Shown here: positions 1-64,000 of the stretch, one piece after another | Numbering within the stretch: position 1 is the first letter of the stretch | How the letters are laid out: the number at the start of each line of letters is the position of its first letter | Source of the DNA: Lentilactobacillus kefiri | GTDB lineage: Bacteria > Bacillota > Bacilli > Lactobacillales > Lactobacillaceae | Assembly: GCF_007989105.1 (NCBI RefSeq) | Contig: NZ_BJVK01000008.1 | Span: 1 to 64,000, forward strand | Direction of reading: 5' to 3' | Length of the DNA stretch: 64,000 nt | Position numbers and translations under genes: made by a program | The notes under the pieces: generated by a model | The model's input: the letters and a program-made list of their open reading frames with translations, nothing else | The model's database searches: none | Told to the model about the DNA's origin: nothing

Positions 1-25
1 TGTTGGAGCGCTCTTTAATTTTGGA

Positions 26-1825
26 TTAATAATTACCTTTAATCACTAATTTCTTGTTGGCAGTAATGTAATCACCGTTGGTCAGTTGATAACGAGTGGT
101 TAAATTGTGCTTAACAATCTTCTTAACTCTTAAGTGCTTGCCAGTCTTGTAAGTTCCGGTTCTGCCAGTGAGGTTGACGTGTTTATATGAATGAATCCCT
201 CGCTTGGAGATAACCGTAATCTTGCGATTCTTTGGCAAAGTCTTGTAATAGACGCTTTCAACATACTTCTTGTTAGCTGTAATGTAGCCGATCTTACCAT
301 CTGTCTTGGTTCCATGGTTAACATCCCGCACTTTGTAACGCAATGCACCACCGTTGGAACGGGCATAACCTAAGACAACGAACATGTGGCGGTTAACCCG
401 CTTGCTGATAGGATAATAGGCCATTCGTTGAGACTTCTTGAAGTTAGCATTCTTGTACATGTAAATACCCTTGGTTGAGTATACTGCGGAGCCTTTAGTG
501 GCAGCGTAGTTTGGTAAACCGGTTCCGTTCAAACCATTCGGCTTGGATGGGTTCCAGTTCGGGTTGGTTGGGTTGGTTGGGGTAACGGGTGTCGTTGGAC
601 TCGTTGGCGTATTCGGTGTGACACCGCGTTGACCGACGGTAACTTTGACAGTCTGAGTAATACCTTTATACGTATATGAGATGTAATAAACGGCACCAGC
701 ATCTGAAGTATTTACAGCATTAACAGTATTACCATCAGAATTTTTAATAGTTGTTGTCACATTAGTATTTGAAGGTGTTACTCCATTACCATTTGCATCT
801 TTCAATATGGTAATACCATTGAACTTTTGTGAATTCCAATTGCTACCATAACTAACACTAAAATCTTTAGTGGACATAGAAGACAGTTCCGTTGTTGTTC
901 CAGGAATCTTGATTGTGACACCATCATAAGTATATGTGACATCCCAACTACCTGGTGTATTAGTTGGCTCAACAACGATAGTGGCTTTACTGTGATCGGC
1001 TTCTTCAGTTGCATTATCCTTAAATAACTTTTTAATATTGCTCTTAGCAGCATTTAGCAAATCATTATAAGTAGCTGCAGAAAGTGATTCTTGATTTAAA
1101 ATAATGCTCTTAAATGCTGTGATCCGAACATTTAAATGAGTATTGTAAGCCACGTTATTTCCATTAATAGGAACAGTATCCCTGGTGTAACCAGACTTGG
1201 GATTACTGTAATCATAATTGGGATTAGGTATCAGTGGCACTTGCATCTGAATTGAATTGCCACTAGTTAGAAATTGCCAAGATGTTATACCTGCATTACT
1301 AAGCTTTCCAGCGTATAAAGCCAACAATGGCGATGTATTGCTAAAAGTCTTAGTGTAGTGACTGTTTGCATAACTATATCCCTTGTCAAACGTACTTGGA
1401 ACGTTGATTTGCAGATCTGATTGTCTGCTGGAATCGTAAATTAATGTTAGTGGATCATACTTAGGATCAGTTGGTGGAACAGTATTAGTTATCTGAGGTA
1501 GATTCAGAATACTTTCGACATTTGCTGTTACACCAGTGTTATTAGTCAAGGTATAGTTCTCAATCAAGTCTGAGTATTTTTGAGTATTGTAATAGACTTG
1601 TGCAGGATTAGCATATGTAGCACCGTCAGAAGCTTTACTTTCCCCAATGGTTTGTTTATTACCTTGCTTATTAGTCGCAGTAAATGAAATAGATCCTTGC
1701 AATTGTGGTGTGTCCGCAGAAACACTTGCGGTTTGCCCAGATAAAATGCCAACTAAAACAAACGTTGCCACAACAACGATTAACCGCAGTGAGCCTGTAA
1801 CTACACTCTGTACCTTATTTATCAT
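26..1825 (-). CDS. Secreted surface protein with C-terminal DUF5776-type module
   Basis: A 599-residue exported protein. The start is placed at the ATG preceded by AGGGGGGG seven bases upstream; an upstream ATG in frame lacks a ribosome site. Residues 1-38 form a signal peptide. The middle (about 40-400) is an unrecognised adhesin-like region ending in Ig-like segments containing VTYTYDG and ISYTYKG. A Pro/Thr/Asn linker (about 405-430) leads to a basic C-terminal module of about 165 residues with the signature YKVRDVNH...GYITANKKYV, typical of lactobacillar DUF5776 proteins and similar in character to SLAP wall-binding domains. The protein encoded at 8800-10758 shares this module. No LPxTG motif is present, so attachment is probably non-covalent. 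The ligand is unknown. Confidence 0.85.
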   Translation of the reverse strand: MINKVQSVVTGSLRLIVVVATFVLVGILSGQTASVSADTPQLQGSISFTATNKQGNKQTIGESKASDGATYANPAQVYYNTQKYSDLIENYTLTNNTGVTANVESILNLPQITNTVPPTDPKYDPLTLIYDSSRQSDLQINVPSTFDKGYSYANSHYTKTFSNTSPLLALYAGKLSNAGITSWQFLTSGNSIQMQVPLIPNPNYDYSNPKSGYTRDTVPINGNNVAYNTHLNVRITAFKSIILNQESLSAATYNDLLNAAKSNIKKLFKDNATEEADHSKATIVVEPTNTPGSWDVTYTYDGVTIKIPGTTTELSSMSTKDFSVSYGSNWNSQKFNGITILKDANGNGVTPSNTNVTTTIKNSDGNTVNAVNTSDAGAVYYISYTYKGITQTVKVTVGQRGVTPNTPTSPTTPVTPTNPTNPNWNPSKPNGLNGTGLPNYAATKGSAVYSTKGIYMYKNANFKKSQRMAYYPISKRVNRHMFVVLGYARSNGGALRYKVRDVNHGTKTDGKIGYITANKKYVESVYYKTLPKNRKITVISKRGIHSYKHVNLTGRTGTYKTGKHLRVKKIVKHNLTTRYQLTNGDYITANKKLVIKGNY

Positions 1826-1962
1826 AAAAAGTCCCCCCCTATTAGCCATGTCGTTATTCATTTCAATTTGGTGAGTGAATATCGATACAAGTTAATTTTA
1901 GCACAACAAATTAAACAACATGATTATCATTTATTTAATCGTTAGATTATTTTTTCATCCAG

Positions 1963-1988
1963 TTGACAATGCATTTTGTCAATATAAT
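1963..1988 (+). promoter_or_regulatory. Inverted repeat over a putative promoter
   Basis: TTGACAA at 1963-1969 and TTGTCAA at 1976-1982 form a perfect inverted repeat with a 6-base centre, directly followed by TATAAT at 1983-1988. The TTGACA to TATAAT spacing is only 14 bp, so this may be an operator rather than a normal -35/-10 pair. It lies about 125 bp upstream of the small secreted protein gene at 2115 and divergent from the surface protein gene at 26-1825. Confidence 0.4.
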
Positions 1989-2114
1989 TAATACATGAGA
2001 AAAACAACCAAATTAATCCATTAGCTTCAATTTCTCCTTGCGCCCACATTCAATGAATCATAGAATATAAATGAATAGTAATAGAAAAATTCATACATAC
2101 AAAGGAGTCCCAGC

Positions 2115-2528
2115 ATGAAAGCAAGAAAATTACTCTGGACAATCCTGGCAGCCTTGTCCGTTACCCTATTTTTAGGGATCGCATCACAACCTGCCATGGC
2201 CAAGAATGGTACCACACCAGTCGCTCTCCGCGGCACATGGCATTCAACAACCAGCAAATCACGTTATGTCATGAAGATTACCAAACATTCAATGTCTGGT
2301 TACCGATACAGTAAAAAGCTCCATCGCACAGTCAACCACAGCACGGTTACCGGCAGTCACTTGTACAGCCATTACATTGGCAAAGGCTATTATGAAATTG
2401 GAATTGCCGAAAGTGACGCGGTTTCAGACTTCAAGCCAATGCACTACCATGGTAAGAAGGTTCTATATGAACACCTTGGCTATTTTAATTATGGTCATCG
2501 CCACCAGATTTGGTATCGTGGAAAATAG
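2115..2528 (+). CDS. Small secreted basic protein, paralogue 1
   Basis: A 137-residue protein with a clear signal peptide (residues 1-30, cleavage after PAMA). The mature part is basic, rich in His, Lys and Tyr, and begins TTPVALRGTW. It is about half identical to the next gene (2682-3098) and more distantly related to the gene at 15381-15803; all three share a (T/H)xP-(A/S)LxG-x-W motif just after the signal peptide. The start follows AAAGGAGTCC. A terminator separates it from its paralogue, so the two are likely transcribed independently. I do not recognise the family. A small lipocalin-like or cell-wall-associated role is possible but unsupported. Confidence 0.85.
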   Translation: MKARKLLWTILAALSVTLFLGIASQPAMAKNGTTPVALRGTWHSTTSKSRYVMKITKHSMSGYRYSKKLHRTVNHSTVTGSHLYSHYIGKGYYEIGIAESDAVSDFKPMHYHGKKVLYEHLGYFNYGHRHQIWYRGK

Positions 2529-2533
2529 TGATT

Positions 2534-2563
2534 TAAGCCACTGGACATTCCGGTGGCTTTTTC
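2534..2563 (+). terminator. Rho-independent terminator
   Basis: AAGCCAC and GGTGGCTT arms around a short loop, followed by a run of T, six bases after the stop codon of the 2115-2528 gene. Confidence 0.8.
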
Positions 2564-2681
2564 TGACGGTTCCAATGAGTGCTCTATCAACCCTATAGCA
2601 TTACGCAAATCAATAACCAAGCATATTAGGCAACAATTGCAGTCTTTCATGCTATATTTGTGGCGTAAGGGGGCTAATATT

Positions 2682-3098
2682 ATGAAACTTAAGCAATTAT
2701 TTTTATTCGCAGCTTCAGCATTTTCACTTACATTGGTTGCTGGATTTGCCGGACAACAACCGGCAATCGCCAAGAATGCCACTACGCCAACAAGTGTCCG
2801 GGGTGCTTGGCATCGAACAACAACTAAGTCACGTTATGTGATGATCTTAAAGAAGCAATCAATGACCACTTGGCGTTACAGCAAGAAACTCCACAAAGTT
2901 GTTAATAAGCGTTATGTCAATCCAAAGCAGCTTTATGTCAACCGCACCAAGAAAGGCTTCTACGATATCGGATTGAAGAATTCCGATGCTTATTCTGCAT
3001 TCAAAGCCAGCCATTACAAGGGCAAGAAAGTTTTGATCGAGCATACAGGCTTCTTCAATAAAACTGGTTCGCAACAACTTTGGTACCGTGGTAAATAA
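2682..3098 (+). CDS. Small secreted basic protein, paralogue 2
   Basis: A 138-residue protein. The open frame extends upstream to 2553, but the upstream part overlaps the terminator of the preceding gene. TAAGGGGGC lies just before the ATG at 2682, which starts a typical signal peptide (residues 1-31, ending PAIA). The mature protein begins TTPTSVRGAW and aligns along its whole length with the 2115-2528 product, so the pair arose by tandem duplication. The ribosome site is a G-run, unlike the AGGAGG of housekeeping genes in this window. Function unknown. Confidence 0.85.
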   Translation: MKLKQLFLFAASAFSLTLVAGFAGQQPAIAKNATTPTSVRGAWHRTTTKSRYVMILKKQSMTTWRYSKKLHKVVNKRYVNPKQLYVNRTKKGFYDIGLKNSDAYSAFKASHYKGKKVLIEHTGFFNKTGSQQLWYRGK

Positions 3099-3109
3099 CA
3101 ATTATTTCG

Positions 3110-3140
3110 GTCACTGACATCTTTGCCAGTGACTTTTTTA
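3110..3140 (+). terminator. Rho-independent terminator
   Basis: GTCACTG (3110-3116) and CAGTGAC (3127-3133) form a perfect 7-bp stem followed by seven T. It ends the 2682-3098 transcript. Confidence 0.85.
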
Positions 3141-3205
3141 TTTCCAAAAATCCAATTTAATTTCAAAATTCAGATTTATTTCTAAACGTCTCCCTAATTC
3201 TTTGC

Positions 3206-3238
3206 TACAATGAAAATGTAGCTTAAGAAAATCTTAAG
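3206..3238 (+). promoter_or_regulatory. Extended -10 promoter with CiaR-like direct repeat downstream
   Basis: TGCTACAAT (TACAAT near 3206-3211) is an extended -10 element. CTTAAG at 3222-3227 and CTTAAG at 3233-3238 form a direct repeat with an 11-bp period, matching the other three boxes in this locus. Here the box lies between the putative transcription start and the ribosome site of the CAP gene, which would suit repression. CTTAAG is palindromic, so its orientation is ambiguous. The regulator is inferred, not present in the window. Confidence 0.55.
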
Positions 3239-3267
3239 AATTTCATGTCCATATTGGGGGGATATCA

Positions 3268-4068
3268 ATGAAATCAACAAGTAAATTATTAACAATTCTC
3301 AGCTTGTCGCTTGGCCTGATTGGCGCATCCGCCTTCGGGATCAATGCCCAAGCCAAAACAACCACGGTTAACTATGTATCAACAACCGGAAAAGTATTAA
3401 GAGCACCAATTACTTATACAACCAAATCAACAAAATCAAGTTATTATTACAATCCAAAAGCAAGTTATCCAACCAGCGGAGCCGGATATATCAAAAAGAT
3501 CCCGGGTTACCTGCCACACAAGGTTCCTCAAACTTACTCTGCCAGCAACATGCCAACCTCACTCAACGTGACGTACATAAAAGAGTCAACGCTTGCCAAG
3601 AAAGTCGATAAACAATATCTCAAGCAAATTAATGCTTATCGAAAGACAAAGGGACTCAAGGCGTTCAAACACAATGCATCTCTTAAAGCTAAAACCGTTG
3701 TCCGTTCAAAAGAATTATGGCAAAAGTTGAGCCATGTTCGACCAAACGGCCAATCATACAATTCCAACAATAGTGGTTACGCTGAATGCATGGCAGTTTT
3801 GCCAGCGTACTTCCTACCAACCGGTATCACCACTTACAATTCCGGCCAGGGTGCAATTTTGACATACAATTCCAACGGTTATGTTTCATATAAAAAGACC
3901 GCTAAAACTGCCAGTCATGAGTTATTAACCTGTGATGCGCTTCACCGTGACACCGAATTAAACAACTGGGCAACTTATAGCGAAGTTGCTTTCAGCTTCC
4001 ACGATGATGGATCAGCAAAGATGGCTCAATTATTTGAAATGGCCAACAATCCAAATACTAAAATGTAA
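3268..4068 (+). CDS. Secreted CAP-domain (SCP/PR1-like) protein
   Basis: A 266-residue exported protein. Residues 1-29 are a signal peptide (ends NAQA). Residues about 30-105 form a Tyr/Ser/Thr-rich MucBP-like segment (VNYVSTTGKVL). Residues about 113-266 form a CAP domain: INAYRKTKGLKAF matches the family opening helix, and LSHVRPNGQSY carries the His of the cavity. The ribosome site is the unusual ATTGGGGGGA. CAP proteins of lactobacilli are extracellular and of mostly unknown role. A CiaR-like repeat lies in its 5' untranslated region, and the downstream candidate small RNA is complementary to its ribosome site (with one G-U pair), so post-transcriptional control is plausible. Confidence 0.85.
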   Translation: MKSTSKLLTILSLSLGLIGASAFGINAQAKTTTVNYVSTTGKVLRAPITYTTKSTKSSYYYNPKASYPTSGAGYIKKIPGYLPHKVPQTYSASNMPTSLNVTYIKESTLAKKVDKQYLKQINAYRKTKGLKAFKHNASLKAKTVVRSKELWQKLSHVRPNGQSYNSNNSGYAECMAVLPAYFLPTGITTYNSGQGAILTYNSNGYVSYKKTAKTASHELLTCDALHRDTELNNWATYSEVAFSFHDDGSAKMAQLFEMANNPNTKM

Positions 4069-4078
4069 GAATGAAGGA

Positions 4079-4119
4079 GGTTCGAGCAAAACAATCAGTT
4101 TTGTTCGAACTTTTTTTGT
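4079..4119 (+). terminator. Rho-independent terminator
   Basis: GTTCGAGCAAAAC and GTTTTGTTCGAAC form a long stem (4080-4110) followed by seven T, 11 bases after the CAP gene stop. Confidence 0.9.
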
Positions 4120-4160
4120 TTTACAAAAAAATCATCCCTACTAAATAATTCAGAACGCAC

Positions 4161-4319
4161 AAAAAAGGCCCTGCTCGCATACAGGACCTTTTTCAGGGAA
4201 ATTCATATTGAGGGGTATTTCATGAAGCTAAGAAATTGTTGGGGTTTCTTAGTAATTCTTGTTGGGGTAATCTCTTAATCCAACACAGAGCCAAATGCTT
4301 TGTGCCTTCATTTTCGATT
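4161..4319 (-). ncRNA. Candidate csRNA-like small RNA 1 (anti-SD type)
   Basis: A predicted minus-strand RNA of about 160 nt, starting near 4319 below the promoter at 4326-4358 and ending in a strong terminator (arms 4167-4173 and 4182-4193, U-run at 4161-4166). It holds an internal hairpin with arms CTAAGAAA/TTTCTTAG (4228-4235, 4245-4252) and three C-tracts that are exact complements of G-rich Shine-Dalgarno sequences (TTGAGGGG 4208-4215, TTGTTGGGG 4236-4244, TTGTTGGGG 4259-4267 on the plus strand). The unpaired stretch between hairpin and terminator is complementary to a whole initiation region (SD plus ATGAAG). Streptococcal csRNAs have this layout. On the plus strand the same stretch could be read as an 18-codon ORF (MKLRNCWG...). 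Expression is unproven. Confidence 0.6.
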
Positions 4320-4325
4320 GATTTA

Positions 4326-4358
4326 AGAATACTTCATTTAGCTTAAATGGACCTTAAA
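4326..4358 (-). promoter_or_regulatory. CiaR-like box and promoter of small RNA 1
   Basis: Read on the minus strand: TTTAAG-N5-TTTAAG (4358-4353 and 4347-4342), then 10 bp, then TATTCT at 4331-4326. This is a perfect match to the streptococcal CiaR repeat, with the same 11-bp period and 10-bp spacing to the -10 as the boxes at 4863-4879 and 5465-5481. No TTGACA-like -35 is present, consistent with an activator-dependent promoter. Confidence 0.65.
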
Positions 4359-4382
4359 ATTCAAAATTTAGATCATTAAGAA

Positions 4383-4506
4383 CAAAAAGAAAAGTCCTGC
4401 TCGCATACAGGACTTTCCAAGGGAAATTTTATATTTCATATTGAGGGGTATTTCATGAAGTTAAGAATTTTATTTTGTTGGGTAATTCTTAGTAATTATT
4501 TGAGGG
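4383..4506 (-). ncRNA. Candidate csRNA-like small RNA 2 (anti-SD type)
   Basis: A second minus-strand RNA homologous to the first over about 110 nt. The terminator is AAAGTCCTG/CAGGACTTT (4391-4399, 4408-4416), with the same loop ctcgcata as RNA 1. The internal hairpin TAAGAATT/AATTCTTA (4462-4469, 4484-4491) pairs perfectly although its sequence differs from RNA 1, which is compensatory change. Three anti-SD tracts complement TTGAGGGG (4441-4448), TTGTTGGG (4475-4482) and TTGAGGGG (4500-4507). A TATAAT at 4513-4518 could start a transcript of about 124 nt. Alternatively it is the 3' end of a longer RNA from the box at 4863-4879. Plus-strand reading gives a 27-codon ORF with the same MKLR start. 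Confidence 0.55.
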
Positions 4507-4519
4507 GTGAATATTATAT

Positions 4520-4879
4520 TTTTGTGAGATATGAGTGATACCAGGGATTCTCCATCGCATCAGTCCTTTCAATATCTTCGTGAGTTTCAGCGCACGGTCT
4601 TAAATTAACTCGTTGTGATACTTTCGGTTTTAATAGCAGCTCCAAACAACAAACCTCGTATGCCGGTTGGAACTGTGACGCTCATAGTGATACTTGGTTT
4701 TTAACTGAGTCTTCATTAGTTTGTGCAAGTGATCCTTCCTTTCGCATCGTCATTTGTCGTGGAGCTGATTGGGAAATCATATTAGGAGTTTGGTGCAGTT
4801 GTTTGAGTTGTGTTCCGCTCGCCTCCTTTCTTATTTGATTGTCTACAGATTATCGCATCCATCTTAAACGAAGCTTAAA
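4520..4879 (-). promoter_or_regulatory. CiaR-like promoter and leader without a recognisable gene
   Basis: On the minus strand TTTAAG-N5-TTTAAG (4879-4874, 4868-4863) is followed by 10 bp and TAATCT (4852-4847). The start of the predicted transcript closely resembles that of the 5449-5481 promoter (GATAATCTGTA..., then a purine-rich AAGGAGG-like stretch), showing promoter duplication. The following 300 bases encode only tiny frames: 32 codons from an ATG near 4764, an overlapping 26 codons, and 13-23 codons behind AAAGGA near 4570. The last segment resembles the mini-ORF region at 5393-5422. No known gene is recognisable. The transcript would run into the terminator at 4391-4416. Confidence 0.5.
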
Positions 4880-4902
4880 TGGAAAAATAAATTTCAATTT
4901 TA

Positions 4903-5337
4903 TCATTCAACTGTCAGGCCTCCTTGGTAATTGCCGGGGTAACTTCCAATAACTTCAATTGTGTAAGTGCCTTGATTGACGTTCATAGAACCACTGGCGG
5001 TTCCTGAATCAACATCAATGGTTTTGTAGACACTACCGTTTTTATAGATCCTAATTTTAAATGGTTGATTGCTCTCGTCACCGCGGGCTTCAATTTCTGT
5101 CACGTGATATTTCAAAACGGTGTTATTTTGGAGAGCTTCAACTTTTTCCTTAAATTTGACGGCCTGACTTGTGGATTTAGTCTGCCGATACTCGAATGGA
5201 CTTTGATCTGAAAGTGCTACTTTTCTCATGGTTTCAGTTCGAACCGCAGACGCGTCAGCGACTATCGTTGGTAAAAATGTTGTTCCAAAGATTGTCATAA
5301 CCGCGCCGGCCATATAACCGATTTTCTTTATGTCCAA
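4903..5337 (-). CDS. Small secreted protein of unknown function, CiaR-like box upstream
   Basis: A 144-residue protein starting at TTG, chosen because AAGGGA lies nine bases upstream and the resulting N-terminus (MDIKKIGYMAGAVM) is a complete signal peptide ending near DASA. The mature protein has a charged helical part (about 35-75) and a C-terminal beta-rich domain (about 76-144) reminiscent of small pre-peptidase C-terminal or Ig-like sandwiches, but the match is only by eye. Its transcript starts at the CiaR-like promoter at 5449-5481 and carries a short mini-ORF. It is codirectional with the two candidate small RNAs. Function unknown. Confidence 0.75.
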   Translation of the reverse strand: MDIKKIGYMAGAVMTIFGTTFLPTIVADASAVRTETMRKVALSDQSPFEYRQTKSTSQAVKFKEKVEALQNNTVLKYHVTEIEARGDESNQPFKIRIYKNGSVYKTIDVDSGTASGSMNVNQGTYTIEVIGSYPGNYQGGLTVE

Positions 5338-5392
5338 TCTATCAATCCCTTCTTGGTTAAGAATATGTTGATTTGATACTTAAATAGTGAAA

Positions 5393-5422
5393 TTAGTGAT
5401 GCGGGTGATTGTTCATTGGCAT
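5393..5422 (-). other. Leader mini-ORF (MPMNNHPHH)
   Basis: A nine-codon frame, or seven codons from the second ATG, preceded by AAGGGAGCG in the leader of the 4903-5337 gene. Four of its nine residues are His or Asn-His pairs. A degenerate relative with the same upstream sequence lies near 4550-4570. It could be a translated leader peptide or chance. Translation is not demonstrable from sequence. Confidence 0.35.
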
Positions 5423-5448
5423 CGCTCCCTTCGTTATTGAATGGTTAC

Positions 5449-5481
5449 AGATTATCGTTGGGGGCTTAATCCAAACTTAAA
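5449..5481 (-). promoter_or_regulatory. CiaR-like box and promoter of the 4903-5337 gene
   Basis: Minus strand: TTTAAG-N5-ATTAAG (5481-5476, 5470-5465), 10 bp, then TAATCT (5454-5449). Period and spacing are identical to the boxes at 4342-4358 and 4863-4879. There is one mismatch in the second half-site. Confidence 0.6.
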
Positions 5482-5544
5482 ATCGACAATGAACGAAATT
5501 CCTTAATTAAAACGCAAATCATTTTAGATAATCGCAAAAATTAG

Positions 5545-5588
5545 ACAAAAAAATGCTGGACCAGCGTTTCCGCTTGAATCCAGCATTC
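5545..5588 (-). terminator. Rho-independent terminator
   Basis: AATGCTGGA (5552-5560) and TCCAGCATT (5579-5587) with a U-run on the minus strand. It ends the transcript of the oxidoreductase at 5634-6275. Confidence 0.8.
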
Positions 5589-5633
5589 TTAATGCTTTGT
5601 GGGCCACGATCACTAAGATGCAGCTAACTTAAT

Positions 5634-6275
5634 TTAATACCAAGAAGGCTTGTCACCATCCGTATTCGGTTGATTGACACCAACTGAATGGCGAATCTCT
5701 TTACTTGGATCATTAATAATTTTAACGACAAAATCGGCAATACTCTTTCGTGAAACTTCGGTTCCTTTAAAGGGTTCACCCTTCTGAGTCGTTTCGTAAC
5801 TGACAATGTCCTTATTGGATAACCAAGCCGGCCGAATAATCGTGTAATCCAGGTCGGACCCTTCAATCACCTTGGCTGCTGCAGCATAGGTCTGCAGATA
5901 ACCACCATCAAGTTGTTGGTGATTCCATTTACCAAACTCGCCCGGAACTTCATCGTAAATTCCCAAGGTTGAGATCCAGATCAAGCGTTGTAAGGTGGTC
6001 CGATCAATTGCGCCAACAACGGTTTTAGCTTCATCTTCAATGTTTTTGCCACTCAAATTAGCATAAACAATGTCGATTCCGTCAAGAGCTTTAATGATTG
6101 CCTGTTTATTAGTGGCATCCCCCTCAACAACGGTCTCTCGTTTAGGATCGGTTACTTTCAAACGACCCGCGTTTCTCAAAAATAGCGTCAAATGGTCATC
6201 GGTCTCATCCAGCAATTGCTTTTCGACCAACTTTGCAATTTGCCCATTCGCACCTAAAATCAATACATTTGTCAT
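5634..6275 (-). CDS. NAD(P)-binding SDR-family protein
   Basis: A 213-residue cytoplasmic protein of the atypical SDR (NAD(P)H-binding, PF13460-like) family. The N-terminal VLILGANGQIAKLV is the Rossmann GxxGxxA loop (residues 3-16). YTIIRPAWL near residue 147 is the usual C-terminal part of the fold, and no classical YxxxK pair stands out. The start is the ATG behind AGAGGAAC; seven upstream codons in frame lack a ribosome site. It lies in line with an aldo/keto reductase upstream (6368-7192), but a weak terminator-like hairpin lies between them. Such proteins are often stress-associated quinone or flavin reductases. The substrate is unknown. Confidence 0.85.
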   Translation of the reverse strand: MTNVLILGANGQIAKLVEKQLLDETDDHLTLFLRNAGRLKVTDPKRETVVEGDATNKQAIIKALDGIDIVYANLSGKNIEDEAKTVVGAIDRTTLQRLIWISTLGIYDEVPGEFGKWNHQQLDGGYLQTYAAAAKVIEGSDLDYTIIRPAWLSNKDIVSYETTQKGEPFKGTEVSRKSIADFVVKIINDPSKEIRHSVGVNQPNTDGDKPSWY

Positions 6276-6328
6276 AAATGACGTTCCTCTTTTCAAACAG
6301 TATCTGTTTCTACTGTACCAAATTACAG

Positions 6329-6361
6329 CAAAAAACGGGCCGCAAAAGCTTGCGATCCGTC
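6329..6361 (-). terminator. Probable terminator
   Basis: An imperfect stem ACGGATCGC/GCGGCCCGT on the minus strand followed by TTTTT, just after the aldo/keto reductase stop. Confidence 0.6.
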
Positions 6362-6367
6362 AATTTG

Positions 6368-7192
6368 TTACATATCAGTGGCAGTTAAACCATTTAAAAT
6401 GGCCATATCATCCGGACTAATTTCAAAGCCCAACTGCGTGTTATTTTTAATATGAGCTTGATGGGTTGCCTTTGGTAATGGCAGTACGCCATTTTGAAGG
6501 ACAAACTTAATTGCCAGTTGAGCAACGCTGACACCGTATTTGTCGGCAATCTTTTTAATATCAACATTTTCAAGGATGCCGCCAGTTGCCAATGGTGAAT
6601 AGGCTTCGACCAGCATCCCGTTATCCTTGGCAAACTGCGTAATTTGTGGTTCCGTATAACCGACAAAGTAACGAATCTGGTCGACCATCGGTTTGACATC
6701 CGCATGATCCAAAATATTTTGAAGATCATGGACATTAAAGTTGGAAACCCCAATTGCTTTAACCTGGCCACTGGCATAGATGTCCTGCATGGCTTTCCAA
6801 ACTTCCACGTTAGCTGCGTCATAGTTGGTTGAGCCACGCTCACCCCATGGCCATGGTGCGTGAATCAGGTACAAGTCCAAGTATGAGAGGTTCAAGGCCT
6901 TCATTGTGGAACGAAAATCCGCAATCGCCCCATCATAGGACTTGGTTGCGGCTGGTAATTTTGATGTCACGAAGACGTTTTCCCGATCCACGTCAGAATC
7001 AAGAATTGCTTCGCCAACACTCTTTTCATTTCGATATGCTTTTGCGGTATCAATGTGACGGTAGCCAGCTTTGAGTGCCATGCTGACAGCGTCATAGGTG
7101 TCTTGGCCGCCTGGAATCTGCCAGGTACCAAAGCCCACTTTGGGAATTTGAATACCATTATTTAATTCATAGGTATCAGTTAAAATCGACAT
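6368..7192 (-). CDS. Aldo/keto reductase (2,5-diketo-D-gluconate reductase type)
   Basis: A 274-residue NADPH-dependent aldehyde/ketone reductase of the AKR5-like group. The full catalytic tetrad is visible: Asp48 (YRHIDTA), Tyr53 (KAYRNE), Lys78 (TSKLP) and His111 (YLIHAPW). VKAIGVSNFNVHDL near residue 144 is the second family signature, and the length is typical. AAAAGGAGG precedes the ATG. The physiological substrate cannot be deduced. In lactobacilli these enzymes reduce methylglyoxal, diketogluconate or other carbonyls as electron sinks. Confidence 0.93.
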   Translation of the reverse strand: MSILTDTYELNNGIQIPKVGFGTWQIPGGQDTYDAVSMALKAGYRHIDTAKAYRNEKSVGEAILDSDVDRENVFVTSKLPAATKSYDGAIADFRSTMKALNLSYLDLYLIHAPWPWGERGSTNYDAANVEVWKAMQDIYASGQVKAIGVSNFNVHDLQNILDHADVKPMVDQIRYFVGYTEPQITQFAKDNGMLVEAYSPLATGGILENVDIKKIADKYGVSVAQLAIKFVLQNGVLPLPKATHQAHIKNNTQLGFEISPDDMAILNGLTATDM

Positions 7193-7282
7193 TTAAAATG
7201 CCTCCTTTTAATTTTGCGAGTAATTATATTATGAGCTAGTTGTCACAAAAAGGTAAGCAAAACACCTTTAAATTAAAGATGT

Positions 7283-7324
7283 GAAAAAATGACGTTCAAA
7301 TTCGGAAATGAATTTGAACGTCAT
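7283..7324 (-). terminator. Rho-independent terminator
   Basis: A 15-bp perfect stem ATGACGTTCAAATTC/GAATTTGAACGTCAT (7289-7303, 7310-7324), with six U on the minus strand. It ends the SlpA-like gene. Confidence 0.92.
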
Positions 7325-7329
7325 CACTT

Positions 7330-8637
7330 TTATCGCTGCGGCAATGTATAGTACAGCTTTAATGTATCACCATACTTGGCATTTGTGTTGGCGGAAATTG
7401 TTGCTTGTTTGTTGAAATAATAAATCGGTGTTGTTAATGAACCATCAGCGTTGGTGACCGTTACCCCGGTCAATGACGACAACTTGTTGGGATCTGAGAA
7501 AAGTGCGTTTTCAAAGACCTTTGCCGGAACGGCTCCTTGCGTTTGACTTGAGAAGATTGTCATCTGGGCATCGGTTAAGATTGGATAGGTATTACCTTTC
7601 AACTGCGATGGACTAATCTGCTGGCCGGTATTCGTCAGGTAATATGCAACTGGCGACAAAAAATTAGGCTTTATCGGATCAACGTAAATCAGATAGTCGT
7701 CAGTTCCGATTGTCACATTTGCCGGTTGATTAGTAGGACTTTGGGTACCGCTAATCTTATAACCGGTTGGGACGTTCTTGGTAGCAATGTCAGTTAACTG
7801 AGTAGCGTTTTGAAGAATGTCACCTAATTTGGCACCGTTGCTTAAGCTGGCACCGGCCTTTAAATCAGTTTTCTGGATAATCCAGGTATAAGCACCGACA
7901 GATTGACCGGCAGAATTAACATAGTTGATTTTGACACTATTATCTTTGGTAGCCTGTTGAGAATCCGGTGCACTGACACCCCCGGAATAAACCCAGCCGA
8001 CAATTGCGGAATTCTTATCGTCGGTCACTTTATAATACAAATACTGTTCCCGAGTCTTGACGGCAGCGTCCGTAATCGTAAACGTGTCACCTGGATTGTA
8101 AGTACTCATATCAACTTTTTTGGCTTTATATTGGGACCATTTGGGATCAACCCATAAAGTGTATTTCTTAGGGTTGCTCAGCGTATAGCCGGTCTTTTGC
8201 AGTGGCAGATCGGAATTGCCCATTGTGTTGGCAAGGTTCAAGCCCCCGCCAAAGGTTCCGGTCGTTCGGCCGCCATAAATCCAGCCCCGATAAACACCGT
8301 TAAAAGAAACCACCTTGTAGTAAACTGCGCCACGGTTGGTGGTTGCAACTCGGTAAGCCCGGAAATATTGGCTTGAGTCCTTTGATGAACCATATCGCTG
8401 CAAAGTATATTTTGAAGCAATAATTCGAGCGCCACGAAGGGTCCCAGCCTTTGTGTACAGGGCGTTGGTTCCGTTTGTGGTAACGTTGCGGTTTTGTGGT
8501 GCCGTCTGCATGACTTCATTAGACGTTATTTTAGCGTATGATTTGGCACTGGCATTGCTGGTCAAAAGGCCACTTGCGGCAAACATTGATGCCGCAGCCA
8601 GTCCAAAATAAAATGATTTCTTTAAGTTCAAAATCAT
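7330..8637 (-). CDS. S-layer-like protein (SlpA N-terminal type)
   Basis: A 435-residue secreted protein. Residues 1-32 are a signal peptide ending NASA, followed by KSYA as in the L. brevis-type S-layer proteins. Residues about 45-215 carry two basic wall-binding repeats: NALYTKAG...YFRAYRVATTNRGAVYYKV and TLWVDPKWSQYKAKKV...TREQYLYYKV...GWVY. They resemble the cell-wall-anchoring half of SlpA from the brevis/buchneri lineage. Residues about 225-435 are MucBP-like and not typical of the crystallising half, so this may be an S-layer-associated protein rather than the lattice protein. The start is the ATG behind ATGGGGAG; twelve upstream codons are excluded. The initiation region (ATTTCATGA) is complementary to part of candidate small RNA 1. 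Confidence 0.85.
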   Translation of the reverse strand: MILNLKKSFYFGLAAASMFAASGLLTSNASAKSYAKITSNEVMQTAPQNRNVTTNGTNALYTKAGTLRGARIIASKYTLQRYGSSKDSSQYFRAYRVATTNRGAVYYKVVSFNGVYRGWIYGGRTTGTFGGGLNLANTMGNSDLPLQKTGYTLSNPKKYTLWVDPKWSQYKAKKVDMSTYNPGDTFTITDAAVKTREQYLYYKVTDDKNSAIVGWVYSGGVSAPDSQQATKDNSVKINYVNSAGQSVGAYTWIIQKTDLKAGASLSNGAKLGDILQNATQLTDIATKNVPTGYKISGTQSPTNQPANVTIGTDDYLIYVDPIKPNFLSPVAYYLTNTGQQISPSQLKGNTYPILTDAQMTIFSSQTQGAVPAKVFENALFSDPNKLSSLTGVTVTNADGSLTTPIYYFNKQATISANTNAKYGDTLKLYYTLPQR

Positions 8638-8763
8638 GAAATTCACTCCCCATATTCTTTCTTCGAACAACATATTAATTAAATGTTACCATTTTGAAAT
8701 TTAATATGGTACATTTCTTGACTGAATTAATCAAATCGACTTGAGGTTGTAACGCGGAAGACA

Positions 8764-8793
8764 CAAAAAAGCCGGAGTGAACTCCAGCTTTTA
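8764..8793 (-). terminator. Rho-independent terminator
   Basis: AAAGCTGGAG/CTCCGGCTTT with a TTCA loop and U-run on the minus strand, directly after the stop of the 8800-10758 gene. Confidence 0.9.
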
Positions 8794-8799
8794 TTGAAA

Positions 8800-10758
8800 T
8801 TAATATTTACCTTGAATGACCAATTTCTTGTTGGCGGTGACATAGTAGCCATTTGATAATTGATAACGGCTTGTCAGATTATGACCAACCAACTTCTTAA
8901 CTTTCAAATGAGTGCCCTTCTTGTATGACTTGGTTTTACCAGTCAAATTCTTATTCTTGTAAGTGTGGACACCCTTCTTGGAAATAACGGTAATTGTCTT
9001 ATTCTTTGGAATTGATTTGTAGTAAACATTGACGACATATTTCCGGTTGGCAGTGATATAGCCAACTTTGCCGGCAGTCTTCTGATGGTGGTTAACATCC
9101 CGAACTTTATATCTCAAAGCCCCACCGTTTGAACGATCATACCCAATGATGACAAACATTGGCCGGTTTGTTCTAGCTGCTTTGGGATATGTGGCAATTC
9201 GCTGTGACTTCCTAAAGGTCGCATGCTTGTACATATAAAGCTTCTTGGTTGCGTATACCGCTGAACCTTTAACTGCAGCGTAGTTTGGTAAACCTGTGCT
9301 GCCATTCCCATTGGTTGGAGTCGTTGGATTCCAGTTAGGGTTGCTTGGCGTTGGTGTAGGTGTTGGATTTGTCGTCGGATTTACAGTCTTACCGCCATTA
9401 TTGCTTCTTCCTGGAACAGTGACCTGAATCGTCTTACTAATCGTCCGCTTTACAGAATCTGAGTAAACTGCTTCATAAGTGTATGTCACATTATAAACTC
9501 CGGGTGTACTGGTATTCAAAGTACCATCAGCATTGATCCGGCCATTATTAGACGTTACTTTCACATTATCTTTAGTAACCGGAATTTTGGATGTATCAGA
9601 ATTATCTTCCTGTTTAGGATCATAGAGGGTTACATGATCTAGTGGATTCCATTTTGCACCTTGATTAACCGTCGCATTATCAGCAACTAAAACCTTAACG
9701 ACCTGCCAATTAATACCGCCAATTCCATTATTAGCCATAATTTTACGTGCATATTTGAAATAATCAGGATTTGAAATGTCGCTTATTCCACCGCCCAAAC
9801 GTGCAGTGAATGTTTCATAGGTTAACAGATTATTGTAACGCCAGACAGGTGCATAGTCTTTTGTCTGCAACATATCCCAGAATTTTTGTCCATTGTTAGC
9901 GTTCATCTTATCGCCAACCACTCGGTATTCCTTATTCACAAACAATGTTGAGCCATCACTTGTGCCTAATCCGCGATAAAAGTTATCAGTTTCAATATCA
10001 TTGCTGAAATTGAATTCAGGCATCAATGATTGAACGTCCGTAGCTTGTTGGTAATAGCCATCTTTATCTTTATAGGTGACAAGATACTGTCCCTTCATAA
10101 AGTCGGGATACGTTGTGACATCTATCGGCATTCCTATCTGAAAATTGAGCGTTGTCCCATCAAATTGCCAGTTATTTTCTCGAACCGGATAATTTTCATT
10201 AAACTGTGCGTCTTCGCCTTTGACGTATTCCATTGGAACTGAAACGTCAATCGACTGTTGAGGCTTCAAGGTACCATTAATGACAATATTACTATTACCA
10301 TATGGCGTCGTAATATTGAATTGACTTGGAGAATTTGCTCCCGTAATCACAGCAGATTGCGCAGGATCACCAACTGGGAGAAATGGTGCAGAGCCACTGG
10401 TTAAGTCCTTGGGAAATCTCAAAAACTGTGCAACCGATATATCTGCTCCACCAGAAGGATTACTATTTTTCAGATATAAATGTTCATAAAAATATGGATT
10501 GTTTCTTAACGGCCAAGCATCATTGCTAATAATTGTACCTACGGGGGAGCCGCTGAAGTTTGAATTCTCTCCTCCAACAGAAATATACACTGCGTGTTCC
10601 AAACCATTCTGGTACTTAGCTGGCGTAGTGTATCTGGTACCACCGTTATAAAGAATCGAAGCTGCGTGTACACCCCCAGTAAAAGTAAATAGACCTATGA
10701 TTCCAAATGCCATCATTAACAACAGATATTTGATCCGTTTGCGAATACTTTTTGACAT
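8800..10758 (-). CDS. Large secreted surface protein with C-terminal DUF5776-type module
   Basis: A 652-residue exported protein. Three ATG codons follow one another after TTGAGGGGGT; the third gives the best spacing (7 bases). Signal peptide to about residue 32 (GVHA). Residues about 35-385 are an unrecognised beta-rich ectodomain. Residues about 390-465 form an Ig-like segment (VTYTYEAVY). A Pro/Thr/Asn linker (TPTPTPSNPNW) precedes the C-terminal basic module of about 165 residues, highly similar to that of the 26-1825 protein (LPNYAA...YKVRDVNHHQKT...GYITANRKYV). There is no sortase motif. Its ribosome site ATATTGAGGGGGTAT is complementary over 11 contiguous bases, plus three more after a bulge, to both candidate small RNAs at 4161-4506. 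Confidence 0.87.
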   Translation of the reverse strand: MSKSIRKRIKYLLLMMAFGIIGLFTFTGGVHAASILYNGGTRYTTPAKYQNGLEHAVYISVGGENSNFSGSPVGTIISNDAWPLRNNPYFYEHLYLKNSNPSGGADISVAQFLRFPKDLTSGSAPFLPVGDPAQSAVITGANSPSQFNITTPYGNSNIVINGTLKPQQSIDVSVPMEYVKGEDAQFNENYPVRENNWQFDGTTLNFQIGMPIDVTTYPDFMKGQYLVTYKDKDGYYQQATDVQSLMPEFNFSNDIETDNFYRGLGTSDGSTLFVNKEYRVVGDKMNANNGQKFWDMLQTKDYAPVWRYNNLLTYETFTARLGGGISDISNPDYFKYARKIMANNGIGGINWQVVKVLVADNATVNQGAKWNPLDHVTLYDPKQEDNSDTSKIPVTKDNVKVTSNNGRINADGTLNTSTPGVYNVTYTYEAVYSDSVKRTISKTIQVTVPGRSNNGGKTVNPTTNPTPTPTPSNPNWNPTTPTNGNGSTGLPNYAAVKGSAVYATKKLYMYKHATFRKSQRIATYPKAARTNRPMFVIIGYDRSNGGALRYKVRDVNHHQKTAGKVGYITANRKYVVNVYYKSIPKNKTITVISKKGVHTYKNKNLTGKTKSYKKGTHLKVKKLVGHNLTSRYQLSNGYYVTANKKLVIQGKY

Positions 10759-10857
10759 CATCATACCCCCTCAATATAACCATTTTAATTCTGTTTTATT
10801 TACCTCTTAATTATACCAGTGGGCACTCAGCAAACGCTAAATTTATGTCCAAATAAA

Positions 10858-10888
10858 ATAAAAAAGCATCCCACCCAGGAATGCTTAA
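10858..10888 (-). terminator. Rho-independent terminator
   Basis: AAGCATTCC/GGGATGCTT stem with TTTTTTATTTT on the minus strand, after the MFS gene. Confidence 0.85.
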
Positions 10889-10896
10889 ACAAACAT

Positions 10897-12120
10897 TTAT
10901 TTTGAATGATTGACGACTTCAACGTGGTCTTTTTTGTAAGCCACAATGACAACCCCAATGTTAATCAAAACCAGGATGGCGGTCATCAGAAATACATAAC
11001 GATAATCCAAAATTCCGGCGACCCCGGATGCCAACATTGGTCCAATCACGGCACCCATCGCTTGGAACGACTGATTATAACTGAAGATCCGGCTGACTGA
11101 TCTCGACGGAGCTTCCAAGGTCATAACGGTTTGAGTGATTGGCAGAAGTGCCGCATTGGCAAGGCCAATCATGAATCGAAGAATTCCCAACATTAAAACG
11201 GTGGTAACGAAGAACATTGGGAAGTACACGACTACGGAGAAAATCAGACCAACAAGTAAAATTTTCTCTGGGCCAATATGATCCCCCAGCCTTCCAAGCG
11301 AAGGGGCAACCAATATTGTCGCAATACCAGGCAGTGCCGCAATCACACCACTTGTAAAGGCAACGTTCCCATGATCGTGCATCAACTCTTTAACAAACAA
11401 ACTGATGATTGGGTTAATTGAAGTCGTAGCGGCCATGATGAGCATTGAAGAAATGATCATTGCCCAGACAACCCGTTTATGCTGGATCCCCTTAAAGGCA
11501 TCTCTTAATCCTGTCTTGGCACCCTTCTTAACGGGTGTGAAGTCTTCTTTAACGAAGAACAGTGTCGACATTGATGCCAAGAACATCATGAATCCAAACA
11601 TGTAAAATAGCAGTCGATAACCAAAGATTCCCGACAGATACCCACCGATAATTGGACCAACCAGCTGACCACCGACATTTCCAGTCGTCAAAGTACCCAT
11701 TGTCTTCCCGCTATCTTGGGTGGGTACCTCACTGGCAATCAGTGCGTATGCATTATTAATGTAACCAGAGAAGGTTCCCTGGATAAACCGGATAATGATC
11801 AGGAACCACACATTAGGCGACAAGCCGGTTAGCGTCGCACTAATCGTCATCCCGATAGCCGCCCGCAACAGCATCGGCTTTCTTCCAGTCTTATCAGCCA
11901 AGTTCCCCCACAAAGGCGAAACGATGGCCTGACTTAAAAAGACTCCTGAGAATGCCAGTCCGGCATACAGCGTTAATTCCCACTTGGGGAAGTGCCCCAT
12001 TGTACTGATAAACAATGGAAGAAACGGCATTGACATACTCGCTCCGGCACCCGTGGCAAAGTTACCGAACCAAAGTGCCCACAAGTTTTTCCTCCATTGC
12101 GGTGTTACAGATTTTGTCAT
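10897..12120 (-). CDS. MFS multidrug-efflux-type transporter
   Basis: A 407-residue inner-membrane protein with about 12 transmembrane segments of the DHA1 group (MdtG/PmrA-like). Motif A appears in the first cytoplasmic loop as GNLADKTGRKP (residues 72-82). The drug:H+ antiport motif C region is around GNVGGQLVGPIIGGY (about 147-161), and the second-half motif A is GRLGDHIGP. Substrates are probably hydrophobic drugs or toxins. The ATG is preceded by AAGGGTC at rather long spacing (about 12 bases), so the start could be slightly different. It stands alone, flanked by terminators. Confidence 0.85.
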   Translation of the reverse strand: MTKSVTPQWRKNLWALWFGNFATGAGASMSMPFLPLFISTMGHFPKWELTLYAGLAFSGVFLSQAIVSPLWGNLADKTGRKPMLLRAAIGMTISATLTGLSPNVWFLIIIRFIQGTFSGYINNAYALIASEVPTQDSGKTMGTLTTGNVGGQLVGPIIGGYLSGIFGYRLLFYMFGFMMFLASMSTLFFVKEDFTPVKKGAKTGLRDAFKGIQHKRVVWAMIISSMLIMAATTSINPIISLFVKELMHDHGNVAFTSGVIAALPGIATILVAPSLGRLGDHIGPEKILLVGLIFSVVVYFPMFFVTTVLMLGILRFMIGLANAALLPITQTVMTLEAPSRSVSRIFSYNQSFQAMGAVIGPMLASGVAGILDYRYVFLMTAILVLINIGVVIVAYKKDHVEVVNHSK

Positions 12121-12213
12121 GATTTTTCAAGACCCTTACTAAATTCGAATTTTAGATACAAAATTCATTATAGCTATTCATGTTGTATATGGCAATTATC
12201 AATTAGCGGACAA

Positions 12214-12256
12214 ACAAAGCCGCCAGAAATCATATGCGAATTTCCGGCGGCTTTAA
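12214..12256 (-). terminator. Bidirectional terminator
   Basis: AAAGCCGCC (12216-12224) pairs with GGCGGCTTT (near 12246-12254). It ends the 12276-12926 gene. Confidence 0.8.
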
Positions 12257-12275
12257 TTAATCATTTATGCGGTCA

Positions 12276-12926
12276 TTATTGGAAATCAGTACCAACTTTA
12301 TTATTGGCTTCCGTTGTGTTATCCATGTACGTCTGATAGTTCCCATTGGGGTCGGTAACTAACTGATAATAAGATTTAATATCATCATATAATTGCTTTC
12401 GATTTTCAAAATCTGAGGAATAGTCAGAAGCATTTTGCGCCAAATCGTCAAATAAATTGTCGAGCTTTTCTTTTTTGTCTTGCAGTTTTGTCAATCTACC
12501 AGATTCAGTCCATTGTTCGAATAAAGCTTCTAACGCCTTGTTGAAATCAGTATATGTTGCGCCATTTACAGTCACATAATCATCATAAATAGCGGAATTC
12601 CAGACTTTTGTCGTCTTGTTATTCATTGTCTCCAACTCATCAGCAATTTCATATGCCAAAGGTTGAAACTCGTTAAGCGTATCTTGATAAGAATCCTCGT
12701 CATCTTCATCGGTGCTTTCTTCAGATTCATCATCCTCATTAGACATGTCCTCAGAATCAGACATTGAATTATCTACAACCTGTGGTTCAGATGCATATTC
12801 ATGCCGATTAACTACCTCGGTAATTCCCGCGATTCCAAAAGCCATTACGGCAACAATCAGAACCGTCACACCAATTTTAATTTCTTTTGGGCTTCCAGAT
12901 TTTATCCAACTAATAATTCTCTTCAT
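12276..12926 (-). CDS. Membrane-anchored acidic protein of unknown function
   Basis: A 216-residue protein with one transmembrane segment (about 17-38), then a strongly acidic Ser/Asp/Glu linker (about 50-80, SDSEDMSNEDDESEES) and an extracellular helical domain (about 85-216) with heptad-like spacing (LQDKKEKLDNLFDDL). GGAGG precedes the ATG. The ordering of anchor, acidic spacer and coiled-coil domain resembles small surface proteins annotated as hypothetical in lactobacilli. I do not recognise a family. It is monocistronic. Confidence 0.8.
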   Translation of the reverse strand: MKRIISWIKSGSPKEIKIGVTVLIVAVMAFGIAGITEVVNRHEYASEPQVVDNSMSDSEDMSNEDDESEESTDEDDEDSYQDTLNEFQPLAYEIADELETMNNKTTKVWNSAIYDDYVTVNGATYTDFNKALEALFEQWTESGRLTKLQDKKEKLDNLFDDLAQNASDYSSDFENRKQLYDDIKSYYQLVTDPNGNYQTYMDNTTEANNKVGTDFQ

Positions 12927-13220
12927 TCAATGATCCTCCAACAATAAAATATATGTCCCCTCAGAACATCTATCACGTTAATAACGTCAGTCTACATAAT
13001 TACTCTTTACCAAATACTTGTGGGGGTCATTGAAGCTGTTTATTGTATTTGTGTAAATTTCACCAGCATATGTATAAACTGATTCTAAGCAGAACAGTAA
13101 CTATTGTACGTGATTGCATGCACCCACTCAACTGTTAATTTAAATTCGTGAATACTTCCACAGCAGCTGGTATTGTCCTGAATGGTATAATGTACGCAAA
13201 ATATTTTAAGGAGAATTCGA

Positions 13221-13667
13221 ATGGACAAATTAGATCGCAAAATTTTAAACATCATTCAAGAAGACGGCCGGGCTTCTGTCAAAAGCATCGCTGAAAAATG
13301 TTTCATTTCAGCTCCCTCGGCGTCCGTCCGTTTGCAGAATCTTGAAAGTCACGGTTTCATTAATGGCTACACTGCCAACGTGAACTATGAAAAGCTGGGC
13401 TATCTCATCAAAGCATTTGTTCGAATCGATGTCAGCTATGTTGAAATGCCCAAGTTCGTCGAATTCATTTCGAAGATTCCCAACGTGGTGGAATGTAACT
13501 ATATTACTGGGGATGCATCGGTTCAGTTAAAGGTCTTCTATAAGACTATGACTGAACTGAATGAATTCAATGCTTCTCTGAAAGACTTTGGTTACAGTCA
13601 TACAAACGTTACTTTTACAACGAATATCGGGCCCCGGCCACTCAAGTTACCTGAAGATGACAAGTAA
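13221..13667 (+). CDS. Lrp/AsnC-family transcriptional regulator
   Basis: A 148-residue DNA-binding protein. Residues 1-60 are the Lrp-type winged helix (LDRKILNIIQEDGRAS... SAPSASVRLQNLESHGFI). Residues about 65-140 are the RAM ligand-binding/oligomerisation domain. TATAAT at 13186-13191 with an upstream TGG (extended -10) is the likely promoter, and AAGGAGAATTCGA precedes the ATG. The next gene is an amino-acid permease in the same direction, with an 18-bp palindrome in its promoter, so control of that permease is likely. The effector amino acid is unknown. Confidence 0.92.
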   Translation: MDKLDRKILNIIQEDGRASVKSIAEKCFISAPSASVRLQNLESHGFINGYTANVNYEKLGYLIKAFVRIDVSYVEMPKFVEFISKIPNVVECNYITGDASVQLKVFYKTMTELNEFNASLKDFGYSHTNVTFTTNIGPRPLKLPEDDK

Positions 13668-13805
13668 GAACAACTTGAAAAAAGTTTTTTATTTTCATAG
13701 GCAAATTGGTACTTCTGCCTTATTTTCATGAAAAAATAATCAAAATCACAAAATGATGTGAAAACTTCCTCCCAAAACCATCGAAATCGCACACGGTGGT
13801 GTTAG

Positions 13806-13837
13806 TATAATGGCAAATTAATTAGAGGCCTCTAATT
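13806..13837 (+). promoter_or_regulatory. Permease promoter with 18-bp palindromic operator
   Basis: TATAAT at 13806-13811 is followed after eight bases by AATTAGAGGCCTCTAATT, a perfect 18-bp palindrome (13820-13837) centred near the expected transcription start. It is a probable operator for the adjacent Lrp-type regulator, though an RNA hairpin role is not excluded. Confidence 0.6.
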
Positions 13838-13870
13838 GAGTTAACCATTTTACAGAGAGGAAGATTTTTA

Positions 13871-15271
13871 ATGCAAAAAAATGAAGTAACCGAAAATGCC
13901 GACGGCACGATGCGCTCATTAAGCAATCGCAACGTCCAAATGATCGCAATCGGAGGCACGATTGGAACTGGGCTGTTCTTAGGTTCAGGAACAACCATTA
14001 GTAAAACCGGTCCATCAATATTATTAGTTTATTTAGTTTTAGGTATCTTTTTCTTCTTAATGATGCGGGCAATTGGTGAAATGCTTTATTCCGATCCATC
14101 ACAACACACCTTTGTTTTCTTCATCACCCGTTATCTTGGACCGACAGTCGGTCACTTTACCGGCTGGACTTACTGGTTGGGCCTATCGTTTTGTGCGATG
14201 GCTGAAATCACTGCCATCTCTACATACGTTCAATTTTGGTTTCCAAACATTCCATCGTGGATTATCCAATTAGTCTTCTTGGGAACTTTGGCATGTGTCA
14301 ACTTAATTGCCGCAAAGGTCTTTGGTGAAGCCGAATTCTGGTTCGCCCTCATCAAAATCGTTGCCATTCTGGCATTGATTGCGACCGGTGTCTTTATGAT
14401 GTTCAGTCATTCAGTAACCCCACTTGGCCATGCTTCAGTTCAAAACATTTTCCAGAACTTCAGCATGTTCCCACACGGCGGCTTAAGCTTCATTTCAGCC
14501 TTTCCAATGGTTTTCTTCGCCTTTCAAGGAATCGAATTTGTTTCAATCACCATTGGTGAAGCCGAAACGCCACATCGAATTATCAAAAAAGCCGTTAATG
14601 AAACGCTGCTCAAAATTTTAATCTTCTATTTTGGTGCCCTGATCGTTATCATGGGAATCATTCCTTGGACTCATTTGACTCCTGCCAGCAGCCCATTCGT
14701 TCAAGTATTCAAGCTGGCCGGATTCCCTGCAGCAGCTGCCATTATTAACTTTGTTGTTTTGACATCTGCTTCATCTTCATTAAACAGTTTTATCTTCTCA
14801 GCCGGTCGCCATTTCTACCAGCTCGCAACAGAAACCCCAAAGGACAGCTTCATGAATCGCCATTTCGCCAAGATCTCCAAGAATGGTGTACCTGCCGCTG
14901 CCATCACCTTTTCCGCTCTGTGCCTTCTCATCACACCACTGATGAGCTTAACCAATGCCACCGCGTCAGTCTTTACCATCGTCGCTGGTTCATCAAACGA
15001 CATGTACATCATCGTGTATGCCTTGGCAATGATTGCTCACCGGAAATATCGTGAATCAAGTGACTTTCTGCCGGATGGCTTTAAGATGCTATGGTACAAT
15101 TTCACCAGCCCACTGACAATCGCCTTCTTCGCTATTATCTTCGTCACATTGTTCTTCATCCCTGAAGACATTATCGGAGCTGTCGGTGCCATCGTTTGGA
15201 CCATTGTTTTTGGTGGTGTTACCTACCTGCATCAACGCAGTATGGCACTTGCCAATGCTGACAACAATTAA
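13871..15271 (+). CDS. APC-superfamily amino-acid permease (AAT family)
   Basis: A 466-residue membrane protein with about 12 transmembrane segments. The first segment carries the substrate-binding GGTIGTGLFLGSG (residues 28-40), typical of the amino acid transporter family that includes CycA, LysP and GabP. The later segments FFAFQGIEFVSITIGEAETPHR fit segment 6 of the same family. Glycine, serine or alanine-type transport is plausible given similarity to CycA-like proteins, but the substrate is not assignable. AGAGAGGAAG precedes the ATG. The gene probably responds to the Lrp regulator just upstream. Confidence 0.9.
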   Translation: MQKNEVTENADGTMRSLSNRNVQMIAIGGTIGTGLFLGSGTTISKTGPSILLVYLVLGIFFFLMMRAIGEMLYSDPSQHTFVFFITRYLGPTVGHFTGWTYWLGLSFCAMAEITAISTYVQFWFPNIPSWIIQLVFLGTLACVNLIAAKVFGEAEFWFALIKIVAILALIATGVFMMFSHSVTPLGHASVQNIFQNFSMFPHGGLSFISAFPMVFFAFQGIEFVSITIGEAETPHRIIKKAVNETLLKILIFYFGALIVIMGIIPWTHLTPASSPFVQVFKLAGFPAAAAIINFVVLTSASSSLNSFIFSAGRHFYQLATETPKDSFMNRHFAKISKNGVPAAAITFSALCLLITPLMSLTNATASVFTIVAGSSNDMYIIVYALAMIAHRKYRESSDFLPDGFKMLWYNFTSPLTIAFFAIIFVTLFFIPEDIIGAVGAIVWTIVFGGVTYLHQRSMALANADNN

Positions 15272-15380
15272 CAAAGTCAGCTGGAAATAACAAATTTCTG
15301 AAATTTTAATCCGCTTTTACCGTGTTGTGCTATGCTGAATTTGTTCCAAAAAACTGTATTATTTATTGGAGGAAATCAGC

Positions 15381-15803
15381 GTGAAGATACGTAAAATCTT
15401 TGTTGGGGTTATCGCAAGTTTGTTGTTGCTGTTTAGCGGGATGTTCTTAGTCCACTCTACTCAAGCAGCAGTTCATTATGGGACACCAGCTGCATTACAT
15501 GGCAAATGGAAGTCCAGTTATATTAGTGGATCCGGTCGATTTAAAGGCCACAGCACATTAAGTATTCGCGGCCACCATGTAACTTATAACGATGTCCATG
15601 GCATTCGTCGGGAATCAATTTTCAAAACCAAGTATTCAAAGTCCGGCCGAATCTACACTATTGTTGGTCGAATGTATGATAACGCCCCAGCTAGTGGGAT
15701 TAAAAAGGCCATGAAAATCAAAGTCTACAATCATCACAAGATTTATTTCAAATTACTCGGTCAACACTCACATAGTTTAAACCGCGTTTACACGAGATAT
15801 TAA
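15381..15803 (+). CDS. Small secreted protein, distant paralogue 3
   Basis: A 140-residue protein. The start is the GTG at 15381, behind TTGGAGGAAATCAGC; an upstream TTG would overlap this ribosome site. A signal peptide ends TQAA at about residue 30. The mature N-terminus YGTPAALHGKWKSS matches the motif found in the 2115 and 2682 products (TTPVALRGTW, TTPTSVRGAW), and the rest is likewise basic and rich in His, Ser and Tyr. It thus belongs to the same family but sits 12 kb away. Function unknown. Confidence 0.82.
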   Translation: MKIRKIFVGVIASLLLLFSGMFLVHSTQAAVHYGTPAALHGKWKSSYISGSGRFKGHSTLSIRGHHVTYNDVHGIRRESIFKTKYSKSGRIYTIVGRMYDNAPASGIKKAMKIKVYNHHKIYFKLLGQHSHSLNRVYTRY

Positions 15804-15823
15804 AGTTAAATAGCATCATAATA

Positions 15824-15853
15824 AAAATTCGCTCGTATTGAGCGGATTTTTTT
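15824..15853 (+). terminator. Rho-independent terminator
   Basis: AATTCGCTC/GAGCGGATT stem with GTATT loop followed by seven T. Shared by convergent genes. Confidence 0.85.
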
Positions 15854-15861
15854 GTGCGTTC

Positions 15862-16245
15862 TTAGCTGGTCATCCCCATAACCAAGCCGGCCACATATGA
15901 AATTAACCAAAACATCCAGACAACCAAGCTAAACTTGTGGAAATTGGTTTTGGACTTCTGACTGCCCACCCCAAGCACATACGCTGCCCAAAGAAAATGA
16001 AATGCCATCAGGACAATTGCCGCAACGCCGGTGACCAGATGTAAAGCAGGCGTGGCAGCGCTGGATGAGCTGGCAATCGAAGACATGATCGTTGTTCCGG
16101 TAGTATCAAATACCAATCCCATGCCAAAGAACAGAATTTGCTTGAGTCTGAGAGAACCGGCCTTTCGTTCCGAGAAAACGCCGATTGTATAAAAGACCAG
16201 TGCCAGGGAAATAGTGATGATTGCCGCAATTAATTTGATGTTCAT
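15862..16245 (-). CDS. HsmA/TIGR03987-like small membrane protein
   Basis: A 127-residue polytopic membrane protein with four predicted segments (about 4-22, 38-58, 73-95, 104-124). The sequence around FYTIGVFSERKAG and HLVTGVAAIVLMAFHFLWA matches my memory of the HsmA/TIGR03987 family of about 130 residues, whose function is unknown. The start is the ATG behind GGAGGAAC; five upstream codons are excluded. Two TetR-type operators lie in its promoter, so it is probably inducible. No TetR gene is adjacent. Confidence 0.75.
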   Translation of the reverse strand: MNIKLIAAIITISLALVFYTIGVFSERKAGSLRLKQILFFGMGLVFDTTGTTIMSSIASSSSAATPALHLVTGVAAIVLMAFHFLWAAYVLGVGSQKSKTNFHKFSLVVWMFWLISYVAGLVMGMTS

Positions 16246-16283
16246 AATTTGTTCCTCCATTATTATTAAAATGATTTTTCATT

Positions 16284-16345
16284 AGTGACATCGTGTCACT
16301 TTTCTTGATGAATTAAGAATAACATATCAGTGACACTGTGTCACT
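16284..16345 (-). promoter_or_regulatory. Two TetR-type operators flanking a promoter
   Basis: AGTGACATCGTGTCACT at 16284-16300 and AGTGACACTGTGTCACT at 16329-16345 are near-identical inverted repeats 45 bp apart. On the minus strand GTGACA within the distal operator and TATTCT 17 bp downstream form a plausible -35/-10 pair. A bound repressor would therefore cover the -35 and the early transcribed region of the 15862-16245 gene. Confidence 0.8.
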
Positions 16346-16353
16346 AATTTTGG

Positions 16354-16388
16354 ATAAAAAAATAAACCATCCATTTTCGGATGGCTTA
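16354..16388 (-). terminator. Rho-independent terminator
   Basis: CCATCC/GGATGG stem with GAAAAT loop and long U-run on the minus strand, ending the xylulokinase-like gene. Confidence 0.85.
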
Positions 16389-16397
16389 TAAAGATTG

Positions 16398-17908
16398 TTA
16401 ATCCCTGTTTTCACGACGAAAATTCACTAAATCGCGACTAATTTCTTTTGTACTTGGATAAATTTTTTGATAAATCCTGTGTAGCTTTTGGTATTTGGCA
16501 ACATTGTCCGGCTGCGGTAAAAAGACATCTTTAAAATGAACGAAGGTTTGAGCGCATTCGTGGAAATTATTGAACCATTTCATACCGACTGCCGCAATCA
16601 TGGCAGCACCCAGTCCTGGGCCCTGTTCATTTTTCAAAGAGATCACTCTTACATTAAAAACATCGGCTTGAATCTGCTGCCACAGCGGGCTCTTAGCGCC
16701 ACCACCAATTGACACAACTGTATCAAATTGATTGCCCTTCTTTTCGTACAAATCAAGAATATCTTTAAAGGAAAAGGTGATGCCTTCCAACACTGCCCGG
16801 ACAAAATCATGACGCTTCTGACTGCTGTCGACGCCGATAAAGCTGCCGCGAATGTCAGGATCGGCATAGGGAGCTCGTTCCCCAACAATGTATGGCGCAA
16901 ACAAAAGCCCATTTGCCCCAACAGAAGACTTGGAAGCACTTTGAACGACTTCAGTGAAGTCCTCCTCAGAAGCAAATGTCTTTTTGAACCAGCTGAGTGA
17001 ATAGCCGGCTGCTAATGTGACTCCCATCGAATAATACGCATCCGGAATGGCATGATCTTCGTATTGGAGAACCCCATCATAATTGGTTTCTTTTTGGGGT
17101 TCATACTTTAAAATCACGCCTGAAGTCCCAATACTGGATAACACTTTATTAGGACTGTCGATGCCAGCACCAACCGCGCCACAAGCGTTATCAGCGCCAC
17201 CGGCAAATGTTTGGGTATTGGTGGATAAACCAGAGTAGCCGGCATACCAGTCATCAATATGACCCGTCTCATCAACGGAACGAACAAGTTGCGGACACAG
17301 GGTTCTCGGAATTTCAAACGCATCAAGGATTTCTTGACTCCAAGTTTGGGTATTCACATCCAACATAACAGTTCCAGTTGCATCCGAATAGTCAATCGCC
17401 AGCTTGCCTGTCATTCGAAAACGCAAATAATCTTTTGGCAGCAGCATTGTTTCAGCCTGTTTAAATATTTCTGGTTGATTTTCCTTAACCCACAATAGTT
17501 TAGGCAGGGTAAAACCTTCCAGCGGTTGATTATGGGTAATTTCCACAAACCGGTGACCCATCTTGGCCATAATTTCCTGGCGCTGCTTGGAAGACCTGGT
17601 GTCATTCCAGAGCATCGCTGGCCGTATAACCCGCTGCTGCTTATCCAATAACACCAGACCGTGCATCTGACCGGAATAGCTAACACCAACAATCTGTTCC
17701 GGCTTGAGCTTGTTTGTAAGATTAACCGCACGATTGAAACAGTTGTGGCACTGACCCAATCTTCAGGATCCTGCTCAGCATATCCTGGTTGGGGCTGGCT
17801 GATCGGAAAGTCCATTTGCTCTTGAGCAATAATTTTACCAGTTCTGGTAACGGCAGTGACCTTCACGGAACTCGTTCCCAGGTCAATGCCCAACACACAA
17901 TCAGTCAT
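16398..17908 (-). pseudogene. xylB: Frameshifted FGGY-family sugar kinase (xylulokinase-like)
   Basis: Two overlapping frames together make a complete kinase of about 502 residues. The first part (from ATG 17908 behind GGAGGAG) has the ATPase opening VLGIDLGTSSVKV. The second has [21 protein letters not shown] (catalytic Asp), [11 protein letters not shown] and the normal C-terminus. They join near 17728-17745, where one base appears to be missing (for example one A in the CAATCG stretch); the downstream frame resumes with RAVNLTNKL. There is no slippery heptamer, so programmed frameshifting is unlikely. Xylulokinase is the best family match; another pentulose or gluconate kinase is possible. 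No xylA or transporter is adjacent. A base-calling error would make it intact. Confidence 0.75.
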
Positions 17909-17936
17909 GTAAGCTCCTCCTCAAAAACAATCGAGT

Positions 17937-20465
17937 TTATTTTGAATCAAATTTCTTAAAATGTTCAGCCAAGTACTTTGTGGTTAAGCTTTGAGGATTT
18001 TGAATTAAATCCTGCGGTCGGCCCTTGGCAACAATTCGGCCACCCTGATCTCCACCGCGGGGACCCATGTCAATCAGGTAGTCCGCATTGGCCATCAAAT
18101 CCAAATCATGAGTAATCATTAAGACCGTTGCCCCTTGGTCGATCAGTTGTGAAAATACCTTCAGCAATACATGCACGTCCAGTGGATGCAGGCCGACTGT
18201 TGGTTCATCAAATATGAACAGTGTGTCATTTTGGCGGCTCTTCATGTGAGATGTCAGCTTTAATCGTTGAGCTTCACCACCTGAAAGACTTGGCGTTGCT
18301 TCACCAAGATGTAAGTATCCCAGCCCCATTTGCTGGAGAACCTGAAGGGTTTTCAAAATTGATTCATCGTCTTTGAAAAGCTTAATTGCATGATCAACAT
18401 CATAGTCAAGAACGTCGGCAATCGACATCCCCTGCCATTTAATTTTCAAAATATCCTGGTTGAACCGTTTCCCGTGACACGTTGGACAAGTCTCAACCAT
18501 ATCCGGCAGATATTGAATATCCAGTGAGATTTCACCGGTTCCACCACATGATGGACAGGCCCCCTGCTTGTTATTATAGGAAAAATAGCTTGGGGTATAG
18601 TGATGCTTTTTGGCATCGGGCAGTTGGGCAAACTTTTTTCGTAAATTATCCATAATATTGGTATAAGTGGCCAGAGTTGATCGGGCATTCTTACCAACAG
18701 GTGTCGCATCAACACTGACAATGTGTTTCATTTTCCCCGGTTCAAATTGACCAATATAGCTTGGCAATGAATGGTTATGGAACTTGGCGTTAAAGGCATC
18801 CAGCAGGCCATCCAAGACCAGCGTCGTTTTACCGGCTCCGGAAAATCCAGTAACCGCAATCAGGCGATTAATTGGAAAGTCGGCAGTCACGTTATTCAAA
18901 TTAAAGCGCTGCTTAATCGTCAGCGTCATGGACCCTTTGGCAAATACATCCTCATTGGAAACCTGACGGGTCATTAACTGCGCTTTACCCGTCAGAAACG
19001 GTCCAATTAATGAATGACTGCTTTGACGAATCTGGGCGGGCGTCCCCTGGTCGATGACTTGACCGCCATTGACACCGGAACCTGGTCCGATTTCAATAAT
19101 ATAATCAGCAGAATTGATAATAGCCGTCTCATGATCAACAACGACCAGTGAATTACCCTGTTCAACCAGTTGATGAAAGATTTTAATCAAGCCTGAAACA
19201 TTGTCCGGATGAAGCCCTACTGAGGGTTCATCCAAAACATACAAGACACCAGTCGTCTGGGTTCTTAATGTCCGGCCAAGCTGAATTCGTTGAAGTTCGC
19301 CGGTTGAAAGCGAAGCACCGGCCCGATCCATCGTCAAATAGTCCAGTCCCAAATCAAGCAATGGCTGAGTTTGATTTAACAATTCAGTGGTCAAATTGTT
19401 GGCCAATTTTTGCATGTTATCCGGAAGCCACTTCTTAATTCGCTCAACAAATGCCGGCAGCTCACCAATTGGCATGTGACTTGCCTGGGCAATATTCGTC
19501 CCATCAATTAACTGACTTAATCGGCTGGGATTGATTCGGGTACCATGACACATTGGGCAGGTGAAGAAACGGTAGAAGCGGTTCAGCCGTTTCAATGCGA
19601 TCTCACTTTTAGTCGTCTTCATGCTATCTTCAATGGCGTTATAGGCATTTTCATACAAAGCGTTGTCCATATGAAAGACCCGGCCGTTTTTGCTGGGGAT
19701 ATCAATGGCATAGTGCTTTTGCTGACCATGCAGGACCATGTCTTTTTCTTTGTCGGTTAATTGATTGTAAGGAACATCGATTCTTACGCCGGCAGCCTGC
19801 GCCACAATTGGCATAAAGTTTCGGCCCGGTGTCCGCCAAGCTGCCACGGCACCGTCACGAATCGTCTTGCTTTCATCACCAATCAAGGTATCCGGGTCAA
19901 TTTGTTTGGTAATTCCCAATCCCTCACACTTAGGACAGGCACCATCCGAATTAAAGGCAAAGTCTTCAGCACTGAACGCATGAAATTTAACGCCACAAGT
20001 TGGACAGGTAATCACGCCCATTTGGTCACCCATCACGTCCATCGCTTCGGCAATCTTAATCGTTGGTGGAACTTGATGGCCGTTTGGACACTTAGGTGAT
20101 CCAAGACGGGAATACATGAGCCGCAAAACGTTAAAGATTTCAGTCATCGTCCCGACAGTCGAACGGGCACCGGGAACCGTTGGCCGCTGACGTAATGCCA
20201 GCGCAGACGGAATGTGTTTAACCGAATCAACATCAGCCCGGCCAACTTGACTGATTCGTCGCCGAGTGTAGGTGGCCAATGAGTCAAGATAACGTCTGGC
20301 ACCTTCTGAATAGAGAATTCCCATCGCAAGAGAAGACTTCCCGGAACCTGAAAGTCCCGAAATCGCGACAAATTTATGTAAGGGAATATTAACGTTAATA
20401 TTCTTTAAATTATTCACTTTTCCACCAATCACTTCAATATGATCGGGTAACTTAGCTGCTGGCAT
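17937..20465 (-). CDS. UvrA-like protein, second class (UvrA2-type ABC ATPase)
   Basis: An 842-residue protein with two ABC ATPase halves. Walker A motifs are GLSGSGKSS (near residue 37) and GFSGAGKTT in the second half. Signatures are LSTGELQR and LSGGEAQR, and the Walker B motifs are VLDEPSVGL and IFDEPTVGL. Zinc-binding CPTC/CPKC and CPSCGGTG/CPTCHGKR pairs are present. Canonical UvrA is about 940-950 residues; the shorter length fits the UvrA2 or drug-resistance group (DrrC-like), which lacks part of the UvrB-binding region. Roles reported for that group include tolerance of DNA-intercalating antibiotics. AAAGGAG precedes the ATG. It is monocistronic. Confidence 0.9.
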   Translation of the reverse strand: MPAAKLPDHIEVIGGKVNNLKNINVNIPLHKFVAISGLSGSGKSSLAMGILYSEGARRYLDSLATYTRRRISQVGRADVDSVKHIPSALALRQRPTVPGARSTVGTMTEIFNVLRLMYSRLGSPKCPNGHQVPPTIKIAEAMDVMGDQMGVITCPTCGVKFHAFSAEDFAFNSDGACPKCEGLGITKQIDPDTLIGDESKTIRDGAVAAWRTPGRNFMPIVAQAAGVRIDVPYNQLTDKEKDMVLHGQQKHYAIDIPSKNGRVFHMDNALYENAYNAIEDSMKTTKSEIALKRLNRFYRFFTCPMCHGTRINPSRLSQLIDGTNIAQASHMPIGELPAFVERIKKWLPDNMQKLANNLTTELLNQTQPLLDLGLDYLTMDRAGASLSTGELQRIQLGRTLRTQTTGVLYVLDEPSVGLHPDNVSGLIKIFHQLVEQGNSLVVVDHETAIINSADYIIEIGPGSGVNGGQVIDQGTPAQIRQSSHSLIGPFLTGKAQLMTRQVSNEDVFAKGSMTLTIKQRFNLNNVTADFPINRLIAVTGFSGAGKTTLVLDGLLDAFNAKFHNHSLPSYIGQFEPGKMKHIVSVDATPVGKNARSTLATYTNIMDNLRKKFAQLPDAKKHHYTPSYFSYNNKQGACPSCGGTGEISLDIQYLPDMVETCPTCHGKRFNQDILKIKWQGMSIADVLDYDVDHAIKLFKDDESILKTLQVLQQMGLGYLHLGEATPSLSGGEAQRLKLTSHMKSRQNDTLFIFDEPTVGLHPLDVHVLLKVFSQLIDQGATVLMITHDLDLMANADYLIDMGPRGGDQGGRIVAKGRPQDLIQNPQSLTTKYLAEHFKKFDSK

Positions 20466-20528
20466 ATGATGACTCCTTTCGGGAATGTTGTTGGTTTAAT
20501 TGTAACGCAGATAAATAACCACGGAGAT

Positions 20529-20564
20529 GAAAAAGGGTCAAGCCATTTCTGGCTTGACCCTTAT
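20529..20564 (-). terminator. Rho-independent terminator of the pyr operon
   Basis: AAGGGTCAAGCCA/TGGCTTGACCCTT, a perfect 13-bp stem (20533-20545, 20550-20562) with a four-base loop and U-run on the minus strand. Confidence 0.95.
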
Positions 20565-20570
20565 TAAAAC

Positions 20571-21435
20571 TTAAATTGTCTTCAGTTTTCCTCTGAAATC
20601 ATCCAGAGTCTTATAACCTTTTTTATCCATAATTTCTTTTAATTCTTTGGAAATGCGTTCGAAGATTGGTGTTCCTTCATAACCAAATGCAGTTCCAATT
20701 TGAACCAAGTTGGCACCACAGAGGACATGTTCGAAAACATCCATTCCAGACTTGATACCACCGGTCCCAATGATGGGAATTTCTGGATTCAAACGTTGAC
20801 GAAGAGCACGGACGTTAGCCAATGCAGTTGGCTTAACATAGTCACCACCAAGACCGCCAAAACCGCCCTTAGGCTTGATAACAACTGATTCAGTTTCCGG
20901 ATCAACGACCAGACCGTTACCAATTGAGTTGATAACGTTAATGTAGGTAACCGGGAAATCATTGAGAACTTCAGCGATACCATTAAATTGATTGAAATCA
21001 AAGTAAGGTGGCAGCTTCAAGCCAAGCGGCTTCTTAAAGAACTTGAAAGTAGCAGTTAAAACATCCCGGACAGCGTCAAAGTCATAACCGACTTGTGACT
21101 TTCCGGCAACGTTTGGGCATGAGAGATTCAGTTCGGTCAAGCCGTTGAATGAGCTTTCTTGAACTTTCTTCGGCAAATTTCAAATAATAATCAATTCCGT
21201 GGTTGGGTAATCCCATTGAGTTAATGCTTCCAAGTGGCAATGCCTTCATCCGTGGGCTTTCGTTTCCGGCCCGTTCTTCCGGAGTGGCACTCTTGGTAAC
21301 ACAGCCACCGGCCATTGAATCCAATGTTTTGTTAAGTTCGTCAGTAGTTGAACAACGAACTCCAGCCGCATTTAACAGTAAATTATCGAATTGATAGTCG
21401 CCAATATGTGAGGCGAGTGAGATATTATTTTGCAT
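20571..21435 (-). pseudogene. pyrD: Dihydroorotate dehydrogenase, class 1A type, with internal deletion
   Basis: The N-terminal frame (from ATG 21435, behind GGGAGGAAGCAA and overlapping pyrE by 11 bases) reads MQNNISLASHIGDYQFDN up to [12 protein letters not shown] second frame resumes near 21165 with [21 protein letters not shown] and runs to the normal C-terminus. In class 1A PyrD the two blocks are separated by about 30 residues (the PTFFSVAG-like strand and following helix). Here they almost abut and are out of frame. An out-of-frame deletion of roughly 85-90 bp near 21165-21190 fits best. The missing strand is part of the FMN barrel, so neither fragment should be active. All catalytic blocks downstream ([19 protein letters not shown]) are intact, suggesting recent loss. 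Confidence 0.85.
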
Positions 21436-22072
21436 TTGCTTCCTCCCGTTTTGTCCAGTCCCAAGGGGCTTTGTGCCAAGTTGATAAACGTGAATATTCT
21501 TCATCTGAGAACTTGTTTTCTTTATGACCTTGCGCAATCAGATCAGCGTAACTAAGCAATGGAACCAGCTTGGTGTCGGCATCGGCGAAGTTCTTGTCGG
21601 CATCCGGCAAGCCGTATGTAAATACGGAAGCCACGCCAATCACATTAACGCCTTCATTGCGAACTGCTTTAACAGCTCCCAGAACACTGCCGCCAGTTGA
21701 AATCAAATCATCGATCAAAACAACTTTGTCATCCTTGGAAATCCGACCTTCAATCTGCTTTCCGGCACCATGATCCTTTGGCTTTGCCCGAACATAGATC
21801 AGGGGCAGATTAAGTCGTTCAGCAACCCATGCGGCATGGGGAATTCCAGCTGTGGCAACTCCGCCAATGACCGTTGCATCCGGATAGTTTTTCTTGATGT
21901 TTTCAGCCAATCCATCAGCAATCATGTCTCTTAATGATGGAATGGAAATTGTTAATCTGAAGTCTGTATAGATAGGTGATAAAATGCCACTTGCATATCT
22001 AAATGGTTTCTCAAGGTTGATACTGACAATTTGGTTATCAATTAATGATTGAATAATTTGATTAGTTTGCAT
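21425..22072 (-). CDS. pyrE: Orotate phosphoribosyltransferase
   Basis: A 215-residue cytosolic enzyme converting orotate and PRPP to OMP. The PRPP-binding signature VVLIDDLISTGGSV spans residues 117-130, and YVRAKPKDHGAGKQIEG (93-109) is the flexible catalytic loop. The start is the ATG at 22072 behind GGAGG; it overlaps the pyrF stop by 11 bases, and pyrE in turn overlaps pyrD by 11 bases, indicating translational coupling. It is second gene of the attenuator-controlled pyrFED unit. An intact pyrE behind a broken pyrD means orotate must come from elsewhere, such as the medium or another PyrD. Confidence 0.96.
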   Translation of the reverse strand: MQTNQIIQSLIDNQIVSINLEKPFRYASGILSPIYTDFRLTISIPSLRDMIADGLAENIKKNYPDATVIGGVATAGIPHAAWVAERLNLPLIYVRAKPKDHGAGKQIEGRISKDDKVVLIDDLISTGGSVLGAVKAVRNEGVNVIGVASVFTYGLPDADKNFADADTKLVPLLSYADLIAQGHKENKFSDEEYSRLSTWHKAPWDWTKREEANAK

Positions 22073-22781
22073 AATTCCATTCCTCCAACATTTTGTGATA
22101 TGCGGCAACTGGGTCTTCAGCTCGGATGATTGGCCGGCCGACAACTAAAGCTGAACTACCGTACTCGGCAGCCTGCTTAGGAGTTGCAGTCCGTGACTGG
22201 TCATCCTTGGGGAAGTTGGCTGGTCGAATTCCTGGGGTTACATATAGGAAGTCATCCCCAACCTGTTCCTTCAATGAACTCACTTCAAGTGGTGAAGTGA
22301 TAACACCGTCGGCACCTGATCGCTTTGCTAATTTGGCAAGGGACACAACTTGGTCAACCATATCCAACTTACAGTTTTGCTCATTTTCCAAAGCGTCTTC
22401 TGTAATTGAGGTCAACTCGGTAACTGCGAGTAACTTGGGTGTCGGAACACCAGCTTCTTCACTCCCCAGTTCCAAGCCTTCCTTGGCTGCGGCAATCATT
22501 TCCGAACCGCCAAGGGCGTGGACAGTCGTATAAGTGACCCCCATTCGCCCAATCTGCATCATTCCCATTTTAACGGTGTTGGGAATATCTTGAAGCTTGA
22601 GATCCAAGAAGATTTTGAAACCTTTGTTTAGCAGTTCCTGAACAATTTCAGGTCCTTCACCATAAAACAGCTCCATGCCGATCTTAACGGTCATTCCTTC
22701 ATCAGTTGGAAACTGGTCAATAATCTTAAACAGCCCTTCTCGATTCCAAACATCAAGTGATACAATTAACGGTCCTCGCAT
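22062..22781 (-). CDS. pyrF: Orotidine 5'-phosphate decarboxylase
   Basis: A 239-residue enzyme that decarboxylates OMP to UMP. The catalytic D-K-x-x-D array is Asp60, Lys62 and Asp65 in FLDLKLQDIPNTV. The substrate phosphate loop is near PGIRP...ALVVGRPI (about 180-220). CAGGAGGG precedes the ATG. It is the first gene of the operon, directly behind the PyrR-type attenuator, so the operon here is pyrF-E-D only. carA/B, pyrB, pyrC and pyrR are not in the window. Confidence 0.97.
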   Translation of the reverse strand: MRGPLIVSLDVWNREGLFKIIDQFPTDEGMTVKIGMELFYGEGPEIVQELLNKGFKIFLDLKLQDIPNTVKMGMMQIGRMGVTYTTVHALGGSEMIAAAKEGLELGSEEAGVPTPKLLAVTELTSITEDALENEQNCKLDMVDQVVSLAKLAKRSGADGVITSPLEVSSLKEQVGDDFLYVTPGIRPANFPKDDQSRTATPKQAAEYGSSALVVGRPIIRAEDPVAAYHKMLEEWNYAN

Positions 22782-22805
22782 AATTACCCTCCTGGTTGAT
22801 TACAG

Positions 22806-22914
22806 AAAAAGAGCCCGAGACTGTAGAACTCAGCACATCTCTGCACTAATCCCTGCAAAATCACGGACTCTTTGATTAATTTGTCGTCCGCTTTTGGCCT
22901 CTCTGAACCAAATT
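22806..22914 (-). promoter_or_regulatory. PyrR-type transcription attenuator
   Basis: On the minus strand, TTTGG-TTCAGAGAGG-CCAAA (22891-22912) is a short stem whose loop matches the PyrR-binding consensus (UCCAGAGAGGCU-like). Downstream, AAAGAGTCCG and CGGGCTCTTTTT form the terminator stem (arms near 22864-22873 and 22807-22817). UMP-bound PyrR should promote termination ahead of pyrF. The rest of the 22782-23121 interval contains only promoter-like AT-rich sequence. Confidence 0.85.
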
Positions 22915-23121
22915 AAAGCTCTTTTATTTGTTTATTACTTTATCACGTTAGGTAAAGGAGTTCAAGGAGATAATTTTTGCCCGCCTAAATATGCGGTTGT
23001 CAAACTAATACTTAAGTAGGGAATCTTTAATAGCCCGCCTTGCATTCCCAACATATCCGTGTAATAATGTTGACAGCAAAAAATAAAGAATGTCAGCGAG
23101 CATTCATTTGGAGGAACGGAC

Positions 23122-24369
23122 ATGGAAAATACAAATACACTTACGCACAGCCATACTTTTACGAAGAATCAGAAATGGGTAATTGCTTCTACCAGTTCTG
23201 GATTCGCATTGGAAAATATGGATGTGCTATTTTTATCCTTTGCAATGAGTTCAATGATCAGCCAACTTCATCTTAGCGGTGGCGCTGCCGGATTGATTGG
23301 TTCAATCACGAACTTGGGAATGTTATTTGGCGGGATTATGTTTGGTCTTATCGGTGACCGATTTTGTCGGGTAAAGACCTTCACCTACACAATCTTCATC
23401 TTTGCATTTGCAACCGCAATGATGGCTTTTGCAAATAACATTACATTGATTTACATATTAAGATTCTTAGCCGGTATCGGTGCCGGTGGTGAATATGGTG
23501 TCGGCATCTCAATGATTGCCGAATCATTCCACAAAAATCAAATCGGAAAGATGACATCGGTTGCCGCAATCGGCGGTCAAATCGGTGCCATCCTAGCAGC
23601 CATCACAGCTGCCATCGTCATCCCTCACCTGGGCTGGCACGCACTGTTCCTTGTTGGAATCGTTCCAGTTGTTTTAACCTACTTCGTACGTCGACACTTG
23701 AGCGAAACTCAGGAATTCGTTGAAGCAAAGAAAGTTGAAGCAGAAAAGAAAGAATCAACAACCAGCGCCGTCTTCAAATACATGTTCAGTTCACCCAAAT
23801 TAGCTTACCAAAGCTTTGCATTAATGATTATGACCACCGTTCAAATTGCCGGATACTTCGGCTTAATGAACTGGCTGCCAATCATCGTTCAAAAGCAACT
23901 TAGCTTAAACGTTTCCGGTTCATCACTTTGGATGATTTCAACAATCATCGGAATGAGCCTTGGAATGATTACTTTCGGTTCAATCCTTGACTACTTCGGA
24001 CCACGCCGAGCATTTGGAATCTTCCTGATTGCTTCAGCAGCCATGGTCTTCACAATTACTTTGGCTCACAATACTATTTCACTGCTTATCATTGGTGCCA
24101 TCGTTGGGTTCTTCTCAAACGGGATGTTTGGTGGTTACGGTGCCGTCATCAGCCGCCTTTACCCAACTGAGATTCGTTCAACTGCCAACAACGTGATCGT
24201 TAACATTGGCCGGGCAGTTGGTGGTTTCTCATCAGTTGTTATCGGAATCTTGATGGATAACTACTCATTGACTGTTGTCATGGGCTTCCTGTCAATCCTG
24301 TATGTGATTAGCTTTATCACAATGATCACTTTACCAGGCCTCAAAAAGCTGGGCTTGAAGCAAGCATAA
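23122..24369 (+). CDS. MFS transporter (acid/sialate:H+ symporter type)
   Basis: A 415-residue membrane protein with about 12 segments. Segment 1 has Asp in LENMDVLFLSFAMS, as in the aromatic-acid and sialate:H+ symporter groups. Motif A is GLIGDRFCRVKTF (about 76-88). Segment 4 has RFLAGIGAGGEYGVG (about 115-129), typical of importers in these groups, and YPTEIRSTANN (about 352-362) is the characteristic cytoplasmic motif. An uptake role for an organic acid or similar anion is likely. The substrate is unknown and no catabolic genes are adjacent. GGAGGAACGGAC precedes the ATG. Confidence 0.85.
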   Translation: MENTNTLTHSHTFTKNQKWVIASTSSGFALENMDVLFLSFAMSSMISQLHLSGGAAGLIGSITNLGMLFGGIMFGLIGDRFCRVKTFTYTIFIFAFATAMMAFANNITLIYILRFLAGIGAGGEYGVGISMIAESFHKNQIGKMTSVAAIGGQIGAILAAITAAIVIPHLGWHALFLVGIVPVVLTYFVRRHLSETQEFVEAKKVEAEKKESTTSAVFKYMFSSPKLAYQSFALMIMTTVQIAGYFGLMNWLPIIVQKQLSLNVSGSSLWMISTIIGMSLGMITFGSILDYFGPRRAFGIFLIASAAMVFTITLAHNTISLLIIGAIVGFFSNGMFGGYGAVISRLYPTEIRSTANNVIVNIGRAVGGFSSVVIGILMDNYSLTVVMGFLSILYVISFITMITLPGLKKLGLKQA

Positions 24370-24387
24370 TAACTTAACCTGCTTAAT

Positions 24388-24419
24388 AAATCGTCGACTC
24401 CAAGTTGGCGATTTTTTTA
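24388..24419 (+). terminator. Rho-independent terminator
   Basis: AAATCG...CGATTT stem followed by T7, after the MFS gene. Confidence 0.75.
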
Positions 24420-24547
24420 TTCATTTGAATATTCTGACTTAGTAGCCGATAATGGTTGTATAGACACATTTATGAATCCTGTGGGGAAGACACTGTTCAG
24501 GGGTAGAATTCTTGTCATGTACTTCGAAAGGTAGGTCAAAATTAGTA

Positions 24548-25183
24548 ATGGAAAAAATTATTGCGTTTGATATGGATGGAACGGTCGCCGAGACTTTCCC
24601 GGTTATCTTTGATTCATTTAGAAGAACCGTTCACGACTATACTGGTAAATGGATCAGTAACCAGGTCATCCTTGCCACTTTTGGAGCAAATGAAGTTGGG
24701 ATGTTAAAAGAGTTGATTCCCGATTACTCTGACGAAGTTTTGGAAAGCTTCCATGAAAACTATCGCCGGGCACATCTTCAGTTACGTCACCCATTTGAAG
24801 GAATTGAAAAATTACTCAAAGAACTTCACGAACGCGATGTCATTACTCCAATGATTACCGGTAAAGGCAAACAAAGCCTTCAAGTCAGCCTTGATTCACT
24901 TGGCCTGACAGATTCCTTCTCACCCGTTCTGTCCGGTTCACCCGACGGCTCGATAAAAGCCAAGCAGTTCGGTGACGTCATCAAACAATTTGGCGTTACC
25001 AAAGAAGATATGGCATATATCGGTGATGCGCCAACCGACGTGACCGCCTGCCAAGAAGCCGGCATCAAATGTTACTCAGCTGCCTGGTCGATTAATGCCA
25101 AAACCAAGGAACTCGAAAAGCTCAACCCGGATGAGATTTACACATCCGTCGATCAACTGAGAGAAAAGTTAATAAACGAATAA
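24548..25183 (+). CDS. HAD-superfamily phosphatase (phosphoglycolate phosphatase-like)
   Basis: A 211-residue cytosolic hydrolase. Motif I is FDMDGTVAET (residues 6-15, nucleophile Asp7 and acid Asp9). Motif II Thr is in PMITGKGK. Motif III Lys is in the IKAKQFGDV region, and motif IV is YIGDAPTDV. An alpha-helical type-1 cap lies between motifs I and II, as in Gph/PgmB-like enzymes. The ATG at 24548 gives the standard N-terminus; an in-frame TTG at 24512 behind AGGGG would add 12 residues and cannot be excluded. The physiological phosphate ester is unknown. Confidence 0.88.
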   Translation: MEKIIAFDMDGTVAETFPVIFDSFRRTVHDYTGKWISNQVILATFGANEVGMLKELIPDYSDEVLESFHENYRRAHLQLRHPFEGIEKLLKELHERDVITPMITGKGKQSLQVSLDSLGLTDSFSPVLSGSPDGSIKAKQFGDVIKQFGVTKEDMAYIGDAPTDVTACQEAGIKCYSAAWSINAKTKELEKLNPDEIYTSVDQLREKLINE

Positions 25184-25194
25184 TTAAATTGGCT

Positions 25195-25236
25195 AAACGA
25201 CGACTGCGTGGATAATGACACGCAGCCGTTTTTTGT
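25195..25236 (+). terminator. Rho-independent terminator
   Basis: AACGACGACTGCGTG/CACGCAGCCGTT stem and T6, after the HAD gene. Confidence 0.9.
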
Positions 25237-25328
25237 TTATATTATTAAAGACACTCTAATAATTGACCATTAACAGGAGTATAATTTAAGCCAATAACAC
25301 ATTTCATAATGGAAAGGATGATTCATTC

Positions 25329-26207
25329 ATGAAGATTGAAGAAGGCTACATGCCATTTAAAGGCTACAAAACTTACTATCGAATTGTTGGTGAAAAGACC
25401 CCTGGGAAAGCTCCCTTACTGCTGATTCACGGTGGCCCCGGCTCTTCTCACAACTATTTTGAATTACTTGATGATTACGCCAACACCGGCCGCCAGCTGA
25501 TTATGTATGATCAAGTTGGCTGTGGAAAATCTTCTCTTCCAGAAGACGAATCCATTTACGTGAAGGAAACTTGGGCCGAAGAATTAATTGCCCTGAGAAA
25601 ATACCTGCATTTGGATGAAGTACATATGCTTGGCCAATCATGGGGCGGGATGCTGGAAATGCTCTACCTGACCCATTACAGCCAAGAGGGCGTCAAAAGT
25701 GTCATGATCGATGGATCGCCATCCTCAATTAAGTTGTGGATTGCCGAACAGCATCGGCTGATCAAATATTTGAGCTACGAAGACCGTCAGGCAATCGCCG
25801 AAGCAGAACGAACTGGCGATTTTAGCGGGCCCAAATACTTGGCCGCCAACGATCGTTATATGGAGCGTTACTGCTGGGACGATCCTGATGAAAATTCACC
25901 GGAACCTTTGCGTCGACCTACCAACGGTAAGCGAGCCAGCTTAATTGCCGAAGGACCAAACGAATTTACCGAAAATGGGACAATCAGCGACTTTGATGTC
26001 ACCGATGATTTAAAGAACATTCACGTCCCAGTCCTGGTCACAAACGGTACTGACGACCTCTGTACGCCATTAATCGCCAAAACGGTATACGATCATATTC
26101 CTGGTGCTAAATGGCATCTGTTCGCCAACAGTCGCCATCTGGCCTTACTTGATCAGCATGATGAATTTATTAGTGTGCTTGATCACTGGCTTAACGAGAA
26201 TGACTAA
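25329..26207 (+). CDS. pepI: Proline iminopeptidase (alpha/beta hydrolase)
   Basis: A 292-residue cytosolic exopeptidase releasing N-terminal proline from peptides. The oxyanion-hole motif HGGPG spans residues 34-38, and the nucleophile Ser104 lies in GQSWGG. The acid Asp is in TNGTDDLCTP and the catalytic His in NSRHLALLD near the C-terminus. Length and motifs are typical of peptidase family S33 PepI from lactobacilli. AAAGGATGATTC precedes the ATG. It overlaps the next gene by one base (TAATG), so the two are cotranslated. Confidence 0.93.
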   Translation: MKIEEGYMPFKGYKTYYRIVGEKTPGKAPLLLIHGGPGSSHNYFELLDDYANTGRQLIMYDQVGCGKSSLPEDESIYVKETWAEELIALRKYLHLDEVHMLGQSWGGMLEMLYLTHYSQEGVKSVMIDGSPSSIKLWIAEQHRLIKYLSYEDRQAIAEAERTGDFSGPKYLAANDRYMERYCWDDPDENSPEPLRRPTNGKRASLIAEGPNEFTENGTISDFDVTDDLKNIHVPVLVTNGTDDLCTPLIAKTVYDHIPGAKWHLFANSRHLALLDQHDEFISVLDHWLNEND

Positions 26208-26953
26208 TGATGAAAGTGATTATTTCACCTGCTAAAAAAATGATCGTCAATCAAGACGACTTTGATGTTCAAGCAAAGCCGGTGTATCTTGACCAGGCAA
26301 CTGAAATTCTAAATGCCTTGCGCCAACTTGATTACGAACAGCTCAAAAAACTTTGGCACGCCAGCGAAAAGCTGACCCAAGCCAGCTATGAACAACTGAA
26401 GCACATTGACTTAGAGCACCAACTAACGCCTGCCATTTTGAGCTTTTCAGGAATTCAGTACCAATATATGGCACCGGATCTGTTGAGTGAAGATGCACTG
26501 AACTATTTGCAGGACCATCTTCGAATCCTGTCAGGCCTTTATGGCATTTTAAGACCATTCGACGGCGTATCACCCTACCGCTTTGACATGGATTCAAGAT
26601 TAGCAATTCCTCCGGCCAAGAACATGTATGACTATTGGGGTGACCGGATTTATCAAACGTTGATCGGTGATCAGCCAATCATCAACTTGGCATCCCAAGA
26701 ATATTCGAAGACCGTTACCCGCTTTTTAAAAACTGATGATCAATTTATCAACATCACATTTGGTCATCTGGTTGACAGCAACATTAAGACTCGGGCAACG
26801 TTTGCCAAAATGGCGCGTGGGGAAATGGTCCGATTTATGGCTGAACATCAGGTGACTAACATTGACGAACTAAAGCAGTTTGATTCACCAAATTATCAAT
26901 TTGCCGATTCATATTCAACTAAAACGCATTTAGTTTTTTTGCGTCAAAAATAA
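26207..26953 (+). CDS. yaaA: YaaA/UPF0246 family protein (peroxide stress)
   Basis: A 248-residue cytosolic protein of the UPF0246 family. The conserved start is MKVIISPAKKM, and later blocks LSGLYGILRPFDGVSPYR and INLASQEYSKTV are family hallmarks. E. coli YaaA limits free iron and DNA damage during H2O2 stress and binds DNA in vitro; the lactobacillar role is not established. Two ATGs follow each other at 26207 and 26210, the first sharing a base with the pepI stop. A perfect terminator follows. Confidence 0.93.
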   Translation: MMKVIISPAKKMIVNQDDFDVQAKPVYLDQATEILNALRQLDYEQLKKLWHASEKLTQASYEQLKHIDLEHQLTPAILSFSGIQYQYMAPDLLSEDALNYLQDHLRILSGLYGILRPFDGVSPYRFDMDSRLAIPPAKNMYDYWGDRIYQTLIGDQPIINLASQEYSKTVTRFLKTDDQFINITFGHLVDSNIKTRATFAKMARGEMVRFMAEHQVTNIDELKQFDSPNYQFADSYSTKTHLVFLRQK

Positions 26954-26961
26954 TTATCAAC

Positions 26962-26996
26962 AAAAAACGGCTATCCAATTGGATAGCCGTTTTATT
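26962..26996 (+). terminator. Rho-independent terminator
   Basis: AAAACGGCTATCCA/TGGATAGCCGTTTT perfect stem with AT centre, T-rich tail. Works in both directions for convergent genes. Confidence 0.93.
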
Positions 26997-27045
26997 TTGT
27001 ATCAATTGTAGCGTTGCAGTTAAAAATTGTTCATGTTGACCAAAT

Positions 27046-29175
27046 TTACTTACTGGCGTTTTTAGGATTGATGTAGCCATTCTTATATTGATCCAATGAG
27101 GTTGAGATTACTTCATAACCTGACAGCGTTCCAGCTTGGACCAGGTAACCACTGTCATCGAAGAAATCACCTGTTGCTTCGGCAGTTCCGGCAAGGCCAC
27201 TTTCAGATTTGCCTGTACCACCGCCACCAATTGCCATCCCCTCCATTCGGGCGTGGTCCAATACAGAATAATTTCCAGAAACAAGGGCACTATCGGTTAC
27301 GACAGCATGGTCACTCACATGTGCACCATCTTTAACGATGGCCATCTTGGTAATTTGGGCATTGCCGGACACAATTGCTTGGCCGTCCACAATCCCATAG
27401 TCCTTTACTTTGACGTTGTCGGATACTTTAGATTTCCCTTCAACCAACGCATGGCCGGATAGACGAACATTTCCCTTCACGGTTGCATTATCCCGAACAG
27501 TTGCATGACCCGTCAACTTCACATGGCCACTAACTTTAGCGTTCCCCAAAACAGCACTGCCTTTGGATACTTTGACCGTCTTGGAAACCGATGCGGTGTT
27601 GGCAACAAAGCCACCCTGTTTGGTGTGATGACCCTTAATACCCTTAGTGGAAATGTTTGGCCGGGTTGCCGGTGCGGCATGACTCAATCGAATCTGATAA
27701 GGATAACGAGCTTTCGTGCTATACGGATGGTTCATTTCAGTAAATTTTTCACTATCAATTGGAAGTCCAAAGGTGTTGTCATCAATATCTTGCGTACTTG
27801 GCGTTGCGGCAACACTCAAATAAACTTTGTCGCTTGTCTTAGCTTTAATGGACTTTGTTTGACCGCTCTTAAATAGTGACGAATATTTTGCTGCAGATCC
27901 ATCTTTAGGCTGAACGATCAATCTTGCCCGCCAATCAGCTCCAGCCTTTTTGGATAAGCCAGTCAATTTAACACCAACAGACGTACTGGATTTTCCCTTC
28001 TTAAACTCAGGGTGAAGTTGAATCACGTTAAAGGCATTTCCTTGTGGTGCCCGTTCATTCGGAACTCTGTACAAGTTTGAAGTCTTGGATACCTTATTCA
28101 TTTGTGTGTAGAATTGCTGCCAATATAAGTTTCTGTTTTTCAGCAACTTCTTAAAGGCTGTTTGATACAACTTTTTTGGAGAATAAGATTTTGTGGCTGA
28201 CCCTGCCCATTCAAGGCTGGCAACTCGACTGGCATAATCACCAAAGAGCGTTTTTTGGTCCACTTTAGGTGTATTTGCCCGAAGAATTTGATAAAACGTC
28301 TGGTTGGGGTTGCTCTTATCACCATTTGTCAACAAAGCCTTCATCAAATTTGTAGACATATCAAGGTGATCCGGATTATGTTGCAAGAATAACAGCAACG
28401 GCCAGGCTTCATAAAATGCCCGTCCATTAACCGGCGTCAGCATCGTTGCTCTGAGATACATTTCACTCAAAGAAGTCCCTAAATGGTTGCCTGAATTTCG
28501 ATAAACATCACTGTAGGCGTATTCTTCTCTGAACCAATTTGCCACCGGCTCATACCATGCTGTTAAATAGATCCCGTCATTCCAGCTGTTGTTACCTTGA
28601 GCAAATTGAAAGTCATGACCGAACTCATGAGGAACCGCAGAGCCCCACCAATCCTTGTTAGGCGTCAATGCGGCAACTTGGGCAACAAAGTATGGATAAG
28701 ATTGGGAATCTCTATCTGCGTATGCCCAGCCCTGTTGTAAGTCCTTAAAACCGGTGTCAATCAATAAAACGTTAATTTTGTATGGCTTCTGCTGACTATA
28801 TGGCTTGTTAATTGCATATACCGGTGGGGTCATTTTCATTTCACCGATATATACTTGCCAAATTTGCTCCATTAAGGTTCCGGCTTCTTTTAAATATGAT
28901 TGGGTTACCTTGGATGCATTGTCAGAGTCACCCCAATAGAAGTTAAAATGCGCGGTTTCGTAATGGTGCGCATTATTTTGATCAATTGTTGTGTTCCCCA
29001 GCTTAAAAGGCCGAACGGTTAAATTCGTATTCAGTTCACTGGTTGTCGCATCAGAACTAGTCTCACCGCTTGCGAAGGCTGGCTTAAATGACAATATTGC
29101 AACTAAGGCGAACATCAAAACGACTAAAAATCCCAACTGCTTAGTACTTTTATATGTATGTTCCTGATTCTCCAT
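27046..29175 (-). CDS. Large secreted protein: HExxH domain plus C-terminal beta-helix
   Basis: A 709-residue exported protein; the signal/anchor segment is residues 13-36 (ends AFAS). Residues about 60-330 contain YETAHFNFYWGD and PHEFGHDFQFAQG, where His183-Glu184-His187 form a zincin HExxH motif. This region resembles the DUF6055/Svx-AvrXca type of secreted plant-associated proteins, a match made from memory. Residues about 390-510 are beta-sandwich-like. Residues about 530-660 hold many 6-8-residue turns (GNAKVSGHVKLTGHATVRDN), a left-handed or right-handed beta-helix stalk. No sortase motif. GGAGG precedes the ATG. It may be a secreted peptidase or a glycan-binding protein; zinc and proteolysis need experimental proof. 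Confidence 0.8.
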   Translation of the reverse strand: MENQEHTYKSTKQLGFLVVLMFALVAILSFKPAFASGETSSDATTSELNTNLTVRPFKLGNTTIDQNNAHHYETAHFNFYWGDSDNASKVTQSYLKEAGTLMEQIWQVYIGEMKMTPPVYAINKPYSQQKPYKINVLLIDTGFKDLQQGWAYADRDSQSYPYFVAQVAALTPNKDWWGSAVPHEFGHDFQFAQGNNSWNDGIYLTAWYEPVANWFREEYAYSDVYRNSGNHLGTSLSEMYLRATMLTPVNGRAFYEAWPLLLFLQHNPDHLDMSTNLMKALLTNGDKSNPNQTFYQILRANTPKVDQKTLFGDYASRVASLEWAGSATKSYSPKKLYQTAFKKLLKNRNLYWQQFYTQMNKVSKTSNLYRVPNERAPQGNAFNVIQLHPEFKKGKSSTSVGVKLTGLSKKAGADWRARLIVQPKDGSAAKYSSLFKSGQTKSIKAKTSDKVYLSVAATPSTQDIDDNTFGLPIDSEKFTEMNHPYSTKARYPYQIRLSHAAPATRPNISTKGIKGHHTKQGGFVANTASVSKTVKVSKGSAVLGNAKVSGHVKLTGHATVRDNATVKGNVRLSGHALVEGKSKVSDNVKVKDYGIVDGQAIVSGNAQITKMAIVKDGAHVSDHAVVTDSALVSGNYSVLDHARMEGMAIGGGGTGKSESGLAGTAEATGDFFDDSGYLVQAGTLSGYEVISTSLDQYKNGYINPKNASK

Positions 29176-29373
29176 AGAATTACCTCCATTTTTTATTTAA
29201 ATAATATTATAAAATGATTAGGATATTAAGTAAACATTAATATTAAATTAGATTAATGTTGCTTGAACTTTTATGTTCCAATACATCACGACATCCCAAA
29301 AAGAGAGGATAATCAGGATCATTGGCGGTCTAAATGATTCTCCATTTTGAGTTGTTGACCATTCGAAAATTCT

Positions 29374-29406
29374 CATAAAAAAAGACGCCTACATAGTAGA
29401 CGTCTC
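29374..29406 (-). terminator. Terminator of the purine operon
   Basis: AGACGTCTA/TAGGCGTCT stem with CTATG loop and seven U on the minus strand, just after purD. Confidence 0.9.
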
Positions 29407-29421
29407 ATACATACATTTAAA

Positions 29422-30654
29422 TTAAAGATCTCTAAAGCCAATATCTTTTCGATAATAGAAGCCTGACAAATCGAGTCGGCTCAACTCTGCATATACCTTT
29501 GCCTGAGCACACTCAAGGGTTGAAGCATGATTGTATAACGTAAAGATTCGGCCGCCTGAACTGTAAAGCTTGCCGTTTTCTTCAGTAACCCCGGCATAGA
29601 AAACATTGCCTGGTAAATCATCAGGTAGTGTGATGTGTTGCTTTGGAGAAGTTGGGTATCCGGGAGCTGTCACAACAACGCCAAGATAAAATTCTCCTTG
29701 CTGCCATTCAACTTTTGGCATCTTGTTATCAATCAGATCAGATGTCATTTGATAAAAGTCACTCTTAAGTTGTGGTAACAAGACTTGGGTCTCGGGATCA
29801 CCTAGTCGTAAGTTATATTCAATCACTTTAGGACCCTGCTTGGTCAGCATGCAGCCAATGTAGATGATCCCAGCGAATTCCAAATCCTCTTTGGCAAGAC
29901 CAGCCATAGTTGGTTCGACAATCTTTTGAACAGTCGTATCCAAAACACTTTGGGTAATATGAGGGACTGGCGAATAAGCACCCATCCCACCTGTGTTGGG
30001 ACCGGTCTCCCCTTCGTGAATCTTTTTGTGGTCTTGTGAAATTGGGAAGATGACTTTCTTGTCGCCACCAACAAATAACATCAGTGAAAATTCTTCACCT
30101 TCGAGGAATTCTTCAATCAAGATTTCACCGGATTTATCCAACGCCGTCTTAATTGTGGTATCAAGATCACTGGCATCTTTGACGATGGTAACCCCTTTAC
30201 CGGCAGCCAAGCCGTTTTCCTTAACAACCAGTGGCAATGATAATGAATGAGCATATTTTTTAGCTTCATCAAAGTCTGTAAAGGTTTTGAAACCAGCAGT
30301 TGGAATGCCATTCCGCTGCATAAACCCTTTAGCAAAGTTTTTGTCGCTTTCAAGACGAGCAGCTGATTCATCAGGGCCAAATACTCGTAAGCGAGCAGAA
30401 ATGAAGGCATCAACAATTCCTTTGGAAAGTGGTACTTCAGGTCCAACGAATGTTAAATCGACAAGATGTTCTTTGGCAAATTCAACTAATTTAGGAAAAT
30501 CCATTTCATCAATATCTACAATCTGGATGTTGTCCCTTTTCATCCCTGGGTTTCCTGGGGCGCAATAAACATTTGTAACTTGAGGACTTTTCAACATTGT
30601 TGCTGCAATTGCATGTTCACGTGCACCAGAACCGATAACCAGAACGTTTGCCAT
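29422..30654 (-). CDS. purD: Phosphoribosylamine-glycine ligase (GAR synthetase)
   Basis: A 410-residue ATP-grasp enzyme catalysing the second step of purine synthesis (PRA + glycine + ATP to GAR). The N-domain has VLVIGSGAREHAIA (residues 4-17), the ATP-grasp part has VVKENGLAAGKGV and EEFLEGEEFS, and the family signature RLGDPETQ lies near residue 285. AAGGAGATCACATC precedes the ATG. It is the last gene of the operon and, unlike all other pur genes here, is separated by 240 bases that fold into a long hairpin, so its expression may be differentially processed. Confidence 0.97.
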   Translation of the reverse strand: MANVLVIGSGAREHAIAATMLKSPQVTNVYCAPGNPGMKRDNIQIVDIDEMDFPKLVEFAKEHLVDLTFVGPEVPLSKGIVDAFISARLRVFGPDESAARLESDKNFAKGFMQRNGIPTAGFKTFTDFDEAKKYAHSLSLPLVVKENGLAAGKGVTIVKDASDLDTTIKTALDKSGEILIEEFLEGEEFSLMLFVGGDKKVIFPISQDHKKIHEGETGPNTGGMGAYSPVPHITQSVLDTTVQKIVEPTMAGLAKEDLEFAGIIYIGCMLTKQGPKVIEYNLRLGDPETQVLLPQLKSDFYQMTSDLIDNKMPKVEWQQGEFYLGVVVTAPGYPTSPKQHITLPDDLPGNVFYAGVTEENGKLYSSGGRIFTLYNHASTLECAQAKVYAELSRLDLSGFYYRKDIGFRDL

Positions 30655-30778
30655 GATGTGATCTCCTTTTTGATTGGTAATATTTATTCTATGTATGAAG
30701 GCTGCAAGGGCAGCCTTGTTGTGCGGTTTGTGTGTGGTACTTTTGAATTTAGAGGGTTTTAGGCATCCTAGCTGAAAC

Positions 30779-30888
30779 GTGCTCCGACGACCCAGATGCT
30801 AACTTCTAAGTCAACTTTGGTTCAACCCCAAGAGCGGGGCTTAAACCAAATTCGCCTTAGAAACCGCATCTCCCGGGTCTCGTCGCAC
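30779..30888. repeat. Long imperfect inverted repeat between purH and purD
   Basis: Nested arms pair in order across about 110 bases: GTGC/GCAC (30779-30782, 30885-30888), CGACGACCC/GGGTCTCGTCG (30785-30793, 30875-30885), GATGC/GCATC, TTCTAAG/CTTAGAA (30804-30810, 30856-30862), TTTGGTT/AACCAAA (30816-30822, 30844-30850), CCCC/GGGG around AGAGC. It would form an extended hairpin in the pur mRNA. There is no U-run, so it is not a standard terminator. It could be a BOX/ERIC-like intergenic element or an mRNA-processing structure. Confidence 0.8.
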
Positions 30889-30895
30889 TCTGCTT

Positions 30896-32425
30896 CTAAT
30901 GTCTAAAATGTCTTACTCCGGTTGTTACCATTGCGATACCAAATTTATCGGCCATCGCAATTGAATCCTTATCACGGATACTTCCACCAGGTTGGATAAT
31001 TGCCTTAATGTCATGCTTTGCAGCATATTCAACACAATCTGGCATTGGGAAGAAGGCATCTGAGGCCATAATGGCATTTTCGTAACCATCTTTTGGCATT
31101 GCCTTTTGAATAGCAATCTTGGCAGAATCAATTCGGTTTGGTTGTCCCATACCAACACCCAAAGTCTTGGTATCAGTGGTTACGACAACCGCGTTACTCT
31201 TAACATGTTTAACAACGTGTTGACCAAATTGCAAAGCCTTTAATTGTTGTTCAGTAGGTTGAACCTTGGTAACCACCTTAAAGTCAGGAATCTGATCGAT
31301 TTCGTGGTCACTTTCCTGCATCAACATACCACCACTAACGGTAATTTCTTCGAAGCGGTCAGGTTGATCACGATGACTCAAGTCAGCTTTCAATAAACGA
31401 ATATTCTTCTTTTTGGCAAGAATTTCAAAGGCTTCATCAGTGTATGAAGGTGCAATCACGATTTCCAAGAAAATCTTGTGCATCTTTTCGGCAGTTGCGG
31501 CATCGATTTCACGGTTAACCGCAATGATTCCACCAAAGATTGACATTGGGTCTGATTCGTAAGCTTCATCCCAAGCCTTTTCGATAGTGTCGGCAACACC
31601 AACACCACATGGATTCATATGCTTCATTGCAATAACAGTTGGTTGGTCAAATTCTGCAACCATGTTCAATGCGGCATTGGCATCCTTAATGTTGTTGTAT
31701 GACAATTCCTTACCATGAAGCTGATCGGGAATAATCGTCAGTTTTGAAGGTAATGCTTTACGATAGAAGGCAGCCTTTTGATGACTGTTTTCACCGTAAC
31801 GAAGACTTTGTTGTTTCTCATAAGTCAAAGTTAACTTTTCAGGGAACTCTTCTTCAGTTAAGTAATTGGAAATTAAAGCATCATAAGCAGCGGTGTGACG
31901 GAATACTTTGGCTGCCAAATGTTTTCTGAAATCGGCGTCATCTTTATGTTCTTTAAGAGCGTCAATTACCGGTTGGTAATCAGCTGGATCAACGACAGTC
32001 AGTACACCAGCAAAGTTTTTTGCGGCTGCACGAAGCATTGATGGGCCACCAATATCGATTTGTTCAATTGCTTCAGCCATAGTTGTTTCAGGCTTCTCAA
32101 TGGTTTGCTTGAAGGGGTAAAGATTAACCGCAACCAAATCAATTGGGGTAATGCCAGCATCTTTTAACTGTTTCATATGGTCTGGATTATCACGCTTGGC
32201 AAGAATCCCTGCGTGAATCTTTGGATGAAGGGTCTTAACACGGCCATCCAGCATTTCTGGAAATCCGGTCACTTCTTCAACACCGGTTACTTCAACGCCA
32301 GCATCTTCCAGTGCCTTTTTGGTTCCACCGGTCGAAACAATTTCAAAATCCAAATCTTTTAATTGCTTAGCAAAATCAACCAAATTACTTTTATCAGAAA
32401 CACTTAAAAGGGCTCTTCTAGACAT
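30896..32425 (-). CDS. purH: Bifunctional AICAR transformylase / IMP cyclohydrolase
   Basis: A 509-residue enzyme for the last two steps to IMP. Residues 1-145 are the MGS-like cyclohydrolase domain ([17 protein letters not shown]). Residues about 200-509 are the AICAR formyltransferase domain, with [13 protein letters not shown] and MKHMNPCGV, the latter holding the conserved Lys-His. Start ATG overlaps the purN stop by one base (TAATG) with GAGGAGAAA ahead. Uses 10-formyl-THF. Confidence 0.97.
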
Positions 32426-33012
32426 TAAATTTCTCCTCTTTCTAATAATTGTTTGACAACGCTTGGATATAAAACATGCTCAGTAGCGTGAATCCGCTTC
32501 TCGAGATCGCTCAACTTGTCATCCTTATGAACTGGGACTTCACGTTGGGCAATGATCTTGCCTGAATCAATTCCTGAGTCAACCCAATGAACTGTGACAC
32601 CAGTGGTATCAACACCGGCTTCATAGGCATCTTCAATTCCGTGGCGACCAGGAAATTTAGGCAATAGTGCTGGATGAATATTGATAATTTTGCCTTCATA
32701 CTTATCTAATAAGGTTGGTCCAATAATCCGCATATAACCAGCTAAAATAATGAAGTCAATCTGCTCATCTTCGAGCTTCTTGGCAATCACCGTTTCGGCA
32801 GCGGCCTTGTTAGGATAATACTTAAAATTAATGACAAAGGTTGGAACAGATTCTTTATGTGCCCGGTCAAGGACGTGAACATTACTATGATCACAGACCA
32901 ATAATTTAACATTGAGCGGTAATTTTTCTTTCTTGAAAGATTCCGTTAATGCAGTGAAATTGGTTCCTTCACCAGATGCAAATATCGCTATGTTTTTTAC
33001 GTCAGATTTCAT
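32425..33012 (-). CDS. purN: GAR transformylase, formyl-THF-dependent
   Basis: A 195-residue enzyme formylating GAR with 10-formyl-THF. [12 protein letters not shown] (residues 8-19) is the GAR-binding loop. The catalytic block is [16 protein letters not shown] (about 109-124) with Asn and His, and the Asp is in [10 protein letters not shown]. It overlaps purM by four bases (ATGA) and purH by one. No purT-type alternative is seen nearby. Confidence 0.97.
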
Positions 33013-34025
33013 TGCTGGTCCTTTCGAATGATAACTTGTTTGTCTCCGGAAATAAGCTTACCTACACGGCTAACAGTTTCACCTGCAGCAGTCAACTGAC
33101 TTTGAATATCGTCAGCATCTTCTGGATGAACCGCAACAACCATTCCTAATCCAAGGTTGAAGGTATGTTTCATATCATCAAAAGATAAATGACCAATTTC
33201 CTGCAGATTCTTCATGATAGCTGGAACTTTCCAACTTCCATAATTGAATTCCGCAGAAAGGCCTTCAGGTAATATCCGGGCAACATTTTCTGGAAGTCCA
33301 CCACCAGTGATATGAGCAATTGAGGCAATTTTTCCCTGCTCTACCAGTGGTAGGACGGACTTAACGTAAATCTTGGTTGGTCGCAAAAGTTCATGCTTCA
33401 AATCAAGATCACAACCGGAAAGGGTGTCATTCAAGGAATAGGAATTTTGTTTAAATAAGATGTCTCTTACCAAGCTGAAGCCATTTGAATGAAGACCGTT
33501 GGAAGCAAGTCCCAACAAGATATCGCCTTCATGCAGATTATCCGAACTCAGTAATTTATCCTGGTCGGCAATTCCTACCGCAAACCCGGCAAGGTCGTAA
33601 TGACCATGGGTATACATATCAGGCATTTCGGCAGTTTCACCACCAACCAATTTGGATTGGGCTTGGGAAACACCTTCAACCACACCGGTTAAAATATCTT
33701 TTGCTTTTTCGTTATCCAAATGACCAACGCCAAGATAATCCAAGAAGAACAAAGGTTTAGCTCCCTGTGCCAAAACATCATTGACACACATGGCAACCAA
33801 ATCAATGCCAATTGTCTTGTGTAAATTGGCTTTAATTGCGATCAGCAGCTTAGTACCAACACCGTCGGTTCCGGAAACTAACACTGGGTTCTTGTAAGTA
33901 CCTAATGCCAGCGGGAACAAACCGCCAAATGAGCCAAGGTCACTATTTTTGGATAAATTCTTAATATCATCGACTAACTTGTAACCGGCATTAATATCCA
34001 CGCCGGCTTTTTTGTAGGCGTCCAT
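33009..34025 (-). CDS. purM: AIR synthetase
   Basis: A 338-residue enzyme cyclising FGAM to AIR with ATP. YKKAGVDINAGYKLVDDIK at the N-terminus, VSGTDGVGTKL (about 50-60) and GGETAEMPDMY (about 148-158) are family blocks. The ATG follows the purF stop by ten bases with GAGGTAATTCGA ahead. Length is typical (about 340). Confidence 0.97.
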   Translation of the reverse strand: MDAYKKAGVDINAGYKLVDDIKNLSKNSDLGSFGGLFPLALGTYKNPVLVSGTDGVGTKLLIAIKANLHKTIGIDLVAMCVNDVLAQGAKPLFFLDYLGVGHLDNEKAKDILTGVVEGVSQAQSKLVGGETAEMPDMYTHGHYDLAGFAVGIADQDKLLSSDNLHEGDILLGLASNGLHSNGFSLVRDILFKQNSYSLNDTLSGCDLDLKHELLRPTKIYVKSVLPLVEQGKIASIAHITGGGLPENVARILPEGLSAEFNYGSWKVPAIMKNLQEIGHLSFDDMKHTFNLGLGMVVAVHPEDADDIQSQLTAAGETVSRVGKLISGDKQVIIRKDQQ

Positions 34026-34035
34026 TCGAATTACC

Positions 34036-35478
34036 TCATCTCATTGATTGTAGTTGGGCTTGATCGCGATCATATTCTTCTTCGTAATCATAAAGTGGTG
34101 TTGGGTATTTGCCGTCAAAGTAAGCGACACAAAGGCCTTTATTAGGAGCATCAGTCTTCAAATTAACTGAATCGACAACCCCTTTGACACTCAAGAAGCC
34201 TAATGAATCAGCACCAAAGATTTGACGCATTTGTTCAATCGTCTTATTGGCGGCGATCAATTCACGAACGTGTTGAATATCAATTCCATAGAAGCATGGG
34301 TAACGAAGTGGCGGTGAAGCAATCCGCAAATGAACTGAAGCGGCACCGGCATCCTTAAGCAATTTAACAATTCGACGACTGGTTGTTCCACGAACAATTG
34401 AATCATCAACTAGGACAAGGTTCTTGCCGCGAACAACACCCTTAACTGCGGAAAGCTTCATGTTGACGCCTTGTTCACGCAATTCTTGGGTAGGCTCGAT
34501 AAAGGTTCTGGCAGAATATTGATTCTTAACCAGCCCCATTTCATAAGGCAGGCCGGATTCTTCTGCATAACCCATTGCCGCTGAAAGAGATGAATTAGGA
34601 ACCCCAATAACCATATCGGCATTTTTAACGGGTTGTTCCTGTGCAAGCCGCGCACCCATTCGCTTTCGGGCAGAATGAACGTTTACCCCGTAGATGTCTG
34701 AATCAGGACGGGCAAAGTAGATGAATTCCATTGAGCAGATTGCCAACTGAGTATCATCGGTATATTTATCAACGGTAATGCCTGAATCATCAATTTTAAT
34801 TAACTGACCAGGTTGAACGTCAAATTTGAATTTGACACCAACGGCATCCAAGGCACAGGTTTCACTGCAGACAACGTATGCGCCGTTTGGAAGTTGGCCG
34901 ACAACCAATGGTCGAAAGCCATTTGGATCAAGCGCTGCATACAAACGGTCTTTAGTCATCACAAGGTAGGCAAAGCCACCCTTGATGATATTTAAGGCTT
35001 CCTTCATTTGATCATCTAGGTTGTCTTCCCGGCTCAATCGAATTAAGTGCATCAAATTTTCAGTGTCTGAGCTGGAATGATAAATTGCACCGCGGTCTTC
35101 CAACTTCTTACGAATTGAAATGGCATTGGTTAAGTTACCATTATGTGCCAAGGCAAATTGGGTATCACTAAAGTTAAATGGGAGTGGCTGAATATTTTCC
35201 AGCAAGTTGCTGCCGGCAGTCGAGTAACGAACATGACCAATGGCGGCAGAACCTGTCATTTCATCAACCGCATTAGGTGAATCAAAGACATCTGTTAACA
35301 AGCCAAAGCCACGTTTGGTTGTCAAATGACCATCATTATTAACGGTGATCCCAGCGCCTTCTTGTCCACGATGTTGAAGGGCAAATAGGCCAATGTAAGT
35401 TAATTTGGCTGCATCGGGAGTTCCCCAAACGCCAAAGATCCCACATTCTTCATTTAAACTTTTTACTTCAGACGGCAT
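34036..35478 (-). CDS. purF: Amidophosphoribosyltransferase
   Basis: A 480-residue committed-step enzyme making phosphoribosylamine from PRPP and glutamine. After an 11-residue propeptide comes Cys12 in [11 protein letters not shown], the Ntn glutaminase nucleophile exposed after processing. The PRPP-binding motif [14 protein letters not shown] lies near residue 360. The start is the ATG at 35478 behind AAAGGGG, overlapping purL by 16 bases; a TTG six codons upstream has no better ribosome site. Likely feedback-inhibited by purine nucleotides as in the family. Confidence 0.96.
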
Positions 35479-37697
35479 GACAATGCCCCTTTCCAAATAC
35501 CAAACGCTTTATCAACATCAATATCAAAGTAACCATCGTTGGCTTGGACAAATAGGTGATTGTCATCGACTACCTTTCCAAGCTTTTGTGCGTCATTTCC
35601 AACTAATTGTTCAAATTCGGCTTGCTTTTCTTGTGGTACTGAAACAATGAATCTTGATTGACTTTCGGAGAAGAAGTCGGCGACGGTTAAGTCGGCGGTC
35701 AAATCAACTCCGAGTTGATTGCCAAATGTACTTTCGGCAATGGCTGTAATTAAGCCACCTTCGGAAATATCATGAGCTGAGTTCAATAACTTTTGTTGAA
35801 TAGCAGCAGTTACTAATTTTTGAATTTTAACTTCATAATCTAAATCAAAATCGAAGAGCTTGCCGGAAATGTTACCGGTTTGCATCTTTTGAATCTGTGA
35901 ACCATTGAAACCTGGTTCAGTCTTGCCGACAACGTAAACTGCGTCGCCAGCGTGCTTAAAGTCTTGAGTCGTAATGTGATCCAAGCCCTTGATTAAACCA
36001 ACCATGCCGACCATTGGGGTTGGGTAGATTGGAATATTATCGTATTCGTTGTTCAATGAAACATTTCCGGAAATAACCGGTGCTTCAAATTTTTCACAAG
36101 CCTCTGTCATTCCCATAACTGCTTGATCCAATTCATAAAATTGATCAGGCTTTTCAGGGTTACCAAAGTTCAGGCAGTCGGTAATTCCCAGTGGAACAGC
36201 TCCTGATGCTACAATGTTTCGAGCCGCTTCAGCAACTGCCATGGCGCCGCCTTCTCGAGGGTTCAAGTAAAGGTAACGACCATTCACATCCGTTGTGATT
36301 GCCAAAGCTTTGTCATGATGACGAACCCGGACAACGGCTGCATCTGAACCAGGTGCAACAATGGTGTTGGTCTGAACCTGAGTATCATATGTTTCATAGA
36401 TACTTTCTTTGGAAGCAATTGTTAATTGACTCAACATTTCTTTTAAAGTTTCGGTTGGGTTGGTGATTTTTGGTTGATACTGGTTTGTATCAACATTCTT
36501 TAAATGTTCAGGCATTTCTGATTCACGGTGATAAACAGGTGCTTGTGATGCTAATGAATCAACTGGAACATCTGCAACCAATTTACCGTGATGCATGAGC
36601 TTATAATTATGACCTTCAGTCACATGACCAATGACAACGGCATTAACACCATGGTCAGCGAAGACTTTTAATACTTCATCTTCGTGACCGGCTTTAACAC
36701 ATAAGAGCATCCGTTCCTGAGATTCGGAAAGCATTAATTCAAATGCAGACATTCCGGCTTCACGTTGAGGAACGAGATCGAGGTTAAGTTCCATCCCGTT
36801 TCCACCAGCTTTGGAACCCATTTCTGCAGATGATGAAACCAGTCCGGCAGCACCCATATCTTGGATACCAACTAAAGAATCGGAATGATTATTGATAACA
36901 TCCAAGCAGCCTTCCATTACTAGTTTTTCTTCGAATGGATCACCTACTTGAACAGCTGAACGTTGGCTTTCGTGTTCTGAATCAAATTGGAATGAAGCAA
37001 ATGATGCACCGTTAATACCATCACGGCCGGTTTTATGACCAACGTAGATAATACTGTTGCCGACACCGGCAGCGGCACCAACTTCAATCTTATCCAAATC
37101 CATCAAACCAACAGACATCACGTTGACCAATGGGTTATGAGCATATGCATCGTCAAATGCGGTATCACCACCAACAGTTGGAATTCCGATACAGTTACCG
37201 TAAGCACTGATACCAGCAACAATTTGCTGAATGAAGTATTTGTCGGCATCTGTCTTAGGTTCGGCAAATCTCAAGCTGTCCATGCTGGCAATTGGACGGG
37301 CACCCATTGAGAAGATGTCCCGCAAAATACCACCAACACCGGTTGTTGCGCCTTGGAAAGGTTCAACGGCAGATGGATGATTATGACTTTCGGCCTTGAA
37401 TACAACACCTTGGTTGTCACCAATGTCAATGATTCCGGCACCTTCACCGGGACCTTTAACAACGTGCTTACCCTTGGTAAAGAACTTTTTGAGAACCGGC
37501 TTGGAATTCTTGTAAGAACAATGTTCACTCCACATTCCTGAGAACAAACCAACTTCGGTATAGTTGGGAAGTCGATGTAAAACATCATCTTTGATTAATC
37601 CATATTCGTGATCAGTCAAGCCCATTGATTTGTAAAGCTTGTTGTCGCGGATTTGTTCTGGTGTGGCTTCGGTTGTTTGATCCATTACACTATTCAT
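35463..37697 (-). CDS. purL: FGAM synthase, large subunit
   Basis: A 744-residue ATP-dependent amidotransferase subunit of the small-PurL type, which needs PurQ and PurS. Blocks seen include [18 protein letters not shown] (about 48-65), [15 protein letters not shown] and GGDTAFDD. The start is the ATG behind GAGGGGTTATTT; 27 upstream in-frame codons lie inside purQ. It overlaps purQ by 8 bases. Its initiation region (GAGGGG-TATTT-ATGAA with one shifted base) is also similar to the sequence complemented by the candidate small RNAs at 4161-4506. Confidence 0.96.
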
Positions 37698-38373
37698 AAA
37701 TAACCCCTCGACTCTTAATGTGATTGACGATTGATTGGAAAACTCCTTTACCATCGTCGGAACCAAGTACTGCTTCAACAGCTCGTTCAGGATGAGGCAT
37801 CATTCCAAGCACGTTTCCCTGCTTATTAATGATACCGGCAATATTATCAATACTTCCGTTAGGATTGCTGTCATATTTGAAGACAATTTGATCATTGGCA
37901 ATCAATTCACGCAATGTATCCTGATCACAGTAATAATTACCGTCACCATGCGCAATCGGCAGGTTGATCATTTGGCCTTCCTGGTATTCGGAACTAAACA
38001 TTGAATGATTATTATTAACAACTAATGGTTCTGTCTTGCAGATAAACTTAGCTGAAACATTTTTCTGCAGGCTGCCGGGAAGTAATCCCGCTTCAGTCAG
38101 AATTTGAAATCCGTTGCAAATTCCAAGAACTGGTTTGCCGCTTTTGGCGAATTCCTGTAAATCAGGAATAATTGGTGAGAAGCGGGCAATCGCACCACTT
38201 CTTAGATAATCGCCATAAGAGAAACCGCCGGGAATAAGTACGGCGTCAAAACCTTCGAGTGTGTTCTTCTTATAAGAAACCAGTTCGACATCTTCTTTGA
38301 TGATGTCTTTAATTGCGTTATATAAATCCATTTCGCAATTTGATCCTGGAAATGCAAGGACGGCAAATTTCAT
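37690..38373 (-). CDS. purQ: FGAM synthase, glutaminase subunit
   Basis: A 227-residue class I glutamine amidotransferase providing ammonia to PurL. The triad is Cys86 in GICNGFQIL, and His and Glu in MPHPERAVE near residue 196. [16 protein letters not shown] (48-63) is the oxyanion-side block. It overlaps purS by four bases, forming the tightly coupled purS-Q-L set. Confidence 0.97.
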
Positions 38374-38633
38374 TGAGCAGCCTCCGTTTCTTCAATCTCG
38401 TAGTGATAATTTTCCATGTTGTAATTGGCGAGGAGCTTGTCACAAATTTCGTTAATTTCTTTGTCGAGCTCATCTTTTGATTTGCCGTCAGCAACGGTTA
38501 ATTCAAAATACTTGCCAAGCTTAACGTCTTCAACGTTGTCATAACCCAAACGCTTAAGAGCCTTGTGAACTGCTTCTGCTTCAGGGTTTAAAATTGATTT
38601 TTTGTAATTAACATAAACTTTTGCAAGAGCCAT
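38370..38633 (-). CDS. purS: FGAM synthase, PurS subunit
   Basis: An 87-residue bridging subunit of the PurS-PurQ-PurL complex. The family pattern [21 protein letters not shown] (split at Lys) opens the protein, and [12 protein letters not shown] follows. It shares one base with the purC stop and four with the purQ start. Confidence 0.95.
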
Positions 38634-39364
38634 TATTTAACGTCCTCCACTTTTTCCAAACGACCAAGAATTTCTTTATAAACAGGGACCAAAGCGCCAA
38701 GGCCTTTTCTGAAGACATCTTTGTCGAGTGACTTTTTAGTGTCACGGTCAATCAAACGGCAGCTGTCTGGAGAAATTTCATCGGCTAAGATTAATTCGTT
38801 GTCGGAATCAATTCCAAATTCAACTTTGAAGTCAACCAGGTCAATATTCATTTCGGAGAAGATTTCCTTGAGACGGTCATTAACCTTCAAGGCAATTGCT
38901 CGCATCTTGTTCATTTGATTTTCAGTTGCAACATTCAATGCTTCAGCTTGGAAATCATTGATGAATGGGTCGTCCAGTTCATCACTCTTAAAGAAGAATT
39001 CTTGAACCGGCTTGTCGAACTTCATTAAATGCTTAACAGCGAATTTCTTTTCAAAACTTCCTGAAGCAAAGTTACGGACAACTGTTTCAAGTGGAATGAT
39101 CTTAACGCGTTTAACTAATTGATTGTTTGAATCGATTTGTTTGATGAAGTGATTCTTAATGCCGTGGTTGGCAAGGTCTTTAAAGATCAAAGATGAAATT
39201 TCACAGTTGGTTTGGCCTTTACCTTCCATCTGAACCTTCTTCTTACCATTGAATGCGGTAACTTGGTCCATGTAGTGAACCCACATTGTGTTAGGCTCGT
39301 TAGTTGTGTACATTTCCTTAGCTTTACCTTTATACAACAAATCTTTTTTAACAATTTCAGTCAT
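38633..39364 (-). CDS. purC: SAICAR synthetase
   Basis: A 243-residue ATP-dependent ligase joining CAIR and aspartate. Signature blocks are LLYKGKAKEMY (residues 9-19), VVRNFASGSF (about 95-104) and LADEISPDSCRLID (about 192-205). It begins one base after the purK stop with GGGAGAAAAT ahead. It is third gene of the operon. Confidence 0.97.
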   Translation of the reverse strand: MTEIVKKDLLYKGKAKEMYTTNEPNTMWVHYMDQVTAFNGKKKVQMEGKGQTNCEISSLIFKDLANHGIKNHFIKQIDSNNQLVKRVKIIPLETVVRNFASGSFEKKFAVKHLMKFDKPVQEFFFKSDELDDPFINDFQAEALNVATENQMNKMRAIALKVNDRLKEIFSEMNIDLVDFKVEFGIDSDNELILADEISPDSCRLIDRDTKKSLDKDVFRKGLGALVPVYKEILGRLEKVEDVK

Positions 39365-39365
39365 T

Positions 39366-40499
39366 TTAATTTTCTCCCTTTAACATGTCTGTGGATTTCA
39401 GTAACTGGTCAATGTCGTCACCAACAACGGTAACGTGGCCCATCTTACGTTGTGGTCTAATTTCAGCCTTACCATAATCATGGAAATGCCACTCTGGATG
39501 TTCCGTAAGCAGCTTGCGGGCAAGGGTTAAATCCGTTCCTAACAGGTTACGCATAACTGCGGGCTTTTCTTGAACAATTTCAGGAATTGGTAAACCGCAG
39601 ATACTTCTTATGTGAGCTTCAAATTGAGAAATGTTGCAGGCTTCGATCGTGTAATGACCGGAGTTATGTGGACGAGGTGCAAGTTCGTTAACCATGACAT
39701 CTTTATCATCAATAACGAAAAGTTCAATTCCAAGGACCCCGTATAAATCAAGCCGGTTGGCAATCGTTTCAGCATATTGCTTGGCTTTGGCATGAACCGT
39801 CTTGGAAAATCTTCCAGGTGCAATGGTTGTGTGAAGGATATGATTCTTATGACGATTTTCAACAAGTGGGAAAGTAATAACCTTGCCATTCAAATCGCGG
39901 GTAACCATCACAGATGCTTCGGCAATGAAGTCCTGACGAGCTTCCAAAATACATTCGGTTTTGGAATATAATTCTGAAGCTTTTTCAATATCAGCATCGG
40001 AGTTGATGTCCACCTGACCATGACCGTCATAACCGCCGGAAACGGTTTTTAGAATGGCGGGATAACCAACTTTTTCAATTGCGGCCTTTAATGAATCTTC
40101 GTCGGTAACCGCTGCAAAATTGGTAACCGGAATTCCACAATCTTTAATGAAGTTCTTTTCGTTTAACCGTTGGCCGGTAATGTGAAGTAAATGAACACCT
40201 TGTGGAAGTTCGGCAACCTTTTTAGCTTTGAGCAGTGAATTCTCATCAACGTTTTCAAACTCATAAGTTAAAACATCACTTTTTTCTGCCAGTTTCATTA
40301 ATGAATCAACATCATCATATTCAGCGACAATTTGGAAATCGGCCACCTGATCTGCAGGTGCTTGCGGCGTTGGATCAAGAATACCAACGTGATATCCCAT
40401 TGATTTGGCAATCAATGCCATCATCTGTCCAAGCTGACCACCACCGACAATTCCAATCGTGGCTGGTGGCAAAATTGTTTTAATCGAACTGCTGCTCAC
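39366..40499 (-). CDS. purK: N5-CAIR synthetase (ATPase subunit)
   Basis: A 377-residue ATP-grasp enzyme carboxylating AIR with bicarbonate. [14 protein letters not shown] lies near the N-terminus, YEFENVD and GGYDGHGQ mark the ATP-grasp core, and [16 protein letters not shown] is the C-terminal family signature. The start is GTG at 40499, nine bases behind GGAGG and overlapping purE by 20 bases; an in-frame ATG further upstream would lie deep inside purE. Confidence 0.95.
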
Positions 40500-40968
40500 T
40501 GTTTTTGGCCTCCACTCTTTGTTTTTCCTTGAGATCGGCAAGCTTCTTGGCAACCGCCGGATCAGTTACCCCAATAATTTGAGCTGCCAGTAAAGCGGCG
40601 TTTTTAGCACCAGCTTCACCAATGCTGACTGTGGCAACCGGAGCGCCAAATGGCATTTGGACAATTGAGAGTAATGAATCAACACCATTTAATGTTCGTG
40701 TTTTCATCGGGCAGCCAATAACGGGAAGTGTCGTGTTTGCTGCAATCATTCCTGGTAAATGGGCGGCACCGCCAGCTCCTGCAATGATTACTTTCAATCC
40801 CTTGTCACGAGCCGTCTTGCCAAATTCTTGAAGTTCATCAGGCATCCGATGTGCTGAGATAACGTGCTTCTCATAAGGGATCCCAAGACTTTCAAGTTGT
40901 TCACAAGCCAGCTTCATTGTTGGCCAATCAGATATTGATCCCATTGCTACGCCGACAGCGTTTGCCAT
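40480..40968 (-). CDS. purE: N5-CAIR mutase
   Basis: A 162-residue class I Pur[13 protein letters not shown] (residues 7-18) is the substrate loop, SAHRMPDE carries the catalytic His, and [11 protein letters not shown] lines the CO2 pocket. ATG at 40968 behind AAAGGTGAG is preferred over a GTG three codons upstream. It is first gene of the eleven-gene pur operon and lies directly below the PurBox promoter. Confidence 0.96.
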
Positions 40969-41005
40969 TCCAACCACTCACCTTTTCAATTTATTTAGTG
41001 TCTAC

Positions 41006-41050
41006 AATATACTTGACATCATAATGGAAGTCAACGTTAATGTTCGTGTT
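41006..41050 (-). promoter_or_regulatory. Purine operon promoter with PurBox
   Basis: On the minus strand TTGACT (41034-41029), 17 bp, TATATT (41011-41006) form a near-consensus promoter. Immediately upstream is ACACGAACATT (about 41049-41039), matching the core CGAACAWT of the PurR PurBox. The position just upstream of the -35 fits activation as known for lactococcal PurR. Only one half-box is evident. Confidence 0.75.
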
Positions 41051-41234
41051 TAAAACGATATATGCCACTTTTTACGTAATTTTTTTAATTAATTTCCGTA
41101 TTTTAATCGTTTTGTCTTTAAACTGTTATGATTTTTTTATGATAATTCGGTATTTGACCAATTTCATCTTTCCCAGTCAGTGGGTTGAACATGTTATGAT
41201 TAATGTATCGATGAGTTTAATTGGAGGAATACAA

Positions 41235-42212
41235 ATGAAATTTAGAACGCTTGGTAAAACAGGTTTTAAAATCAGTGAAGTTTCTTTAGGTACTTGGCAG
41301 CTTGGTGGAAAATGGGGGACTCCATTTGACCCGAAAGATGCTCGGGATACACTTCAAGAAGCTTATGATCGTGGTGTTAACTTCTTCGATACAGCAGATG
41401 GGTATCAAGATGGCCAAAGTGAAAAGGCGGTTGGTGAATTCGTTCAGAAACATCCAGATGTTCACTACACAACCAAGATTGGTCGAAAAGAAATGCCTCT
41501 GGACCTCAAGCATTTCGATCCTGCCCACGTTGATCGCTACGTTGATGAATCACTGCAAAATATGGGTGTCGATTCCTTGGATATGGTTCTTCTCCACTGT
41601 CCACCAATGATGAATTACTACATGCCGGAAACTTTCTTTGAACTGGACAAGTTGAAAAAAGCCGGCAAGATTAAGAATTATGGTGTCAGTGTCGAACGGG
41701 TTGAAGAAGGAATCAAAGCTTTAAGCTATGATATTTCAGCTGTTGAAATTATCTTCAATATGTTCCGCTTACGTCCAGCCAACCTCTTCTTCGATTTAGC
41801 CAAGAAGAACAATGTCGGCATTTTGGCTCGGGTTCCCCTTGCCAGTGGGCTTTTGACCGGTAAGTACACCGCCGATACCAAATTTGCTCCCGAAGACCAC
41901 AGAACAACCAACCGTCACGGAGAACAATTTGATAAGGGTGAAACTTTCTCCGGTGTTGATTACCTGACTGGTGTTAAAGCTGCAAATGAATTAAAGCAAC
42001 GCCTTGGGACAGATAATCTTGCTGCAATGGCTTTACGTTTTATCCTAATGTATGATGCTGTCTCAGCAGTCATCCCCGGTGCAAGCAATCCAACTCAAAT
42101 CGAACGGAACACAACGGCTGCCGACTTGCCAGCTTTAACTGACGAGCAAATGCAGATTGTCCGCAACGTTTACGACAAATACATTAAGAACCCGGTCGAT
42201 TATCTCTGGTAA
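41235..42212 (+). CDS. Aldo/keto reductase (AKR11/12-like, general stress type)
   Basis: A 325-residue oxidoreductase. The start is the ATG behind TTGGAGGAATACAA; 65 upstream in-frame codons lie in AT-rich promoter sequence. Opening FRTLGKTGFKISEVSLGTWQLGG and NFFDTADGYQDGQSE give Asp and Tyr of the tetrad. Lys is in TTKIGRK and His in VLLHCPP. The YhdN/GSP69-like proteins of this group reduce aldehydes and are stress-induced in Bacillus. It is divergent from the purine operon and probably has its own promoter near 41150-41220. Confidence 0.9.
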   Translation: MKFRTLGKTGFKISEVSLGTWQLGGKWGTPFDPKDARDTLQEAYDRGVNFFDTADGYQDGQSEKAVGEFVQKHPDVHYTTKIGRKEMPLDLKHFDPAHVDRYVDESLQNMGVDSLDMVLLHCPPMMNYYMPETFFELDKLKKAGKIKNYGVSVERVEEGIKALSYDISAVEIIFNMFRLRPANLFFDLAKKNNVGILARVPLASGLLTGKYTADTKFAPEDHRTTNRHGEQFDKGETFSGVDYLTGVKAANELKQRLGTDNLAAMALRFILMYDAVSAVIPGASNPTQIERNTTAADLPALTDEQMQIVRNVYDKYIKNPVDYLW

Positions 42213-42236
42213 TCACCCCGATTCAAACTAAGTTAT

Positions 42237-42278
42237 AAAAAAAGGCTCATCAACTTAAATAATTGATGAGTCTTTTTT
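42237..42278 (+). terminator. Rho-independent terminator
   Basis: AAAGGCTCATCAA/TTGATGAGTCTTT stem with T-run, ending the aldo/keto reductase gene. Confidence 0.88.
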
Positions 42279-42301
42279 CGATCAGTTATGCGATAATATC
42301 C

Positions 42302-42342
42302 AAAAAAGGTTCCGGAGCAATCAATGCTTCGAAACCTTTTTA
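42302..42342 (-). terminator. Rho-independent terminator
   Basis: AAAAAGGTTTCGAAGC/GCTCCGGAACCTTTTTT on the minus strand, ending the metal-homeostasis operon. Confidence 0.85.
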
Positions 42343-42364
42343 CATACACAATGTTCATTTAAGA

Positions 42365-42913
42365 CTAGTCTTCGTCGTCTTCTTCATCCAAGCCTTCACG
42401 TGGTGTATTGCCAAGTAAAGCCTGAAGTCTGGCAATGTTATGGTTGTTATCCCGTAACAAACCAATTAAATGCTGAGCCAGAACTGGACGGTCTTCTTTG
42501 TCCGCCAATTTGATGGCACGGGTGACAAACATGTTCTCAGTATCATAATCATGAACCAAGTCGTTAATGATCCATTCTGCAGATTCATACTTGTTTTGAC
42601 CATTTTCTTCGAGCATGGCGTATTCGCCAAATTCTTTTTGGGTACTTGGGGTTACTAAGGCTTCGTCAATTAAGACTGCGCCCAAAGCATCCTTTTGAGC
42701 ATATGCCTGGTGCAACAGTTTGCCGAATAAATCTTTCAGCTGTTCAGCCTGCATCCCTTTGACATACCACTTAGCCATCTGGAGCTTGTCTGATAATACG
42801 ACCAAATTGGAAACGATATGACCAGTCATGGCACCGGCAGTTGGCGTGTGATGATCAATATCTGCTTGCTTTACTTCTGCTTCAAATAATTGTTCTGGAG
42901 TTGCTGTTGTCAT
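42365..42913 (-). CDS. Dps-like ferritin-fold protein
   Basis: A 182-residue protein predicted to be a four-helix ferritin-like bundle. The start is the ATG behind AGGTGAAGAAT. KLQMAKWYVKGMQAEQLK resembles the Dps first helix (AHWNVKG), and ESAEWIINDLVHDYDTENMFVTRAIKLADKEDRP the third. The canonical ferroxidase ligands are not all recognisable, and an acidic tail (DEEDDED) ends the protein. Such divergent Dps proteins are common in lactobacilli. It is the last gene after a metal chaperone and a metal P-type ATPase, suggesting a shared metal-stress role. Confidence 0.78.
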   Translation of the reverse strand: MTTATPEQLFEAEVKQADIDHHTPTAGAMTGHIVSNLVVLSDKLQMAKWYVKGMQAEQLKDLFGKLLHQAYAQKDALGAVLIDEALVTPSTQKEFGEYAMLEENGQNKYESAEWIINDLVHDYDTENMFVTRAIKLADKEDRPVLAQHLIGLLRDNNHNIARLQALLGNTPREGLDEEDDED

Positions 42914-42922
42914 ATTCTTCAC

Positions 42923-43144
42923 CTATTTCACTTTCATTGATTGAACTTCATAACCTAAATCAGTTACCGTATCCGACAGCTTGTCGGCAGAGATTTTGTC
43001 CCCATCGAAATCTGTCTTGACCTTGGCTGCATTGAACAACACTTTGACGTTTTCCACGCCATCCTGTTTTTCCAAAGCACCCTTGATCTTTTGCATGCAT
43101 GACGGGCATGATAATGCGTCTAATTGTAAAATTGCTTTACTCAT
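42923..43144 (-). CDS. Heavy-metal-associated (CopZ-like) chaperone
   Basis: A 73-residue HMA-fold protein with Cys13 and Cys16 in LSCPSCMQKI. The beta-alpha-beta-beta-alpha-beta pattern and ending VTDLGYEVQSM are typical. The first metal-site residue pattern lacks the usual MxC Met (Leu-Ser instead). GGAGG precedes the ATG. The P-type ATPase upstream has no HMA domain of its own, so this small protein may serve as its separate metal donor or sensor. Confidence 0.9.
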   Translation of the reverse strand: MSKAILQLDALSCPSCMQKIKGALEKQDGVENVKVLFNAAKVKTDFDGDKISADKLSDTVTDLGYEVQSMKVK

Positions 43145-43164
43145 ATTAATAACCTCCATCTCAT

Positions 43165-45084
43165 TTACTGTTTTAATGATAAATCGTATTCGTTTACAGA
43201 TAATTGATCTGCGTCAAGTTTTGGCATTTTCGGTCGATAATTAATTAATCTCATGGCATTGAAAATCACAACCAGAATACTTGCTTCATGGACAAACATC
43301 CCGCTGGCCATGTAAATAAAGCCGAGAATCAATCCGACCAGCAATGCGGCAACTGTTCCAATAGCAATGATGATATTTTCTTTGGTATTCATCACCGTCT
43401 TCTTGGACAAACCATATGCATGAATCAATTCATTAAATCCGGATGACATTAAGACAACATCGGACGTTTCAACCGCAACGTCGGTTCCACTGCCCATGGC
43501 AATCCCGATGTCAGCAGTTACCAATGACGGACTATCGTTGATTCCATCACCAACGAAGGCAACTTTGTGACCTTCCTGCTGGTACTTTTTAACATAGTCC
43601 ACTTTTTGTTCAGGCAATAATTCTGCATGAACTTCATCAATCCCAATTTGTTTGGCAACGGCATTAGCTGTCTGAAGGTTATCTCCAGTCAGCATCACCG
43701 TCTTCTTAATGCCCAGTGATTTAAGCTGTGCCAAGCTTTCTTTGACGCCCTGACGAATAACGTCCGAAATCCCAAAGATCGCTTGAACCTGACCATCAAA
43801 TGCAACAATCACAGTTGAGCTGCCCTGATTTTGAATGTTTTCCAAATCGCGATGCTGAATCGTTGTCAGATCAACTTGTTCATCATTCATCATCCTGAGA
43901 TTTCCAATCAAAACCTGGTGAGTATCAGCGTTGGCTTTCACGCCACGGCCTTTAACGGTATTGGCATCCGTTACTTTAACGGAATCAAAATCAATCTGAT
44001 GAGCATTGGTAAATGATACAACCGCCTGAGCCAATGGGTGATCGGACTGCTTTTCAACCGCGGCAGCAATCTGAAGTCCCAATTGATCGTTCGAATAATC
44101 TTTAATGGTAGTAACGGCGGTCTTACCTTCAGTTAACGTACCAGTCTTGTCAAAGACCAATGTATCAACGTTGGCAAAAGTATTCATCACTTCGCCACCC
44201 TTGATCAAGACACCATTCTTGGCACCATTCCCAATTCCGGCAACGTTTGAAACTGGGGCACCAATAACCAAAGCACCTGGGCATCCAAGTACCAGAACGG
44301 TAATCGCCAACCTAAAGTCTTTGGTAATTAACCCAACAATCAGGGCAATGATTAAAACGGCAGGTGTGTAGTAAGTGGCAAATTTATCAATAAACTTTTC
44401 TGCAGGTGACTTGGTATCTTGAGCATCTTCGACCAGTTCAACAATCTTACCGAAGGTTGTGTCATCCCCGACTTTGGTTGCCCGGACTTTGACCGTTCCA
44501 TTATCCAGAATGGTTCCAGAAAAGACTTGGTCGCCGGCTTTCTTAGTAACTAATTTGGATTCACCGGTAATACTGGCTTCGTTGATATGACCTGAGCCGT
44601 CAACAATTTCACCATCCACTGGGATTTGACCGCCGGCTTTAACCAAAACGACATCGTCAACGTCGACAAAATCAACGTCAGTTTTTTCCGTTTTACCGTC
44701 ATCATCAATCACCAAGGCGGTGGTTGGGGCCATCTCCGTCAGATCTTTAATTGAATGACGGGTTTTGGCCAGAGTCTTGTCTTCCAAAAAGGTTCCAAAT
44801 AAGAATAGAAAGGTCACAATTGCCGATTCGTTATACTCGCCAATGATGAAGGCACCAATAACGGCAATACTGACAAGTAACTCAATACTAATTGTCTTAA
44901 ACCGCAGTGCTGAAACTGCCCGTAGGACAATTGGGACTGCGGAAATGATTGAAGCGGCGATAAATGAAACTGTGTAAATCATATCGCTGTTAATCATTTT
45001 TCCTAGTAACCCAAGGCCAATCAGGATTGCGGTTACCAATGTAATTTGATTTGTATGTTGATTTATATATCGTTGAAATTTCAT
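43165..45084 (-). CDS. Heavy-metal P1B-type ATPase with CPG motif
   Basis: A 639-residue metal-exporting ATPase. The N-terminal HMA domain is absent; membrane helices start at residue 13. TGES (about 173-176), phosphorylation site DKTGTLTEG (Asp312), HP motif SDHPLAQ and GDGINDSPSL are all present, so it should be catalytically competent. The transmembrane metal site reads GCPGALVIG (268-270 CPG) instead of CPC, CPH or SPC, and the eighth-helix motif is HEASILVV rather than HEGxT. Metal specificity therefore cannot be assigned to Cu, Zn/Cd or Co with confidence. It is first gene of an operon with an HMA chaperone and a Dps-like protein. Confidence 0.9.
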   Translation of the reverse strand: MKFQRYINQHTNQITLVTAILIGLGLLGKMINSDMIYTVSFIAASIISAVPIVLRAVSALRFKTISIELLVSIAVIGAFIIGEYNESAIVTFLFLFGTFLEDKTLAKTRHSIKDLTEMAPTTALVIDDDGKTEKTDVDFVDVDDVVLVKAGGQIPVDGEIVDGSGHINEASITGESKLVTKKAGDQVFSGTILDNGTVKVRATKVGDDTTFGKIVELVEDAQDTKSPAEKFIDKFATYYTPAVLIIALIVGLITKDFRLAITVLVLGCPGALVIGAPVSNVAGIGNGAKNGVLIKGGEVMNTFANVDTLVFDKTGTLTEGKTAVTTIKDYSNDQLGLQIAAAVEKQSDHPLAQAVVSFTNAHQIDFDSVKVTDANTVKGRGVKANADTHQVLIGNLRMMNDEQVDLTTIQHRDLENIQNQGSSTVIVAFDGQVQAIFGISDVIRQGVKESLAQLKSLGIKKTVMLTGDNLQTANAVAKQIGIDEVHAELLPEQKVDYVKKYQQEGHKVAFVGDGINDSPSLVTADIGIAMGSGTDVAVETSDVVLMSSGFNELIHAYGLSKKTVMNTKENIIIAIGTVAALLVGLILGFIYMASGMFVHEASILVVIFNAMRLINYRPKMPKLDADQLSVNEYDLSLKQ

Positions 45085-45235
45085 AATTTCCCGCTCCGTT
45101 TCTTAATTTATGTCTTAATTATATGGAGAAAGCCGTGGTAAAGAATTGACCTGTATCAAGTTTTGAATTTTTCTTTTGCATTCCACCCTTATATCAACCA
45201 TAATTGAGTTAACAAGAGCAGAGGAGGATTCGAAA

Positions 45236-45868
45236 ATGAAAATTATCGTAATTGGTGCAACCGGACGAGTTGGCTCAAATGTTGTTGAAAAGCTGTCGAA
45301 AAGTCACAAAGACGAAGTGTACGCTGCTGCCCGTCATCCTGAAAAAGTTCCTGTTCATGATAACGTCACCCCATTTAAGTTGGATTTAAGTGATCACATG
45401 GATGATATCAAGGAAGCATTGCCAGAAGCCGATGCCATTATCTTTGCGGCCGGTTCCGGTGGTCGGGATTTGTTGAAGATTGACCTTCATGGTGCCGTTA
45501 AGACAATGGAAGCTGCGGAAGAAAAAGGCATTAACCGATTCATCATGCTGAGTTCCAAAGGTTCACTATCTCCTGACGAATTTGGTAATTCGCCATTGGA
45601 AAATTACCTGATCGCCAAATATTACGCAGATGAGTGGCTCATTCATAATACCCATTTGGATTACACAATCCTCCAGCCGACTGCCCTGGTTGAAAAAAGT
45701 GGTTCTGGAAAAGTCACGCTGGGATCATACAGCACCAACGAAAACAGTATCGATAATGTTGCCGATGTTCTGATCGGTCTTACTGAGAATCACGCTGGCG
45801 CTAAAGAAGTCATTGAGATGAGCACTGGAAACGAACCAATTCCGGATGCCATCAGCGATCTTAATTAA
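45236..45868 (+). CDS. NAD(P)-binding SDR-family oxidoreductase
   Basis: A 210-residue atypical SDR. KIIVIGATGRVGSNVVEKL is the dinucleotide loop. RFIMLSSKGS and YYADEWLIHNTHLDYTILQP carry the rest of the fold. It belongs to the same broad family as the 5634-6275 product but is not closely similar. GAGGAGGATTCGAAA precedes the ATG. It is divergent from the metal ATPase operon across 150 bases. Often annotated as a YwnB or NmrA-like stress protein; substrate unknown. Confidence 0.88.
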   Translation: MKIIVIGATGRVGSNVVEKLSKSHKDEVYAAARHPEKVPVHDNVTPFKLDLSDHMDDIKEALPEADAIIFAAGSGGRDLLKIDLHGAVKTMEAAEEKGINRFIMLSSKGSLSPDEFGNSPLENYLIAKYYADEWLIHNTHLDYTILQPTALVEKSGSGKVTLGSYSTNENSIDNVADVLIGLTENHAGAKEVIEMSTGNEPIPDAISDLN

Positions 45869-45891
45869 TATTTGAATAATCAATTTAAAAT

Positions 45892-45938
45892 AAAACCGGC
45901 CAAAGATAAAATAAGCTTTATCTTTGGTCGGTTTTTGC
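45892..45938. terminator. Bidirectional terminator
   Basis: AAAACCGGCCAAAGATAAA/TTTATCTTTGGTCGGTTTTT (near 45893-45911 and 45918-45937), shared by convergent genes. Confidence 0.9.
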
Positions 45939-45946
45939 ATACAAAA

Positions 45947-48430
45947 TTATTTAATTTTAAATGTCAGCTGACGTGCGAGTGGATCAAACTCATATGCCCC
46001 ACGAACCATTTGGCCATTTTCAGTTGGCCGAACATTCTCTGAAGTTCGAATTCGGAGATTTCTTGGCGCAACCTTTGGTTCTGAGAAGTTAACGAATATT
46101 TTGTCATTCGCAAAATCGTAGACAACATCCTTAATCGGAACTGTTTCCGAAATAATCTCAAAGTCAGTCTCTTCGCCGTGAACAAACAGTCGCTTGTGAA
46201 AGGCATCCGTTGGTTTCATGGTTAAAATCATATTCCCATTGTCTTCGACTTCACCGCCAAATGATAGCCAACCAGCTTGTGGATCGAAGTGAACAAATTG
46301 ACCAGCTTCGTGCATATAACCATAAAATGACTGGCCGTAATCTCCGGTATAAGGTTCAAAGTCCATGATATCGGGATTTGCCAAATATCCCATTGAACCA
46401 AAGCCGTCTTGGTTAATTGTTGTCAAAGCACTGGTTGAAGCAGCATAACCCACTTTCAGCAGATACAAATCATCTGAATGGTGCTCCTTGTAACTCTGAA
46501 GAAGTGGAATTGCGTTCAAAGGCGAACCATAATGGCCAAACAGCCTGCCCATGACTTCCCGCTTACCATAAACAGCGGAATCAAAGTAACGTCGTGCAGC
46601 GCCGTTATAACCCCAATTAGGGATTGAAGGTGTGTATGCTTTTACGGCATCAACCGTCTGCTTGGCCTTCTCTTCATCACCAAAGTAATCACACCAAACA
46701 TAGATTTCTTCTTGGCCAGTTGAATCCCAAGGCATTTCACTGCCTTATGGGTACTTCAGGCTTGCCCAAATTTGGTAACGGAGACGCATATATGCCTCAT
46801 ATTTCTTGGCTTTTTCATCCCAGCCTTCATATTCCAAATCCTTTAAGATCCACAAATGAACGCTGCCGACCATCAAGCCAAACTGTTCCAAATACATAAA
46901 TTTATCCTTGGTGGCAAACTTATGCATTGCCATCACTGTGTGATAAGCATGATCCAAATACCACTGCCAGTCGTGATTAGTAACCAAGCCATCGTAATTT
47001 CGGGCTAAGCGATACATCATCCAATAAATGGCTGCCTGGTGAACATAATTATATGCCCGCCACGTTTCCTCGGATCGAGACTTGTCCCATGATGCCCAAC
47101 TATATGGGGAGTTCTCATCCGTATAGTAAAGGCTGGCTCGGACCGAATAGTCGTCTTTATTTTGCAACTTTCCCCACAAAACATCGTCAACGTATTCTTC
47201 CAACAACTGAACTTGATGTTTATCCGGCATCAGCAGGTTTTTCGAAGCCATCAATAAGTTTGGCCCGGCACCAACTTCGTCAGATACCCCAGAGATAAAC
47301 GTGCGCCGTTCATTTAAGACCTTTTGTTTTGCATCCCGGTCATAAGTGATAAATGCATGTTTTCTCCCATATTTGTCATCATCCTCAAGCCACTGATTTT
47401 TAACATGGAAATCAGCTAGTTTTTTAACGGCCTTATCGGCAGCGTCCAATACAAAGTAATTAATCGTCTGGTGAGTGCCGTCTTCGTACTCAACCAAGAC
47501 GTCGGCATACCCATAGTAATCACCGGTGCCAACGAGCTTATACGAACCGTCTCCGGCTTGATAAATGTCCAAGGCATTTTCAGGAGAAACTTTGATCGAA
47601 GTGATTGGACTCTTCGCGTTAATCGTCAAATGAGCGGTTTCAGTTCCGTGAATTGTGTAGCCTGGAACACTATCAACAACTGGCATACCCAAACGATGAA
47701 GTTCTTCGGGCACGTCAGCCTGGTTATCAATGACTGTGAATCGAAGTGAATATTCCTGGCCTTCACCCGGCTTTAAAATCAATGAAGTCGGCTTATTCCA
47801 ATGTTTCTGATCGAACCAGTCACTTTCAGCATAGGCAAATGAGAGAATTGTCCACTCGTAAAATCCTTCAAACGTCACTCTTCGTGGCGTCTTATCGTCA
47901 TTCAATGGCCGGTAAGCCTCAAAATGAGCGTTCTTTCCAGGAGTAACCAGTAGTGTCGGTTCATCGCCGCTTAGCCGAGTTACCTGAACATATCCGGCAT
48001 CATTGCCGATATATGGATCGGAAAAGACACAGTTTTGGTGGCTTTCATCCAAAGTGTTGTCTGTCAGAATTTGGTTAAAAATCATGGCAACGCCCAAACC
48101 GCCGACTTCATATTCTTCTTTGGTCGGATTGTTAAGTTTAATTGTAAAGGTGGTTTCAGTGCCATCTTCTGAAGTTTTCCACTCACGTGACACATCCAGT
48201 GGACAGTCTTTTAGTTCTTCGTCAAAAGCCGTTCTATAGGTGTCCCAAGGGTTGAAGATGGTTCGTAAGGAAATCGTGATATCTCCAAGTTGGTAATAGC
48301 CTTTGCCTTGTCGCTTAACTTTGGATTTACTCATACCGAAGTCAAAGCTGCCGTCACTGTTTGTAACTGCAAGCTTATTGAGGATTGCATCATTAGCGGT
48401 AGATTTCTCAAGTTCAAATTTTCTTTTCAT
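45947..48430 (-). pseudogene. DUF5695-type (glycosidase-like) protein with in-frame stop
   Basis: Reads as one protein of about 827 residues interrupted once by an in-frame TAA at 46745-46747 (…SLKYP-stop-GSEMPWDSTGQEE…). Both sides stay in the same frame, so a single base change such as GAA or CAA to TAA explains it. The N-terminal half is a beta-sandwich (QLGDITISLRTI). From about residue 350 an alpha/alpha toroid begins (YVHQAAIYWMMYRLARNYD), and the C-terminus is again beta-rich (PRNLRIRTSENVRP). The layout fits DUF5695-type glycoside-hydrolase-like proteins. There is no signal peptide, so it is cytoplasmic. A perfect cre site and promoter lie upstream. A second ATG at 48433 is possible. 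Confidence 0.75.
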
Positions 48431-48556
48431 CATTTCGCTCCTTTATTCAAGTAATTAAGAATGGTTTGTCAAAGTTAATCTGAGATGTCGTTTTGGTTGA
48501 TGATCCTGTGTTTCCAATCATTTTCACCAAAAACGATCATATAAATACATCTTCTA

Positions 48557-48581
48557 TGATAACGGTTACAACGTTATTATA
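48557..48581 (-). promoter_or_regulatory. Promoter with perfect cre site
   Basis: TATAAT on the minus strand (48581-48576) is followed within a few bases by TGATAACGGTTACA (48557-48570, plus-strand reading), an exact match to the CcpA cre consensus TGWNANCGNTNWCA. A cre at the transcription start implies repression on glucose. The remaining 48600-48924 interval holds only AT-rich sequence and the presumed amtB promoter, with nothing else recognisable. Confidence 0.82.
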
Positions 48582-48924
48582 AAATAGTTAAAGCCACATT
48601 TCTGGTAGAAAAAACGGACATTTTTCATTCAAGGTCTCAGATTCAAATAATTCGAGGACTCAATTCTGAAATGGGATCATCAATCATGTCACGTTGCCGT
48701 CAGTTTTTTAGTCGAATATGTTAGGTTTAATTACATATACCAATCCAATTCAGAAACTTTTTTCATCTTAAATTGGCCAAATACAATTGCTTTATCACTG
48801 GCGTTGGCACCGTTTCCAAATTAATGAGTGCTTTTATAATTTTCTAACCAATTTCAAAATGTACTGGACGTTTCAAAAAGATGATGTTAGAATTTATGAC
48901 ATTAAAAGAGAAGGAAGCGATGTT

Positions 48925-50259
48925 ATGAATGCTGCAAATACCTCGTTCATGATTTTATCCAGTATTTTGGTATTATTCATGACTCCCGGATTAGCGTTTT
49001 TCTATGGGGGCCTGGTTTCAAAGCGAAACGTTGTTAACACGATGCTGTCTGTCTTCATTATGACTGGTGTCGCAATTGTTCTTTGGATTGTGATCGGCTA
49101 TTCATTGTCATTCTCAGGAAATATTGGCGGTGTTGTTGGTGACGTCAAGAATTTCTTCATGAATGGTGTCGACTTAACTTCACTGACCGCAACCAAGATT
49201 CCAACCGGGATCTTCTCAGTCTTTGAAATGATGTTTGCAATTATCACTCCTGCACTATTCGTTGGTGCGGTTGTTGGCCGGATTAAATTCAACTTCTTGT
49301 TGGTATTCTTAATTCTATGGTCAATCATCATTTACTATCCAATGGTCCATCTGGTTTGGAGTCCCAACGGATTGCTTGCCGGACTTGGAACCTTGGATTT
49401 CGCCGGTGGAACCGTTGTTCATATCAACGCTGGTGTTACGGCATTTGTTCTTTCAGCCTTCTTGGGCAAACGAGTTAAATTTGGTGATATTCCTCATACC
49501 CACTACAACTTACCTTGGGTTTTACTTGGTGCCACCATTCTTTGGATTGGTTGGTATGGGTTTAACGCCGGATCAGCAATGGGTGTTGACAACATTGCCG
49601 CTCAAGCAACTATCACAACCACAATGTCCACTGGTACCGCAATGGTAACCTGGATGATTTTGGACATGATTATCAACGGTAAGCCAACCTTGGTTGGTGT
49701 TTGTACCGGTACCCTTTGTGGATTAGTTGGTGTCACCCCTGCCTGTGGGTTTGTCACTATCGCCGGATCATTTTGGATTGGCATGTTCTCAACATTTGCC
49801 AGCTACTTCTTTGTAAACTATCTCAAAGATCGAATTGGTGTTGATGATGCTTTGGATGCATTTGGATGCCATGGTGTCAGTGGAATTGTGGGTTCAATTG
49901 CAACCGGACTATTTGCTACCAAATCAGTCAACCCAATCGTTGCTCATAATGGTGCCTTCTATGGTGGTGGTTTCCATCAGTTAGGTGTTCAAATCATTGC
50001 AACACTTGCTACTATCGTCTTCGTTACGATTGCTGCATCAATCATCATTAAGCTGTTGAGCTTGGTAATGCCAATGCGGGTTAACCGGAAAGAAGAAAAG
50101 ATGGGCTTGGATAAAGGTGAACACGGTGAGGAAGCTGATTACACCGTTGACATGAGTGAAAATCTCGACGAGTACAGATCCGATTTGAACCTCTATTCAA
50201 AGGAATTCAGAGGTCAGCTTGGTGGACTGGACACCAATAAGGATCCCCATTTACATTGA
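48925..50259 (+). CDS. amtB: Ammonium transporter
   Basis: A 444-residue Amt/Mep/Rh channel with eleven membrane segments. The periplasmic entry motif is AFFYGGLVSKRNV, and DFAGGTVVHINAGVTAF supplies the first pore His. DAFGCHGVSGIVG supplies the second pore His of the twin-histidine pair. The start is the ATG behind AAGGAAGCGATGTT; 46 upstream in-frame codons are in non-coding sequence. The cytosolic tail (from about 400) is charged. No glnK lies beside it, which is unusual outside the lactobacilli and enterococci. Confidence 0.96.
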   Translation: MNAANTSFMILSSILVLFMTPGLAFFYGGLVSKRNVVNTMLSVFIMTGVAIVLWIVIGYSLSFSGNIGGVVGDVKNFFMNGVDLTSLTATKIPTGIFSVFEMMFAIITPALFVGAVVGRIKFNFLLVFLILWSIIIYYPMVHLVWSPNGLLAGLGTLDFAGGTVVHINAGVTAFVLSAFLGKRVKFGDIPHTHYNLPWVLLGATILWIGWYGFNAGSAMGVDNIAAQATITTTMSTGTAMVTWMILDMIINGKPTLVGVCTGTLCGLVGVTPACGFVTIAGSFWIGMFSTFASYFFVNYLKDRIGVDDALDAFGCHGVSGIVGSIATGLFATKSVNPIVAHNGAFYGGGFHQLGVQIIATLATIVFVTIAASIIIKLLSLVMPMRVNRKEEKMGLDKGEHGEEADYTVDMSENLDEYRSDLNLYSKEFRGQLGGLDTNKDPHLH

Positions 50260-50283
50260 TTTAAACATTCATAACAATAAAAA

Positions 50284-50325
50284 GTTGGGTCTTCAATTCA
50301 AGCCGATGAATTGAAGGCTCTTTTA
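50284..50325 (+). terminator. Rho-independent terminator
   Basis: A stem of GTCTTCAATTC with GAATTGAAGGC near 50288-50320, followed by TTTT, after amtB. Confidence 0.8.
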
Positions 50326-50407
50326 TATTCGCTTAAAAAATATTTGAAACGACCAACGTGAGATATAATTTAGACATATTAAATGAAAGAACTTGTAGGA
50401 GGTCAAA

Positions 50408-50899
50408 ATGACATATTCGAGAAGCGAATCAATTGAAATGGTTAATATGTGCATGATTTACAATGAAGAAACCAAAGAAGTGCTAGTTGAAGATAAAACC
50501 GACGTCGCTTGGAAATTCGGTCATACCTTTCCAGGCGGTCACGTTGAAAAAGGAGAAAGCCTCTACGATGCGATGGTTCGGGAAGTCTTTGAAGAAACCG
50601 GCTTAATTGTCAGTCATTTACAGTCCTGCGGAACCGTTGAATGGTTTAACGAAGAACCAGCTTATCGCCGAATTGGTTTCTTATACCGGACCAGCGATTT
50701 TACCGGTACCCTCAAACAATCCGATGAAGGGAAAAACCTCTGGATGCCTTTGAAAGATTTAAACGAAGACAATACCGCAGAAAGCTTCATGAAGTTCCTC
50801 AAAATTTTCACCGATCCGCATACTGTGGATGCCGCTTCCGCAGTCATGAATGGTTCCTTAACCATAATCCCCAAAGACGACTCAAACGGGCATTCATAA
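50408..50899 (+). CDS. NUDIX hydrolase (MutT-like)
   Basis: A 163-residue pyrophosphohydrolase. The Nudix box is complete at residues 43-65: GGHVEKGES and REVFEETG with all metal-binding Glu. It is probably a nucleotide-sanitising enzyme (8-oxo-dGTP or similar), but Nudix substrates cannot be read from the box alone. GTAGGAGGTC precedes the ATG. It lies 46 bases ahead of the broken lipid-kinase gene and may be cotranscribed with it. Confidence 0.92.
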   Translation: MTYSRSESIEMVNMCMIYNEETKEVLVEDKTDVAWKFGHTFPGGHVEKGESLYDAMVREVFEETGLIVSHLQSCGTVEWFNEEPAYRRIGFLYRTSDFTGTLKQSDEGKNLWMPLKDLNEDNTAESFMKFLKIFTDPHTVDAASAVMNGSLTIIPKDDSNGHS

Positions 50900-50945
50900 T
50901 ATAATTAAGCCATAATCCGCAGCAATCTAACGGAGGAGGTGCCCC

Positions 50946-51825
50946 ATGAAAAAATACCTGATTATTTATAATGGCAATGCTGGAACCAGTGATAATAAAA
51001 AGATTGCTGAACAGACAAAGTTATATTTGGAGGAACACGGCCGCTCAGCTGTTTTAAGTCCGACCCAGTCGCGAGAAGATGCAGTGAGCCAAGTCAAACA
51101 GTCGGTTGAAGGATTTGATTGCCTGATGTGATGGCTCAATCAACACGGCCTGTGAAGGCTTCCTAAAGGCTGGAAAATCAATTCCTTTGGGTATCATTCC
51201 CGGTGGGACAGTGAATAACTTTGCTCGAGCATTGAAGATTCCCCTGAATACAACAGATGCCATCAAAAATCTCATCCATGGCAATCCGACCGAAGTCGAT
51301 CTGGGGGCCATCGGGAAAACGCCGGTGGTCAGCAGTCTCACCCTTGGAAGATTGGCAGACATTGCGAGAAATGTGAAAGACGAGGAAAAGAAGAAGTTTG
51401 GAAAAATCATCTATCTAATTAAGGGCTTTAAAGAACTTTATTCCAACCACTCTTATAAGCTCAAATTGACGGCAAATGGCCGATCAAAGGCTTTTCGAGC
51501 ACAGATTCTACTCATCACGACAACCAATTCAGTTGGCGGTTTCATCTCTTTTAATCCTGAAGCTTCCTACGATGATGATTACCTTCACGTCTTCTGGCTG
51601 AAACGCTTTTCACCTCTGTCTCTGATCACTTACCTGCGGTACTTTGTGACGGGTAACCTCAAAAACGCCAGTGGGGTTCGATACTTTAAAACAAAATCAG
51701 TCAAAATTGAAGGTTTATCCGACCAAACAATTGAGGCTCGAATTGACGGTGATCCGGCAATGTGTGTCCCATTCACAGTTCAGACGCAGCCTGATTTTTT
51801 ACAGGTCATTGTCCCGAAAACATAA
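50946..51825 (+). pseudogene. Diacylglycerol/lipid kinase-like gene with deletion in GGDG motif
   Basis: The N-terminal frame MKKYLIIYNGNAGTSDNKKIA runs to GFDCLM and then hits TGA at 51129. One base out of phase, the sequence continues as DGSINTACEGFLKAGKSIPLGIIPGGTVNNFARAL to a normal C-terminus. Family members have GFDxxVxxGGDGS at this point, so the Gly-Gly of the nucleotide-binding GGDG loop is missing together with flanking codons. Loss of about 11 bases near 51127-51131 restores both spacing and frame. The ATP site and the reading frame are both destroyed. GGAGGAGG precedes the ATG. The rest is intact, indicating recent inactivation. Confidence 0.85.
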
Positions 51826-51862
51826 AAAGTCATCAACCACAACAGTGATTGATGACTTTTTT
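51823..51862. terminator. Bidirectional terminator
   Basis: AAAAAGTCATCAA/TTGATGACTTTTTT stem (near 51825-51837 and 51849-51862), shared by the lipid-kinase pseudogene and the aldehyde dehydrogenase gene. Confidence 0.92.
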
Positions 51863-51896
51863 CATATATTAAATTCAAATTGGTTTAATCGGCTAA

Positions 51897-53321
51897 TTAG
51901 TCAGCAGGGTCAACGGCAACCAAGCCACCGGCAAGGTTATTCATGTTAGGCTTGTCAGCCTTAACAATCAACTGCTCGTTGACAAAGGCCATTTGACCAA
52001 TATGACTCATTTCACGGCCGTATCCTGATAATTTAACACCGCCAAATGGAATTTCAGGCAATGTTGACATAAAGTTGTTAACAAAGACCATTCCAGTTTC
52101 AATTTGTGATGCAACTTCAGCACCGTGATCAGCATCACCGGCAAAAACAATTCCGCCAAGTCCGTAAGGGTTATCGTTTGCAAGATCAATCGCTTCTTGT
52201 TCACTGTGAACCTTGTAGACAACGGCGATTGGGCCAAACATTTCTTCGCTGTATGCTGGATTGTCTTTAGTGACATCGGTCAAAATTGTTGGTTTGAAGA
52301 ACTGACCAGGAAGATCAATTGGTTCATTACCATAAACAACTTTGGCACCGGCAGCGATTGCGCCGTCCAATTGTTTCTGCAGTTTGTTCTTGGCACGTTC
52401 AGTGTTCATTGGAGCCAAAGTTGTCTTAGGATCCATTGGATCGCCAGGCTTCAGTGCAGCAAACTTCTTCTTTAAGTTTTCAACGAATTCATCGTACACA
52501 TTGTCCATCACGATGAAACGCTTGGATGAAGTACATACCTGACCATCATTGTAAATCCGTGCCCGCCATGCAATGTCATTCACATCATCCATGTTAGCGT
52601 CACCCAATACAACAAATGGATCCATTCCACCAAGCTCCATTGTGTTCTTCTTAAGTGCCTTACCAGCAGCTGAAGCAACGGCAGTACCGCCACGTTCGGA
52701 ACCAGTTAAAGCAACTCCTTGAACACGAGGATCGTCAATTGCTTCAGTAACTTGATCATATGAAAGGAACAAATTGGTCAATGATCCCTTAGGAGCACCA
52801 GCTTCAGCAACCACATCCGCAAACATTTGAGCTGATGTTGGTGTATTTGAAGCATGCTTCAGAATCATTGGGTTCCCTACCATAAAGTTAGGTGCAAATA
52901 CACGCATAATTTGGTAGTAAGGGAAGTTCCATGGTTCAACCATCATGACAACCCCGGTTGCGTGGTGTTGAACTTCGGCTTCACCAGTTGCAATTGTATC
53001 AATCTTTTCAGGCTTTAATAAGTCTTCGCCATGATCAGCAAACCAATCGGCAATCAGAGCAACAAGCTCAACTTCGCCTCGTGATTCACCAATTAATTTA
53101 CCCATATCAATCGTACAAGCTTTGGCTAATTCATCTTCATGTTCACGCAACTTATCAGCAACGTTGTGAAGAATCTTAGCTCTTTCGGAAATATCTTGTT
53201 TCTTCATTGATTCATATAAATCGTGACCAGTTGCTAATGCAGCTTGCAACTCATCATCGGTAGCATTTGGATATTCCTTAACAACTTCGTTGTTGTAAGG
53301 ATTAACAGTACGATATGCCAT
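51897..53321 (-). CDS. Aldehyde dehydrogenase (succinate-semialdehyde dehydrogenase-like)
   Basis: A 474-residue NAD(P)-dependent dehydrogenase. The catalytic Cys263 lies in GQVCTSSKR and the general base Glu229 in MELGG. MVEPWNFPYYQ and GSERGG build the cofactor site. The N-terminus AYRTVNPYNNEVVKEY and GMVFVNN match the SSADH (Sad/GabD) group of lactobacilli. Probable substrates are succinate semialdehyde or other short aldehydes. GGAGG lies before the ATG. It is transcribed alone. Confidence 0.9.
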   Translation of the reverse strand: MAYRTVNPYNNEVVKEYPNATDDELQAALATGHDLYESMKKQDISERAKILHNVADKLREHEDELAKACTIDMGKLIGESRGEVELVALIADWFADHGEDLLKPEKIDTIATGEAEVQHHATGVVMMVEPWNFPYYQIMRVFAPNFMVGNPMILKHASNTPTSAQMFADVVAEAGAPKGSLTNLFLSYDQVTEAIDDPRVQGVALTGSERGGTAVASAAGKALKKNTMELGGMDPFVVLGDANMDDVNDIAWRARIYNDGQVCTSSKRFIVMDNVYDEFVENLKKKFAALKPGDPMDPKTTLAPMNTERAKNKLQKQLDGAIAAGAKVVYGNEPIDLPGQFFKPTILTDVTKDNPAYSEEMFGPIAVVYKVHSEQEAIDLANDNPYGLGGIVFAGDADHGAEVASQIETGMVFVNNFMSTLPEIPFGGVKLSGYGREMSHIGQMAFVNEQLIVKADKPNMNNLAGGLVAVDPAD

Positions 53322-53510
53322 TATATAACCTCCTAAATTTGGATAAACCTGTATGCTTCAAAACCGATACAGATATTTCAACATCCAAATATAGAATATC
53401 ATGACATGAAAATAGTTACAACAAAATACATTGTGATTTTCATAATGGTTAACCAATTCAATAGTCAACGCATGTTACTTATGAAAATATATTAGGATTC
53501 ACAATTCAAA

Positions 53511-54863
53511 CTAGGCATTAGCCGGCTCTTTCTTGGTATCTTTAATCTTGAATACCAAAACGATCGCAATGATTTCCAAAATAAGGAATGTCAGGAACAC
53601 CGCATTGAAGTTCTTGTTTCCGAGTACAACGGTCGCAATAACAATCGCGGTTGAACCCATAATCTGACGAATAGTCGAAATAATGGAAGAACCATGCGGG
53701 ATCAAATCGTTGGTCAGTGAATTGGCACCTAATGTGGTGGCTGGCATCATTGCAAACGCATTTCCAGACTCAATGATAATTGAGCAGATAACGGCAATCC
53801 AGATACTGTTCAGTGATGAGAACAATAGCAGAGCGGCCCATCCAACAATAAACAAACCAAAGCCAATCATAATAACCGGCTTAAACCCAATTCGATCAGC
53901 CAAACGGCCACTACGTCGATTTAACCATGAAAGAATTGCAGCGGCTGGTACCAGTGCAAGGCCAGACCATAACGGTGTTAAGCCAAGAATCTGTTGATAA
54001 TACAATGGCATAATAATAGTAACTGTAATTAAGGACATGTATGAAAGTGATGTCAATGCGACACCCAAGTCAAAGTTGGTGATTGAAAGAATATCCAATC
54101 GCAATAGTGGCTGTGGCATCTTCAATTGACGACGAACAAACATGAACAATAATATCAGTGAAACAATCAGAATACCCCAGTTCAGGTAGGTGGTAGTAGG
54201 AGTCATATGAGAAATTTCGTTGATAAAGTACAGTAACCCAATAATTCCTAATGACATGAATACTGAAATAAAATCAAACTTGGTGGATTCAATCTTCAAC
54301 GGACTAATAACCGTTTTGAGAGCCAGCAAGAATACAACTGTCAAAACAATTAAGAAGAAGGCAAAAATTGCTTCCCAAGGGAAGAATTGCAGCAGAACTC
54401 CAGAAATGATCGGGCCAACTGCAAGCGCAGAACCCATGACCAAACCAACGGTTCCCATAACGGAGCCACGGTGATCAGTTGGTGTGATCTCCAAAATAAT
54501 TGACTGATATGATGGGAACAAAACACCAACACTAAATCCTTCCATTAAACGACCAACCATCATAATCAGAAAGTTGGGCGCCCAAATAATAATTAAGGTA
54601 CCAATAACGAAGTTGATTAGTAATGTCAGGTATAATGGCTTGAATCTAAAGTTCTTCATCAACCATGGCGACAGTGGCATAACAACCGACATGATCAGCA
54701 TGAAACCTGTTGTTAACCAAGCAATTGTACTAGCAGGTAAATTAAAGTACTTCATGAATGTCGGATAAGCAGTTGAAAGTGAAGACTGACTAATGGACAT
54801 CGTGAATGTTCCCAAAAGTAATGTCGCAATAAACCACTTGCGGCTTTTTTCTGTGAGTTCCAA
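53511..54863 (-). CDS. MFS transporter, DHA2 (EmrB/QacA) type
   Basis: A 450-residue drug:H+ antiporter with 12-14 membrane segments. The start is TTG at 54863, eight bases behind GAAGGGGGA; the in-frame codon at 54881 sits in that ribosome site. Segment 1 has GTFTMSISQSSLSTAYP. Motif C is around GTVGLVMGSALAVGPIISG (about 136-154), typical of exporters. The second-half loop reads RRSGRLADRIGFKP. Likely exports cationic or hydrophobic compounds. No adjacent regulator is seen. Confidence 0.87.
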   Translation of the reverse strand: MELTEKSRKWFIATLLLGTFTMSISQSSLSTAYPTFMKYFNLPASTIAWLTTGFMLIMSVVMPLSPWLMKNFRFKPLYLTLLINFVIGTLIIIWAPNFLIMMVGRLMEGFSVGVLFPSYQSIILEITPTDHRGSVMGTVGLVMGSALAVGPIISGVLLQFFPWEAIFAFFLIVLTVVFLLALKTVISPLKIESTKFDFISVFMSLGIIGLLYFINEISHMTPTTTYLNWGILIVSLILLFMFVRRQLKMPQPLLRLDILSITNFDLGVALTSLSYMSLITVTIIMPLYYQQILGLTPLWSGLALVPAAAILSWLNRRSGRLADRIGFKPVIMIGFGLFIVGWAALLLFSSLNSIWIAVICSIIIESGNAFAMMPATTLGANSLTNDLIPHGSSIISTIRQIMGSTAIVIATVVLGNKNFNAVFLTFLILEIIAIVLVFKIKDTKKEPANA

Positions 54864-54893
54864 ACGAATTTCCCCCTTCAATAATTTCTTGCT

Positions 54894-54929
54894 AAAACAG
54901 GACCGGAAATAAAATTTCCGATCCTGTTA
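54894..54929 (-). terminator. Rho-independent terminator
   Basis: AACAGGATCGGAAA/TTTCCGGTCCTGTT stem near 54896-54928, ending the mntH-uspA transcript. Confidence 0.88.
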
Positions 54930-54973
54930 ATAATACACTTAAATTTTAAGCAATGTTTCCGTAAAGCTCAGTA

Positions 54974-55423
54974 TTAACGTACAACCATTACTGAGATTGG
55001 TGAGTACTTAGCCATATATGCAGCTTGTGAACCGAAGTACTTACGAACACCAGTCTTAGATAATGATCCAACGATCAGTAAGTCAGCATGGACAGCTGGG
55101 ATAATTGTCTTAACAATTACCTCACCAGGATCTCCTTCTTCGACAACAGTATCAACGGTCTTGACACCTGCTCGAAGTGCTAATTCACGATATTGGTTAA
55201 GATGTTCTGCCAAATCTTTACGCTCACCATGAACAAAGTCTTTGTTAAGTGCTTGGAAGACGTTGACATTATCAGATTCAAGAACAGAAGCAATTACTAA
55301 TGAAGCGCCTGAAAGACGAGCTTCAGAAATTGCATACCGAAATGCTAATTGAGCATCAGGTGAATCATCAACACCAACTAAAATTCTCTTAAATTTTGTG
55401 TGTGGAGTATTATCATTTTGCAT
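54974..55423 (-). CDS. uspA: Universal stress protein
   Basis: A 149-residue UspA-domain protein of the ATP-binding class: RILVGVDDSPDAQLA opens the domain (Asp20), and the C-terminal nucleotide motif is GSLSKTGVRKYFGS (G-x2-G-x9-G(S)). It begins 28 bases after the mntH stop with AGGAGGG ahead, so it is the second gene of a manganese-transport operon, a pairing common in lactobacilli. Confidence 0.95.
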   Translation of the reverse strand: MQNDNTPHTKFKRILVGVDDSPDAQLAFRYAISEARLSGASLVIASVLESDNVNVFQALNKDFVHGERKDLAEHLNQYRELALRAGVKTVDTVVEEGDPGEVIVKTIIPAVHADLLIVGSLSKTGVRKYFGSQAAYMAKYSPISVMVVR

Positions 55424-55451
55424 CTAATCTGACCCTCCTTCTAGTTATATA

Positions 55452-57053
55452 TTACTCTTTATCCTTTTTACTTTCATCATAATGCTCAGCAGTTGTTTCG
55501 AAACGTTGAGGCATCTTGTTTCTGCTTGAGTACAGATCGTAAACTGTCCAAAGAAGTAATAATACAATCGCAACAATAATTACATAAGCAATTGTGTGGG
55601 CAAGTGAAACTTGACTTGCGGAAGGAGCAGCACCGAAGAAACTGGTAATGTTATCAGGAAGACCCTTCATGTTAAGGAATGTCAAGGCCAATACTGATAC
55701 CCAGCCAAGAACCTTAACCCAAAGTGTGTTCTTGAAACGTTCACCCATTTCTTTGGCATTATCAGTCATCATCAATAATGGAAGCATTGAGAATGGCAGA
55801 GCGAACGCCAAGAATACCTGTGAGTTGTTCATTAACGTGTTTAACGCCTCATGTTGCTTGATTGGAGTTTCGTTACTAGTCATGGCAACACAAATCAAAA
55901 CAGGAATAACAGAAATCAAACGGGTAACTAAACGACGAAGCCATAGTGGCATCTTCATGTGAATGAAACCTTCCATGATAACCTGACCAGTTAAAGTACC
56001 GGTAATGGTTGAATTTTGACCTGAAGCCAACAGGGCAACGGCAAACAGGATTGAAAGAATTCCAGACTTGGCAACGGCGATTAAGATACCGTTACTTAAC
56101 ATAGAAGTGTTTGATAAGGCATCGAACAATCCGAAGAATGAAGGATCCTTAACAGCACCAGTCTTGAACACAGCAACACCCATAACTAACAAGAGTGAGT
56201 TGATAACCCATGCGAATGACAACTGGATGTTTGAATCCCAAGTTGAGAAACGTACGGTACGTGCAACATCGTCTTGATCGTTATGATCAACTTTACGTGT
56301 TTGAGAAATAGCTGAATGCAGATACAGGTTATGGGGCATAACAGTAGCACCAATGATACCTAAGGCACCGGTTAATGGTGTGTCACCGTTAACGTGGTCA
56401 GCACTTGAGAATGTTTGACCAGTTGGGATTAATCCCTTAACCATTGCACCGAAATCTGGTTCTGACAAAGCAACTTCGTAGATGAAGACAAACAGGATAA
56501 CTAAGATCAAACAAACAACGATTGCTTCGATCTTTCTGAAACCAACTTTGGTTAATAATAGCAAAAGTAAAACATCAAATACGGTAATAAATACGGCATA
56601 CACTAGTGGAATATGGAACAGAAGATAAAGGGCAATCGCAGCACCAATAACTTCCGCGATATCAGTAGCCATAATAGCTAACTCAGTCAAAATCCATAAT
56701 ACAATTCCAAGTGTTTTACTGGTTCTGGCACGAATGGCCTGAGCCAAATCCATCTGAGACACAATACCCAGTTTAGCCGCCATATATTGCAGTAACATGG
56801 CAATTAAACTCGATAGTAAGATAACAGACATTAACAGGTATTCAAAATTTTGACCACCTGTAATTGAAGTTGACCAGTTACCGGGATCCATGTATCCAAC
56901 GGCAACTAATGCACCAGGTCCTGAATACATAAATAAAGTTTTCCAGAATCCGCGACCCTTCGGAACTTCAATAGTTCCGTTAATTTCTTCCAACGAAGGA
57001 CCATTTGCATAGTGAATCAAATGCTGCTTCTTTGGTTGTTTTTCCTTTGGCAT
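55452..57053 (-). CDS. mntH: Nramp manganese transporter
   Basis: A 533-residue Nramp-family divalent metal:H+ symporter. The metal-site motifs are DPGNW (residues 56-60) in helix 1 and [13 protein letters not shown] in helix 6. The long hydrophilic N-terminus (about 40 residues) is normal for lactobacillar MntH paralogues. The start is the second Met codon, behind AAGGAGGTACTTTG. A palindrome of the DtxR/MntR type lies upstream. Lactobacilli accumulate Mn(II) as an antioxidant, and cotranscription with uspA fits oxidative-stress defence. Confidence 0.95.
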
Positions 57054-57116
57054 CAAAGTACCTCCTTATGTTTTGTACAAATTAATATTAGCATAATTTT
57101 GCACTTTGTAAATCTA

Positions 57117-57136
57117 AAATTAGGGAAACCTAACTT
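57117..57136 (-). promoter_or_regulatory. Putative MntR (DtxR-family) operator upstream of mntH
   Basis: TTAGG-GAAA-CCTAA (57120-57133) is an inverted repeat resembling MntR/ScaR sites. Minus-strand TTTACA, 16 bp, TAATAT lies just downstream toward mntH and is a plausible promoter. The operator is upstream of the -35, an atypical place for simple repression. Confidence 0.6.
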
Positions 57137-57188
57137 TGTTTTTAAACGCGATAGACTCAGACTTTCGCTCCCATAAGAAAGAAAACGG

Positions 57189-57674
57189 TTACTGCTTTTT
57201 ACTTTTTTTTTTTCGTATTTCGTTAACCTGTTTTAGAAATTTGGTAATCTTCTCCAAATCGTCCTTTGAAAAGCTCTCGGATATTTTCTTAAATTCAGCC
57301 TCTTCCTGCTTATGATAATGACGATAGATGTTATTAATCCCGGTGCCTGATTCGGTTAGTTTGACAAAACTATCTTTATGATTGCCCAGCTGATGAAATT
57401 TGGCCACAATGCCCCTTCTGACAAGCTTGCTGATAATTTTTGAAACGGCTCCCTGGGTTAACGGCACTTGGTCGACAATATCGGAGATTTTAGTTTCTCC
57501 CAATTGGTCGGCTGTACTTAAAACTTTGAGATCACTGGTTGTTAATCCTGAAGTCAGTCTCGAATCCAACTGATCGCTTTCTTTGATAAATCCAAGTATT
57601 TCCTGATCATTATTATAGGTATTAAACAAATCAAGTTCGTCTTTGATTATTTCGATCACTGTTTTTCTTTTCAT
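57189..57674 (-). CDS. MarR-family transcriptional regulator
   Basis: A 161-residue protein. The winged-helix region is about 47-115: LKVLSTADQLGETKISDIVDQVPLTQGAVSKIISKLVRRGIV, followed by the wing KDSFVKLTESG. The N- and C-terminal helices form the dimer interface, and the C-terminus is Lys-rich. GAGGAATGC precedes the ATG and itself overlaps a palindrome. Divergent from a secreted phosphatase gene, with two like palindromes between them, so autoregulation and control of the phosphatase are likely. Confidence 0.9.
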   Translation of the reverse strand: MKRKTVIEIIKDELDLFNTYNNDQEILGFIKESDQLDSRLTSGLTTSDLKVLSTADQLGETKISDIVDQVPLTQGAVSKIISKLVRRGIVAKFHQLGNHKDSFVKLTESGTGINNIYRHYHKQEEAEFKKISESFSKDDLEKITKFLKQVNEIRKKKSKKQ

Positions 57675-57679
57675 TTTGC

Positions 57680-57748
57680 ATTCCTCGGAATATATATTTG
57701 TGTGTTACTAAAATAGGTATTAGGACGATTATATTCCATGGAATATAA
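57680..57748. promoter_or_regulatory. Two palindromic operators between marR and the phosphatase gene
   Basis: TTATATTCCATGGAATATAA (57729-57748) is a perfect 20-bp palindrome. ATTCCTCGGAAT (57680-57691) repeats its core ATTCC-N2-GGAAT and covers the marR ribosome site. They are probable MarR operators. Confidence 0.75.
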
Positions 57749-57847
57749 TTTGCAAAGTCGAAGTTTCGAATAGAACGGAGCTAATCGTTCTATAAATCTA
57801 TGTATACATGCCAGAATAGACATATAATGAACTATCGGGAGGACATC

Positions 57848-58711
57848 ATGAAACGCAAACTTATTAAAACAATTTCAGTAACCTTATTAGCAACAATTTG
57901 CTTTCTCCCGACTGTAGCCGCTAAAAAAACGTCGCCGATTGGAAACCAAATTAAATTAACGAAAGTTCCAAACGTACGCGACCTCGGAGGCATTCGAGCT
58001 AAAAATGGCCAACACATCAAAAGCAATCGTTTAATTCGCTCATCGGCCCTCACTCACCTCAGTGGCCATGACAAATGGAAACTGTCAAAACGAGCCAATG
58101 TTAAAGTCATTTTGGACTTCCGATCCAAGAGCGAAATTAAGCAAGCCCCTGACGCCAAACTGCACGGAACTCGATATCACCGTTTAAGTGTTATGGCTGA
58201 TCCCAAATTTGGAGTCCACACAACTGCGCAATATATCCAACAGCTCGCAGCCAAACAACCGAATAACATGGAATTGTTTTACGAAAAAATGGTTGTCCAG
58301 CCCCACAGTATCAAGGCCTATAGGTCAATGTTCCACTATCTGCTTAAACAAAAATCCGGTGCGATCTTATACCACTGTACCTATGGTAAAGACCGAACCG
58401 GCATTGCAACAATGTTGATTTTGTCGAGTCTTGGTGTTCCAAAGACCACCATTATGAGAAACTACCTGGCATCCAATCATTATCTGAAGTCAACTACCCG
58501 GCATGAGTACCGACTGATGAAGCGCCACACGCATAATCGAAAAGTACTGACCAATTTAAAACGATCCCGGACAGCCAAAACAGCTTACTTAAATGCAGCC
58601 TACGCTGCTATTTATCACCATTCCGGATCAATGAAGCATTATCTCCATACGCAGATGAGATTATCAAATAAGGATATCCAACAACTTAGAAAAAATTATT
58701 TAACAAAATAA
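57848..58711 (+). CDS. Secreted tyrosine/serine phosphatase
   Basis: A 287-residue exported protein. Residues 1-25 are a signal peptide. PNVRDLGGIRAKNGQHIKSN (residues 41-60) and the P-loop HCTYGKDRTG (Cys177, Arg183) define the Y_phosphatase3 family (PF13350-like), related to the Listeria LipA and Mycobacterium PtpB phosphatases. The C-terminus is Lys/His/Arg-rich. The start is the ATG behind CGGGAGGACATC; 16 upstream in-frame codons lack a ribosome site. An extracellular phosphatase acting on phosphoesters or phosphoinositides is plausible. Confidence 0.9.
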   Translation: MKRKLIKTISVTLLATICFLPTVAAKKTSPIGNQIKLTKVPNVRDLGGIRAKNGQHIKSNRLIRSSALTHLSGHDKWKLSKRANVKVILDFRSKSEIKQAPDAKLHGTRYHRLSVMADPKFGVHTTAQYIQQLAAKQPNNMELFYEKMVVQPHSIKAYRSMFHYLLKQKSGAILYHCTYGKDRTGIATMLILSSLGVPKTTIMRNYLASNHYLKSTTRHEYRLMKRHTHNRKVLTNLKRSRTAKTAYLNAAYAAIYHHSGSMKHYLHTQMRLSNKDIQQLRKNYLTK

Positions 58712-58763
58712 AGCATCAGGATTATTCCACCCCAAATGGCGTGAAATGATTCTGATGCTTTTT
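58709..58763. terminator. Bidirectional terminator
   Basis: AAAGCATCAG and CTGATGCTTT arms with a long imperfect centre, between convergent genes. Confidence 0.8.
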
Positions 58764-59616
58764 AGATACTTTTTAAATAGGTATTAATTTGCATGATCAA
58801 GTGTTTATTGTTATTAAATCGTGCAAATGCCATGGCATCATTCAGTAATTCATTAAAATCCGAAGTTTTACCATGGGTATCACGCTCATTAACTGCCATC
58901 TCAAACTTCGCCCTGGCAACGTAGAAAGTCACATGCCTGGCTGAACTTAGATTAACAAGTGACTGCAGCAGCATATTGCTGGTTTCAACATCATTTGTGG
59001 CGGAATAAAAGCTTCCGGTATAAAACAACATGGTCAGAGATTTCCAAACAGAATCAACATCATTATTAGACATCGTCTTCAATCGTTGAGGCATTTTTGA
59101 AAAATAAAATTCAGCCTTATCAAAATTGCCGGCCTGTTGATATGAAATTCCCATACCGACATATGCCAACGGGGAATAGACAGTCGCATGTTCCTCATCA
59201 TAGCCATTTAAAATCTGATCGAAACAAAAAACCGCTTCATCCGTATCCTGCTGGCTAAGTGCCAACGCATATCCGCGAATAAACAAATATTCCATCTGAA
59301 TTTGTTTATCCGAAATCTCCTTAACATTAAGGGATTTTAAAATACTCAATGCTTCATCATATTCGGTAATAATCAGATCAAATTCAGCCCTGCGCAAATC
59401 ATCCCGCACCGCAGAGTCCTTATCAGACTCACTGGGAAAAATGTCACTCAATGATAACCCCAACCGCTGACACAACTGAGTTAAAATCTTGGTTGAAATC
59501 ATTTTCCCATTGTTTTCAAACTTACTAATAGTAGCTTGTGTGCAAATGCCTTTAGCAAGCTCGCTTTGGGAATATCCAAGCTTTTTCCTGCGTTCAACGA
59601 ATTTTTGAATATTCAC
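58762..59616 (-). CDS. Rgg/GadR/MutR-like transcriptional regulator
   Basis: A 284-residue protein with an N-terminal Xre-type helix-turn-helix (about 5-60: RRKKLGYSQSELAKGICTQATISKFENN), followed by tetratricopeptide-like helices (about 75-284) as in the Rgg/PlcR (RRNPP) regulators that bind short peptides. The start is GTG behind GGGAGG. It is divergent from the acyl-CoA dehydrogenase-etfBA operon and is its likely regulator. No adjacent short hydrophobic peptide gene is evident, so the ligand may be something else. Confidence 0.87.
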   Translation of the reverse strand: MNIQKFVERRKKLGYSQSELAKGICTQATISKFENNGKMISTKILTQLCQRLGLSLSDIFPSESDKDSAVRDDLRRAEFDLIITEYDEALSILKSLNVKEISDKQIQMEYLFIRGYALALSQQDTDEAVFCFDQILNGYDEEHATVYSPLAYVGMGISYQQAGNFDKAEFYFSKMPQRLKTMSNNDVDSVWKSLTMLFYTGSFYSATNDVETSNMLLQSLVNLSSARHVTFYVARAKFEMAVNERDTHGKTSDFNELLNDAMAFARFNNNKHLIMQINTYLKSI

Positions 59617-59718
59617 TTATACCATGCCTCCCAACCAGTTCCACATTAATTTATAAACTAATATTACCATATTATATTAGTTAACACCAAATTATACTCA
59701 AAATATATAAACATTTAT

Positions 59719-59759
59719 ATTGACTTTTGGAATATATGAATATATAATTTTGGAATATA
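59719..59759 (+). promoter_or_regulatory. Promoter of the acd-etfBA operon with direct repeats
   Basis: TTGACT (59720-59725), 17 bp, TATAAT (59743-59748) is a near-consensus promoter. TTTTGGAATATA occurs twice, at 59725-59736 and 59748-59759, flanking the -10 with a 23-bp period. This is a possible operator for the divergent Rgg-like regulator. GGAATATA is also the half-site of the MarR palindromes at 57680-57748. Confidence 0.7.
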
Positions 59760-59793
59760 AAGTATTGTGAAAGTATGCACAGGAGGACTTAAT

Positions 59794-60912
59794 ATGTCGA
59801 TAACTAACGATCAAAACCAAATGCTTATTCAAATGATCAAGGAATTCACCACAAACGAGTTGGCCCCACTAGATATGACCATCGATGCCAACGGCGATTA
59901 TCCTGACGGCTTATTACAAAAAGTCATCGACACTGGTCTACTGGGAATCACTCTCCCAAGGGAATACGGTGGTGCCGGTTTTGACTACGTTGCTGCAGCT
60001 GAAGCACTTGAAAAAATTGCTGTCGGCAACGCTAGCATGGCCGTTACCCTTGAAGGCCATTTCAAAACCATTGAACAATTTATTAAATATGGAAATAAGG
60101 AATTGAATGAGAAGTATCTTCCAAGTGCTGTCAAACGAATTTTTGCCTTCTCTATGACTGAACCATCAGGCGGGTCCAACCCGAAAGGAATCGCCACCCG
60201 AGCTATCAAGCAGGGCCACAACTGGGTTATTACAGGTGACAAAATTATGATCACAAACGGTGGGCTTGCAGAAGTTTACTGTGTCTTATCCAAAACCCAG
60301 GATGACCAAATGGCTGTCTTTGTAGTCGATAAAGATATGCCTGGTTTTAAATTTGGCAAACGAGAGGATTTCATTGGGCTGAAAGGTGTACCAGTTGGCG
60401 AAATTGTTCTCAACCATGTGGTCGTTCCCGAAAGTCATTTATTAGGAACCATTGGTGAAGGCTTGGAAATTGGTGACAATGCCCATGCCGATGCACGAGT
60501 TTTGATGGGTGCGGTACTAACTGGAATCACTGATCATGCATTGCAAACCGCAGTCAGCTATTCCAAAGAGCGAAAAGCATTGGATACACCGCTGTATCAA
60601 TTACAGGTCACTCAAGAAAAAATTGCTGACATTGCAATTGCCAAGCAAAACACCCAAGCACTTTATCAAAAAGGTGCCCAAAATAAAATTACCGGTCGCC
60701 CGTATGCTGAAGTTGCCGCAATGGCCAAATCCTATGGCAGTCGATCAGCAGTTGCTGCGAGTGACAAAGCACTTCAAATTCTTGGCGGTTATGGTTACAG
60801 CCATGAATATCCGGTTGAACACCTGATTCGAGATGCCAGAGCCATGGAACTAGCCGAAGGGACAATTGAAAAAATGAATTTTGAAATCACTAACGCTGAG
60901 ATTGCGAAGTAA
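59794..60912 (+). CDS. Acyl-CoA dehydrogenase / enoyl-CoA reductase flavoprotein
   Basis: A 372-residue FAD enzyme of the acyl-CoA dehydrogenase family. FAFSMTEPSGGSNPKG (residues 118-131) is the first signature. The C-terminal block GGYGYSHEYPVEHLIRDAR...LAEGTIE has the catalytic base Glu355 at the position used by short-chain enzymes. Nine upstream in-frame codons are excluded by AGGAGGAC just before ATG 59794. It is followed at 13-bp intervals by etfB and etfA, its electron partner. Beta-oxidation is absent from most lactobacilli, so a reductive role (unsaturated acyl-CoA as electron acceptor) is more likely than fatty acid breakdown. Substrate unknown. Confidence 0.92.
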   Translation: MSITNDQNQMLIQMIKEFTTNELAPLDMTIDANGDYPDGLLQKVIDTGLLGITLPREYGGAGFDYVAAAEALEKIAVGNASMAVTLEGHFKTIEQFIKYGNKELNEKYLPSAVKRIFAFSMTEPSGGSNPKGIATRAIKQGHNWVITGDKIMITNGGLAEVYCVLSKTQDDQMAVFVVDKDMPGFKFGKREDFIGLKGVPVGEIVLNHVVVPESHLLGTIGEGLEIGDNAHADARVLMGAVLTGITDHALQTAVSYSKERKALDTPLYQLQVTQEKIADIAIAKQNTQALYQKGAQNKITGRPYAEVAAMAKSYGSRSAVAASDKALQILGGYGYSHEYPVEHLIRDARAMELAEGTIEKMNFEITNAEIAK

Positions 60913-60925
60913 AGGAGCATAACTC

Positions 60926-61699
60926 ATGAAAATTGTTGTTGGAGTTAAACAAGTACCAGAAACAGATTCCGTTAAAATTGACCCGAAAACAAACAACCTA
61001 GTTCGTTCAGGAATTCAGGGAATTATCAATCCATTTGATAAGAATGCAATTGAGGCCGCCCTTCAGCTTCGTGATCAAGCTGGTGGTGAAGTCATCCTCT
61101 TAAGTATGGGCCCTGATAGTTATACTACTTCCCTTCGAGATGGAATGGCGATGGGTGCCGATAGTGCCGTTCTGGTAAGCTCTCGAGCATTTGGTGGTGC
61201 TGACACACTGGCAACCGGCTATACCCTTGCAAAAGCGATTGAAGCTATCGGTGATGTTGACTTGGTGTTGTTTGGACGTCAATCCGTCGATGCTGATACC
61301 GGTCAGGTAGGTCCGATTGTGGCCGAGCTATTGAATTTCCCCCAGGTAACTTTTGCCGAAACAGTCAGTCTGGAATCGGAAAATACCATTGTGGCTAAAC
61401 GTCAGCTTGATTCTGCCGTCCAAGACGTCCAGGTAACCCTGCCGGCAGTGGTTACGGTTAGAAAAGAATTAAATACCCCACGTTACGAAACACCGTTGAA
61501 TATTAAAGAAAGCTTTGAAAAGCAGATTACCACTTGGACTGAAAACGATCTAAATATCGATTTCTCAAAAATTGGTCAATCTGGGTCCCCTACAAAAGTC
61601 ACCAAGGTTTATGAACCAACCAAAGAATTAAAACAAACGACCGTCTTGCCAGTGGATCCAACTGAAGCAGTTTCCGAACTGCTTAGCAAATTGGACTGA
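60926..61699 (+). CDS. etfB: Electron transfer flavoprotein, beta subunit
   Basis: A 257-residue subunit. It begins KIVVGVKQVPETDSVKIDP and contains INPFDKNAIEAAL (family signature) and GRQSVDADTGQVGP (residues 117-130). The latter resembles the DGDTAQVGP segment of clostridial, FAD-bifurcating Etf rather than the mitochondrial form, which has a DDCNQ-type segment. If so, the beta site may bind FAD and allow NADH oxidation. AAGGAGC precedes the ATG. It is the middle gene of the operon. Confidence 0.94.
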   Translation: MKIVVGVKQVPETDSVKIDPKTNNLVRSGIQGIINPFDKNAIEAALQLRDQAGGEVILLSMGPDSYTTSLRDGMAMGADSAVLVSSRAFGGADTLATGYTLAKAIEAIGDVDLVLFGRQSVDADTGQVGPIVAELLNFPQVTFAETVSLESENTIVAKRQLDSAVQDVQVTLPAVVTVRKELNTPRYETPLNIKESFEKQITTWTENDLNIDFSKIGQSGSPTKVTKVYEPTKELKQTTVLPVDPTEAVSELLSKLD

Positions 61700-61712
61700 G
61701 AGGAGCAAACTT

Positions 61713-62678
61713 ATGGATAACAACGAAATTTGGGTATATGTCGAAATAACCGGTTCAAAAATTGAGCCAACCAGCTTGCAGCTGATTACCAAAGCCAAAC
61801 AAATTGCAGATGGCCGTAAAGTCGTAGCCGTCGTACCAGAGACTTCTAAAACTCAAGCAGAAACAATCATTAAAGAATATGGCCCTGATCGGATTGAATC
61901 ATTAGTAGACGACCAATTTGATGAAGCAACCGATGAAGAACTTGCCGATGCCTTATTTCAAGTAACTGACCAAAATCGACCAAATAGTTTGCTCTTCCCT
62001 GCAACAATTTTGGGACGATCAATTGCCCCTCGCCTTCAAGCAAAACTCCAAACCGGTTTGACCGGTGACAGTCTTGATATTTATTATGAAAATGACCTGC
62101 TGGTACAGGTAAAGCCAACTTACGGTGATAATGTCATGTGTGATATTGTTTGCCCTGACAAGCGTCCACAAATGGTCACAGTTAGGCCGAATACTTTTAG
62201 AGCTAAGAAAGTGAACAACAGCCAAACAGAAATTGTTCAGGCTGAATTTACCTTCCATAAGAACAAAAATAGTAAAATAATTGCCACTGACCCCATTATC
62301 AATAGTTCATCTAAGTTGGATGACGCAAAAGTTGTGATTGCCCTTGGTCGTGGTGCTTATAGCGAGAAAAATATTAAACTGGCTCAGAAGTTGGCAGCAA
62401 AGCTTGGTGGAATGGTTGGGGTTTCTCGTCCATTAACCGATGAAGCCGAATTTAGTCATGATGATCAAATTGGTATCGGTGGCGCAAGCCTTTCAGCTGA
62501 TCTTCTAATTAATTTGGGAATTTCTGGTGCTGTTCAATACACTGTTGGAATTAAAAACGCCAAGAAGATCGTTTCAGTCAACATTGACAAGGATGCCCCA
62601 ATCTTTGATGATTCAGATTTTGCCTATGTTGGTGATGTAACCGACTTTTTAAATGCCTTAATGAATCAAGTAAAATAA
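61713..62678 (+). CDS. etfA: Electron transfer flavoprotein, alpha subunit
   Basis: A 321-residue subunit. Residues about 1-190 form the Rossmann-like domain I (SLLFPATILGRSIAPRLQAKL). Residues about 195-321 are the FAD domain, with LGRGAYSEKNI, VGVSRPLTDEAEF, IGIGGASLSADLLINLGISGAVQ and VNIDKDAPIFDDSDFAYVGD, all canonical positions for alpha-FAD. GAGGAGC precedes the ATG. It is the last gene before a strong terminator; no CoA-transferase or acyl-CoA ligase follows in this window. Confidence 0.95.
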   Translation: MDNNEIWVYVEITGSKIEPTSLQLITKAKQIADGRKVVAVVPETSKTQAETIIKEYGPDRIESLVDDQFDEATDEELADALFQVTDQNRPNSLLFPATILGRSIAPRLQAKLQTGLTGDSLDIYYENDLLVQVKPTYGDNVMCDIVCPDKRPQMVTVRPNTFRAKKVNNSQTEIVQAEFTFHKNKNSKIIATDPIINSSSKLDDAKVVIALGRGAYSEKNIKLAQKLAAKLGGMVGVSRPLTDEAEFSHDDQIGIGGASLSADLLINLGISGAVQYTVGIKNAKKIVSVNIDKDAPIFDDSDFAYVGDVTDFLNALMNQVK

Positions 62679-62682
62679 ACCA

Positions 62683-62735
62683 TAAAAAATAAGCAGGTCC
62701 AAAAACTTCATGTTTTGGGCCTGCTTATTTTTTGA
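62683..62735. terminator. Strong bidirectional terminator
   Basis: AAATAAGCAGGTCCAAAAAC/GTTTTGGGCCTGCTTATTT, a nearly perfect stem of about 19 bp with flanking A- and T-runs, between convergent genes. Confidence 0.95.
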
Positions 62736-62769
62736 ATCAATCATACTGTTTCACTAACGCTAACCAGCC

Positions 62770-63495
62770 TTAATGATCCGACGGACTCCATCCATTCACC
62801 GTAAAGTACCAGTGAACCTTGTCGCCTGGCTTAATCGCCTTATCCCCGGCAGATTTATCAACGTATTTACCGTTGACTGAATACATCCATCCGCTGCCCG
62901 GTTTGACGTCATTTTCTTTCAATCCATTGATCGAACTGACATAAATGGCTGGACTGCTGGTGTACTTCACTTTTAAGTTGGTTTGCTCCAACAACGTGAA
63001 CGCAGTCGTTTTTTTCGTGATATGGAGATTACCCGAATAAAACAACTTTTTGTATCCGGACACCTTTAAATAGGCTTTCCCGGTGTACTTCGAGGCTCTT
63101 TTTCGAGTAACCCGCTGCTTTACTGAGTGATGACTTTGCTTCGACGCAGCCGACTTTTTAGAACTTGGGCTTTGCTTTGAAGCAGTCGCATGTTCCCGGC
63201 TGCTTTTTGCAGTGGCAGGCTTGGCTGACTGAGAAGCCTTCGTCGCTGAAGTACCCTTATTGGCAGAATTGTGATGTTTCTTGGCAGATTTGCTCGTCGC
63301 CTTTTTAGCCTTTGGCTGTTTCGTACTCGTAGCCTCTGAACTTGACGCGGCTTTGGGCTGACTGCCGGAATCCATTTTCGCAACCTTTTCAGTTCTTGCA
63401 TGGCGCTGGTGCTGATTGGCGATCACTTCTCTAAAGCCAAAGGCCAACCCCAGAACCAACAAAAGGCCGATGACAATGCCGATACCTTTTTTCAT
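62770..63495 (-). CDS. Surface-anchored DUF4430 (transcobalamin-like beta domain) protein
   Basis: A 241-residue protein. Residues 1-26 are an uncleaved signal or anchor. Residues about 35-135 are a low-complexity Ser/Lys/Ala/Thr/His spacer suited to crossing the cell wall. Residues about 150-241 match DUF4430: TAFTLLEQT, YVSSINGLKENDVKPGSGWMYSVNG, and AIKPGDKVHWYFT. In human transcobalamin and intrinsic factor this fold is the C-terminal cobalamin-capping domain. It directly follows (17 bases) a gene for an alpha/alpha-barrel-like protein. AAAGGATGAG precedes the ATG. Confidence 0.85.
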   Translation of the reverse strand: MKKGIGIVIGLLLVLGLAFGFREVIANQHQRHARTEKVAKMDSGSQPKAASSSEATSTKQPKAKKATSKSAKKHHNSANKGTSATKASQSAKPATAKSSREHATASKQSPSSKKSAASKQSHHSVKQRVTRKRASKYTGKAYLKVSGYKKLFYSGNLHITKKTTAFTLLEQTNLKVKYTSSPAIYVSSINGLKENDVKPGSGWMYSVNGKYVDKSAGDKAIKPGDKVHWYFTVNGWSPSDH

Positions 63496-63512
63496 AAACT
63501 CATCCTTTAATA

Positions 63513-64000
63513 TTACTTAATTGAATAAATTGAACGGTGTGCCAAAGCTTGACGATATGCTGCGTTGGCCAAGTTCACCTGACCAACACCCAAAGTTTGC
63601 GTTGTGGCACCCTTAATCGATCCCGTTGAACGGACATAACTTAACATTGCCCGCATAGGTGAAGTGGTTTGATTTGATTTGAAGTAACCATTCACCAGCT
63701 TGACCGTACTTTGTTTCGTGGAGAAAGCAATAATGGCTTCCGCGGTTGAGTTGGCGTTGGTATAAACCTTGTCCTTAAATGTATATCCAAATGCACCATT
63801 GGGACGAACGGCGTCCTTCAAAAAGCTTTGACCCTTTACGATTGCCGACTTCACTGCGGAACTGGTTGATTTTCCTCTGGCAAGAGCGGTAACCGCCATA
63901 GCAGTTGTATCACTATCCGCACTTGCAGCTTGGTTGTTATATGCCCAGCCATGATTGCCCAATTGGTTCTTAACAATCAGGTTGCTTAACCCATTCTTGG
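63513..64000 (-). CDS. Alpha/alpha-barrel (prenyltransferase/transcobalamin-N-like) protein, 5' end outside window
   Basis: A partial coding region; the frame is open to the window end, so the true start lies beyond 64000. About 160 C-terminal residues are visible. Helical repeats with GWAYNNQAASADSDTTAMAVTALARG and GAFGYTFKDKVYTNANSTAEAIIAFS are typical of terpenoid-cyclase/prenyltransferase-like alpha6-alpha6 barrels. Motif (S/T)ADSDTTAMA is where such secreted barrels bind cofactors in the transcobalamin N-domain. It is upstream of and probably cotranscribed with the DUF4430 gene. Confidence 0.75.
   Translation of the reverse strand, partial: KNGLSNLIVKNQLGNHGWAYNNQAASADSDTTAMAVTALARGKSTSSAVKSAIVKGQSFLKDAVRPNGAFGYTFKDKVYTNANSTAEAIIAFSTKQSTVKLVNGYFKSNQTTSPMRAMLSYVRSTGSIKGATTQTLGVGQVNLANAAYRQALAHRSIYSIK

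Follow-up and report, generated by a model that had tools for sequence, protein, structure and literature searches.

The stretch of DNA analysed here (the window, 64,000 nucleotides) is contig C8 of the 2.49-Mb genome of Lentilactobacillus kefiri (G000). Near its start lies a plus-strand CAP-like gene (3268-4068), whose product is secreted and has a Pfam match under the cut-off, followed by a terminator that is predicted to shield the minus-strand features beyond it from plus-strand transcription (Table 1). The earlier note had described two homologous minus-strand units of a common design here, and both were recovered: they are 76% identical (E about 1e-17), they share an internal stem, unpaired C-rich stretches and terminators with a common loop, and their 3' ends lie at 4161 (unit 1, here A1) and 4384 (unit 2, here A2), where the note had placed them. 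Upstream of A2 on the same strand are two small open reading frames and the gene of a secreted protein.

Table 1. Features of the locus and of its predicted targets, in order of position
Feature	Position	Strand	Sequence	Remark
Candidate target site	3250..3261	plus	CATATTGGGGGG	5' of CAP-like gene 3268-4068; 12-bp complementarity to A1/A2, one G-U
Terminator of gene 3268-4068	4083..4117	plus		inverted repeat, then T run
Putative csRNA A1 (unit 1)	4161..4319	minus		about 159 nt; homologue in G021 96% identical
A1 intrinsic terminator	4161..4194	minus	loop TATGCGAG	sequence and fold
A1 hairpin with CCCCTC (4210-4215) in loop	4202..4226	minus		presumed SD-pairing site; arm-swap test
A1 internal hairpin	4228..4252	minus	CTAAGAAA/TTTCTTAG	folds in A1, not in distant homologues
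-10 of A1	4326-4331	minus	TATTCT	10-nt spacing from CiaR-type box
CiaR-type box of A1	4342..4358	minus	TTTAAGGTCCATTTAAG	exact TTTAAG-N5-TTTAAG match
Predicted long composite RNA	4384..4840	minus		about 457 nt; small ORFs, csRNA module A2, terminator
Putative csRNA module A2 (unit 2)	4384..4508	minus		C-rich stretches, stem, hairpin, terminator
A2 terminator	4384-4418	minus	loop TATGCGAG	
A2 CCCCTC hairpin	4435-4459	minus		
A2 stem	4462-4491	minus	TAAGAATT/AATTCTTA	pairs
Second mini-ORF, 13 aa	4514..4555	minus		strong SD in front
Small ORF, 28 aa	4630..4716	minus	MKTQLKTKYHYERHSSNRHTRFVVWSCY	in-frame synonymous bias
-10 of long RNA	4847-4852	minus	TAATCT	TTTAAGCTTCGTTTAAG-N10-TAATCT (4879-4847)
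CiaR-type box of long RNA	4863..4879	minus	TTTAAGCTTCGTTTAAG	also conserved in 14 other species
Secreted protein, 144 aa	4903..5337	minus		no assigned family; immediately upstream of long RNA
-10 of secreted-protein gene	5449-5454	minus	TAATCT	TTTAAGTTTGGATTAAG-N10-TAATCT (5481-5449)
CiaR-type box of secreted-protein gene	5465..5481	minus	TTTAAGTTTGGATTAAG	10-nt spacing from -10
Candidate target site	10767..10777	minus	ATATTGAGGGG	5' of surface-protein gene 8800-10764

Streptococcal promoters activated by CiaR carry NTTAAG-N5-TTTAAG with the -10 at 10 nt, and csRNA starts are counted 7 nt past the -10 (PMC3091779). The minus strand 5' of unit 1 reads TTTAAGGTCCATTTAAG-N10-TATTCT (4358-4326), and the same layout of box and -10 is repeated in G021; placing the A1 start 7 nt past the -10 gives about 4319, and its end was taken as the last U of the terminator. 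The claim that the locus makes two separate small RNAs thus held for unit 1, with its own CiaR-type box, and failed for unit 2, which is the 3' part of the predicted 457-nt RNA. A TATAAT immediately 5' of unit 2 was considered as a promoter of its own and rejected; it is not kept as a -10 in relatives. A consensus sigma-70 scan was uninformative for these promoters because it demands a -35 hexamer, which is missing from them. The third box in Table 1 precedes the gene of the secreted protein, and box-driven secreted proteins occupy the equivalent position in other species.

The box, -10, ORF and terminator of the long RNA are jointly conserved in 15 of the 24 Lentilactobacillus species. Over the small ORF's final 12 codons, synonymous and non-synonymous differences stood at 245:474 in frame, versus 99:567 and 108:568 when the two other frames were read, and because of this in-frame bias the ORF is very probably translated. 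Its homologues encode 27-42 aa with a C-terminus of VVWSCY or close to that; no Pfam or NCBIfam model matched the peptide when three homologues were searched. The second mini-ORF keeps its SD and start across homologues and varies in length and sequence. The interval that separates the small ORF from the csRNA module (4514-4620 and homologues) also contains a conserved hairpin, GAGTT...CAG...CTG...AACTC, and the mini-ORF there, with its strong SD, runs from 3 to 20 codons among homologues.

An exact-pattern search found related loci in Lentilactobacillus only (sunkii, parabuchneri, otakiensis, parakefiri, rapi, kisonensis, diolivorans and others); 15 of the 24 species have the A module. A second family of short RNAs, designated csRNA B (about 145-160 nt), was found upstream of a kptA-like gene (RNA 2'-phosphotransferase, an assignment judged by eye) in 12 species, including G000:C7:18100 (L039), G021:C24:9570 and ten others. 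It carries two or three anti-SD motifs (ACTCCTCC, TCTCCTCC and CCCCTC) and a CiaR box at G000:C7:18100; its -10 is TAATAT, compared with TATTCT for A1 and TAATCT for the long RNA. A1, A2 and csRNA B all have C-rich anti-SD motifs, among them CCCCTC, ACCCC or TCTCCTCC. Other csRNA-like RNAs that have a box, C-rich runs and a terminator were seen in the more distant G001, G002, G007 and G014. Rfam gave no match in the 64,000-nt window, and its hits in ten related loci were all sub-threshold and put down to chance. As a separate observation, CRISPR-like repeats (GTATTCCCCAC...GTGGGGGTGATCC or GTGTTCCCCATGCGTATGGGGGTGATCC) start downstream of the RNA, within about 300 nt of its csRNA terminator, in G010, G016 and G004 (L011, L012, L014).

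The A module nearly always lies 3'-terminal in a long RNA with box, small ORF, hairpin and second mini-ORF, and short forms with their own box, such as A1, are the minority (G000, G021, G011 and G019). This arrangement, together with the coding selection on the peptide, would also be expected if A2 were a mere 3' UTR and terminator of a CiaR-controlled peptide mRNA, with A1 its shortened copy and neither acting in trans. We regard this as improbable: unlike the mini-ORF, the C-rich motifs are conserved and also multiplied, with ACCCCTCAATATG in 1 to 3 copies, the module is retained without the peptide in A1 and in the short forms of G021, G011 and G019, and csRNA B has a like design with no peptide seen.

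The difference between the internal stems of the two units had been read as compensatory change under selection for RNA structure. Both stems do pair, yet the change between them is small, with TAAGAA/TTCTTA common to both, one pair turned from A-U to U-A, one pair gained and one lost. The expectation that related loci would keep this pairing was not borne out, as 6 of 13 distinct units fold the stem and the other 7 lack it. Because distant homologues do not keep the stem, the covariation argument needs correction. The neighbouring hairpin TTCAT-(CCCCTC)-ATGAA was better conserved in an arm-swap control, in which 3' arms were exchanged between sequences and the energies compared; this control was used for the A hairpins because their arms misalign in the MAFFT alignment. 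The mean energy of the CCCCUC hairpin was -2.1, versus -1.26 (sd 0.29) with swapped 3' arms, and only 1 of 300 swaps was equally good. Covariation was seen in the csRNA B family elsewhere in the genome. There, 84% of cells were paired, 7 of 12 pairs were changed on both sides, none of 500 shuffles reached the covariation score and slid versions scored far lower, so the predicted structure of csRNA B clearly covaries.

The genome encodes eight OmpR-type regulators. The product of G000:C46:6110-6796 is 57% identical to streptococcal CiaR (243 bits), the next-best match in the genome reaching about 35% (143 bits), and a kinase gene lies 3' of it. Since no CiaR assignment exceeded a curated cut-off when NCBIfam was scanned, orthology was judged from best hits and the recognition helix, which is VVEVYMSNLRKKL as against VVEVYVSKVRKKL in S. 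pneumoniae (streptococcal pattern VVEVYVSK[VI]RKKL) and is found in this regulator alone among the OmpR-type regulators of the genome. The box with its -10 occurred 116 times in the 24 Lentilactobacillus genomes, versus 4 occurrences of the reversed pattern. The CiaR orthologue is present in 23 of these genomes, and the exception, G020 (88% complete), is without any box. Among other Lactobacillales, 19 genomes with a match to this CiaR had 24 boxes versus 1 in the control, and 21 genomes without a match had 1 box in total versus 2 in the control. In genomes of other genera, it is the promoter of ciaR, or that of the gene divergent from ciaR, that carries the box. Streptococcus genomes, recognised by the CiaR helix, served as a positive control, and there the box was found 5' of an HtrA-like membrane protease and of csRNA-like RNAs; htrA is an established CiaR target. 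In two other Lactobacillales families (f3: G046, G053; f9: G172; L267, L277, L278, L279), CiaR boxes are followed by short RNAs that have terminators and C-rich stretches of the type CATACC(C/A)AA...; these are likely to be csRNAs as well. The suggestion that the two units are csRNA-like is thus supported by the exact CiaR boxes, the 10-nt spacing to the -10, the CiaR orthologue and a box enrichment that tracks CiaR, and also by homologues and additional csRNA-like loci throughout the genus.

Boxes were also seen at other kinds of gene. One lies 5' of a VanR-like two-component system (G000:C35:15629, with orthologues in G005, G006, G016 and G022), hinting at a regulatory cascade. Another precedes a conserved protein of 27-37 aa, MNRKRIYYTSGITAAAVV..., with one likely membrane helix and no Pfam or NCBIfam match (G000:C8:77367, L186; also at box loci of G003, G006, G008, G011, G015, G016, G019, G021 and G022). 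A related repeat, CTTAAG-N5-CTTAAG, lies at 3222-3238 on the plus strand, downstream of the TACAAT -10 of the CAP-like gene, where binding of CiaR would repress that gene; the repeat is only partly kept in G021.

The box before the VanR-like system in several species, and the number of OmpR-type regulators in the genome, leave room for the view that the RNAs are genuine SD-blocking sRNAs whose boxes are bound by another regulator of this type, for example a VanR-like or WalR-like one. The CiaR recognition helix is limited to the CiaR orthologue, the boxes disappear from genomes without that orthologue, and the position of the box at the ciaR promoter or at a divergent partner in other genera also points to CiaR itself, making a different regulator decidedly unlikely.

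For both A1 (top five) and A2 (top three), the start regions of genes 3268-4068 and 8800-10764 ranked high among the 60 predicted genes of the window; the duplex energies of A1 with the window genes did not beat those of shuffled sRNAs. More tellingly, just two real genes of the whole 2.49-Mb genome are preceded by the motif ATATTGRGGG-N1-10-ATG, and these are the same two, both surface-type and no more than 7 kb from the RNAs; of the remaining matches, one falls inside a coding sequence and the others are antisense to the RNAs. By our own estimate, (14/2486) squared, which assumes random gene positions, the chance of both motif genes lying so near is about 3e-5. In G022, G021 and G008 the syntenic surface gene has GTTATATT or GTTATATC and then a G run before its start, in a leader that otherwise differs, and the complementarity is imperfect in G021 and G008. 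A lipoprotein gene of G015 carries CATATTGAGGGGTATTCC before its start, 16 nt complementary to the A module of G015 itself. Genes 3268-4068 and 8800-10764 are accordingly predicted to be the best candidate targets. We also considered dltC as a conserved target and rejected it; its SD complementarity is present in G018 only and missing from the starts of four other orthologues. Reading the units instead as small plus-strand genes (SD GAGGGG, ATGAAG) with the minus RNA as an antisense regulator, as in type I toxin-antitoxin systems, draws on the good plus-strand start region ATATTGAGGGG-N6-8-ATGAAG in both units and was rejected as highly implausible, the plus ORFs being unconserved in frame, the ATG missing in G003, gene 3268-4068 terminating ahead of the units, and boxes, coding peptide and terminators all lying on the minus strand.

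We put at about 80% the probability that the small RNAs of this locus depend on CiaR, belong to a CiaRH-type regulon and block translation of surface-type genes. The observations behind this reading are the boxes and their spacing, the CiaR orthologue, the co-occurrence of box and CiaR, the conservation of the RNAs and the coding signal of the peptide. From these we infer transcription of the RNAs, binding of and dependence on CiaR, repression and the identity of the targets. In the model, envelope or acid stress, as the presumed signal, would lead the kinase to phosphorylate the CiaR orthologue, which would bind the TTTAAG-N5-TTTAAG boxes and drive csRNA A1, the composite RNA of peptide and A2, the adjacent secreted protein and csRNA B. 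Ribosome-binding regions would then be bound by the unpaired CCCCUC and ACCC stretches, of which one is displayed in the loop of a small hairpin, and translation would be blocked, so that surface-protein synthesis would be lowered through CCCCUC-SD pairing, and the composite transcript would additionally supply a peptide. More tentatively, and with somewhat less than even confidence, we suggest that a single stress-induced transcript combines the VVWSCY peptide with an SD-blocking csRNA module that regulates the surface genes of its own island, in which case csRNAs would be an ancient trait of the CiaR system throughout the Lactobacillales.

The literature treats both csRNAs and CiaRH as streptococcal and reports that CiaH lacks a homologue in Lactobacillus (Marx et al.; PMC3091779, PMC8186281). 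Our literature search, which covered few subscription-journal papers, found no report of csRNAs in lactobacilli or otherwise outside Streptococcus. The predicted RNAs resemble the streptococcal csRNA/Ccn RNAs in the box NTTAAG-N5-TTTAAG, the -10 at 10 nt, the terminator and the unpaired C-rich anti-SD motifs (PMC3091779, PMC8186281), and also in their several copies per genome and a CiaR with a near-identical recognition helix. The invariant G positions of the csRNA box (PMC3091779) are present at A1 (4342-4358), the long RNA (4863-4879) and csRNA B (G000:C7:18100), and the -10 at 10 nt, CiaR in the genome and C-rich motifs complementary to ribosome-binding sites, which belong to the same published criteria (PMC3091779), were all found. 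These RNAs differ from streptococcal csRNAs in their host, in the location of A2 within a peptide-encoding RNA and in having adjacent surface genes as candidate targets. As csRNAs are defined as intergenic, non-coding and 51-202 nt in size with a terminator within 250 nt (PMC3091779), A1 (159 nt) and csRNA B qualify by sequence as putative csRNAs, whereas the A2 transcript, which encodes a peptide and exceeds every published csRNA in length, is not. LhrC of Listeria monocytogenes offers a further parallel, being a multicopy sRNA family induced by a two-component system whose UCCC motifs, located in loops and single strands, bind the SD of envelope-protein mRNAs; it is a parallel only, with no relation in sequence expected, and LhrC is controlled by LisRK, which according to that paper had no known consensus binding site (PMC4132741).

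The conserved CiaR of Lentilactobacillus, its boxes and the several putative csRNA families, together with box-driven sRNA-like loci in genomes of two more Lactobacillales families, would extend the circuit beyond Streptococcus and make non-pathogenic food bacteria hosts for its study, and the peptide-plus-csRNA transcript and its adjacent candidate targets allow simple, direct tests. SgrS and RNAIII are dual-function bacterial RNAs, single molecules that combine a small ORF with a regulatory part acting by base pairing, and the composite RNA would share this design with them, although the regulators differ and no relation in sequence is expected.
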